Shown: positions 1-39,593 of the stretch, in pieces
Position numbering within the stretch: the first letter of the stretch is position 1
Layout: each line of letters opens with the position of its first letter
DNA from: Thiotrichaceae bacterium
GTDB taxonomy: Bacteria > Pseudomonadota > Gammaproteobacteria > Thiotrichales > Thiotrichaceae
Reading direction: 5' to 3'
Assembly: GCA_023144895.1 (NCBI GenBank)
Contig: JAGLEV010000008.1
Coordinates: 1 to 39,593 of the forward strand
DNA: 39,593 nucleotides
Notes under the pieces: model-generated
Database searches by the model: none
What the model saw: the letters and a program-made list of their open reading frames with translations, nothing else
Told to the model about the DNA's origin: nothing
Program-made: the position numbers and the translations under genes

Positions 1-4
1 TCAT

Positions 5-985
5 GTGAAAATTCAGAACTATCATAATGAGGATGGGAGTGATTATGACTTATTAGTAAAGCTCCCATCAAAAAAAGAAGATGCAAGTGACAATATAGTT
101 ATTGACAAAATAAAAAACACTATTAATGCTGGTGCTAAAATTAAAAAACACTTCATCTCGAATAAGTCTACTTTACTTGTTCCTATTAAATTATTTTTAT
201 CTCTACCAATTGTTTTAGATGAAGGCTTGCCTAATAAGGTGTCACAAAAGCAATTATTACCTGACCTATTAACCACAAACAACCTAAGTAGAGTAGAAGT
301 ATTAACTTCTGGTGGCATAGAACACAATAGACCACTAATGCACCTAATAAATGCTCATCGAATGCAAAGAAAAGATAAGCGTGTTTTTGGCTTTTTAGAT
401 AATCACTTTGACTTCAATCATCGCTGGGAAAATGATGCAAAACCAGGATTTGATCATTTGTTTATAATGGGAATTGCTCAACCAGTCTCTGGCTTTAACC
501 AAATTCTTATAAAAAGAGTAGATGAAGAAGGTATTAGTAGTAGCCTAGAAGCCAAACATATCGCTTTTTCTGTTAAATGCCCAAAAACAAAAAAAGAGAT
601 TGTAACAATTTCAAGTTATGGATTTTCTGCCTTAGCCTCTGTATACGCAACATTACGTTTAATCACGAAACTCGTTAGAACGATTCAACTGGAAGATATT
701 CTAAAATCGGATATTTTAATTAAAGGTGTAATTGACAATATGGAAGGAGAATGGGTTGATTTAGAAGCTGGTTATAGTTGGCGTGTTGTTTTCTCAAAAG
801 ACACAGAGAAAAAACTGTACGAAGTCTCCAATGATATAGATCCATTTTCGGTGGTTACGTCTCCAAACTTTCCTAAAGAAGCGAAAGAGTTAATTAGGAT
901 ATTTTCAACAAATGAACGAGACCCTAACGAAAACGGAGTTATTGATAAAATTCACCCAGCACGTGCATTAACATCACACTCTTAA
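5..985 (+). CDS. Unrecognised protein, possibly cut at the 5' edge
   Basis: I do not recognise this protein. A GTG at position 5 gives 326 residues, but the frame is open to the window edge, so the true start may lie outside. The product looks soluble: there is no signal peptide and the only hydrophobic stretch is a short one near residues 205-225. A conserved-looking central block (about residues 128-165) is rich in Phe, His, Asp and Asn and could be an active site, but no known motif is visible. It ends 28 bases before a HAD phosphatase on the same strand, so the two are probably cotranscribed, which would suggest small-molecule or sugar-phosphate metabolism. That last step is inference only. 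Confidence 0.6.
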   Translation: MKIQNYHNEDGSDYDLLVKLPSKKEDASDNIVIDKIKNTINAGAKIKKHFISNKSTLLVPIKLFLSLPIVLDEGLPNKVSQKQLLPDLLTTNNLSRVEVLTSGGIEHNRPLMHLINAHRMQRKDKRVFGFLDNHFDFNHRWENDAKPGFDHLFIMGIAQPVSGFNQILIKRVDEEGISSSLEAKHIAFSVKCPKTKKEIVTISSYGFSALASVYATLRLITKLVRTIQLEDILKSDILIKGVIDNMEGEWVDLEAGYSWRVVFSKDTEKKLYEVSNDIDPFSVVTSPNFPKEAKELIRIFSTNERDPNENGVIDKIHPARALTSHS

Positions 986-1012
986 AATTCAAGATATATT
1001 GAGACTAAAATA

Positions 1013-1723
1013 ATGAAGTATATTGCGATTGATATTGATGGTTGTATTACTAATGGTAAAGGAGAGATAGTGTCACCATCATCACTTTCGAGCTTACATA
1101 CCTTAAATACGAAAGGAAAGTTCAAAGCTTTTCTTTGTACGGGACGTTCTGCTCCATATGTTGAAGCTATAGCCCAAGTAACAGGAATAGCCGAATGGGC
1201 TGTTTGTGAAAACGGAGCTTACCTATATAACCCAATGACGGATGAGCTTCATTATCACCCCTTAGTAACAAAAGCTACTTTAAGCTCACTAAATGAGTTT
1301 TTGATGCTAATGCAGAAAAGTGAGTATAAAAAACTTTGTAGTTTAGAACTAGGTAAAAGTGTGTGTATTAGCTTAAACCCTAAAAATATATCTATAGAAG
1401 AACTTTTCAATGTCCTATCCAGCGTGGTTGACAAGGATATATTGTATATTAACCATTCAACTACAGCGGTTGATATTACACCCAAAGGTATAAATAAGGC
1501 TGCGGGACTACTATTATTATCTGAACGACATAATATTGATTTGAATGAAGTTTTATCTATAGGGGATTCGTCAGGTGATATACCGTTTATGGATATTTCG
1601 GGAATAAGGGCATGCCCCAAAAACGCAAGTGATTCTGTGAAAAATATATCCCACTATATTAGTGAATTTCCAACTACAGAGGGAGTTATTGATATAATCA
1701 AACACTATACATTGATGAAATGA
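1013..1723 (+). CDS. HAD-superfamily hydrolase, Cof/IIB-like phosphatase
   Basis: A 236-residue cytoplasmic phosphatase of the HAD superfamily. All four HAD motifs are visible: DIDG at residues 7-10 (nucleophile Asp7 and acid Asp9), the Thr of LCTGR at 43, Lys162 in GINKAAG, and GDSSGD at 184-189 with metal-binding Asp185 and Asp189. The cap lies between motifs II and III (about 80-155), which is the C2 layout of sugar-phosphate, phosphoglycolate and sucrose-phosphate phosphatases. The substrate cannot be told from sequence. It follows the unrecognised gene by 28 bases and is followed by a GC-rich hairpin, so it is probably last in its transcript. Codon use is AT-rich, with many ATA codons. 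Confidence 0.85.
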   Translation: MKYIAIDIDGCITNGKGEIVSPSSLSSLHTLNTKGKFKAFLCTGRSAPYVEAIAQVTGIAEWAVCENGAYLYNPMTDELHYHPLVTKATLSSLNEFLMLMQKSEYKKLCSLELGKSVCISLNPKNISIEELFNVLSSVVDKDILYINHSTTAVDITPKGINKAAGLLLLSERHNIDLNEVLSIGDSSGDIPFMDISGIRACPKNASDSVKNISHYISEFPTTEGVIDIIKHYTLMK

Positions 1724-1741
1724 ACGTCCCTTATACTCTAA

Positions 1742-1763
1742 CGCCCGCTTAAGTTGTCGGGCG
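1742..1763 (+). terminator. GC-rich hairpin after the HAD gene
   Basis: CGCCCG (1742-1747) pairs with CGGGCG (1758-1763) across a 10-nt loop, between the convergent HAD gene and spoVR. Only GTTTAAC follows, so the U-tract is poor. It is probably a terminator, possibly bidirectional. Confidence 0.5.
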
Positions 1764-1792
1764 GTTTAACATAACTGAAATCAATCATATGA

Positions 1793-3295
1793 CTAATCAT
1801 CCACTCTCAAATGAAAACTTTGATCTCTCTCACCACTCTCATCAATAGTATACAAATTAACATTATAGCCCCACAAACGATGGATATGACGAAGCATTTC
1901 CTTACAATTTCTTAGTGGTCTACGGTCACTTTGATAATGATGTAGTGTTAACGAACGATCTCCACGCCTATCGACGCTATGAACTTGAATATTAGGCTCT
2001 TGCTGTCCTAAATTATATTGCTGACTAAGTTTTTGACGTAGCTGACGATAGCCATCATCATTATGTATCGCAGTCACTTCAAGGCTATCTTCACTATCAT
2101 CATCACGAAGAGAAAATAGGTGAAAGTCACGCATGATTTTGGGTGATAAGAATTGCTCAATAAAGCTTTCGTCACGATAATTACGCATGACATAATCTAA
2201 TGTTTCTAGCCAGTCCGATCCAGCAATATCAGGAAACCAGCGTTTATCTTCTTCTGTAGGATTCTCACAAATACTACGAATATCGGTCATCATCGCAAAA
2301 CCTAACGCATAAGGATTGATACCAGAAAAATAAGGATTATCATAACCTGGCTGAGCAATAACAGAGGTATGCGAGGTTAAAAACTCCAGCATAAAGCCAT
2401 CATCCACTAAACCTTCATCATACATTTCATTTAATATTGTGTAATGCCAGAATGTAGCCCAGCCTTCATTCATTACCTGTGTTTGACGCTGTGGGTAAAA
2501 ATACTGTGCTGATTTGCGTACAATACGAATAATTTCACGTTGCCAATTTTCTAAATGAGGTGCATTTTTCTCGATAAAATAGAGAATGTTTTCCTGTGGC
2601 TCTTCAGGGAATTCAGCTTTTAAACTCTCTTTCACATCAGCTTCAGGCTGGTTCGGTAAGGTTCTCCACAAATCATTGAGATGGCGTTGCCGATATTCTT
2701 CTCGCTCTTCATATTCTGCTCGTTCCTTAGCGATAGAGACAGGGCTAGGACGCTTATAGCGGTCAACACCATAATTCATTAATGCATGACAAGAATCCAA
2801 GGTCGCTTCTACCGCTTCAACACCATGACGCTCTTCACATTTAGTAATATAATTCTTAGCAAAAACAAGATAATCAACAATACCGTCAGCATCAGTCCAG
2901 CTACGAAAAAGATAGTTACCTTTAAAGAAGGAGTTATGACCATAGCAAGCATGAGCAATCACTAATGCCTGCATTGTGGAATTATTTTCTTCCATTAAAT
3001 AAGCAATACAAGGATCTGAATTAATCACTATTTCATAGGCTAAGCCCATATTGCCACGACGATAACTTTGTTCAGTCGAGACAAAGTGTTTACCATAAGA
3101 CCAATGATTATAATAAACAGGCATTCCTACTGAGGCATAAGCATCCATCATTTGCTCAGAGCTGATGACTTCAATTTGATTGGGATAGGTATCTAATTTA
3201 AATTTTTCTTTGGCAATACGAGCAATCGCACTCTCATAGGCTTCTAAAGATTCAAAGGTCCAATCTGACCCTGTGGAAATATAGTTATTATTCAT
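1793..3295 (-). CDS. spoVR: SpoVR/YcgB family protein
   Basis: A 500-residue member of the SpoVR family (YcgB in E. coli, about 510 residues). The family's hallmark segments are present: NHWSYGKHF near residues 63-71, HACYGHNSFFK near 115-125 and NEGWATFWH near 276-284. These His- and Glu-rich motifs suggest a metal site, but the biochemical function is unknown; in Bacillus the family affects spore cortex formation. The ATG is preceded by GGAGA. It is the third gene of a prkA-yeaH-spoVR set on the minus strand, a partnership widely kept in proteobacteria and linked to stationary-phase and nutrient stress. A gap of 293 bases separates it from yeaH, so it may also have its own promoter. Confidence 0.95.
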   Translation of the reverse strand: MNNNYISTGSDWTFESLEAYESAIARIAKEKFKLDTYPNQIEVISSEQMMDAYASVGMPVYYNHWSYGKHFVSTEQSYRRGNMGLAYEIVINSDPCIAYLMEENNSTMQALVIAHACYGHNSFFKGNYLFRSWTDADGIVDYLVFAKNYITKCEERHGVEAVEATLDSCHALMNYGVDRYKRPSPVSIAKERAEYEEREEYRQRHLNDLWRTLPNQPEADVKESLKAEFPEEPQENILYFIEKNAPHLENWQREIIRIVRKSAQYFYPQRQTQVMNEGWATFWHYTILNEMYDEGLVDDGFMLEFLTSHTSVIAQPGYDNPYFSGINPYALGFAMMTDIRSICENPTEEDKRWFPDIAGSDWLETLDYVMRNYRDESFIEQFLSPKIMRDFHLFSLRDDDSEDSLEVTAIHNDDGYRQLRQKLSQQYNLGQQEPNIQVHSVDRRGDRSLTLHHYQSDRRPLRNCKEMLRHIHRLWGYNVNLYTIDESGERDQSFHLRVDD

Positions 3296-3509
3296 TCTTG
3301 TCTCCAGCCAATGATCAATATTTGCAATATCACTAACTTAATTATAGCGTTTAAACCTTGCCTAAATATTAGATATGAACTTAGGTGTTCATAATTAATT
3401 TTTCAGCACCCCTTTTAATAAATTATAGTTATCTTTCTAAAAAATAACTTAATACTAACCGACTCTCTGTCAGTTTAATTAGACATTAAATGCAAACACC
3501 TAATATAAA

Positions 3510-3531
3510 TAAGATAACGATCATTATCTTA
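3510..3531. repeat. 8-bp inverted repeat between yeaH and spoVR
   Basis: TAAGATAA (3510-3517) and TTATCTTA (3524-3531) are perfect complements around a 6-nt loop. It lies downstream of the yeaH stop and upstream of spoVR on the minus strand. It could be an attenuating hairpin, an RNA-processing site or an operator. No strong U-tract follows. The rest of 3296-3588 shows no gene. Confidence 0.5.
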
Positions 3532-3588
3532 TCCAATAACAAGAAGTGGGAATGAACCCAACTCCCTGTAAAGGAAAAATAGCGTAAA

Positions 3589-4857
3589 TTATTCTGCTTC
3601 TTCTTTACTAAACAGCTCTCTAAATACAGGGTATATCTCTGCATTATTACGCACACGTTGTATAGAAAACTGCTGCTCAAAATCGTTCATTAGATTATCA
3701 TAAGCATGCCATAAGCCCTGTGGCTGACGATCACCAATTTCAATATAGGTGTAATACTGTACTAATGGAAGTATCTCAGTACTCATTAACTGGTGACATA
3801 AGTCATTATCTTCCATCCAATTGTCGCCATCAGAGGCTTGTGCACAATAGATGTTCCATTCTTCAGAGGGGTAATCTTCTTTGAGAATATCAGCAACACA
3901 ACTCAATGCACTAGAGACTACCGTTCCCCCTGTTTCACGTGAATAAAAGAACGTTTCCTCATCCACATCCTGAGCTAAAGTATGATGACGTATAAAGCGA
4001 ACTTCAATTTTCTCGTAATTTTTCTTTAAAAACAAATAAAGTAAGATAAAGAAACGCTTAGCTGTTTCCTTGATATCCTGTGTCATAGAGCCAGAGACAT
4101 CCATAATACAAAACATTACCGCTTTTGGTGCAGGCTTGGGAACTTTGACCTGTAAATTGTATTTAAGGTCAAATTCATCAAGAAAAGGAATCTTATTCAA
4201 ACGCGTAATCAGCTTACTAAGTTCTTCTTCCAGTGCTTGAATTTTTACAGCATCAGAGCTTGGCTTTAAATATGACAACTCTAAATCAATGACTTTTTTA
4301 CGTCGACGTGCCTTACCGCCTAACGCAATACGCCGTGCATAAGCACTACGCATTGAACGCACGATATTTACTTGTGCAGGATTACCCACACTAGCAACAC
4401 CTGCCCGCTTAAGATCAAACTGATCACTACCCATTAAATGGCGCTTAACCATATTGGGTAAAGCAAGATCTTCAAAGAGGTACTCTAAAAACTCAGATTG
4501 TGAGATCTGAAAAACAAATTCATCCTCACCTTCGCCACCATTAGAGGCATCACCATTGCCGCTACCACCGCCGCTACCACCATCAGGGCGCTGAATTTGA
4601 TCACCACGAACAAACTCTTTATTGCCAGGGTAAACTCGCTCAGTTTTACCGCCTTGACCATGACTAAAAACAGGCTCTGAAGTATCCCCCTTGGGGATGG
4701 ATATCTTCTCACCATTTTCTATATCCGTCACTTTACGTCGTGTTACTGCTTCAGAAACGGCTTCTTTTATATGCTTTTGATAGCGTTTCATAAAACGCTT
4801 TCTATTGACTAAACTTTTATTTTTACCATTTAATCGTCGATCTATTATAAATGCCAT
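3589..4857 (-). CDS. yeaH: YeaH/YhbH family protein (DUF444, VWA-like)
   Basis: A 422-residue protein aligning from end to end with E. coli YeaH as I recall it. It begins [13 protein letters not shown] like YeaH, has a Gly/Ser linker at about 93-110, then the DEFVFQIS segment, and a von Willebrand A-like domain with the MIDAS motif DVSGS at 253-257. I start it at the ATG at 4857 rather than the ATG five codons upstream, because GGGAGG lies 7 nt before it and the N terminus then matches the family. YeaH is the usual partner of the PrkA/YeaG kinase; its molecular role is unknown, and the VWA domain suggests metal-dependent protein contacts. It is 39 bases downstream of prkA, so the two share an operon. 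Confidence 0.96.
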
Positions 4858-4896
4858 GATAGAACCTCCCACATAGCGATATGAGTGGAAGTTTGA

Positions 4897-6819
4897 TTAT
4901 TGTGATTTACGCACTCGTGAGTACCATTCTGATAATAAACGCACTTGTTTATTGGTATAACCTCGTTTGGCCATGCGTTCAACAAAATTATCATGTTTAC
5001 GTTGCTCTTCTGAACTGGATTTACTACCAAAAGAAATAACGGGTAAGAGGTCTTCTGTACTAGAAAACATTTTCTCTTCAATGACACGTTTAAGTTTCTC
5101 ATAACTCGTCCATTTTGGATTGTTGCCGCCATTATTAGCGCGTGCACGTAATACAAAATTAACAATTTCATTACGGAAATCCTTAGGATTACTAATATTT
5201 GCTGCCTTTTCAATCTTTTCTAAATCCGCATTAAGTACCGAGCGATCAAGGAATTCACCTGTTTCTGGGTCACGATACTCTTGATCTTGTATCCAAAAAT
5301 CAGCATAAGTAACATAGCGATCAAATAAATTTTGACCATATTCAGAGTAAGATTCTAAATAAGCCGTTTGAATCTCTTTACCAATAAAACTAACATAACG
5401 TGGTGATAAAAATTCTTTAATAAAGCTTAAATACTGATCATGGCGATCATCTGCAAATTGCTCTTTTTCTATTTGTTTTTCTAGTACATACATAAGGTGT
5501 ACGGGATCAGCCGCAATCTCAGAAGTATCAAAGTTAAAGACTTTAGACAGAATTTTAAAGGCAAAACGTGTAGATAAACCATCCATACCTTCATCAACAC
5601 CCGCAGCATCTTGATACTCTTGTAGTGTTTTTGCTTTTGGATCAACATCTTTTAGATTTTCACCATCATAAACCCGCATCTTAGAAAATAAATTAGAATT
5701 TTCTGGATCTCTTAAACGAGTCAAAATGGAGAACTGTGCCAACATTTTTAATGTATCAGGAGCACAAGAGGCATTGGCTAGCGAACTACTGGCTAATAGT
5801 TTTTCATAGATTTTTACCTCATCATCAACACGTAAACAATACGGTACTTTGACAATTGAAACACGATCAATAAAGGCTTCATTATTTTTATTATTTTTGA
5901 AAGTCTTCCACTCTGATTCATTAGAGTGAGCTAGAATGGCACCATCAAAAGGAATCGCACCGATACTTTCTGTACCGTTGTAGTTACCTTCTTGTGTTGC
6001 CGTTAATAGAGGATGCAACACTTTAATGGGTGCTTTAAACATCTCGACAAATTCTAGCAAGCCTTGATTCGATAACGATAATCCACCAGAGTAACTATAA
6101 GCATCTGTATCATTTTGCGGATAATCTTCTAATTTACGAATATCAACTTTACCAACCAGTGCTGAGATGTCCTGGTTATTCTCATCACCGGGTTCTGTTT
6201 TTGATAATGCAATTTGGTTCAATCGAGAAGGATAGCGTTTAACCACTCTAAAACGAGATATATCACCACCAAATTCTTTTAAACGCTTGACTGCCCAAGG
6301 TGACATGATGGTCTCAAGATAACGTAGAGGAATATGATAATCTTCGTTTAAGATGGCACCATCTTCATCACTATTAAATAAGCCTAATGGTGACTCATTA
6401 ATGGGTGATCCTTTGATCGCATAGATAGGAAACTGCTCCATCAATGCTTTGAGTTTTTCAGCCAGTGATGACTTACCACCACCAACGGGACCAAGGAGAT
6501 AGAGCACTTGCTTACTTTCTTCTAGACCTTGAGCTGCATGTCTAAAGAAGGCCACAATTTGCTCAACACTCTCTTCCATGCCGTAGAAATCAGAAAAAGC
6601 AGGATATTGACGAATGATTTTATTAAAGAAAATACGACTTAAGCGTGCATCTTTGGATGTATCAACTAGCTCAGGTTCCCCGATAGCTTTTAGCATTCTT
6701 TCAGCTGCACTGGCATAAGTCATGGGGTCTTCGCGACAAAGATCTAAGTACTCTTGTAATGATAATTCTTCTTCTTGGAGTGAATCATATCGCGTTTGAA
6801 AATGATTAAAAATATTCAT
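4897..6819 (-). CDS. prkA: PrkA/YeaG family serine protein kinase (AAA+)
   Basis: A 640-residue cytoplasmic protein of the PrkA/YeaG family, which has an N-terminal AAA+ domain and a C-terminal kinase-related domain. The Walker A loop GPVGGGKS is at residues 110-117, in a typical position. Length and residues match family members (E. coli YeaG about 644). In E. coli, yeaGH responds to nitrogen starvation and sigma-S; Bacillus PrkA has been reported as a kinase or protease affecting sporulation. It heads the prkA-yeaH-spoVR operon. A hairpin (6843-6860) lies in its leader and a TTGACC-N10-GGTCAA dyad with a possible promoter lies about 190 bases upstream. The start is the ATG at 6819, where the family N terminus begins; the ribosome site is weak (AGAGGG about 15 nt away). 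Confidence 0.96.
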   Translation of the reverse strand: MNIFNHFQTRYDSLQEEELSLQEYLDLCREDPMTYASAAERMLKAIGEPELVDTSKDARLSRIFFNKIIRQYPAFSDFYGMEESVEQIVAFFRHAAQGLEESKQVLYLLGPVGGGKSSLAEKLKALMEQFPIYAIKGSPINESPLGLFNSDEDGAILNEDYHIPLRYLETIMSPWAVKRLKEFGGDISRFRVVKRYPSRLNQIALSKTEPGDENNQDISALVGKVDIRKLEDYPQNDTDAYSYSGGLSLSNQGLLEFVEMFKAPIKVLHPLLTATQEGNYNGTESIGAIPFDGAILAHSNESEWKTFKNNKNNEAFIDRVSIVKVPYCLRVDDEVKIYEKLLASSSLANASCAPDTLKMLAQFSILTRLRDPENSNLFSKMRVYDGENLKDVDPKAKTLQEYQDAAGVDEGMDGLSTRFAFKILSKVFNFDTSEIAADPVHLMYVLEKQIEKEQFADDRHDQYLSFIKEFLSPRYVSFIGKEIQTAYLESYSEYGQNLFDRYVTYADFWIQDQEYRDPETGEFLDRSVLNADLEKIEKAANISNPKDFRNEIVNFVLRARANNGGNNPKWTSYEKLKRVIEEKMFSSTEDLLPVISFGSKSSSEEQRKHDNFVERMAKRGYTNKQVRLLSEWYSRVRKSQ

Positions 6820-6842
6820 AGCTGCTTTATTACCCTCTGATT

Positions 6843-6860
6843 TCAGGAGTAGAATCCTGA
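6843..6860 (-). promoter_or_regulatory. Hairpin in the prkA 5' leader
   Basis: TCAGGA (6843-6848) and TCCTGA (6855-6860) form a perfect 6-bp stem with a 6-nt loop, 24-41 nt before the prkA start codon. It lies just upstream of the weak AGAGGG ribosome site, so it could affect translation. It could also be an operator half-site pair. Confidence 0.35.
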
Positions 6861-7002
6861 TCTATTATTTTTTAGATGGAGATTTGCACATAATGTTCAC
6901 AATTTATTTGCTATTCAATATAGGTAATAGTCTAGATAGAGTAATTTAGCTACATTAAAGAACTTATTATGCAATTTTATCTTAGTCACTATTTAAAATA
7001 GA

Positions 7003-7024
7003 TTGACCCATTTAACAAGGTCAA
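7003..7024 (-). promoter_or_regulatory. prkA: TTGACC-N10-GGTCAA dyad upstream of prkA
   Basis: A perfect 6-bp dyad with a 10-bp spacer. Read on the minus strand, its TTGACC arm fits a sigma-70 -35 box, with TATTTT 18 bases downstream as a weak -10. It may therefore be a promoter with an overlapping operator for the prkA operon. No regulator is identified. Confidence 0.35.
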
Positions 7025-7240
7025 TTAATGAACTCACACCCATAATAGAATGGTAACATCAGGATTTAATTAGACTTTATCCTAATTGCTACCGCTTTAT
7101 AAAGATATGATATAGTATATAATTATAATCTTATTAATTAATATAGTTAATAGTTATTCAACAAAAAATCTATCCGATAACACAATAACCTTATATCCTA
7201 TTTTTTAATTGAATAATAGGACAAGACTCACTTTTATACC

Positions 7241-7256
7241 TTACTATCGGTAGTAA
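7241..7256 (-). terminator. Tetraloop hairpin after the GGDEF-like gene
   Basis: TTACTA and TAGTAA form a 6-bp stem closed by a 4-nt loop, 25 bases beyond the stop codon at 7281. No clear U-tract follows on the minus strand, so this is a weak terminator call. Confidence 0.35.
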
Positions 7257-7280
7257 AATAACGAATACTATTAAAAATAG

Positions 7281-8075
7281 TTATTTGGTCATTGCAAACA
7301 AGTCATTATTAATTGGATTCTGGATCGCAATATGATTTTTTGTTATTTTAGACTTTTTCAATAGCAATTCAGCTCGTACTAACAAATCCTCAGCACTATC
7401 TTCTGATCCTTGTTGATAAGAGACGACCGCTGCACTAATGGTCAAAGAAAGAGGCTCTGTTGTTGTCGATTTAAAGCGACTAAACATAATTGCCTCACGA
7501 AACCGTTCTGCTGCAATCTGAGCGCCTTTAGTATCAGTCTCTGGCATAATGACTGCGAGCTTATCTTGCTTCTCAAAACGAAAAGCTAAGTCTGAAATTC
7601 TGATCCCATGAAACTCTTTCTTAGTTTCATTATAATATTCTGCGCCATCAATAAGAATTGAGGAGATTTTTCCAAGCAATACATCTGCAAACTTATTACC
7701 ATACTCTTGCTGAAAGACTGAAAAATGATCAACATCAATCAGCATCAGAGCTAAAGGACGCTCATAACGCTCTGAACGCTTAATGTCATAATCCAATAAG
7801 CGTGGTAGAACCGTGGCATCATAAAGCCCTGTGGCTTTATCTTTTAACACCAAAGAGTTTAAGCGTTCCATTTTTCCCTTTACGGCAGAAAATGTAGACC
7901 AAGCTCCTAGAAAAAGAGAACCTGTAATCAATAGTGCTAAAGTGAAGTAGTTTAATTGCTCAATTTTCACGAGTAAAATGGCGGTACTGACGGTAAGAAC
8001 AAGAAGACTGACAGATGTTTTATTGATTATTATTGAGTTCATATTGGGTTTCTTATTATTGTAATTATTATCCAC
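7281..8075 (-). CDS. Two-TM membrane protein with a degenerate GGDEF domain
   Basis: A 264-residue inner-membrane protein with two predicted transmembrane segments (about 20-37 and 43-62) and a C-terminal diguanylate-cyclase fold. Family landmarks remain: DKATGLYD at 79-86, LIDVDHF at 112-118 and AVIMPET at 174-180. The signature is lost: KQDKL (169-173) stands where GGDEF belongs, with one extra residue before it, and the usual FKxxND, GH and GD positions read FSVFQQ, GN and AD. It is therefore probably not a cyclase; it could bind a nucleotide or act as a protein-interaction domain. The start is the GTG at 8075, with TTAGGAG 4 nt upstream; that site is in a hairpin (8080-8097). Confidence 0.85.
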   Translation of the reverse strand: MDNNYNNKKPNMNSIIINKTSVSLLVLTVSTAILLVKIEQLNYFTLALLITGSLFLGAWSTFSAVKGKMERLNSLVLKDKATGLYDATVLPRLLDYDIKRSERYERPLALMLIDVDHFSVFQQEYGNKFADVLLGKISSILIDGAEYYNETKKEFHGIRISDLAFRFEKQDKLAVIMPETDTKGAQIAAERFREAIMFSRFKSTTTEPLSLTISAAVVSYQQGSEDSAEDLLVRAELLLKKSKITKNHIAIQNPINNDLFAMTK

Positions 8076-8079
8076 TCAG

Positions 8080-8097
8080 CTCCTAAGACTTTAGGAG
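8080..8097 (-). promoter_or_regulatory. Hairpin hiding the ribosome site of the GGDEF-like gene
   Basis: On the minus strand CTCCTAA pairs with TTAGGAG in a perfect 7-bp stem with a 4-nt loop. TTAGGAG is the Shine-Dalgarno sequence of the gene starting at 8075, so the upstream arm acts as an anti-SD. In the folded state translation should be restricted. A chance palindrome or an operator cannot be excluded. Confidence 0.5.
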
Positions 8098-8193
8098 ACT
8101 TTTGTATTAGAGCACATCATAATAAGCAACATGACCTACGTCAAAGTTTTCAGGAAGAATGGTCTACAACCTTCACCTATGAGATAACACCCC

Positions 8194-9483
8194 ATGATAA
8201 GCCAAAATAGCTTAGAGTTTGATAAAAAACATATCTGGCATCCCTATAGTAGCGCTGTTAACCCTAATCCTGTTTATCCCATTGAATCAGCACAGGGTGT
8301 ACGGTTACAACTGAGTAATGGAGCAACACTGATTGATGGCATGTCGTCATGGTGGGCAGCGATTCATGGTTATAACCACCCTAGCCTCAACCAAGCAATT
8401 TATGATCAAACAGAAAAGATGGCGCATATTATGTTTGGGGGGCTAACCCATGAGCCTGCTATCTCCTTGGCACAGAAGCTCATTCAACTCAGTAGTGATT
8501 CATTAAAAAAAGTTTTTTTTGCTGATTCGGGTTCGGTGGCTATTGAAGTCGCCATGAAAATGGCACTGCAATATTGGTCAAGCATAGGGCAGCCCAAAAA
8601 AAATAAATTACTCACAGTGGCAGGTGGCTACCATGGTGATACTTTTGGAGCCATGAGTGTTTGTGATCCTGTCAATGGTATGCACCAGCTCTTTAGCCAG
8701 AATTTAATGCAACATTATTTTGCTGATGCGCCATATTGTGATGAAGCAACACAGCGTGCTGATTTAAATTCTTTCACTCAGCTTATTGAGCAACACCATC
8801 AACAATTAGCGGCTGTTATCCTAGAACCTATCGTTCAGGGTGCTGGAGGAATGCGCTTTTATTGTGCTAATTATCTGGTACAAGTACGTGCTTTATGTGA
8901 TCAATATGATGTTTTATTAATTCTTGATGAAATTGCTACAGGCTTTGGGCGTACTGGAAGTTATTTTGCTTATCAGCAAGCAAACATAGAAGCCGATATT
9001 TTAGTCTTAGGTAAGGCACTAACTGGTGGCTACATGACCTTAGCAGCCACATTAACGAGCGATAAGATTGCTGAAGGTATTAATCACAACGGTTCGGGTA
9101 TACTGATGCATGGTCCCACCTTTATGGCAAATCCTCTCGCCTGTAGTGTCGCTAATGCTAGCCTTGATTTATTAGCAACAGGACGATGGCAACAACAAGT
9201 CATGCAAATTGAAAAACAACTCTCTGAAGAACTTAATATTTGTAAGGGTTTTTCATCCGTTGCTGATGTTCGTGTAAAAGGGGCTATTGGTGTTGTAGAA
9301 TTAAAGCAAGCTGTTGATATGGCAACTATCCAGCAACAATTCGTTGATCTTGGTGTCTGGATACGACCATTTAATAAACTGATTTATTTGATGCCACCCT
9401 ATATCATTGAGCCTCAGGAGTTAAGCCAGTTAACACAGGCAATCATTACGGTACTTAGAAATAATGGCGAAGAAAATTGTTAA
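8194..9483 (+). CDS. bioA: Adenosylmethionine-8-amino-7-oxononanoate aminotransferase
   Basis: A 429-residue PLP enzyme of biotin synthesis. It transfers the amino group of S-adenosylmethionine to 7-keto-8-aminopelargonate, giving 7,8-diaminopelargonate. The N-terminal KHIWHPY and DGMSSWW segments are typical of BioA, DEIATGFGRTG carries the PLP-binding Asp245, and LGKALTGGY carries the Schiff-base Lys274, the same number as in E. coli. Length is normal. No other bio gene lies in the window, so the pathway is split across the genome. The ATG has only a weak ribosome site. The 3' end overlaps the DUF6164 gene by 20 bases. No BirA-type operator was seen upstream. Confidence 0.96.
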   Translation: MISQNSLEFDKKHIWHPYSSAVNPNPVYPIESAQGVRLQLSNGATLIDGMSSWWAAIHGYNHPSLNQAIYDQTEKMAHIMFGGLTHEPAISLAQKLIQLSSDSLKKVFFADSGSVAIEVAMKMALQYWSSIGQPKKNKLLTVAGGYHGDTFGAMSVCDPVNGMHQLFSQNLMQHYFADAPYCDEATQRADLNSFTQLIEQHHQQLAAVILEPIVQGAGGMRFYCANYLVQVRALCDQYDVLLILDEIATGFGRTGSYFAYQQANIEADILVLGKALTGGYMTLAATLTSDKIAEGINHNGSGILMHGPTFMANPLACSVANASLDLLATGRWQQQVMQIEKQLSEELNICKGFSSVADVRVKGAIGVVELKQAVDMATIQQQFVDLGVWIRPFNKLIYLMPPYIIEPQELSQLTQAIITVLRNNGEENC

Positions 9484-9817
9484 CCTCAGGGGAATGCCTG
9501 AAGATGAAATGCAAGAAATACGTGATCTATTGGATGAACATACACTGAAATATTATGAAACACCTACAGGAAATTGGGGAGTCTCGATGCCATCACTCTG
9601 GCTAGTTGACGAGCAAGAGTTTGATAAAGCAAAAGACTTACTAGCAAATTACCAACAGCAACGTTATATCACAGCACGTGAAGAATATAACCAACTCAAG
9701 GAGCGTGGAGAACATGATACCTTGATCAAACGATTATTCCGTGAGCCACTGGCGGTATTATTTTATGCTATTGCTATTTTTTCAGTGATTTACTTAACAC
9801 TTTACCCCTTTCTTTAA
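9464..9817 (+). CDS. DUF6164 family protein with C-terminal membrane anchor
   Basis: A 117-residue protein of unknown function. The N-terminal 75 residues resemble the DUF6164 family: a small alpha/beta fold with NLRGMPEDE, the YYETPTGNWGVSMPSLWL stretch and a following helix. That layout is reminiscent of the small DUF2007-like signalling domains. A single transmembrane helix (about 97-115) ends the protein, so it is likely anchored in the inner membrane with its domain in the cytoplasm. Its start lies inside the last 20 bases of bioA, which implies translational coupling, but there is no obvious link to biotin. Confidence 0.8.
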   Translation: MAKKIVNLRGMPEDEMQEIRDLLDEHTLKYYETPTGNWGVSMPSLWLVDEQEFDKAKDLLANYQQQRYITAREEYNQLKERGEHDTLIKRLFREPLAVLFYAIAIFSVIYLTLYPFL

Positions 9818-9846
9818 CCATTTAAAAATGGGGCGTTACGAAAGAG

Positions 9847-9878
9847 TGACACTTTTCGATACTAACCGAAAAGTGTCA
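9847..9878. terminator. Bidirectional terminator hairpin
   Basis: TGACACTTTTCG (9847-9858) and CGAAAAGTGTCA (9867-9878) form a perfect 12-bp stem with an 8-nt loop, between the convergent DUF6164 and lipoprotein genes. U-tracts are weak on both sides, but the stem and position fit a shared terminator. Confidence 0.7.
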
Positions 9879-9891
9879 ACCCAGTAATAAA

Positions 9892-11610
9892 TTACTTCTC
9901 AATCAAATGAGTCTGATACTTCCAAACTAAACCACGATCATCAACCACTAAACGCTGGTGAGCATTACCCATTGTTGCATAGAGCTTTTTCATTGATTCT
10001 AGCTGACTCTTATCTTTACCATTAGATTGCTGCTCAAGTACTTTAACGATGATATCAGTATAACGTTGACCATCGAGAGAACTCCAAAAGAGTGTTGGAA
10101 GCTCCGCTTTAAATGCTTTCTTCTTAGGCTCTTTATCACCTAGCATGATATTCAATTGTTTATCTGCTGTGCTAAGAAAGACATCAGGCACATCACCGGG
10201 AACTTTGCTTTTCAATAACTCAGCAGGTAACTTAATCGCTGATCCATCTTCAGGTAATTTAATCATCGCAAACTTAGGATCAACCATTGCTAGCATTTGC
10301 ACTAAAGATGCTGGGTCATCAGCACCAATAGAAGCATAAACCTCAATATTCTCAGGCTTGCCACTGTCAGTTAATGTCACATTGTTGATTGCAAAATAAA
10401 TACTCTTAAATTTATCAACACCAAACATTGTTGCCATCGCTAGACTACCTACCATCTTACGAATTTCAGCTGGCTTAATGGCACTACAATTGTCTTTATT
10501 AGACTCAATAAGAAACTCTGAGTAACTCATCAAGGCATTTTTTAAATGACCAAAGTTTAAGTTTAAACCAAAATCAGCCGTTGGATTCTCTGCAACTTTA
10601 TAACCCTCTAAAGGATTCGGAATTTTCTTTAATGCAGTAGTTACCGTTTCACTCGTTTTAAGTATAAACTCATACGATACACTTTTTACTTGTAAATCGG
10701 TTGAACCAAAAGCGAGACTTGGCATATTCACTAAATGCTTATTCACTAATGCTGAACAAGCCTTTTGCTCACTTAAGTCATCAGCATTGCCTTCTGTATT
10801 GGCAAAGAAAAGTTTCTCAGCTTGCTTATAGGTATCAGCTAAGTTAATAAAGCCATCACCAAAACCTTTGAAGCTATGCTCAGCTAAAAACTTATCCCAG
10901 TTAGCCACTGAGTATGATTTCTCTGGCATCTTATTGCTTGTTAAATGTGTCATCATTTCATCTTTCGATTGATTCTGAAAGGCACTAACAGTCAACAGCT
11001 TATCACTCACTATAAAAGCAAAACTAGCCTTCTCATTGCTTCCAACAATACAGTCAGATTTTCCACACTTAGTCCATGAAAGCTTATTTTCTGAATCAGC
11101 TTCAGCCTTTTTAATCAGTGCTAATAAAGCCTTACTGTCACTTAATTCTACCCGTAGAACAGGAGCAAGGTTATAACCATAAAGCACTTCATGACCATTA
11201 AAGTCTATGCCTGATGTATTATTTTTAACATCAAGGCTAGCAGCAAATGATTTTATTAAAAGATGAGTAAATAAAAGCTGCTTTTGACTGTCGTCAGAAT
11301 CTTTGCTATCCGCGTCTTTTTCTGAAGGTTTAATCTCTTCTGCCAACATCGCTAAGTATTGACGACTTATTTTCATGTAAGCATCAAGTAAGTCATTTGT
11401 TAATACATTTTTATTAGCATAAAGGTAAGACGTATCAGCAGGTACATGTTTAAGTATTTGCTCGAAACGAGGCGATACTTTTTCAGTTTTAGCTATCGTT
11501 TTTGCAGTATCAGACTTTCCTGCTGTATTTCCTTCGTCTTTTTTATCACCACAGCCAGCAACAAAGCTCACTATAGATAATAACAGAACGGTTTTTAAAA
11601 GAATTTTCAT
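9892..11610 (-). CDS. Large hypothetical lipoprotein
   Basis: A 572-residue predicted lipoprotein that I cannot place in a named family. The signal peptide ends in a VAGC lipobox with Cys20 as the lipidated residue; the next residues are GDKKDEG, and an Asp two places after Cys (residue 22) can favour inner-membrane retention in E. coli-type sorting. A Lys/Asp-rich linker (about 22-45) precedes the body. The phrases HVPADTSYLYANKN and alternating hydrophobic strands recall DUF3352-like proteins, but that is a weak resemblance. Four internal Cys could form disulfides. It stands alone, with a terminator after it and a 460-base region before it. Confidence 0.8.
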   Translation of the reverse strand: MKILLKTVLLLSIVSFVAGCGDKKDEGNTAGKSDTAKTIAKTEKVSPRFEQILKHVPADTSYLYANKNVLTNDLLDAYMKISRQYLAMLAEEIKPSEKDADSKDSDDSQKQLLFTHLLIKSFAASLDVKNNTSGIDFNGHEVLYGYNLAPVLRVELSDSKALLALIKKAEADSENKLSWTKCGKSDCIVGSNEKASFAFIVSDKLLTVSAFQNQSKDEMMTHLTSNKMPEKSYSVANWDKFLAEHSFKGFGDGFINLADTYKQAEKLFFANTEGNADDLSEQKACSALVNKHLVNMPSLAFGSTDLQVKSVSYEFILKTSETVTTALKKIPNPLEGYKVAENPTADFGLNLNFGHLKNALMSYSEFLIESNKDNCSAIKPAEIRKMVGSLAMATMFGVDKFKSIYFAINNVTLTDSGKPENIEVYASIGADDPASLVQMLAMVDPKFAMIKLPEDGSAIKLPAELLKSKVPGDVPDVFLSTADKQLNIMLGDKEPKKKAFKAELPTLFWSSLDGQRYTDIIVKVLEQQSNGKDKSQLESMKKLYATMGNAHQRLVVDDRGLVWKYQTHLIEK

Positions 11611-11743
11611 AAATTATTGTTTCTATTTCATTTGTTTCGATAGGCGAAACTTAAATTAAAGGATGTCTTGCATTAATGAGATTGAAATAAAGCGTTACCA
11701 GATTATAATATATACAAAAAAATCATTAACACAATAGGACTGT

Positions 11744-11763
11744 GTGAGTCAGTAGCGACTCAC
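11744..11763. repeat. 7-bp inverted repeat
   Basis: GTGAGTC (11744-11750) and GACTCAC (11757-11763) enclose a 6-nt loop. It sits about 135 bases upstream of the lipoprotein start on the minus strand, so it could be an operator or leader hairpin. Confidence 0.4.
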
Positions 11764-11897
11764 TCTCAAAGCCTGAATATAGTATGCATGATTATACTAC
11801 AAACTAAGGTAATACGGATAAAAAGACAAACATCAATGATAAAACCTACCACAATTCCCTCTCATTAAGGTAAATAATGCTAGCAAATCCTTGCTGT

Positions 11898-12063
11898 TTT
11901 TAGAGTCTGATGTCATACAACTTACAGCTTGAGTAGGAATCGCTATAAAGCCAACCGCTCCCGTTAGAATTTAGCGAATACACCATTATTTTCTAAAAAA
12001 GCAATTATTATAAAGTTTTAGAGTCTTCTGTCATGTGATTCACAAAGGTAACAAGAATAGCTA
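11898..12063. repeat. Two degenerate 48-nt direct repeats
   Basis: Copies at 11898-11945 and 12016-12063 start with the same TTTTAGAGTCT, share TGTCAT and GAAT.GCTA, and match at 32 of 48 positions without gaps. Origin is unknown: a binding-site pair or an old duplication. Confidence 0.4.
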
Positions 12064-12072
12064 CTGTAAAAT

Positions 12073-12780
12073 CTATGACTTAATATAGAACCAAAGCAAA
12101 CCTAAATATTCATGTAAGGCTTTTTCTGTTTTCCTTAGCTGATCCCCTCTAAAAATAATACTCCAACCATCCTCATCAGGATTATTAAAATCAGCAGGGG
12201 CTGCGATAGGATTAACACCTGCTTGTTGAAAAATCTTCATTGACCTTGGCATATGGTAGGCAGAAGTCACCAATAAAAAAGGTGCTGTACCAATACGTTT
12301 TTTTATCGCTGCAGCCTCTCCCTTGGTATCAGTCGCTTCTCCTTGCATCAAGATATTTTCTTTTTTAATACCAGATTCCTCTAGTAATGCTGCTGTTTTC
12401 TGAGCCTCTGATACGGTGTCATACATCGAGTAGCCAGAAGTAATAATTTTCAGATTTGGAATTTGTTGAGATAAACGAATCGCTTCCCAAGTTCTTTTCT
12501 CTTTATCACCACCAAGTAATAATAAATATTCTATATTATCAGGCACTTTATCCAGCCTACTGTATTGGCTTTCCAGTGGAGCCAATAGATTACTAGCGAA
12601 AGGCGCTGAAGTTATTAACCCCACCCAAACTAATGTAAACATAAGATATCGCTTAGCTTTTTTTATATTGTTCTTATGAAGATGCCAAAAAACCATTAAT
12701 CCTAATAAAAAAACAATAGTCAACGGCATAAAGAAAAATGAAATAAACTTTTTTATAATAAATCCAAGACTTAAACTCAT
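12073..12780 (-). CDS. elyC: ElyC/YdcF/SanA-type DUF218 membrane protein
   Basis: A 235-residue protein of the DUF218 family with the ElyC architecture: two N-terminal transmembrane helices (about 12-32 and 42-62), then a periplasmic domain. The first-strand segment IEYLLLLGGDKE, the central KIITSGYS segment and the conserved LLVTSAYHMPRSM block are visible. In E. coli ElyC is needed for normal envelope biogenesis and peptidoglycan assembly at low temperature; the chemistry is unresolved. The neighbouring lipoprotein is on the same strand but 460 bases away, so it is probably independent. A related YdcF or SanA role is possible, but two TM helices and the N-terminal sequence favour ElyC. Confidence 0.85.
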   Translation of the reverse strand: MSLSLGFIIKKFISFFFMPLTIVFLLGLMVFWHLHKNNIKKAKRYLMFTLVWVGLITSAPFASNLLAPLESQYSRLDKVPDNIEYLLLLGGDKEKRTWEAIRLSQQIPNLKIITSGYSMYDTVSEAQKTAALLEESGIKKENILMQGEATDTKGEAAAIKKRIGTAPFLLVTSAYHMPRSMKIFQQAGVNPIAAPADFNNPDEDGWSIIFRGDQLRKTEKALHEYLGLLWFYIKS

Positions 12781-12951
12781 AATGACGCTATCTCAAGTAA
12801 ACACAAAAGAAGCTATCCTAACCAAATTACCTTGTCCTGTACTAGGTTTATTCCAAAAGGTTCTATGACGAAACTCAAAGAATAGTGAAGATCAGCTTGT
12901 AATATTGCTCAGGATCACAATAATAGAGATATATTTTTTTTGGAGAAAACT

Positions 12952-13278
12952 GTGAGTAATAACGTTGGCTGTGCAACAGATGATAATTTTGAAGCTGAAG
13001 TACTAAAGAGTGAGACCCCTGTATTAGTAGACTACTGGGCTGAATGGTGTGGTCCTTGTAAGACAATTGCTCCTATTTTAGAGGAGATTGCAAATAACTA
13101 TGGTGATAAAATCAAAGTAATGAAGCTAAATATTGATCATAATCCTGAAACACCACCAACTTATGGTATACGTGGTATTCCAACATTAATGTTATTTAAA
13201 AATGGTAATGTAGAAGCAACTAAAGTGGGCACTGTTTCTAAGTCTCAACTAAGTGCTTTTATTGATCAACACATCTAA
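12952..13278 (+). CDS. trxA: Thioredoxin
   Basis: A 108-residue cytoplasmic thioredoxin. The redox motif WCGPC has Cys33 and Cys36, and the cis-proline loop GIPTL follows at its usual distance. I place the start at the GTG at 12952, because TGGAGAA ends 4-5 nt upstream and the protein then has normal length; a TTG 12 bases earlier lies on top of that ribosome site and is unlikely. It reduces disulfides in ribonucleotide reductase, methionine sulfoxide reductase and other targets. The trxA-rho order is the same as in E. coli. A hairpin follows the stop codon. Confidence 0.96.
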
Positions 13279-13289
13279 AGACTTAAGAT

Positions 13290-13317
13290 CTCACTCTAGG
13301 TTAAGCCCCAGAGTGAG
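13290..13317 (+). terminator. Hairpin after trxA
   Basis: CTCACTCT (13290-13297) and AGAGTGAG (13310-13317) form a perfect 8-bp stem with a GG/CC pair inside the loop. The following bases are not T-rich, so it may be a 3'-end stabilising or Rho-dependent stop rather than an intrinsic terminator. Confidence 0.5.
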
Positions 13318-13405
13318 TGAAAATTATGCAAAACACCACATCAAGCATAGACTCCTATATTATTCTGTGTTAAATTCGTTCTATTCTTGAATCTGCTACA
13401 ATTTA

Positions 13406-13609
13406 TTGATATTCAATACTCCCCTCAGGCTTTTAAGGACTACGAATTTAATAAAGTCTCGTGGCGACCCTATACTATTTTTATCTAATCCAGAGCATTA
13501 TGCTTTTAATAAGAACCTAATTTATTACCTTCCTATAAAAGATTCTAATTACTCTTATTGCCAAGAGCATCCTATTCTATTCTTATCTAAATCCTATTAT
13601 TAAGTATTC
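13406..13609 (+). promoter_or_regulatory. rho mRNA leader, C-rich and G-poor
   Basis: The 200 bases before rho hold an open frame from a TTG at 13406 to a stop at 13603, but the composition looks regulatory. From about 13469 to the rho start there are roughly three C per G, the profile of a Rho-utilisation site, and a 23-24-nt pyrimidine-rich sequence occurs twice (13469-13491 and 13571-13594). Autogenous control of rho through its leader is known in E. coli. A leader peptide is possible but its start has no ribosome site. Confidence 0.45.
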
Positions 13610-14866
13610 ATGAACCTATCTGAACTAAAGAAGAAAACAACTTCTGAAATATTAAATATTACAAAATCACTCGGCATCGAGGGAATATCACGCTCTAGGA
13701 AACAAGATATTGTCTTCTCTATCCTTAAAGCAACCGCAAAAAAAGGCGATGATATTTATGGTGATGGTGTCCTAGAAATCCTCCAAGATGGCTTTGGTTT
13801 CTTACGCTCAGGTGATAGTAACTATCTCGCTGGTGCGGATGACATCTATGTATCACCGAGCCAAATCAGACGTTTTGGTTTACGTACTGGTGATACTATC
13901 TCTGGTAAGATTCGCCCCCCTAAGGACAATGAGCGTTATTTTGCTCTACTTAAAGTAGACGAAATTAACTTTGACACACCCAATAATGCTCGCAATAAAA
14001 TACTCTTTGAGAATCTAACCCCCTTACACCCTGATGAGCGCTTTCGCTTAGAACGTGGTAATGGTAGTACTGAAGATATGACCGCACGTATTATTGATAT
14101 TGTTGCCCCTATCGGTAAAGGACAGCGTGGTTTAATTATCGCGCCACCTAAAGCGGGTAAGACAATGATGTTACAAAATATTGCGCAAAGCATCAAAACG
14201 AACTACCCAGAAAGCCACCTTCTTGTTCTACTCATTGACGAACGTCCTGAGGAAGTAACAGAAATGTCACGTATGGTCATGGGTGAAGTGGTTTCTTCAA
14301 CTTTTGATGAGCCAGCAACACGTCATGTACAAGTGGCTGAAATGGTAATAGAAAAGGCTAAGCGTCTGGTTGAACATAAAAAAGATGTGGTGATTCTTCT
14401 CGATTCAATCACTCGTCTAGCTCGTGCGTACAATACCGTTGTTCCTTCATCAGGCAAAGTCTTAACAGGTGGTGTTGATGCCAATGCATTACAACGCCCA
14501 AAGCGATTCTTTGGTGCTGCTCGTAATGTTGAAGAAGGGGGTAGTTTAACAATTATTGCCACAGCATTAGTCGATACTGGCTCTAAAATGGATGAAGTTA
14601 TCTACGAAGAGTTTAAAGGTACGGGTAACTCAGAAGTACACCTTGACCGTCGCATTTCAGAAAAACGGGTATTTCCTGCAATTAACATTAATCGTTCAGG
14701 CACACGTCGTGAAGACCTATTAGTGAATGAAGAAGAACTTCAGCAATTATGGATATTGCGTAAATTCCTTCACCCAATGGATGAATTAGAATCTATCGAA
14801 TTCCTCTTTGATAAACTACAAGCCAGCATGACTAATGAAGAATTCTTCAATTCTATGAAGAGTTAA
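13610..14866 (+). CDS. rho: Transcription termination factor Rho
   Basis: A 418-residue hexameric RNA-dependent ATPase that ends transcription at Rho-dependent sites. It has the N-terminal helix bundle (MNLSELKKK), the OSB-fold RNA-binding domain with DGFGFLRS near 60-67, and the RecA-like motor with the P-loop APPKAGKT at 178-185. Lys181 and Lys184 carry the same numbers as in E. coli Rho (419 residues). The Q-loop [10 protein letters not shown] and R-loop GTGNSE segments are also present. The bicyclomycin-sensitive sequence appears intact. The ATG at 13610 gives the conserved N terminus. Expression is probably self-regulated through the upstream leader, and a hairpin terminator follows. Confidence 0.98.
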
Positions 14867-14893
14867 TACTAGAAATCTATAGAAAACCTAGTT

Positions 14894-14941
14894 TGAGGCT
14901 TTTGCTCCATGTAAAAGCCTCATAAGGCTTGTCTATTTTTT
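14894..14941 (+). terminator. Rho gene terminator
   Basis: TGAGGCTTTT (14894-14903) and AAAAGCCTCA (14913-14922) form a perfect 10-bp stem with a 9-nt loop. A T-run (about 14935-14940) follows after some 12 bases, so the U-tract is displaced but present. Confidence 0.6.
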
Positions 14942-15044
14942 ACCCTTGCTCTTACAAAAACTTACTCTTGTACTAAGCTCAATCGTAATGACGCATTGCA
15001 TCAAATACACTCAGCTCCCTCGCAGCAACTAACCATACAGAACT

Positions 15045-15629
15045 ATGAAAACCCTTAATACATTAGCACTTGCTTGCTTGTCCTTATCACTTAGCGCCTG
15101 TAATAATGAGACAGACAATAATAGTCATCAGGAGATAGGAAAAGAGATTAAATTAAACCAAATCCTTATCTCTAGAGATGGCATTGGTCCCATCAATAAA
15201 TCAATGCCTTTTAATATGCACCAAGTGACTAAGGCATTCCCAGATTTCAGTGTCACTGAATTTACTCAGTCAAAAAAAGGCGTCACCAGCCCTGTTATTC
15301 GCGTTAGCGATGAAGGTAAGCCTTTATTGATTATTAACCCTGATAGCAAACAACAGTCTATTTTTTCTATCTTTGTACGTAGCTCACGTATTGGCAACTC
15401 TCTAGGGCATCCTGTAGGAACGCAATATAAAAAAGTATATCCTGATCACAGAGAGCCTTGTACCGCAGGAACTGATGATTTTATAGGCAAGGTGCTCTGT
15501 GTTGCACCGAATGCACATAATATTCTCTATGCCTTTGCAGGTAATAATAATACGAACAAACCAGCAACACCGCCTTTAGAAGTGCTAGCAAATTGGCACT
15601 TAGAAACGATTATTTGGCGAAAACCTTAA
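15045..15629 (+). CDS. DUF1131 family lipoprotein (YfeY-like)
   Basis: A 194-residue predicted lipoprotein. The signal peptide ends in SLSAC, making Cys19 the lipidated residue, and the following NN does not signal inner-membrane retention, so the outer membrane is likely. The mature part resembles the DUF1131 family, whose E. coli member YfeY is a sigma-E-regulated lipoprotein: GIGPINKSMPFN (about 46-57), an SSRIGNSLGHPVGTQY block and a Cys pair (EPC and VLC) in the region 135-150 that could form a disulfide. Function is unknown. Family assignment is from remembered motifs and is moderate. It stands alone after rho, convergent with selD. Confidence 0.75.
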   Translation: MKTLNTLALACLSLSLSACNNETDNNSHQEIGKEIKLNQILISRDGIGPINKSMPFNMHQVTKAFPDFSVTEFTQSKKGVTSPVIRVSDEGKPLLIINPDSKQQSIFSIFVRSSRIGNSLGHPVGTQYKKVYPDHREPCTAGTDDFIGKVLCVAPNAHNILYAFAGNNNTNKPATPPLEVLANWHLETIIWRKP

Positions 15630-15827
15630 TACAAGCAGGCTATTGGGGTTACTATTATCCTGACCGACAAAATAGAGTTATGTTAGAACCGTTCTAGCCG
15701 CTACCACCAACACATCAGCCCATTCAAAATATCGGCATCCATCAATTGCTCTATTCATTGATGGGCTGAAGCCTGACCTATCGTTTTATTATCAACCATT
15801 TGATAGGACTATTGGGTAATAATATGA

Positions 15828-16865
15828 CTAAATAATTTGTAGATAAGGAGTATTCTCGTTATGCTCAACAATCTCACCAATACTCTGCAAATCGAAACCC
15901 TCTGCTTTAGCAATAGCCAAAAATTCATCAATACCATCAACAGCAACACTTACTAATAAACCACCACTGGTTTGAGGATCACACACAATGGCACGCTGAT
16001 GATCCGTCAGTTCATTAATATCCTGACCATAACTATCAAAATTACGCCCCGCACCACCCGGTGAACAATTCATTGCCAAGTAATGCTCAACCTGATCAAG
16101 TAATGGCAAGGAAGCAAAATTAATATTTGCCTGTAAGTCACTGCCTCGACACATTTCTAAACAATGCCCACCGAAACCAAAACCCGTAACATCAGTCATC
16201 GCATGAACCGCATCGACTTTTGCCAATAATGCACCCAAATTATTCAAACGACACATCGCTTCAATTGCAATCTGTTGATGTTCTGGCTGTAATAATTTTT
16301 TCTTCTGTGCTGTCGTCAAAATCCCTATACCTAATGGCTTGGTTAGGAATAAATGATCGCCGACTTGAGCTTGGCTATTTTCTTTCACCTGTTGAGTGGG
16401 CACAATACCCGTAACGGCCAAACCAAAAATAGGCTCTGGTGCATCAATACTATGCCCTCCCGCAAGACTAATACCAGCATCCAAGCAAACCTGTCGACCA
16501 CCTTCAATTACTTGCTGACCGACTTCAGCAGGGAGTTTATCCAAAGGCCAGCCAAAAATAGCAATCGCCATGATCGGTGTCCCCCCCATGGCATAAATAT
16601 CACTAATTGCATTCGTTGCAGCAATACGTCCAAAAGTAAAAGGGTCATCAACAATAGGCATAAAAAAGTCAGTCGTCGATATTACCGCCGTTCCATTGCC
16701 CAAATCATAGACAGCAGCATCATCACGCTTCTCATTACCGACTAATAATGAGGGGTCGATTAATTTTGGCAACTTTGTTTGCAACATGCGGTCTAATAGT
16801 GCGGGTGATATCTTACAACCACACCCAGCGCCGTGACTATACTCAGTCAATCTAATATTATCCAT
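15828..16865 (-). CDS. selD: Selenide, water dikinase (selenophosphate synthetase)
   Basis: A 345-residue enzyme making selenophosphate from selenide and ATP, the Se donor for selenocysteine and for 2-selenouridine in tRNA. It aligns closely with E. coli SelD: the N-terminal HGAGCGCK gives catalytic Cys15 and Lys18 (Cys17 and Lys20 in E. coli), and the [33 protein letters not shown] and CDPQTSGG motifs are intact. The first catalytic residue is Cys, not selenocysteine. No selA, selB, selC or mnmH is in the window, so which selenium pathway it feeds is unknown. A good -10 box (TATAAT) lies about 36 bases upstream of the start. Confidence 0.97.
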
Positions 16866-16900
16866 AATTCATTTCGTATAAAAAATTTCATCAATTTAGC

Positions 16901-16929
16901 ATTATAAGCTATGCTTTTACGATAAAAAT
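16901..16929 (-). promoter_or_regulatory. selD: Probable selD promoter
   Basis: On the minus strand a perfect TATAAT lies at 16906-16901, 36 bases before the selD ATG, but the -35 region (around 16929-16924) is poor. The -10 sits inside an AGCAT/ATGCT dyad (16899-16916), which could be an operator. Confidence 0.4.
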
Positions 16930-17073
16930 AATTAGATTAATCTGTGAATATAAAAAGCTATATGGAATAACATTCCTTAGGGTCAAATACAACGGATGTA
17001 GCTAGGAGTCTATCTCCTAAAAATAACCCCATTAAATCCACACAAAGCCCTAATTTGGGAGGAGTTAACCATC

Positions 17074-17595
17074 ATGAGATGGAAACCACGTACAGTTGTC
17101 GCTGCAATTATTGAACGAGATAATAAATTTTTAGTTGTTGAAGAAGTCGTTGATGGACTCACCGTTATCAATCAACCATCAGGGCACTTAGAAGCAAACG
17201 AGACTCTCATTGAAGCGGTTCGCCGTGAGACATTGGAAGAAACAGGCTATTCTTTTGAACCGACCCATTTAGTCGGTGTTATTCACTTAACTAACCCTGA
17301 TGACCCTCAGCGTAATTTTATTCGTTATTGCTATACTGGAAAACTTCTACAAAAACACGCCAATTACTCACTAGATCCTGATATTATCACTACTCACTGG
17401 ATGACTTATGAGCAAATTTTATCAGCAGAGAAAACGTCATGGCGTAGCTCTTTAGTTATGGAGTCACTTGATAAATACCTTGCAGGAAATCGTTATCCAC
17501 TTGATCTAATTAGTGATATAAACCTTGGTAATGTAAGTACATGCAATCAAATCATTCATCCCCACGCGTCATCGTGGGCATATCAGGGGGGGTAG
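17074..17595 (+). CDS. nudJ: Nudix hydrolase NudJ-like phosphatase
   Basis: A 173-residue Nudix hydrolase with a perfect Nudix box, G37 to Y59 (Gly, Glu43, then RETLEETGY), giving the Mg2+-binding site. Position and sequence fit NudJ (YmfB) of E. coli, which hydrolyses nucleoside tri- and diphosphates and HMP-pyrophosphate and likewise lies directly before mnmA. GGGAGGAG about 10 nt upstream of the ATG is a strong ribosome site. The 3' end overlaps mnmA by 55 bases in another frame, so the two genes are translationally coupled. Confidence 0.92.
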
Positions 17596-18635
17596 ATTCT
17601 TCTGTTGCCGCCTTATTACTCATAGAACAAGGCTATCGGGTTGAAGGCTTATTTATGAAAAACTGGGAGGAGGATGATAGTGAAGACTATTGTTCTGCTG
17701 CCGAAGATTTAGCTGATGCACAATCAGTGTGTGATCAACTCAATATCCCCTTACACAGCATTAACTTTGCTACTGAGTATTGGGATCGTGTCTTTCGCCA
17801 TTTTTTGATTGAATATAAAGCAGGACGCACCCCAAACCCCGATATTCTCTGTAATAAAGAAATTAAATTTCGTGCCTTTTTAAACTATGCAATGGAGCTT
17901 GGTGCAGACTATATTGCCACGGGGCACTACGCACGAATTAGCCAAAATAATAATCACTATCAGATGCTAAAAGGTGTCGATTCCAATAAAGATCAAACCT
18001 ACTTTCTCTATACGCTTGGACAAGAACAACTCAGCAAGTCCCTATTTCCAGTCGGTGAGCTAGAAAAAAGCAAGGTCAGAAAGCTTGCTGAGACCGCTCA
18101 ATTGACCACTGCCAAGAAAAAAGACAGTACGGGTATTTGTTTTATTGGTGAACGTAAATTTAAAGAATTTTTACAACGCTTCCTTCCCGCCCAACCGGGT
18201 ATTATCACCACCCCAGAAGGAGAATCTATTGGGAAACACAGTGGACTTATGTACTACACTCTAGGACAACGCCAAGGTTTAGGTATTGGAGGTGTTAAAA
18301 ATAGTACCGAAGAACCATGGTTTGTTGTCGATAAAGATTTGGAAAATAATAAGCTTATTGCAGCACAAGGACATAATCATCCTCTTCTCTTTAAACAACA
18401 ACTCATCGCATCACAACTTGATTGGGTCGCAAGAGAAGCACCTGCTGAAAAATTTAGTTGCATGGCAAAAATACGTTATCGACAAGCTGACCAAGCCTGT
18501 CAGGTGACGATTAAAGAACAACAATGTACGGTGACATTCGAGAAAAAACAAAGAGCAATAACGGCGGGACAATCCATTGTATTTTATAACGAGAAGCAAT
18601 GTCTTGGTGGCGGTGTTATCGACCAAGCCTTTTAA
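17541..18635 (+). CDS. mnmA: tRNA-specific 2-thiouridylase MnmA
   Basis: A 364-residue enzyme that thiolates the wobble uridine U34 of tRNA-Lys, -Glu and -Gln, using ATP and persulfide sulfur from the Tus/IscS relay. The PP-loop SGGVDSS starts at residue 15, the catalytic Cys104 lies in [10 protein letters not shown], and the persulfide Cys200 in [10 protein letters not shown]. The later GLGIGG and PWFV segments belong to the C-terminal beta-barrel. The ATG at 17541 lies inside nudJ (55-base overlap), as expected for the conserved nudJ-mnmA pair. A hairpin with a U-tract ends the unit. SelD-dependent 2-selenouridine would be made from its product, but mnmH is not present here. Confidence 0.98.
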
Positions 18636-18662
18636 CCCATAAGCAAGCTCACTTTTTAATAG

Positions 18663-18690
18663 AGGTTACAACGAAGATGTAAACCTTTTT
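18663..18690 (+). terminator. Intrinsic terminator after mnmA
   Basis: AGGTTACA (18663-18670) pairs with TGTAAACCT (18678-18686), with one bulged A and a 7-nt loop, followed by TTTTT. Stem, position and U-tract all fit an intrinsic terminator. Confidence 0.75.
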
Positions 18691-18809
18691 GACCTGAGAA
18701 GCGTTATAACTAATAGAACAGCAATCTTTGGTCAACACATTCACAAATTTTAAGTCCTAACAGCCCTACGGAAGTTAAGTACTCAAAATTATGTTAATCG
18801 AGATTAATT

Positions 18810-19355
18810 TTGGTAAATAGTACGCTAAATCAGTTTTTCTTATTGCAAGAAAAGCGTGCCTTAGTTATGGCACGAATCGCGCTAAATAACGATGATGCAG
18901 CGCTTGATGTCGTGCAAAATGCAATGTTAAAGCATTATACTCACTATGCCGATCGTCCTGAAAATGAATGGGCAAAGCTGTTTCAGCGTATTTTACAAAA
19001 CTGTATTAATGATCAATTTCGTAAACGTACTTTAAGACAACGTTTTTTTACACTGTTTAATAGTAAAGAAGAGCAAGACGAGATACTCGAATCAAAACAT
19101 GTTATTGATGAATCACAGCAACCATTAAGTCAACTTAATGAACATGAATTTTCAGCACATCTTGAACGAGAACTCCGTAAACTCACGGGTCGACAACGCC
19201 AAAGTTTTTTATTACGTGCATGGGAAGGTTACAGTAACGAAGAATGTGCAAGACTTATGGGATGCTCTGTTGGTAGTGTGAAAAGTCATTATTTTCGCGC
19301 ACAACATAAATTGCAACAGGGTATGAAGTACCAGAGCAAGGAGGAAGCTCAATGA
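18810..19355 (+). CDS. ECF-type RNA polymerase sigma factor
   Basis: A 181-residue sigma-70 family regulator with only regions 2 and 4. Region 2 covers about 25-75 (DVVQNAMLKHY, then FQRILQNCINDQFRKR), and region 4 covers about 121-170 with a helix-turn-helix (LTGRQRQSFLLRAWEGYSNEECARLMGCSVGSVKSHYFRAQHKL, cut here into family terms only). The linker (about 80-115) is polar. The start is a TTG at 18810; no ATG is in frame, and a GAG at 18800-18802 is the only ribosome-site candidate. The stop overlaps the next gene's ATG by 4 bases (ATGA), so translation is coupled to the putative anti-sigma factor. Stimulus and target promoters are unknown. Confidence 0.9.
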   Translation: MVNSTLNQFFLLQEKRALVMARIALNNDDAALDVVQNAMLKHYTHYADRPENEWAKLFQRILQNCINDQFRKRTLRQRFFTLFNSKEEQDEILESKHVIDESQQPLSQLNEHEFSAHLERELRKLTGRQRQSFLLRAWEGYSNEECARLMGCSVGSVKSHYFRAQHKLQQGMKYQSKEEAQ

Positions 19356-19699
19356 AACCGACACAATCACTAGATTGGGTAAAACAAGGATTGGATCACC
19401 AGACCCATCATGTTGACCCTAAATCTCAAAAAAAACTCTATGCCTTTAGAGAACATCTTTTTAACTCAAAAATAAAAAAGAAGAACTCTCGTTATTTCCG
19501 CTGGTATGCCAGTGGTGCTACATTAGCCAGCTTAGTGCTTATTACTTTCTCTCTAACAGCACCTGATCCAACAATTTTCCAGCAATCTTCAATCGAAGAT
19601 ATTGATCTATTAGCAAGTAATAACGAACCTGTTTTCTATCAAGATTTAGAATTTTATCAATGGCTAGAATCAGAAAATAACAATGATATACATTATTAA
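19352..19699 (+). CDS. DUF3619-like membrane protein, putative anti-sigma factor
   Basis: A 115-residue protein with one transmembrane helix (about 51-71), an N-terminal cytoplasmic part of about 47 residues rich in Lys and Gln, and a periplasmic tail of about 44 residues ending in DLEFYQWLE. That topology and the tail motif recall DUF3619 proteins, which are found beside sigma factors and DUF3106 genes. The 4-base overlap with the sigma gene is typical of sigma/anti-sigma pairs. That it binds the sigma factor is inference from position and shape; there is no zinc-binding anti-sigma motif. A gap of 181 bases separates it from the DUF3106 gene. Confidence 0.7.
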   Translation: MKPTQSLDWVKQGLDHQTHHVDPKSQKKLYAFREHLFNSKIKKKNSRYFRWYASGATLASLVLITFSLTAPDPTIFQQSSIEDIDLLASNNEPVFYQDLEFYQWLESENNNDIHY

Positions 19700-19880
19700 T
19701 AGCTAATGAGAGACCTTTGTAAGAGTCAAATACCGATGAGCACTGTGTTAAAAAATAATTTTAAAATATTGATTGATCGTAGTAAACTGTATTTTTTATC
19801 AACGTTCACCTTACTCTTACAAAACTTTTCTCATACCAGTATCTCCAAAATAATAACAATGAAACGAAGGGCAAAATCTA

Positions 19881-20339
19881 ATGAAAGATAGACTATTAAG
19901 GCAACTACTCATTGCGTTTCTATTACTAACTATTCCCTATATTAGCCTTGCTACTCCTTGGAACAAACTCACTTTAGAAGAAAAACGTATGCTAGCACCC
20001 TATAAGCAAAAGTGGGCTAGCCTTTCAAAACAGCGTCGACAACACCTAAGAAAAACAGGGAAAAAATGGCGAACCATGAACCCCAAACAACGCCAGCAGA
20101 TGAAAAAACGCATCCGTCGCTGGAAAAAAATGAGTCCCATACAACGTAAGCAAGCAAAACATGGTTATCAATGGTTTAATAGCCAATCCCCCTCAGTTAA
20201 ACGTCGTATTCGCGCCCGCCGCCATTGGTTTAGTTCCCTCCCTTCAGTCCAACGCAAAAAATTACGCCAACGCTGGAGTAAAATGACACCTAAACAACGT
20301 CAACTTTTTATAAAACAATCCAAGAAATCTAGTCAATGA
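19881..20339 (+). CDS. DUF3106 protein: exported, highly basic, Trp-repeat
   Basis: A 152-residue protein with a clear signal peptide (residues 1-24, cleavage after SLA). The mature part is built of about seven loose helical repeats of roughly 16-18 residues, each with a Trp or aromatic residue, a Leu or Met, and a Pro-x-QR or similar stretch. It is extremely rich in Lys, Arg and Gln with few acidic residues, so its charge is strongly positive. This fits DUF3106, a periplasmic family of unknown function. Its place after a sigma factor and a DUF3619 gene makes it the likely regulated product. The stop overlaps the next gene by 4 bases (ATGA). Confidence 0.8.
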   Translation: MKDRLLRQLLIAFLLLTIPYISLATPWNKLTLEEKRMLAPYKQKWASLSKQRRQHLRKTGKKWRTMNPKQRQQMKKRIRRWKKMSPIQRKQAKHGYQWFNSQSPSVKRRIRARRHWFSSLPSVQRKKLRQRWSKMTPKQRQLFIKQSKKSSQ

Positions 20340-21196
20340 GTTACTTAGAACGTATACAGTCATGCCACCAGTTTGATCGTAGTGAATATTTAAACTTTGT
20401 GATTGATGGTGAGACTATGGGACTCACTCACCCTCAATTTGCTGAGCAATTACTGCGCTGGGGTAATGTTTTTCAACTTGAAAATAATCACTTAGTGCTT
20501 AATCCTAAGCTCACTGACTTTGATCAGCGCACCCAAGCCATTAAGCCCATTATGGAACAATTACACCAAGAAGGCGTTATTCCTTCATGGGTCAATGAGG
20601 GCTATCCAGTATCACATCACTTCGATGAAGAACCAAAAATGGCAGTAGAGCGCGCCGCTTCATCTTATCTAGGTACACGAAATTATGGCATTCATATTAA
20701 TGGTTTAGTAAAAAAATCTGATGGCATTTATAACTGGGTTGCGGTACGCGCTAAAGATAAACCTTTTTGGCCAGGAAAGCTTGATCAAATGGTTGCTGGT
20801 GGGCAAGGTATTGGTATTAGCTTAATGGACAATGTTATCAAAGAATCAGCTGAGGAAGCTGATATTCCTGTAGATATTGCCAGTCAAGCCCAGCAACGAA
20901 CCACTTTGCACTATTGTAATCACTCAAACAATGGCATCAGTATAGTGACTTTATTTAACTATGACCTATGGCTAGCGGAAGATTTTACGCCTGTTAATAC
21001 TGATGGTGAAGTGGATGAGTTTATTCTCATGCCATTGGAAGAAGTTGCTGAGATTATTGATACCTCAGAGCAATTTAAAAGCAATTGTAATCTGGTTAAT
21101 ATCGATTTACTCATACGTTCTGGAATCATTACACAGTCGCATCCTGATTTTAAAGCAATAACAGAATGCTTGTATGCTCCTGCAATTCAGCTTTGA
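20336..21196 (+). CDS. DUF4743/Nudix hydrolase, thiamine-metabolism type
   Basis: A 286-residue protein with an N-terminal DUF4743 region (about 1-115) and a C-terminal Nudix domain, the arrangement of the yeast YJR142W family, whose members remove phosphate from oxidised or damaged thiamine diphosphates. The GNVF, PSWVNEGYPV and ERAASSYLGTRNYGIHINGL blocks are typical. The Nudix box (about 155-177) ends in KESAEEAD, with Lys in place of the usual Arg and no Glu at the fifth-after-Gly position; the family tolerates this. It overlaps the DUF3106 gene by 4 bases, so it may share the sigma-factor transcript, though no functional link is known. Confidence 0.85.
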   Translation: MSYLERIQSCHQFDRSEYLNFVIDGETMGLTHPQFAEQLLRWGNVFQLENNHLVLNPKLTDFDQRTQAIKPIMEQLHQEGVIPSWVNEGYPVSHHFDEEPKMAVERAASSYLGTRNYGIHINGLVKKSDGIYNWVAVRAKDKPFWPGKLDQMVAGGQGIGISLMDNVIKESAEEADIPVDIASQAQQRTTLHYCNHSNNGISIVTLFNYDLWLAEDFTPVNTDGEVDEFILMPLEEVAEIIDTSEQFKSNCNLVNIDLLIRSGIITQSHPDFKAITECLYAPAIQL

Positions 21197-21514
21197 CTAG
21201 CCAACACATTCCCTGATACCACCTATAATTTTTAAAAAAAATAGTTACAATTAACTTCGTTTCAATTGTTATAGCGAATGTTTTACGTAAGTCACTGTAC
21301 AATTTTAAGATACCTCGGTACTTTCAGGTCAATCAATACCCAGTATGAGTGACTTTAAACAAAAAAATACCCGTATGCTTTCCTTGCGTATTATGCGAAA
21401 CAATCAGGCTTGATTGAACGGTGCATTCGCAATATTTTGACCTCAAACGCTAATATTATAGAACACTTAATGCTATGATGTTCGCCACTAATAACAAGCT
21501 AGGACAAACTGACT
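21197..21514. other. Intergenic leader of serC with complementary segments
   Basis: This 318-base stretch has no evident gene. Several segments are complementary: AGGTCAA (21326-21332) with TTGACCT (21437-21443), TCAATCAA (21329-21336) with TTGATTGA (21410-21417), and GCGAATG (21274-21280) with CATTCGC (21424-21430). The first two share bases on the left, so they cannot form together. Confidence 0.5.
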
Positions 21515-22600
21515 ATGACTGAAATATATAACTTTAGTGCTGGACCAGCAATGCTGCCAAGTGATGTTTTACACCACGCTCAAAAGGAAATGATCGACTG
21601 GAATGGCAGTGGTATGTCGGTAATGGAAATGAGTCACCGTGGTAAAGAGTATCTATCGATTGCGGCAAAGGCAGAGCAGGATTTACGCACACTCATGGCA
21701 ATTCCTGATAACTACAAAGTCTTATTTCTACAAGGTGGTGCAAGTAGTCAGTTTTCAATGATTCCAATGAATTTATTCGATAACAAAGGTGATAGTGCTG
21801 ACTACATCAATACGGGTGCATGGTCTAAAAAAGCCATTGCTGAAGCAAAAAAATATGGCAATATTAATGTTGTTGCCTCTTCAGAAGATAACAACTTCAC
21901 CTCTGTGCCTAGCTTTGCTGATTGGACTCTGAATAAAAATGCAAAATACGTTCACTACACACCCAATGAAACGATTGGTGGTGTTGAGTTTAATTTCATC
22001 CCTGATACTGGCGATATCCCTTTAATTGCTGACATGTCTTCCACTATTCTTTCACGCCCGATTGATGTCTCTAAATTTGGCATGATCTATGCAGGCGCGC
22101 AGAAAAACATCGGTCCTGCAGGTTTAACGATTGTCATTATTCGGGATGACCTTATTGGCTCCGCAATAGATGGCACACCCGCTATGTTCGATTATACGAC
22201 CCATGTCAAGAATGACTCAATGTATAATACACCGCCAACTTATGGCTGGTATCTTGCAGGTCTGGTTTTCAAGTATTTACTCGATAAGGGTGGGCTTGAA
22301 GCCATGGCTAAGATTAATGAACGTAAAGCCAATAAACTTTATGAAGCCATTGATTCTTCTGATTTTTACAGTAGTCCTGTTGATCTTCAGTATCGTTCAT
22401 GGATGAATATTCCTTTCACACTAAAAGATGCTAACTTGGATGCAGACTTCCTTAGCGGAGCAGCAGAACGTGGCTTAGTAACACTCAAAGGTCATCGTTC
22501 AGTCGGTGGTATGCGTGCCAGTATTTATAATGCAATGCCTGAGGCGGGAGTCGACACCTTAATTAGTTTTATGCAAGAATTTGCTACCCAAAATGCTTAA
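21515..22600 (+). CDS. serC: Phosphoserine aminotransferase
   Basis: A 361-residue PLP enzyme that transaminates 3-phosphohydroxypyruvate to phosphoserine, and in the vitamin B6 pathway 3-hydroxy-4-phosphohydroxybutanoate. Typical landmarks are NFSAGPAMLP at 6-15, LQGGASSQFSMIP at 72-84, DMSS at 173-176, and the Schiff-base Lys197 in AGAQKNIGPAGL. The C-terminal KGHRSVGGMRASIYNAMP segment binds the substrate. Length is normal. It is followed 109 bases later by serA on the same strand, so the first two steps of serine synthesis sit side by side, which is less usual than the serC-aroA pair of enterics. The leader has potential alternative pairings. Confidence 0.97.
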   Translation: MTEIYNFSAGPAMLPSDVLHHAQKEMIDWNGSGMSVMEMSHRGKEYLSIAAKAEQDLRTLMAIPDNYKVLFLQGGASSQFSMIPMNLFDNKGDSADYINTGAWSKKAIAEAKKYGNINVVASSEDNNFTSVPSFADWTLNKNAKYVHYTPNETIGGVEFNFIPDTGDIPLIADMSSTILSRPIDVSKFGMIYAGAQKNIGPAGLTIVIIRDDLIGSAIDGTPAMFDYTTHVKNDSMYNTPPTYGWYLAGLVFKYLLDKGGLEAMAKINERKANKLYEAIDSSDFYSSPVDLQYRSWMNIPFTLKDANLDADFLSGAAERGLVTLKGHRSVGGMRASIYNAMPEAGVDTLISFMQEFATQNA

Positions 22601-22624
22601 TGTAGACTAAATAAGCTGTAAATC

Positions 22625-22673
22625 AGACCTTAGCTCGTCAAATAAAGAATAAGTATTTAACAGACTAAGGTTT
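22625..22673 (+). repeat. Long-loop inverted repeat between serC and serA
   Basis: AGACCTTAG (22625-22633) and CTAAGGTTT (22665-22673) can form nine pairs, including one G-T wobble, around a 31-nt loop. No T-run follows, so it is not a clear terminator. It might regulate readthrough into serA. Confidence 0.35.
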
Positions 22674-22709
22674 GTCCTACCGTTAAAAATCATCATGAAA
22701 AGGAAGCCC

Positions 22710-23876
22710 ATGACTCACCAAGTTCTTATACTGAATAATATCTCCCAAAAAGGTCTCGACCTTCTCCCTAGTGAAAACTATACCATTAGTGAAGATGCTA
22801 GTGAGCCTGATGCTATTTTATTACGCTCCTATAAAATGCACGACATGGAGATTCCGAAGTCATTACTGGCTGTTGGTCGTGCAGGTGCTGGGGTTAATAA
22901 TATCCCTATTGATAAAATGAGTGACAATGGTGTTGTCGTCTTTAATGCACCTGGTGCTAATGCCAATGCAGTGAAAGAATTAGTGATTGCCGCGATGCTA
23001 ATGGCTTGTCGTAATCTAACCGATGCTAAAGACTATGTTGATCAGCTAGAAGGTGAAGACAACGAATTACACAAACAAGTTGAAGCAGGAAAGAAGAAAT
23101 TTGCAGGCTATGAATTGCCTAATCGCACCTTAGGCGTTGTTGGCTTAGGTGCAATTGGAGTAGAAATCGCCAATACTGCACGTGACTTAGGTATGAATGT
23201 CATCGGCTATGATCCTCGTATCCAAATTAAATATGCTTGGAAGTTATCCTCGGGTGTACAACCTGTTGATACGGTTGATGAGTTACTCCAACAATCGGAT
23301 TTTGTTACCTTCCATGTCCCCTTATTAGAAAGCACTAAGGATTTAATCAATAGCGAAAGCATTCAATCAATGAAAAAGGATGCCGTTGTTTTAAACTTTG
23401 CCCGTGATGGCATTGTTAATGATAAAGCGGTGGTTGAAGCACTTGAGAGTGGCAAGCTACAGGCTTATGTTTGCGATTTCCCATCGAATGCCATTAAAGG
23501 TAAAAAAGGGGTGATCGCCCTACCCCACCTTGGTGCATCAACAACCGAAGCTGAAGTAAATTGTGCGACTATGGTTTCTCAACAAGTCCTTGATTATATC
23601 GAGAATGGCACGATTAAAAACTCTGTTAATCTCCCCGATACCAAGCTTGCTCGTGCGGGTAAAGTACGTTTATCCATTGTTCATAATAATATTCCTGATA
23701 TGGTAGGTAAAATATCCAGTCTACTCAGTCAGTCATCAATCAATATTCGTCACATGACCAATAATTCACAAAACAATATGGCTTACACACTGATTGATAT
23801 TGATACTGATTTGGATAGCAGTACACTCAATGCGCTAAATGCTATCGAAGGTGTACTCAAGGCACGCGCTCTATAA
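22710..23876 (+). CDS. serA: Phosphoglycerate dehydrogenase, short form with ACT domain
   Basis: A 388-residue enzyme that oxidises 3-phosphoglycerate to 3-phosphohydroxypyruvate, the first step of serine synthesis. A substrate domain flanks a Rossmann domain with GLGAIGVEIANTARDLG, and the C-terminal 75 residues form an ACT domain (RLSIVHNNIPDMVGKI) that would bind serine for feedback inhibition. It lacks the long intervening domain of type I enzymes. I start it at the ATG at 22710, because AGGAAG lies 4 nt upstream; the ATG 15 bases earlier has no ribosome site. It follows serC and precedes the FAD hydroxylase by 9 bases, so all three may be one transcript. Confidence 0.96.
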   Translation: MTHQVLILNNISQKGLDLLPSENYTISEDASEPDAILLRSYKMHDMEIPKSLLAVGRAGAGVNNIPIDKMSDNGVVVFNAPGANANAVKELVIAAMLMACRNLTDAKDYVDQLEGEDNELHKQVEAGKKKFAGYELPNRTLGVVGLGAIGVEIANTARDLGMNVIGYDPRIQIKYAWKLSSGVQPVDTVDELLQQSDFVTFHVPLLESTKDLINSESIQSMKKDAVVLNFARDGIVNDKAVVEALESGKLQAYVCDFPSNAIKGKKGVIALPHLGASTTEAEVNCATMVSQQVLDYIENGTIKNSVNLPDTKLARAGKVRLSIVHNNIPDMVGKISSLLSQSSINIRHMTNNSQNNMAYTLIDIDTDLDSSTLNALNAIEGVLKARAL

Positions 23877-23885
23877 GGATCAAAA

Positions 23886-25070
23886 ATGAACCCCGTTAAT
23901 ACAGATTATGACATTATTATTATTGGCGCTGGCATGGTCGGTGCAACTCTGGCGTGCCTGCTCGCTAAAAGTCATTATCGTATTGCTGTTTTTGAACGTG
24001 CAACACCGCCTGCTTTTGATCCCAATGCTCTGGCTGATTTGCGTGTTTCTGCCATCAGTCGCCACTCACAAAATGCATTACAGTCCGCAGGTGCGTGGTC
24101 TATGATGGAAACCATGCGTATTGCCCCCTATGAACGTATGTTTGTTTGGGATGGCACAGGTGATGGTGAAATTGAATTTGATGCGGCTAAAATGGGTGAG
24201 CCAAACTTAGGGCATATTATTGAAAATCAAGTGATTCAACTCGCACTAATTGAAGCTATCGAACAATATAGCAATATTGACTTAATTTGTCCTATTCAAC
24301 TCAACAACATTACGATTAAAGAAGAGACTGCAACCATCGACACTGACCAACAATCGTATCAATGTAAGCTGGTTATTGGTGCTGATGGAGCGCACTCCTT
24401 AGTTCGTCGTTTAGTCAATATTAATCACAGTGAAAATGATTATGCTCAAAAAGGTCTGGTTGCTACGATAGAAACAGAACAGGGACATCAATCAACAGCA
24501 TGGCAACGCTTTATGCCAACAGGACCACTGGCAGTATTACCCTTAGCTTCACCCAAACAAAGCTCTATCGTGTGGACTTTGCCTGCGGATAAAGCAGATT
24601 ACCTATTAGCAATGGATGAGGCTCAGTTTAATGAAGAACTAAGCACTGCTTTTGATCATAAATTAGGTCAAATGAAGATACTTAGCCAGCGTGCAGCCTT
24701 TCCACTGATGGGTCGACATGCTGAGCAGTATATCAATCACCATGTTGCACTGATTGGTGATGCAGCACATACGATTCATCCCTTAGCAGGTCAAGGTGTT
24801 AATCTGGGTATTAAAGATGCGGTTGAATTAGCTAAAACCATCCAACAATCCAGCAAGGCTTTAGGTGGCTACTCCCAATTACGTGAGTATGAGCGCGCTC
24901 GCAAAGGTGATAACCACCTCACCCAAAAAGCAATGGAAGGCTTAAATATGCTTTTTAGTCACTCCCTACCGCTCGTTAGTCAAGGACGTAATTATGGGCT
25001 TAAACTACTCAATTCATTCAGCCCAATAAAAAACCAAATTATTCGTCATGCTATGGGATTAGGTCGTTAA
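23886..25070 (+). CDS. UbiH/UbiF/VisC/COQ6-family FAD hydroxylase
   Basis: A 394-residue flavoprotein monooxygenase of the ubiquinone pathway. The FAD-binding GAGMVG motif lies near residue 14, the DG motif GADGAHSLVRR near 166-176, and the GDAAHTIHPLAGQGVNLG segment near 295-312. These define the UbiH/UbiI/COQ6 group that adds hydroxyls to the ubiquinone ring; which carbon is modified cannot be told here (UbiI or UbiH are equally possible). AAGGA stands 6 nt before the ATG. It begins 9 bases after serA, so it is probably cotranscribed, though serine and ubiquinone synthesis have no direct link. Confidence 0.92.
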   Translation: MNPVNTDYDIIIIGAGMVGATLACLLAKSHYRIAVFERATPPAFDPNALADLRVSAISRHSQNALQSAGAWSMMETMRIAPYERMFVWDGTGDGEIEFDAAKMGEPNLGHIIENQVIQLALIEAIEQYSNIDLICPIQLNNITIKEETATIDTDQQSYQCKLVIGADGAHSLVRRLVNINHSENDYAQKGLVATIETEQGHQSTAWQRFMPTGPLAVLPLASPKQSSIVWTLPADKADYLLAMDEAQFNEELSTAFDHKLGQMKILSQRAAFPLMGRHAEQYINHHVALIGDAAHTIHPLAGQGVNLGIKDAVELAKTIQQSSKALGGYSQLREYERARKGDNHLTQKAMEGLNMLFSHSLPLVSQGRNYGLKLLNSFSPIKNQIIRHAMGLGR

Positions 25071-25186
25071 GCCACCGCTTATAAAGATTTAGCCTCCTGT
25101 TAAGAGGCACTGAGTAGAGTTAAATCATTCAATTTGCTTTAATTATTCACACACATAATTAATGGAATAAATAGAGGTAAACTCGG

Positions 25187-26914
25187 ATGATACATATTAA
25201 TCATAACCGTCGACAGATATCAAAACATCATCAACGTCACCACCCCCATTCACGACCACGTTCTCAGTCTACTATTAACCCTTTACTCTTCTTATTCATT
25301 CAGCAGATTATTAAATTACTAATACAACAACTTATTCGACAACAGCAACAACCGAATAATATAGTAGGTAGTCATGGTGATGATACTTTAAAAGGAACTC
25401 GTCGTAACGATCATCTCTTTGGACGTGATGGTAATGACCAACTTTATGGTGGAGCAGGTAACGATGTTCTCCATGGTGGGAAAGGCAATGATGTTTTATC
25501 GGGTGGCTCAGGCAATGATCGGCTTCATGTAGGTGAAGGAAGTAATATTATTATTGGTGGTGCAGGAACAGATACTGCCATTATCAATGGCAAACCAACG
25601 GATTACCAATACTCATTGAATCACGGGCAATTAACAATCAAAGACCTTGCTAATAATACAAGCTCTATTTTAAGTGGTGTAGAGCAGCTTAATTTTACTG
25701 GAATAGCAGGTCAATCTTTCAGCCCCCAAGAGATTATTAACAATCCTTTCTTCTCTGACCGTAAAGACTTTATGCTCTATGGTGATCCTGCCCTTAATCG
25801 CATGGTTATTATGAAGCTATCAACATTTGAAAATGTTGATACATTCCCTATTAATGGTCAAAAAGTCTATAGTGCAGATCATGTAACCGATGACAAGGCA
25901 TACATCATGCCACGAGGTAGTCACTTTATTCAACGACTCGACCGCCAAGACAATGGTCAATTTCTGCCTGGGAAAAAGATCAACCTACCCTTTAATCCAC
26001 GAACAGGTGCTAAAAACAAGAAATTAGGATTAGAGTTGATTTCTGGCTCTGATAAGCCGATGTTTGCATTAATTGATATTAAAACAGACCAATTAGTTGC
26101 TTCTGGTGGTCGTAATGAAGTCACTAAGGGAACCTTTGATAACTATGATAGTCAATGGGCTTCGGGTCATGCCGTTTGGATTTCAGACAATCAATTCTTA
26201 CTCCCTGATCGCCAGACAAAAGAATTATCTCTTTATCGTGTTGATAAAGATGCAAACAGTCAATGGCAGGTCACTAAAACAGATAGTGTGATCACTTCAA
26301 GCTCTATTCATACTTTCACACATAAGCATAGCAACGACCCTAATCCACAAAGCCATCTTATTTATGCCTCAATGGAAGGTATCAATAGTAGTCGATCAAA
26401 TAATGGTGGCTTATTGGAAGTTGGTGTTGTCGGTGATCAAATACAACTCGGTCGATTAGCTCCAATTTCTGCAGGTACCCATCACCCTGGTCTCCATCCC
26501 AATGGTCAACATGTTTATGTACCAACAGCAGATGGCAAGCTAAATATTATTGATAGAGATTCAATGACCACTGTGAAAACCCTTAATGCAGGAAAAGGAG
26601 CGGGACATGTTGTGTTTGTTCCTGAAAAGAATCTTGCCTTGATTGTGAATCATAATGATACCTTTATGACCGCTATTAATATGACAACACATGAAAAGAT
26701 TAAGGATATACCTGTTGCTAGAGACTCACCTGACTTTAATACTGCTTTGCAGGCACATACAGGTCGAGTGAGCCCTGATAAAAAATATTTTTATAACTTT
26801 GCTACCGATAGTGGAACATTCTTCCGTTTAAATCTTGAGACACTGGCAGTTGATAAAGAGATTTATGTTGGTGGTACACCTAAGCAGGCAGCTCAGCCAG
26901 GTGAGCTTAAATAG
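25187..26914 (+). CDS. RTX-repeat protein with C-terminal beta-propeller
   Basis: A 575-residue protein of unknown role. Residues 1-30 are rich in His, Arg and Gln; 31-50 are hydrophobic (LLFLFIQQIIKLLIQQLI) and could be an amphipathic anchor rather than a signal peptide. Residues 62-126 hold about six Ca2+-binding RTX nonapeptides (GGxGNDxL type). A short spacer follows, then a large region (about 185-575) with YncE-like beta-propeller phrases such as HPGLHPNGQHVYVPTADGKLNIIDRD. RTX repeats usually sit near the C terminus, before a type I secretion signal, so this order is unusual. No T1SS gene is nearby. A terminator-like hairpin follows. Confidence 0.85.
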   Translation: MIHINHNRRQISKHHQRHHPHSRPRSQSTINPLLFLFIQQIIKLLIQQLIRQQQQPNNIVGSHGDDTLKGTRRNDHLFGRDGNDQLYGGAGNDVLHGGKGNDVLSGGSGNDRLHVGEGSNIIIGGAGTDTAIINGKPTDYQYSLNHGQLTIKDLANNTSSILSGVEQLNFTGIAGQSFSPQEIINNPFFSDRKDFMLYGDPALNRMVIMKLSTFENVDTFPINGQKVYSADHVTDDKAYIMPRGSHFIQRLDRQDNGQFLPGKKINLPFNPRTGAKNKKLGLELISGSDKPMFALIDIKTDQLVASGGRNEVTKGTFDNYDSQWASGHAVWISDNQFLLPDRQTKELSLYRVDKDANSQWQVTKTDSVITSSSIHTFTHKHSNDPNPQSHLIYASMEGINSSRSNNGGLLEVGVVGDQIQLGRLAPISAGTHHPGLHPNGQHVYVPTADGKLNIIDRDSMTTVKTLNAGKGAGHVVFVPEKNLALIVNHNDTFMTAINMTTHEKIKDIPVARDSPDFNTALQAHTGRVSPDKKYFYNFATDSGTFFRLNLETLAVDKEIYVGGTPKQAAQPGELK

Positions 26915-26933
26915 GATTTGATTAGTTCTTTAG

Positions 26934-26965
26934 TTACTATCCCGCGTCTTAGGGATGGTAATTTT
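26934..26965 (+). terminator. Terminator after the RTX gene
   Basis: TTACTATCCC (26934-26943) and GGGATGGTAA (26952-26961) form a 10-bp stem with one G-T wobble and an 8-nt loop, followed by TTTT. A good intrinsic terminator. Confidence 0.75.
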
Positions 26966-27078
26966 AGAATACCCACTCAATGCCTATCTCAATAGATCTT
27001 TTGTAAAAATAAGCGCATTACCTTGTCTCTTTCAACGGTATTATCCAATATAAGCTAGCCAGCACCACACAAAAATGT

Positions 27079-27987
27079 ATGATAAGTGCCATGCACAATA
27101 CACTCATACAGCACCTACATTTCCCCAGTAATCTTCACCAAGCGCAACGCTTATTTCATGGTCGTGGTCATGCTTATACTGGCTTAGAACATGTTACCGT
27201 TGACTGGCTTAGTGGAATATTACTCATTACTCTATTCGCAACAGAGTCACCTGATTTTATTCATTCTCTAAAAGATGCTCTACTGGAACAGTTTCCTAAC
27301 TGTCATAGCATCCTCCTCCAACAACGAGATAAAAAGAACGGCCCCTTTCAATGTCTACATGGTGAGGAAGTGAGTACTGCTATTGTCCACGAAAATACGC
27401 TAGATTTTCACTTACAGCTAGGAAAGTCACGTAATACAGGCTTATTTCTTGATATGAAAAATGGTCGTCAATGGGTGCAGGAGCATAGTAAAGAAAAGCG
27501 TGTACTTAATCTCTTTGCCTATACCTGTGGCTTTTCAGTCGCCGCAGTGGCAGGAGGTGCGCAATCCGTCGTAAATATTGATATGAGTAGTGCTGCTTTA
27601 TCCGTTGGTCGTAAAAACCACCAACTCAACCAGCAATCCAGTGCAACGGTTCGTTATGAAAAAGTAAATATTTTTAAATCCTTTGGGCGTATAAAAAAAC
27701 GAGGCGCTTACGATTTATTGATTTGTGATCCTCCAACTTTTCAATCAGGCAGCGTTAATATTGAACGGGATTATGCTAAAATTATGCGTCGTCTCAATCA
27801 ATTTATGGCTCCCCATGCTCAGCTTATGCTTTGTCTTAATGCGCCCGATTTAAGCAAGTCATTTATTCTTGATAATATGGCAGAACATGCACCACAATAT
27901 ACTTTAATTAATGACCTCCCTGCTCCCGAAGCTTATATTGATGCACAAAACAAGGGACTTAAAGTACTTTGTTTTGAGGAAAAATAA
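27079..27987 (+). CDS. SAM-dependent methyltransferase, RlmI/RlmK-like
   Basis: A 302-residue methyltransferase related to the RlmI/RlmK (COG1092) rRNA methyltransferases. The SAM-binding LNLFAYTCGFSVAAVAGGA (about 140-158), an acidic VNIDMS, and the catalytic-site DPPTFQSG with following RDYAKIMRRL are visible. The N-terminal part is short and lacks the PUA domain of RlmI, so it is probably a distinct subfamily whose substrate may be rRNA but is unproven. Start is uncertain: ATG at 27079 or 27091, neither with a good ribosome site. The stop shares a base with the start of the next gene (TAATG), so translation is coupled. Confidence 0.88.
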   Translation: MISAMHNTLIQHLHFPSNLHQAQRLFHGRGHAYTGLEHVTVDWLSGILLITLFATESPDFIHSLKDALLEQFPNCHSILLQQRDKKNGPFQCLHGEEVSTAIVHENTLDFHLQLGKSRNTGLFLDMKNGRQWVQEHSKEKRVLNLFAYTCGFSVAAVAGGAQSVVNIDMSSAALSVGRKNHQLNQQSSATVRYEKVNIFKSFGRIKKRGAYDLLICDPPTFQSGSVNIERDYAKIMRRLNQFMAPHAQLMLCLNAPDLSKSFILDNMAEHAPQYTLINDLPAPEAYIDAQNKGLKVLCFEEK

Positions 27988-28472
27988 TGACAAATAAAAG
28001 TAATTCAAAGAAGAAAGTGACTAATGCCTGTGCTGCATTTTGTGATGGGCATTCTTGTGGTCAAGCCATCCTCACAACCTATGCTGAGCAATATAATTTA
28101 GAGAAAGAAATGGCGATGAAGCTCACCACTGGCTTAGCGGGAGGCATGGGGCGTATGGCAAAAACGTGTGGCACGGTAACAGGCAGTATCTTAGTCATTG
28201 GCTTGGCACATAGCTCTGGAAAAACACATGACACTGTGAGTAAACAAGCCACAATTCATGCGGTACAAAAATTCTCTCAACAATTTGAAGAAACATTTGG
28301 TAGCTTGGAATGTAAGTCATTATTAGGTCATGATATTAGTGACGCACAAGGTTATCAAGAGGCTAGAGAGGCTAATGTTTTTAGGGATAAGTGCCCGCAT
28401 TTTGTTGAAGGATCTGTGGCTATTTTAGAAGATCTATTGAATCAAAAATCTGATAATAATAACTTAAAATAA
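27987..28472 (+). CDS. C_GCAxxG_C_C family cysteine-rich protein
   Basis: A 161-residue soluble protein of the C_GCAxxG_C_C family, predicted redox proteins of unknown function. Conserved Cys positions are C15, C19, C24 (SCGQA, the GCA-type motif), C61 (KTCGTVTGS), C109 (LECKSLLG) and C136 (DKCPHF); the AGGMG glycine turn is also present. Cys arrangement suggests a metal or redox centre. Some family members elsewhere carry selenocysteine; all positions here are Cys, and no in-frame UGA is present. It is the second gene of a pair with the methyltransferase (1-base overlap). Its link to that enzyme is inference. Confidence 0.85.
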   Translation: MTNKSNSKKKVTNACAAFCDGHSCGQAILTTYAEQYNLEKEMAMKLTTGLAGGMGRMAKTCGTVTGSILVIGLAHSSGKTHDTVSKQATIHAVQKFSQQFEETFGSLECKSLLGHDISDAQGYQEAREANVFRDKCPHFVEGSVAILEDLLNQKSDNNNLK

Positions 28473-28968
28473 ACAGTTAACCGATTGTGGGCAATGCAAT
28501 ACAGGTGATATTCATTGTGCAAATAGTGCAAAACCTATCAATAATGAGCCGTTCCCCATTAGATTCTATCTGTACTGATAAATAATCAGCAATTCTATTA
28601 AATTTTAGCTAAAGGTTGATGCTATGCCGTGCTTCTCAAAAAAAGCAAAGATCACAAAACTTTAAAGTCTTTTCAAATACAACTTATCTAGTATTAATCG
28701 CTTTTATACTAATGTGCCTATATTATGGGGAAAATATGTCTTTTCTGATACTGTTAATACGCAACGACTTGACCCAAAACATGGTGATGTGAGCAGTATT
28801 CATGACGTAGTATGATTAAATAATCACTGATAATGATATCATAGTATTAAAACCTACTTATACTCACTGTACTATTTATTAATCACACTAATTGAAAAAA
28901 CTGAACCTAGCCTGTATCAGTAACGACTATACTATATTCATAACAAATTAAAATAAGACTGTCCCCTC
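28473..28968. other. Intergenic region, 496 bases, with a possible gene remnant
   Basis: No full gene is visible. One frame is open from 28666 to a stop at 28815 (49 codons) with no start codon; it includes WGKYVFSDTVNTQRLDPKHG, which looks coding-like and may be a decayed gene. A perfect ATGATATCAT palindrome lies near 28835-28845. The region probably includes the promoter of the polysaccharide cluster; no clear -35/-10 pair stands out. Confidence 0.5.
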
Positions 28969-29904
28969 ATGCTTTTAAATACCAATAAACTTTTAATTAT
29001 TATCTATCTAGCGGTTATCCTAGAGTGGCTACTTGATGATAAATTTATTGTTATTCGGTATTTACACTTTGGTTATACTTTCTTCTTTATTTTTGTTTTA
29101 GGCTCATTTCTTTATTTTATTTTTAATAAACCCAGTAAAGCACTTTGGCTAATTCCAGCATTAACCTTTGTTGCAATCAATTTTTTAAGCCCTTTTATAC
29201 CGATAGCAAGTGATGTATCAAAACAACAAGCACTAAATACTAAACAACATTTTAAACTACTGTCATTTAGTATTAACTCACGTAATAAGGATTATGAGCA
29301 AGTAAGTCAGCTCTTAGAAAATAATCCTTCACAGCTCGTTTGCTTACAAGAAATACCCTTTGTACGTTATGAAAAACTAAAGCAACTTATTACGAAAAAA
29401 CTACCCAATTATTATCATGTTTATTCTAAGAAGAAAAGCTTAATGATCCTCTCAAAACAGCCGATTGTTCCTCATAAAACAATGCCTTTTTTGAAAGCAA
29501 GCACAGTTATTAATAGTAAAACAGTGACTATTTGGAATATTCATTCACCTAAAGCGCTGCATAAAAAAGAATGGCAGAGCTATTTTTTTGATAGGTTACA
29601 AAAGGATATAGATAATGATGATAGTCGTTATAAAATTATCTGTGGTGACTTTAATTCTACCCCACATAACGATATAATACGTCGGCTAAAACATAACTTT
29701 AATGCGGCTTATCAACAAGCATTTTGGCCTATAAGCTTTACCTATCCATCATCAAAAAGTTTTATCGCAACACCACTACCCTTTGTAAAAATTGATTTTT
29801 TTTTACTTAGCAAAAATATTAATGTCCTGTATTACCAACGTTTAAAAGATCATGCAAACTCAGATCATTACCCTATTACTACTACTATCGAATTACAGGA
29901 ATAA
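28969..29904 (+). CDS. Membrane-anchored endonuclease/exonuclease/phosphatase family protein
   Basis: A 311-residue protein of the EEP superfamily behind three N-terminal transmembrane segments (about 8-20, 36-52 and 58-80). Catalytic residues are visible: Glu128 in LQEIP, His192 in WNIHSP, Asp227 and Asn229 in CGDFNS, and His300 in SDHYPI. EEP enzymes cleave phosphodiester or phosphate bonds in DNA, lipids or sugars. With its domain following the third membrane segment, it may act on a lipid-linked or surface substrate. It is first in a cluster of polysaccharide genes and ends 3 bases before the acetyltransferase, so it is probably part of that operon. No good ribosome site precedes its ATG. 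Confidence 0.88.
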   Translation: MLLNTNKLLIIIYLAVILEWLLDDKFIVIRYLHFGYTFFFIFVLGSFLYFIFNKPSKALWLIPALTFVAINFLSPFIPIASDVSKQQALNTKQHFKLLSFSINSRNKDYEQVSQLLENNPSQLVCLQEIPFVRYEKLKQLITKKLPNYYHVYSKKKSLMILSKQPIVPHKTMPFLKASTVINSKTVTIWNIHSPKALHKKEWQSYFFDRLQKDIDNDDSRYKIICGDFNSTPHNDIIRRLKHNFNAAYQQAFWPISFTYPSSKSFIATPLPFVKIDFFLLSKNINVLYYQRLKDHANSDHYPITTTIELQE

Positions 29905-29907
29905 AGT

Positions 29908-30375
29908 ATGAGAGCTCGTTTTATTAATCAAAAAGTATTTATGCTTCTCGTTAATGTCAGAAATGGACTATTAACATTAAGGAATCGATACTTTCGTACC
30001 GTTTACGGAATGAATATTGCAGATGATGTTCGTATATCGTTTAAAGCACGACTTGATAAAACCAATCCACAAGGCTTATTCATTGGTTCAAAAACCTATG
30101 TCGCCTTCGATGCAATTATTTTATCCCATGATTTTTCTACCCGACGACATGATGCAAAAACGGTTATTGGTAAAAACTGCTTCATTGGCGCAGGGGCAAT
30201 CATACTACCCAATGTTACCATTGGAGATGAAGTGATTGTTGGAGCGGGAAGTGTTGTTACTAAAGATATTCCCTCTAACAGTGCCGTTGGAGGCAATCCA
30301 GCAAAAATAATAAGATCGAATATTCATACCATTGCTTATGGAATGATTGACGACACAAAGAGCACAGAGAACTAA
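29908..30375 (+). CDS. Left-handed beta-helix acyltransferase (WcaF/NeuD-like)
   Basis: A 155-residue hexapeptide-repeat acyltransferase. The C-terminal two-thirds hold left-handed beta-helix hexapeptides ([33 protein letters not shown] type), with the catalytic-type His in [10 protein letters not shown] and the closing GNPAKII. Such enzymes O-acetylate sugars in capsules, colanic acid or O antigens, using acetyl-CoA. The N terminus is basic and could dock on the membrane. It lies in a polysaccharide cluster, overlapping the upstream part of the next reading frame. The acceptor sugar cannot be told. Confidence 0.9.
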
Positions 30376-30376
30376 A

Positions 30377-31324
30377 GTGAACTTAACAGCCCAACAGCTA
30401 GATATCGTGATGGTTTCATATAACACGGTAGATTTAACGATTAGAGCGATTGAATCAATCTATAAAGAAACAGTATTCACACAATTTAATTTAATTGTGG
30501 TTGATAATAACTCACATGACGGCTCTGCTGATCGTATTGCTAAAACCTTTCCTGATTGCCATCTTATTCGTAATCCCAGAAATACAGGGTTTTCAGGTGG
30601 TGTTAATTTAGGGGCAAGACAGTCAAACTCTGAGAACGTATTATTAATCAATCCAGATACAGTGGTATTAGATGGCGCTATCGATAAGCTCTATCAATTT
30701 GCCTCAAAGCATCCCAAGCAAGGGATTTGGGGTGGTATCACACTGAACAACGACATGAGTATCAATACACATAATGCTTGGGCTAAACCCAGCACCCGTA
30801 CACTATTATTTAGTGCATTAGGTTTGAGCAAAGCATTCAAAAAAAGCTGTTTCTTTAATCAGGCTAACTATGGTTGTTGGCCTCGTGATACTCAAAAAGA
30901 AGTCGATATGTTACAAGGCTGTTTTTTCCTAACGACACGTAATTTGTGGGATCAACTCGGTGGCTTGGATGAGACGTTTTTCATGTATGGCGAAGAGTCA
31001 GACTATTGCTTAAAGGCAGCCAAACTAGGTTATCGTCCTTTGGTCACGCCTCAAGCTCAAATTATTCACCACGGTGGTGCTAGTGAAGTCAGCTTTTCTG
31101 GAAAAATGATTAAGTTACTCAAGGGTAAGGTCGAGCTAGTTAATCGACACTCCCCTTCATGGAAAATCCCTTTACATAAAGCATTATTAAGCTTATATGT
31201 TATCAATCAATTGGTTAGCTATCATTTGATAGCTTTAATAAAAACGAATAAGAAACCACAAGCACAAGAATGGAAAAAGGTTATCCAAGCCCATTCTTCA
31301 TGGATTAAAGGATGGAACAACTAA
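30377..31324 (+). CDS. Family 2 glycosyltransferase (rhamnosyltransferase-like)
   Basis: A GT-A fold glycosyltransferase of family 2. The N terminus DIVMVSYNTVDLTIRAIESI, VVDNNSHDGSAD with its metal-binding Asp, the NPRNTGFSGGVNLG segment and LINPDTVVLDG are all typical of WbbL/RfbN-like rhamnosyl or related transferases; the later HHGGAS motif also fits. It would add a sugar to a lipid-linked intermediate at the inner membrane. I start it at the GTG at 30377, one base after the previous stop; a TTG at 30347 is an alternative giving 10 more residues. It is followed by a second GT2 gene with a 1-base overlap. Confidence 0.9.
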   Translation: MNLTAQQLDIVMVSYNTVDLTIRAIESIYKETVFTQFNLIVVDNNSHDGSADRIAKTFPDCHLIRNPRNTGFSGGVNLGARQSNSENVLLINPDTVVLDGAIDKLYQFASKHPKQGIWGGITLNNDMSINTHNAWAKPSTRTLLFSALGLSKAFKKSCFFNQANYGCWPRDTQKEVDMLQGCFFLTTRNLWDQLGGLDETFFMYGEESDYCLKAAKLGYRPLVTPQAQIIHHGGASEVSFSGKMIKLLKGKVELVNRHSPSWKIPLHKALLSLYVINQLVSYHLIALIKTNKKPQAQEWKKVIQAHSSWIKGWNN

Positions 31325-32148
31325 TGGCAACGATTATTATTCCTGCTCATAATGAAGCAACAGTCATCAGACACTGTATTGATAGTGTATTAGGTCAAGA
31401 TAAAGCCGATACGATTATCGTCGCCTGTAATGGCTGTACAGACAATACCGCTGACATTGTTCGTGAAAATTATCCTGATGTAGTCTGTCTTGATATTAAT
31501 AAGCCATCAAAAACGAATGCTCTCAATGAAGCAGAGAAATATATTGGTGACTACCCTATTTTTTACCTTGATGCAGACACTCAGATCGGTGATAGTGATA
31601 TTGCCAAAATTACGGATCACTTTGAAAATAATTCAACATTATTAGCAGCCCCAACACCTATAATTAATACGGATAAATCCTCTTGGATGGTGAAACAGTA
31701 TTATAAAATTTGGCTCAAGCTTCCCTATATTAGTGATGGTGTTATTGGAACCTGTAGTTTTATTATGAACAAAGAGGGACGTGATCGCTTTGACCACTTC
31801 CCTGATATTATTAATGATGATGGTTTTGTTCGCTGCTGTTTTGAGAGTGCAGAAAGACAGAATATTGCAGGAACGACCATTCATATTCAAGCGCCTAAAG
31901 ACCTTTACTCATTGATAAAGATTAAAAGCCGCGCACGACTTGGCAACATGCAACTCGACAAATTAAAGTTATGCAATAAACCCAAAGAAGCTAATTATCA
32001 AGGCTCTTTGTCGGAAAAGTTATTCAGCAAGCAATTTATACCAACAATTGTTTATATAATCATTGTGTTGTTTATAAGAATACGAGCAAAGAATCAACTG
32101 AACACGATAGATAATTACATTTGGGAAAAAGATTTAAGTTCAAGATGA
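31324..32148 (+). CDS. Family 2 glycosyltransferase
   Basis: A 274-residue family 2 glycosyltransferase starting MATIIIPAHNEATVI, the usual N terminus. The donor-site VACNGCTDNTADIV and DADTQIGD (DxD-like) motifs are present, and the C-terminal end has a hydrophobic segment (IPTIVYIIIVLFIRI) that may anchor it. I take the ATG at 31324 rather than the ATG 12 bases upstream, because AAAGGA lies about 11 nt before it. The start shares a base with the previous stop codon (TAATG). Sugar specificity is unknown. Confidence 0.9.
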   Translation: MATIIIPAHNEATVIRHCIDSVLGQDKADTIIVACNGCTDNTADIVRENYPDVVCLDINKPSKTNALNEAEKYIGDYPIFYLDADTQIGDSDIAKITDHFENNSTLLAAPTPIINTDKSSWMVKQYYKIWLKLPYISDGVIGTCSFIMNKEGRDRFDHFPDIINDDGFVRCCFESAERQNIAGTTIHIQAPKDLYSLIKIKSRARLGNMQLDKLKLCNKPKEANYQGSLSEKLFSKQFIPTIVYIIIVLFIRIRAKNQLNTIDNYIWEKDLSSR

Positions 32149-32205
32149 TTCACTTGTATAACATTAAGTTAGAGAAGCTGATTAAAAATTATGCGTATGT
32201 TTTAC

Positions 32206-32238
32206 ACAACAATATTTACCTAAAGCTCAAATTGTTGT
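32206..32238 (+). repeat. 8-bp inverted repeat before the sugar-phosphate transferase gene
   Basis: ACAACAAT (32206-32213) and ATTGTTGT (32231-32238) pair perfectly around a 17-nt loop, in the 192-base gap after the second GT2 gene. No long T-run follows. A JUMPstart/ops element was looked for and not found. Confidence 0.35.
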
Positions 32239-32340
32239 ATATTTCTAACATGGTTTTACTAAGCTTGTACTAAGCGAAACGAGATAACTTGAATTTTTAT
32301 AGCTACATGGATGTCCCCAAAATTTTACTGGAGCGATACA

Positions 32341-33726
32341 GTGCAAGACAAACAAATTAGTTCAGAACTGATATATAGAGGCATAGATAGCCTAGTCATT
32401 CTGTGTACACTATTCCTAACTTATCTCTATACTGGATTTTATTATCCAGAAGGCTACCTCATTGCAGGTTTAGCGAGTATTATTTTTTTCAGTTTAATCT
32501 CACGATTCACGGATGTTTATACCTCATGGACAGCACGTCCCTTTGGTGAGGAAGTACTGCACATTGTTTCTCTTTGGCTCGCAACCTATCTTCTTTTAAT
32601 CTTTATTGCCTTCATAACAAAAACATCAGCACATTTCTCTCGTGTTGCCTTAATCTCATGGTTATTACTGACACCCACGCTACTCGTTATTGCTCGCTAT
32701 TCACTCAGACGAATATTTTCTTATTTAAAGATTCTGGGTGTTAATAATCAGATGGTTGTCATTGCAGGTATGACCGAAAATGGTCTACGTTTTGCCCGAG
32801 AGCTAGAATCAAATCCAGATCTTGGTTATCAAATTGCAGGATTTTATGCCGATGATAAAAGCCCTCTCTATGCCAAAATAAGAAAACATTACCCTGTTAT
32901 TGGTAACTACAATGACCTAGTGCAAGATGCACGAACAGGCAAATGGGATCAAATCTATCTAGCACTTCCTATTGAATCAAAAAAACGTATTACTCATATC
33001 ATAGAGCGCCTAGCAAATACTGCAACACCGATTAGAATGCTCCCTGATTACTTTACTTCTAACCTTCTAAAAAGCAAGTATCTTGAGATTGTAAAGACTC
33101 CTGTACTTGCAATTTATGACTCGCCACTGACTGCTAAAAATGCCTTTATTAAGCGCTTAGAAGACGTGATAATTGGCTCTGCTATTCTGTTATTAATATC
33201 ACCTATTATGTTAGTAATTGCCATTGCTGTTAAGCTCACATCAAAAGGCGATATTCTCTTTAAGCAAGATCGCTATGGTCTCAAAGGTGAAAGAATTAAA
33301 GTTTGGAAATTCCGTAGTATGGGTGTCTGTGAGAATGACGGAACAGTGACTCAAGCAACACGTAATGATGTACGGATCACAAAAGTTGGCAAATTTTTAC
33401 GCAAAACCTCATTAGATGAATTACCACAGTTTATTAATGTTCTCATGGGAACCATGTCGATTGTTGGCCCTCGCCCTCATGCGGTCGTTCACAATGAAGA
33501 ATATCGTGAACTAATCCCAGGTTATATGTTACGTCACCTTGTTAAGCCAGGCATCACAGGCTGGGCGCAGATTAATGGTTGGCGTGGTGAGACTGACAAT
33601 CTTTATAAGATGAGAAAACGGGTAGATTTTGATCTAGAATACATGAGAGAATGGACGCTTTGGCTAGATATCAAAATTATTATCTTTACGATATTCCGAG
33701 GCTTCAATGATAAAAACGCTTTCTAA
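32341..33726 (+). CDS. Undecaprenyl-phosphate sugar phosphotransferase (WcaJ-type)
   Basis: A polyprenyl-phosphate glycosyl-1-phosphate transferase that loads the first sugar-1-phosphate onto undecaprenyl phosphate. Four N-terminal membrane helices are followed by a nucleotide-binding-like domain (VVIAGMTENGLRFARELESNP), a further hydrophobic hairpin, and the catalytic domain with KFRSMG, LDELPQFINVLMGTMSIVGPRPH and GITGWAQINGWRGET. These fit the UDP-glucose/galactose type. I prefer the GTG at 32341 (461 residues), because GGAG lies 7 nt upstream; an ATG at 32311 lacks a ribosome site. This is the initiating enzyme of the surface polysaccharide cluster. Confidence 0.94.
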   Translation: MQDKQISSELIYRGIDSLVILCTLFLTYLYTGFYYPEGYLIAGLASIIFFSLISRFTDVYTSWTARPFGEEVLHIVSLWLATYLLLIFIAFITKTSAHFSRVALISWLLLTPTLLVIARYSLRRIFSYLKILGVNNQMVVIAGMTENGLRFARELESNPDLGYQIAGFYADDKSPLYAKIRKHYPVIGNYNDLVQDARTGKWDQIYLALPIESKKRITHIIERLANTATPIRMLPDYFTSNLLKSKYLEIVKTPVLAIYDSPLTAKNAFIKRLEDVIIGSAILLLISPIMLVIAIAVKLTSKGDILFKQDRYGLKGERIKVWKFRSMGVCENDGTVTQATRNDVRITKVGKFLRKTSLDELPQFINVLMGTMSIVGPRPHAVVHNEEYRELIPGYMLRHLVKPGITGWAQINGWRGETDNLYKMRKRVDFDLEYMREWTLWLDIKIIIFTIFRGFNDKNAF

Positions 33727-33757
33727 CTAGAGCCTCAGCGTAATAGCAAATAAGTAC

Positions 33758-34858
33758 TTGAACTACGGACGGACAACTCTTTTGCAGCTTGATCAAATTA
33801 CTTTTACTCGCTTTATTGCCGCCCTTACAGTGGTTTTTTTCCACTATGGCAATCAAGTCTTCCCTCTAAATATTGCAATTTTAGAGCCAGTATTAAAAGC
33901 GGGACCCATTGCGGTTAACTACTTCTACCTGCTTTCTGGCTTTATTATGGCATTTGCCTACTTTAAGCCAGAACAGCAAGCAAGTTTTAGTGCAAAAAAA
34001 TATTGGCTTGCACGCTTCGCACGCATTTATCCTGTGTATGCACTTGCCTTCTTATTAATTGCTGTTGGCAAAATTCATGAGCCGAACTTTATTCCTGCAT
34101 TAGTCCTTAATGCCAGCCTATTACAGTCATGGGTGCCAGAATATGCACTATCACTCAACTCTCCAGGTTGGTCATTATCCGTTGAAGCTTTTTTCTATCT
34201 CAGCTTCCCCTTATTATTACTTATTATCTATCGCACAGGGCTAAAGAAGCTTGCTCTCTTTGCCGTCATATTCTGGCTAGCAACACAAATACTGCATACA
34301 CAATTACTCAATAGCCCTGCATATGCGCCTCACAACACCGTACACCAATTTATTTACTATAACCCTATGATGCACCTTAATGCCTTTATTCTTGGCATTA
34401 TTGTCGGCGTACTATTTAAGCAGCAACACCCATTAATTCAAAGCTTAAAATCATATAGCGGTATCGGTCTGATGGTTACCTCAAGCCTAATCATTCTCCT
34501 CATTGCTTTCCAGCAAGAGCTATCGAGCTTTATTGGTTTTAATATTGCTTTGACTAATGGTCAAATAGCCCCCTTATTTCTACTTTTTATTATTTTCCTC
34601 GCACTCGACCGTAGTGCCTTTAGCCGGTTAATGAGCCATAAATGGCTAGTATTATTGGGAGAGGCAAGCTTTTCACTTTATATTCTTCAGCGCCCACTGT
34701 ATGGTATTTACCAACGAGTCATTGCGACAAGAATTGAACTCAGTGAAACCATGCACTTTTATTTGTACCTCACTTTACTCATTATCGTTGCAATCCTTTC
34801 TTTCAAATTATTTGAAACACCTGCACGTAAAATATTACGCAAAATAACAGCCTCTTAA
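33758..34858 (+). CDS. Acyltransferase 3 family membrane protein (OafA/WecH-like)
   Basis: A 366-residue integral membrane protein with about ten helices, matching the acyltransferase-3 family. The N-terminal FTRFIAALTVVFFHYG carries the catalytic His, and the following segments (YLLSGFIMAFAY, RFARIYPVYALAFL, NSPGWSLSVEAFFYL) are typical. It O-acetylates cell-surface sugars. TTG at 33758 is one possible start; a TTG at 33782 has a better, though still weak, ribosome site (GGACGGA) 8 nt upstream. It ends the polysaccharide cluster, and a TTCA-loop hairpin follows. Confidence 0.9.
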   Translation: MNYGRTTLLQLDQITFTRFIAALTVVFFHYGNQVFPLNIAILEPVLKAGPIAVNYFYLLSGFIMAFAYFKPEQQASFSAKKYWLARFARIYPVYALAFLLIAVGKIHEPNFIPALVLNASLLQSWVPEYALSLNSPGWSLSVEAFFYLSFPLLLLIIYRTGLKKLALFAVIFWLATQILHTQLLNSPAYAPHNTVHQFIYYNPMMHLNAFILGIIVGVLFKQQHPLIQSLKSYSGIGLMVTSSLIILLIAFQQELSSFIGFNIALTNGQIAPLFLLFIIFLALDRSAFSRLMSHKWLVLLGEASFSLYILQRPLYGIYQRVIATRIELSETMHFYLYLTLLIIVAILSFKLFETPARKILRKITAS

Positions 34859-34871
34859 ATCAGCGGTGTCG

Positions 34872-34889
34872 ATCAGGCTTCAGTCTGAT
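34872..34889 (+). terminator. TTCA-loop hairpin after the acyltransferase gene
   Basis: ATCAGGC and GTCTGAT form a 7-bp stem with one G-T wobble and a TTCA tetraloop. A modest T-rich stretch (TTTTATT) follows 17 bases later. Likely terminator, weak. Confidence 0.45.
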
Positions 34890-34956
34890 AATACCCAATG
34901 GTCTGTTTTATTCGTTCTCAAAAAATAATAAAAAGTATGTTTAAAAGGAGTTTAGT

Positions 34957-37290
34957 ATGGTCGAAATTTATGAAAAATTAGGTTTATTTTATATTGGTAA
35001 AGATGTCGATAAATCTACTTTAGCACCTAGCGATGCTCTTACTTTACTAAAAAACAAAAACTTCACCACCCATGCTGCAATTATCGGCATGACAGGCAGT
35101 GGTAAAACAGGCTTAGGCATTGGTTTAATTGAAGAAGCTGCCATTGACAACATCCCTGCCATAGTGATTGACCCCAAAGGCGATATGGGCAACCTCTGCC
35201 TTACAGACTCAACATTCTTAGGGAAAAACTTCGAGCCTTGGGTTAAAGACGAAGCCCAGTCTAAAGAACAAAATGTTAGCGAATATGCCACGAAAATTGC
35301 AGCAATGTGGAAGTCGGGTATTGAAGATCATCACCAAGATAGTGAGCGTGTCGCCAAGTTTGCTAGCGTTAAAAAGACAATCTACACTCCTGGCAGTAGC
35401 TCTGGTGTTAGCCTTAATATTCTAGGCTCTCTAGAAAGCCCGCCACAACAAATTCTTGACGATACTGATAGTTTCTCCTCATACCTAAAAACCACTGTCA
35501 GTAGCCTATTAGCACTGATCAGTGTAGAAGCCGATCCACTGGAATCAAAAGAATATATTCTCATAGCTCAAATTATTCATCGAGCATGGCGATCAGGGCA
35601 ACCCCTATCTATTGAAACCTTAATTGGTCAGATTATTAGCCCCAACTTTGATAAAATCGGTGTATTACCACTCAATGCCTTTTACCCACAAGCAGAACGT
35701 TTTAAATTATCAACTAAATTCAATAGTATACTTGCCTCACCCACCTTTTCGGCTTGGCTAGAAGGTGACTCACTCGATATACAAAAGCTCCTTTATGATG
35801 AGCAAGGCAAAGCTAAAATTGCCATTTTCTCCATTGCCCATCTCGGGGATGATGAACGCATGTTCTTTGTCACTGTTTTACTCAATAAATACATTGCTTG
35901 GATGCGTCGTCAAAGTGGTACTTCTGCCTTGAAAACTATCTTATATATGGATGAAATTTATGGATTCTTTCCACCAACGAAGAATCCACCCAGTAAAGAG
36001 CCAATGCTACTCCTGCTCAAACAAGCACGAGCCTTTGGTGTGGGTATTATCCTTAGCACCCAAAACCCTGTTGACCTTGACTACAAAGGCTTATCTAATA
36101 TTGGTACTTGGTTTATTGGTCGCTTACAAACAACCCAAGATATTGATCGGGTGATTGATGGCTTAGGTGGCAAAGTAGATTCTAGCTATAGTAAAAAAGA
36201 AATCAAAAACCTATTAGCTAACCTTAAAAAACGTACCTTTTTCTTAAAAAGCGCCCATCTTGATGATATTCGCTTATTCTCAACACGCTGGGTAATGAGC
36301 TATCTCAAAGGTCCATTAAAATGTGCTGAAATATCACAATTAATGAGCGATACCAAAGAGCAGAAAGAAAGTAATACCAGCATAACAACAACGATTGATA
36401 GTGAGTTTAAAAGCTATACAGGGCTAGATAATTCAACACCACAATATTATGAACTAGACCTCACTGAACAACACCAATACCACCCTCACCTTATGGCACG
36501 CTACAATCTACATTTCTTTAATCAAACTCGGGGTATTGATGAGCAAGAACACCACTGTTTAACTATCGGCATACACCCTCTTGATAATCATCTTAGCTGG
36601 AAAGATGCAGAAAATAATACACTGGATAATATGGATAATGGTGAATGCTTCTCAGACCTTCCTTGCCAAGCTCCCAGTGCTGCACAATATGCAACATCAC
36701 CGAGTATGATTAGTCATGATAAACAGCTATCTAAGACTAAAAAAGATCTGCAAAATTGGCTCTATCATAATCATCGCTTAAAATTATTTCGTTGTACTAA
36801 ACCTAAATTAGAATCTAGACCTTATGAAAGTTTGGCTGATTTTAAAGTACGTCTCAATGACCTATTAAATGATAAAAAAGAATTAGCCATTGAAGCCCTA
36901 CAAGAACGTTATACAAGAAAAGAAAAAGTCTTATTAGATCGACTCGCTCGTGCTGAACAACGGGTAGCCAAAGAAAAGTCTGATACAACGGGATCAATGC
37001 TACGTACTGGAGTTTCTATTCTCGGCGCACTTTTTGGTCGTTCATCAATTAGCACCGCTGTAAGATCAGGAAGCCGTATATTAAAAGAACGAGGCGATGT
37101 AGGACGTGCACAAGAGCGAATCGAAGCGATTACTATTGATATTGAAACACTTGAAGATGAGTTAAATGACAAAATTGACCAACTCGCTGAGACCTATGAT
37201 ATTGATAATATGACACTGGAAGATTTTGCTATTAAGCTACGTCGCACTGATATTGAAATTGCTGAAATGGCAATTGTTTGGAAGTGTTAA
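34957..37290 (+). CDS. HerA-like P-loop ATPase with C-terminal coiled coil
   Basis: A 777-residue HerA/FtsK-type ATPase. Walker A is GMTGSGKT at residues 44-51, the IDPKGDMGNL segment follows (71-80), and Walker B is ILYMDE at about 328-333. The arginine-type STQNPVDLDYKGLSNIGTW region is characteristic of the DUF87/HerA group. The C-terminal half (about 600-777) has a coiled coil (LLDRLARAEQRVAKEK) and a Ser/Gly/Arg-rich stretch; I do not recognise this part. AGGAG stands 9 nt before the ATG. HerA proteins move DNA in repair, conjugation or defence, usually with a nuclease partner. No NurA, SIR2 or nuclease is adjacent, so its partner is unknown. Confidence 0.9.
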   Translation: MVEIYEKLGLFYIGKDVDKSTLAPSDALTLLKNKNFTTHAAIIGMTGSGKTGLGIGLIEEAAIDNIPAIVIDPKGDMGNLCLTDSTFLGKNFEPWVKDEAQSKEQNVSEYATKIAAMWKSGIEDHHQDSERVAKFASVKKTIYTPGSSSGVSLNILGSLESPPQQILDDTDSFSSYLKTTVSSLLALISVEADPLESKEYILIAQIIHRAWRSGQPLSIETLIGQIISPNFDKIGVLPLNAFYPQAERFKLSTKFNSILASPTFSAWLEGDSLDIQKLLYDEQGKAKIAIFSIAHLGDDERMFFVTVLLNKYIAWMRRQSGTSALKTILYMDEIYGFFPPTKNPPSKEPMLLLLKQARAFGVGIILSTQNPVDLDYKGLSNIGTWFIGRLQTTQDIDRVIDGLGGKVDSSYSKKEIKNLLANLKKRTFFLKSAHLDDIRLFSTRWVMSYLKGPLKCAEISQLMSDTKEQKESNTSITTTIDSEFKSYTGLDNSTPQYYELDLTEQHQYHPHLMARYNLHFFNQTRGIDEQEHHCLTIGIHPLDNHLSWKDAENNTLDNMDNGECFSDLPCQAPSAAQYATSPSMISHDKQLSKTKKDLQNWLYHNHRLKLFRCTKPKLESRPYESLADFKVRLNDLLNDKKELAIEALQERYTRKEKVLLDRLARAEQRVAKEKSDTTGSMLRTGVSILGALFGRSSISTAVRSGSRILKERGDVGRAQERIEAITIDIETLEDELNDKIDQLAETYDIDNMTLEDFAIKLRRTDIEIAEMAIVWKC

Positions 37291-37371
37291 TGCCGATTAT
37301 ATCAATCTGCTTAGCAAGCTTAACGCTTTTTTCTCTATGATTTAACAAAATAAAAGTATAAAACCAAGCCC

Positions 37372-38301
37372 ATGAAAAAACTATTATTTTTTATTCCATT
37401 TTACCTAATACTGACGGGTTGTTCACTCCAGAGTAGCATGATACTCAGCCCTCAAAATACTCCAGAACAAAAAAAAATCACCATCTTAGATGAGCGTGTA
37501 CTTTATTATCCTAAAATGAATAAAGTCTCTTTTTCTGAAATTTCTGATTTGAGCTATATTCAAAAAACGAATAAGCTCTATATGGTTGGTGACAAAGGAA
37601 ATTTTTATATTTTTGATGCTTATTTTGATAAAAAAATAAGAGAGCTAAAATACCTTAATGCTTTTAAAATAACGGAAAAAAAGCAACATAAAAGTTATGA
37701 CTCAGAAGGTCTAACACACGATGATAAAGGGCAATTATACATCTCCTTTGAACGCTATCCTCGTATTGCAAAGATCAATACAAAAGCCTATCTCTCTAGC
37801 AACCAAAAGCTCACCAAAGAACTGAATAAAAGGAAACATTACAAAGGTAGCAATAAAATGTTTGAGGCACTCACATGGCATCCCAAATATGGACTACTCA
37901 CTGCGGCAGAATACCCTTTACATCAAAAGCCGAATAATCAACAAACCATTTATGCTTTAGATGGTAAAAAATGGCACTTTACAGCTCAACATCATGAAAA
38001 TAATGCCATTACTGCCATAGAGGTGATGGATGATAAAAACCTATTGATTCTAGAACGTGCTTTTGCTGGGTTGACTAAACCCTTTGTTATTAGCTTGAGT
38101 AAACTTTATCTTGATCAATGTGATAAAAAACGACAGTGTAAAAGTGAAGTTCTCGCTTCATTTAATAGCCAAGAAGGCTGGGGGGTTAATAACTATGAAG
38201 GGCTTGCTAGAGTAGGAAAAAATCGCTATGTGATGGTATCAGATAACAATAATAAAAGTATTATTACCACCCAACTTATTTATTTTAAAGTGAATGAGTA
38301 A
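37372..38301 (+). CDS. Phytase-like esterase-type lipoprotein
   Basis: A 309-residue predicted lipoprotein: the signal peptide ends in LTGC, with Cys17 as the lipidated residue, and Ser-Leu follow, so the outer membrane is likely. The mature domain fits the phytase-like esterase family (about 35-305), a beta-propeller fold: SEISDLSYIQKTNKLYMVGDKG, YDSEGLTHDDKGQLYISFERYPRI, and a C-terminal NYEGLARVGKNRYVMVSDNN. Members are annotated as esterase-like or calcium-dependent, but few have been tested. It lies 81 bases after the HerA-like gene, convergent with the small minus-strand gene. Confidence 0.8.
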   Translation: MKKLLFFIPFYLILTGCSLQSSMILSPQNTPEQKKITILDERVLYYPKMNKVSFSEISDLSYIQKTNKLYMVGDKGNFYIFDAYFDKKIRELKYLNAFKITEKKQHKSYDSEGLTHDDKGQLYISFERYPRIAKINTKAYLSSNQKLTKELNKRKHYKGSNKMFEALTWHPKYGLLTAAEYPLHQKPNNQQTIYALDGKKWHFTAQHHENNAITAIEVMDDKNLLILERAFAGLTKPFVISLSKLYLDQCDKKRQCKSEVLASFNSQEGWGVNNYEGLARVGKNRYVMVSDNNNKSIITTQLIYFKVNE

Positions 38302-38337
38302 CTTTACTAAAAAACTTACCCACTCCCATTTTATATT

Positions 38338-38363
38338 CCTACTACTGCCTAGGAGTCTGTAGG
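38338..38363. terminator. Hairpin between convergent genes
   Basis: CCTAC (38338-38342) and GTAGG (38359-38363) form a 5-bp stem around a 16-nt loop that contains a CCTAGG palindrome. A T-run (TATTTTTT, 38380s) lies inside the next gene. Weak. Confidence 0.3.
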
Positions 38364-38378
38364 TGGCTCAATAATAAT

Positions 38379-38579
38379 CTATTTTTTAGTTAACTCCATA
38401 AAACCTATAGCTGTTATTGCAAAATATCCTGTCTTATTCTTAAATCTTCCAATTGAAAGCTCTTTAGAACCTTTTAATATTATAAAGCCATTCTCTTGTT
38501 TTAATCCCACTAAAGGACCTTTAAATTTCATCTTAGCCATTTTTTCAAATTGCTCTTTAGTGACTTTAGTAAGAGGCAT
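38379..38579 (-). pseudogene. Small ORF, probably the 3' part of a broken gene
   Basis: A 66-residue reading frame with no recognised family. Its ATG directly follows AAAGG with no spacer, so translation start is doubtful, and an in-frame stop lies two codons upstream. In the neighbouring frame just upstream (about 38580-38650) a coding-like stretch HWKVDEKKANRTELVWKDEFKG leads straight into this ORF, which suggests one gene split by a frameshift. A further fragment in a third frame follows the nuclease stop codon (38680-38745). The C terminus has a hydrophobic patch (YFAITAIGFMEL). Whether any product is made is unknown. Confidence 0.5.
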
Positions 38580-38744
38580 CCCTTTAAATTCATCTTTCCA
38601 TACTAATTCGGTTCTATTGGCTTTTTTCTCGTCTACTTTCCAATGACAAAGAATGGCTCAATCATTTTAATTATACAGGTTAAATATAGCCTGAAAAACC
38701 AAGTTCTTTTATTCCTTCACTACAAATTTTAGTCTCAATAAGGC

Positions 38745-39500
38745 TTATTGACCACATATCGACTCACAAGGAATACCATCTCTGTCTCTATCGAGCCGCA
38801 CTAAGCCACACTGTGTTAGATAAAATCTTGCCTCTGCACATGACATCATGTGTTTACAAAAATATTTAGAACCACAACTAAAGCCTGATACAGGTGCTTT
38901 TGCCCTACGTTTTACTTGTATCATTTTAGATTTATCAGCCCTAGATATTTTCTTTTTTCTCTTACCCTGCCTCCAGCGCCAAGGTGGAATCGGATCTGGC
39001 TCACTCCACAGACCCACCGTTGCTGACTGTGCATTTTTTTCAGCCTCTGTATAGGTTTTTTGATCAAGTTTTGTTTGATCTTTTTGATAATACTTGTAGT
39101 GCCACGCTAAACCTTTATTCACCATTTTAAAGTTAATATCGGCACCCTTTAAAATAACTTTCCCTATTTTTCGCTTGTATATATCTTGCTTGTACCAATC
39201 AATACAAACCGCTTTTCTATCAATGAGTCTTGAGAGATATTTCTTAGCGGCTTTAGCAAAAGGTTGCCTATACTCAGGTGCATCAATACCAGCAAGCCTA
39301 ATTTTATGTTGTTTATTGTTAGAATCAAGAATGACAATGCTATCACCATCAACGACCTTGATGACCTTCCCTGATAGTTTACACGCTATATTACGACTCG
39401 TTTGCTGATTAATAGCATTCAAATCTAATCCTAAGAGATTATTCGCGCTCACATAGCTATTGATAAAAAGTAAAGTTAATATCCCTATAACTTTTCTCAT
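38745..39500 (-). CDS. Secreted thermonuclease-like protein with excalibur domain
   Basis: A 251-residue exported protein. A signal peptide (about 1-19) is followed by a staphylococcal-nuclease-like domain (about 40-170): VVDGDSIVI (Asp51, Asp53), IRLAGIDAPE (Arg68, Asp73, Glu76) and YKRKIGKV (Arg110) match the Ca2+-dependent active-site layout. A basic linker (KRKKK) leads to a C-terminal excalibur domain (about 206-251) with Cys-rich segments and a DRDRDGIPCE Ca2+-binding motif. It would cut extracellular or periplasmic DNA or RNA. It is followed by the decayed small gene on the same strand. Confidence 0.92.
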   Translation of the reverse strand: MRKVIGILTLLFINSYVSANNLLGLDLNAINQQTSRNIACKLSGKVIKVVDGDSIVILDSNNKQHKIRLAGIDAPEYRQPFAKAAKKYLSRLIDRKAVCIDWYKQDIYKRKIGKVILKGADINFKMVNKGLAWHYKYYQKDQTKLDQKTYTEAEKNAQSATVGLWSEPDPIPPWRWRQGKRKKKISRADKSKMIQVKRRAKAPVSGFSCGSKYFCKHMMSCAEARFYLTQCGLVRLDRDRDGIPCESICGQ

Positions 39501-39593
39501 TGTTTCGGTTCCTTTATTGGTTTTATGTATTTGTAACCTGCCAGTCTTACATATTATCGTATAATTTTATAATCCCTCATGGGGATTCGTAAC

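Follow-up and report, generated by a model that had tools for sequence, protein, structure and literature searches.

Three consecutive genes in a 39,593-nucleotide stretch of a Thiotrichaceae bacterium contig (JAGLEV010000008.1; the window, meaning this whole stretch) encode an ECF sigma factor, a membrane protein, and an exported basic protein, the last two falling in or near the domain families DUF3619 and DUF3106. Do the three form one regulatory module, and what would each protein do in it?

Locus anatomy

An initial annotation of this DNA had described a row in which a sigma factor overlaps a single-transmembrane protein by 4 bases and is followed by an exported, extremely basic protein of about seven Trp-containing repeats. 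Open reading frames, family scores, and hydropathy bore out this description in all respects, and the locus comprises the following features.

18731..18757, + strand: candidate autoregulatory ECF promoter, diverged; GTCAAC -35 box, then AGTCC, ~53 bp 5' of the sigma start codon
18810..19355, + strand: ECF sigma factor with regions 2 and 4, NF006550/PRK09047 group, 181 aa, TTG start
19352-19699, + strand: DUF3619-like protein, 115 aa; overlaps the sigma gene by 4 bases (ATGA)
19352..19507, + strand: cytosolic N-terminal domain of the DUF3619-like protein (residues ~1-52), presumed to bind sigma; conserved only where sigma is present
19508..19558, + strand: single transmembrane segment of the DUF3619-like protein (residues ~53-69); hydropathy 1.6, below that of relatives
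19559..19699, + strand: acidic periplasmic tail of the DUF3619-like protein, motif DLLxSxxxxxFYxxLEFYQWL; presumed DUF3106-binding part
19881..20339, + strand: DUF3106 protein, 152 aa; signal peptide at ~residues 1-25, then seven Trp-containing helical repeats
20336..21196, + strand: DUF4743/NUDIX hydrolase gene; 4-base overlap with the DUF3106 stop

The sigma factor passes the cutoffs of NCBIfam NF006550 (180.6 bits, cutoff 173) and of Pfam Sigma70_r4_2 for region 4 (56.9 bits, cutoff 25.7). Its region 2 is recognized below the Pfam threshold (14.1 bits, cutoff 24), and the family profile matches ECF sigma factors in the PDB with E values down to 5.6e-17. The exported protein belongs to DUF3106 (PF11304; 81 bits versus a curated cutoff of 24.3). 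The middle protein scores 18.4 bits against the DUF3619 (PF12279) cutoff of 22.2, and the name DUF3619-like rests on gene position and on a family profile built in this analysis, which recovers it. The sigma and DUF3106 genes are present in one copy each in the 2.64-Mb genome. A gap of 181 bp (19700-19880) separates the DUF3619-like and DUF3106 genes, compared to an order median of 240 bp, and no copy of the sigma motif described below was found in this gap in the 36 loci examined. The DUF4743/NUDIX gene is likely cotranscribed with DUF3106 in the window; it is no conserved partner of the cassette, the neighbors of which vary by lineage.

A near-obligate three-gene cassette

From an even sample of 398 genomes across the phylum, we recovered 39 strong loci with the DUF3106 family model and 38 genomes with the sigma group model. 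Based on gene coordinates, every one of the 38 sigma genes is adjoined by DUF3106. The initial annotation had held that the genes form one module and that finding DUF3106 mostly without the sigma factor would speak against it; sigma is present at 38 of the 39 strong DUF3106 loci, and linkage of the trio holds across the phylum above chance, supporting a module. In named genomes, where at least 595 stretches matched, we took the 80 best sigma loci; DUF3106 lies directly downstream in 78. Marine gammaproteobacterium HTCC2143 (L116) carries it upstream of sigma, the single such case among the 80. At the remaining locus (L178:4049-5089), an RDD-like gene directly follows sigma, and DUF3619 and DUF3106 are absent, an arrangement that may represent a deletion or a misassembly. 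An RDD-family membrane protein gene was also observed 3' of DUF3106 in 48 loci, mostly from betaproteobacteria. The range of the cassette covers Gamma- and Betaproteobacteria plus a few representatives elsewhere, and the named records include Ralstonia, Burkholderia, Cupriavidus, Methylotenera, and Pleionea. We conclude that sigma, DUF3619, and DUF3106 constitute a near-obligate cassette.

Such linkage could in principle reflect an operon conserved by descent only, with no functional interplay among its products, and the distance correlations that mirror-tree tests return for the three proteins are explainable by common descent. Against this, the trio stays constant while flanking genes change between lineages, second, diverged copies of the trio are present within the same genomes, and the two ends of DUF3619 have been lost selectively (see below). 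We regard descent alone as highly improbable.

At three other loci (L032, L033, and L034), more distant copies of sigma occur without DUF3619 and DUF3106, beside a small exported Cys-rich protein (CCTLSCINCSCSCS-like). These are possibly a sister module with a different partner.

DUF3619 has two separable ends

In the family alignment, DUF3619 consists of a cytosolic part of ~45-50 residues with the motif L-D-x5-RL-x2-AR-x2-AL, a transmembrane segment, and a short tail that ends in DxxLL...FYxxLEFYxWL or GFxxWL. AlphaFold2 places two helices (residues 3-18 and 23-45) before the transmembrane segment of the window protein, at a moderate pLDDT of 76 overall. The resulting shape, ~52 residues with two predicted helices and then one transmembrane segment, is that of class II (CnrY-type) anti-sigma factors, in which two helices make up a cytosolic domain of ~50 residues or less before one transmembrane segment. 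Class I (RseA-type) anti-sigma domains measure 101 +/- 33 residues (~100) and often carry HxxxCxxC (PMC7406223); the DUF3619-like protein, with a cytosolic part of ~50 residues and no Cys/His motif, falls outside this type. Searched against the PDB at E values up to 10, the DUF3619 family profile hit none of the anti-sigma chains and had no credible relative by sequence, the known classes sharing almost no sequence with each other (PMC7406223).

We scored the two ends separately, using profiles trained solely on sequences from outside the window's order and applied within it. Intact cassettes (n = 18) had a median N-domain score of 31 bits and a tail score of 20. Seven genomes of one genus have lost sigma and kept DUF3619-DUF3106; their N-domains scored -0.8 bits (never >0) and their tails 25. 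In three cassettes whose DUF3106 is short and degenerate, the N-domain scored 21 bits (17-30) and the tail -0.7 (-0.8 to 3.3). Sigma was lost a second time, independently, in a Zetaproteobacterium-like genome (L105), where DUF3619 is reduced to the transmembrane segment plus tail (52% identical over residues 62-116) beside an intact DUF3106. Across these few independent events (two sigma losses and one clade with degenerate DUF3106), the N-domain disappeared with sigma, and the tail was lost where DUF3106 had degenerated. This pattern is most simply explained by a cytosolic end that works for sigma and a tail that works for DUF3106. Mirror-tree partial correlations gave no sign that the cytosolic domain tracks sigma or that the tail tracks DUF3106. 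The tails are acidic in all loci examined, and their charge correlates weakly and negatively with that of the DUF3106 core, uncorrected for kinship.

Sigma-DUF3619 fusions were detected in five genomes of one family as paralogous ORFs of ~340 aa, each followed by a DUF3106-like gene; their sigma part is degenerate, with region 2 recognizable at 36-47 bits. The DNA-binding part of region 4 looks lost at these loci (L109:3809-5432, L110:2874-4449, and L340-L342), and the fused sigma may no longer function as a sigma factor.

The loss of the cytosolic domain together with sigma and the five natural fusions give strong indirect support to DUF3619 as an anti-sigma factor. The corresponding claim of the initial annotation, a putative anti-sigma factor, stands on these two observations. 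Alternatively, DUF3619 might not be an anti-sigma factor at all, and sigma could be governed by its own transcription, with DUF3619 and DUF3106 as its main target products. Some ECF groups are known, or have been proposed, to be controlled in this way (PMC8999054), and the cytosolic domain of DUF3619 falls short of class I length, with no credible relative in the PDB by sequence. This explanation conflicts with the loss of the cytosolic domain alone upon sigma loss, with the fusions, and with the translational overlap of the sigma and DUF3619 genes; an autoregulated sigma factor without a brake would, moreover, remain on. We consider it improbable and retain DUF3619 as the putative anti-sigma factor. 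Because the DUF3619 tail and DUF3106 survive sigma loss in one genus and in one Zetaproteobacterium, the pair probably also has a role independent of sigma.

DUF3106 is an exported, basic Trp-repeat protein

The seven Trp residues of the window protein (27, 45, 63, 81, 98, 116, and 132) are spaced 16-18 residues apart, and a spacing of 18 is by far the commonest across the family. Past the presumed signal peptide, the protein contains 42 K+R versus 2 D+E (net charge ~+40), and DUF3106 cores are basic in 98% of loci. The AlphaFold2 model (pLDDT 92.4, pTM 0.62) is all-helical, with about one helix of 12-16 residues per repeat. A Foldseek search of this model against the PDB returned no match at E values up to 10, which is not proof of a new fold, and no credible PDB relative was found by sequence. 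A relation to Spy/CpxP (LTXXQ) proteins was considered and rejected (hhalign probability of 1% versus Spy; no PDB fold match); these results gave no support to the scaffold or chaperone role that the initial annotation had suggested for DUF3106. CnrX-type metal sensors are marked by a conserved metal site and a membrane anchor; no conserved His or Cys metal ligands were seen in DUF3106.

Promoter motif and predicted targets

A bipartite ECF-like motif, GTCAAC-N16-CGTTA, lies 5' of sigma in relatives, with varying spacer and distance to the gene. Searched as GTCAAC-N15-17-CG[TA], it precedes 25 of 32 order-level sigma genes (0.1 expected and at most 2 in shuffles) and 15 of 78 at the phylum level (0.4 expected, at most 3). 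In an enlarged sigma set, the motif was found in 30 of 41, and 7 of the 11 misses (G048, G050-G052, and G059-G061), which the start-codon rule had passed over, carry it among the genome-wide matches. It extends to Trichlorobacter, Pleionea, Chromatiales, and others. A betaproteobacterial (including Burkholderiales) promoter motif was not accepted, as GGTCAAG recurs there without a fixed -10.

The initial annotation had called for a search for the sigma factor's motif before the module, and this succeeded in relatives; the window itself carries a diverged variant. GTCAAC is located at 18731, where relatives have the full motif, and AGTCC replaces CGTTA, making for a poor -10. There are 8 GTCAAC-N17-GTC sites in the window's genome, and that at 18731 is the sole intergenic one; the closest relatives give no support for the variant. 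We include 18731..18757 as a low-confidence candidate for an autoregulatory promoter.

Exact matches to the motif were then classed genome-wide as intergenic or not. At the order level, 37 of 82 sites are intergenic, versus 0 of 30 for the reversed pattern (Fisher p 6e-7), and the excess persists without the nine sigma sites (Fisher p 1e-5); outside the order, 16 of 31 sites are intergenic. A same-strand gene other than sigma follows the motif within 250 bp in 26 cases; by a crude export rule, and with orthologous sites counted more than once, 22 of these genes encode predicted exported proteins, compared to 28% in a baseline set of 58 genes. Among the targets, a secreted EF-hand protein stands out most clearly: it occurs in 12 genomes of one genus, 9 of which have the motif between -51 and -77. 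In a gammaproteobacterium outside the order (L408), the protein encoded behind the motif is secreted and contains several EF-hand-like motifs. In three genomes (L413, L415, and L416) the motif precedes lipoproteins that are DUF4382-like or related to such proteins, and at L412 it precedes a second DUF3106-like secreted protein. In Pleionea mediterranea, a second motif site lies directly 5' of DUF3106 (site L127:5424, gene from 5457). The window's own genome yielded no other motif target and no such EF-hand gene. A 300-aa APGGMFRR protein was not accepted as a conserved target, because with the start used just one of its 29 orthologues carries the motif. The envelope response first imagined for this locus fits the results, because in relatives sigma has its own motif before the module and its other predicted targets are exported proteins. 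The EF-hand targets hint at a cation signal.

Several further motif sites were observed. Small exported Val/Glu/Pro-rich proteins, some with Cys, lie behind the motif in four genomes of two genera (L236, L250, L259, and L267), and we know of no family to which they belong. An exported basic 200-aa protein with repeats RISQGIRSGQLTAREA is encoded divergently from the sigma cassette in G007 (L213:1653-2255) and has its own copy of the motif; its first 150 residues have no Pfam match. In one genus (g8; L272, L277, L284, L299, and L300), smpB and a CptA/YgfX-like gene lie near an intergenic GTCAAC-N16-CGTTA that is well conserved and points at the 3' end of an opposite-strand gene; transcription from it could yield a small or antisense RNA. 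A small membrane protein gene resembling this CptA/YgfX-like one directly precedes the DUF3619-DUF3106 pair in the sigma-less genus.

Proposed mechanism

We think it fairly probable that the cassette is an autoregulated envelope module of ECF sigma factor, anti-sigma factor, and periplasmic partner, with a two-ended DUF3619 and feedback through DUF3106. The two-helix cytosolic domain of DUF3619 (~45 residues) would keep sigma inactive, and its short acidic periplasmic tail, with the FYxWL motif, would bind the exported basic DUF3106. An envelope condition that alters occupancy of the tail would free sigma. Sigma would then transcribe the cassette from GTCAAC-N16-CGTTA and, in many relatives, genes for further exported products (EF-hand proteins and lipoproteins) as well. 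Newly made DUF3106 would reoccupy the tail and turn the system off, making it both a periplasmic effector and a feedback reporter. In the window, the diverged promoter would act alike.

DUF3106 could instead be purely a signal receptor, as CnrX is, and have no effector role; its binding of a metal or of some anionic component of the envelope would then cause DUF3619 to free sigma. The three-part architecture is that of CnrYXH, in which metal on the periplasmic CnrX switches CnrY (PMC4598750), and EF-hand proteins among the predicted targets would suit a cation signal. However, DUF3106 and the DUF3619 tail persist without this group's sigma factor, leaving nothing to report to; no conserved metal ligands (His or Cys) were seen in the family, and DUF3106 carries its own sigma promoter in one species. 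A pure receptor is in our judgment unlikely, and we favor DUF3106 as effector plus feedback reporter over a mere sensor because the tail and DUF3106 outlive sigma.

More tentatively, and with somewhat less than even confidence, we suggest that DUF3619 tethers to the membrane a periplasmic assembly with DUF3106 that has its own function, to which the sigma/anti-sigma end is a removable supply gauge. The assembly would be built on the helical Trp-repeat fold, which has no PDB match; occupancy of the tail by DUF3106 would itself be the signal, and the same supply-demand feedback across the inner membrane would also set other exported proteins, such as those with EF hands.

Comparison with known systems

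We found no paper naming DUF3106, DUF3619, or PRK09047 in the part of the literature that was searched, and the neighborhood may already be listed in a paper on ECF classification. Each part of the cassette is in or near a named family, and a CnrYXH-like architecture is already known; what is new, as far as the literature was searched, is the reading of the trio as one regulatory module that has two ends, a promoter of its own, and targets that are exported. The little-studied proteobacterial group ECF293 (PA3285 of Pseudomonas aeruginosa; PMC8999054) is a possible group for the sigma factor. With a predicted promoter, predicted targets, and binding ends assigned to the anti-sigma factor, these two "domains of unknown function" become a directly testable envelope-control system, for which the natural sigma losses are ready-made controls.

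In the RpoE-RseA-RseB system, a periplasmic protein binds the periplasmic part of a membrane anti-sigma factor, and the targets are envelope functions. The cassette is predicted to share the membrane anti-sigma factor with a periplasmic partner and the envelope targets. RseA combines a class I domain with a large periplasmic domain, which DegS cleaves; in DUF3619 the corresponding parts are both very short, and the cassette has no linked protease. The Spy/CpxP (LTXXQ) chaperones are controlled by an envelope stress regulator and are, like DUF3106, small, exported, and all-helical; DUF3106 has no profile relation to Spy.

In the CaBP-SigV loop of Caulobacter vibrioides, a periplasmic EF-hand protein is coupled to an ECF sigma factor (PMC13171946). 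The loop is a precedent for such coupling; its gene arrangement is different, and the abstract mentions no DUF3619/DUF3106 pair.

The CnrYXH genes of Cupriavidus metallidurans are encoded together. With their products (sigma factor CnrH, class II anti-sigma factor CnrY, and sensor CnrX), the cassette shares an ECF sigma factor and, as predicted here, a short two-helix membrane anti-sigma factor and a periplasmic third protein. The two-helix CnrY holds sigma, and metal on periplasmic CnrX switches CnrY (PMC4598750, PMC7406223). In contrast, gene order differs in the cassette, no sequence similarity to the Cnr proteins was found for DUF3619 or DUF3106, and DUF3106, unlike CnrX, is an exported basic repeat protein with no conserved metal site seen. 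The target of CnrYXH is a metal efflux pump, whereas the predicted targets of the cassette are exported proteins.
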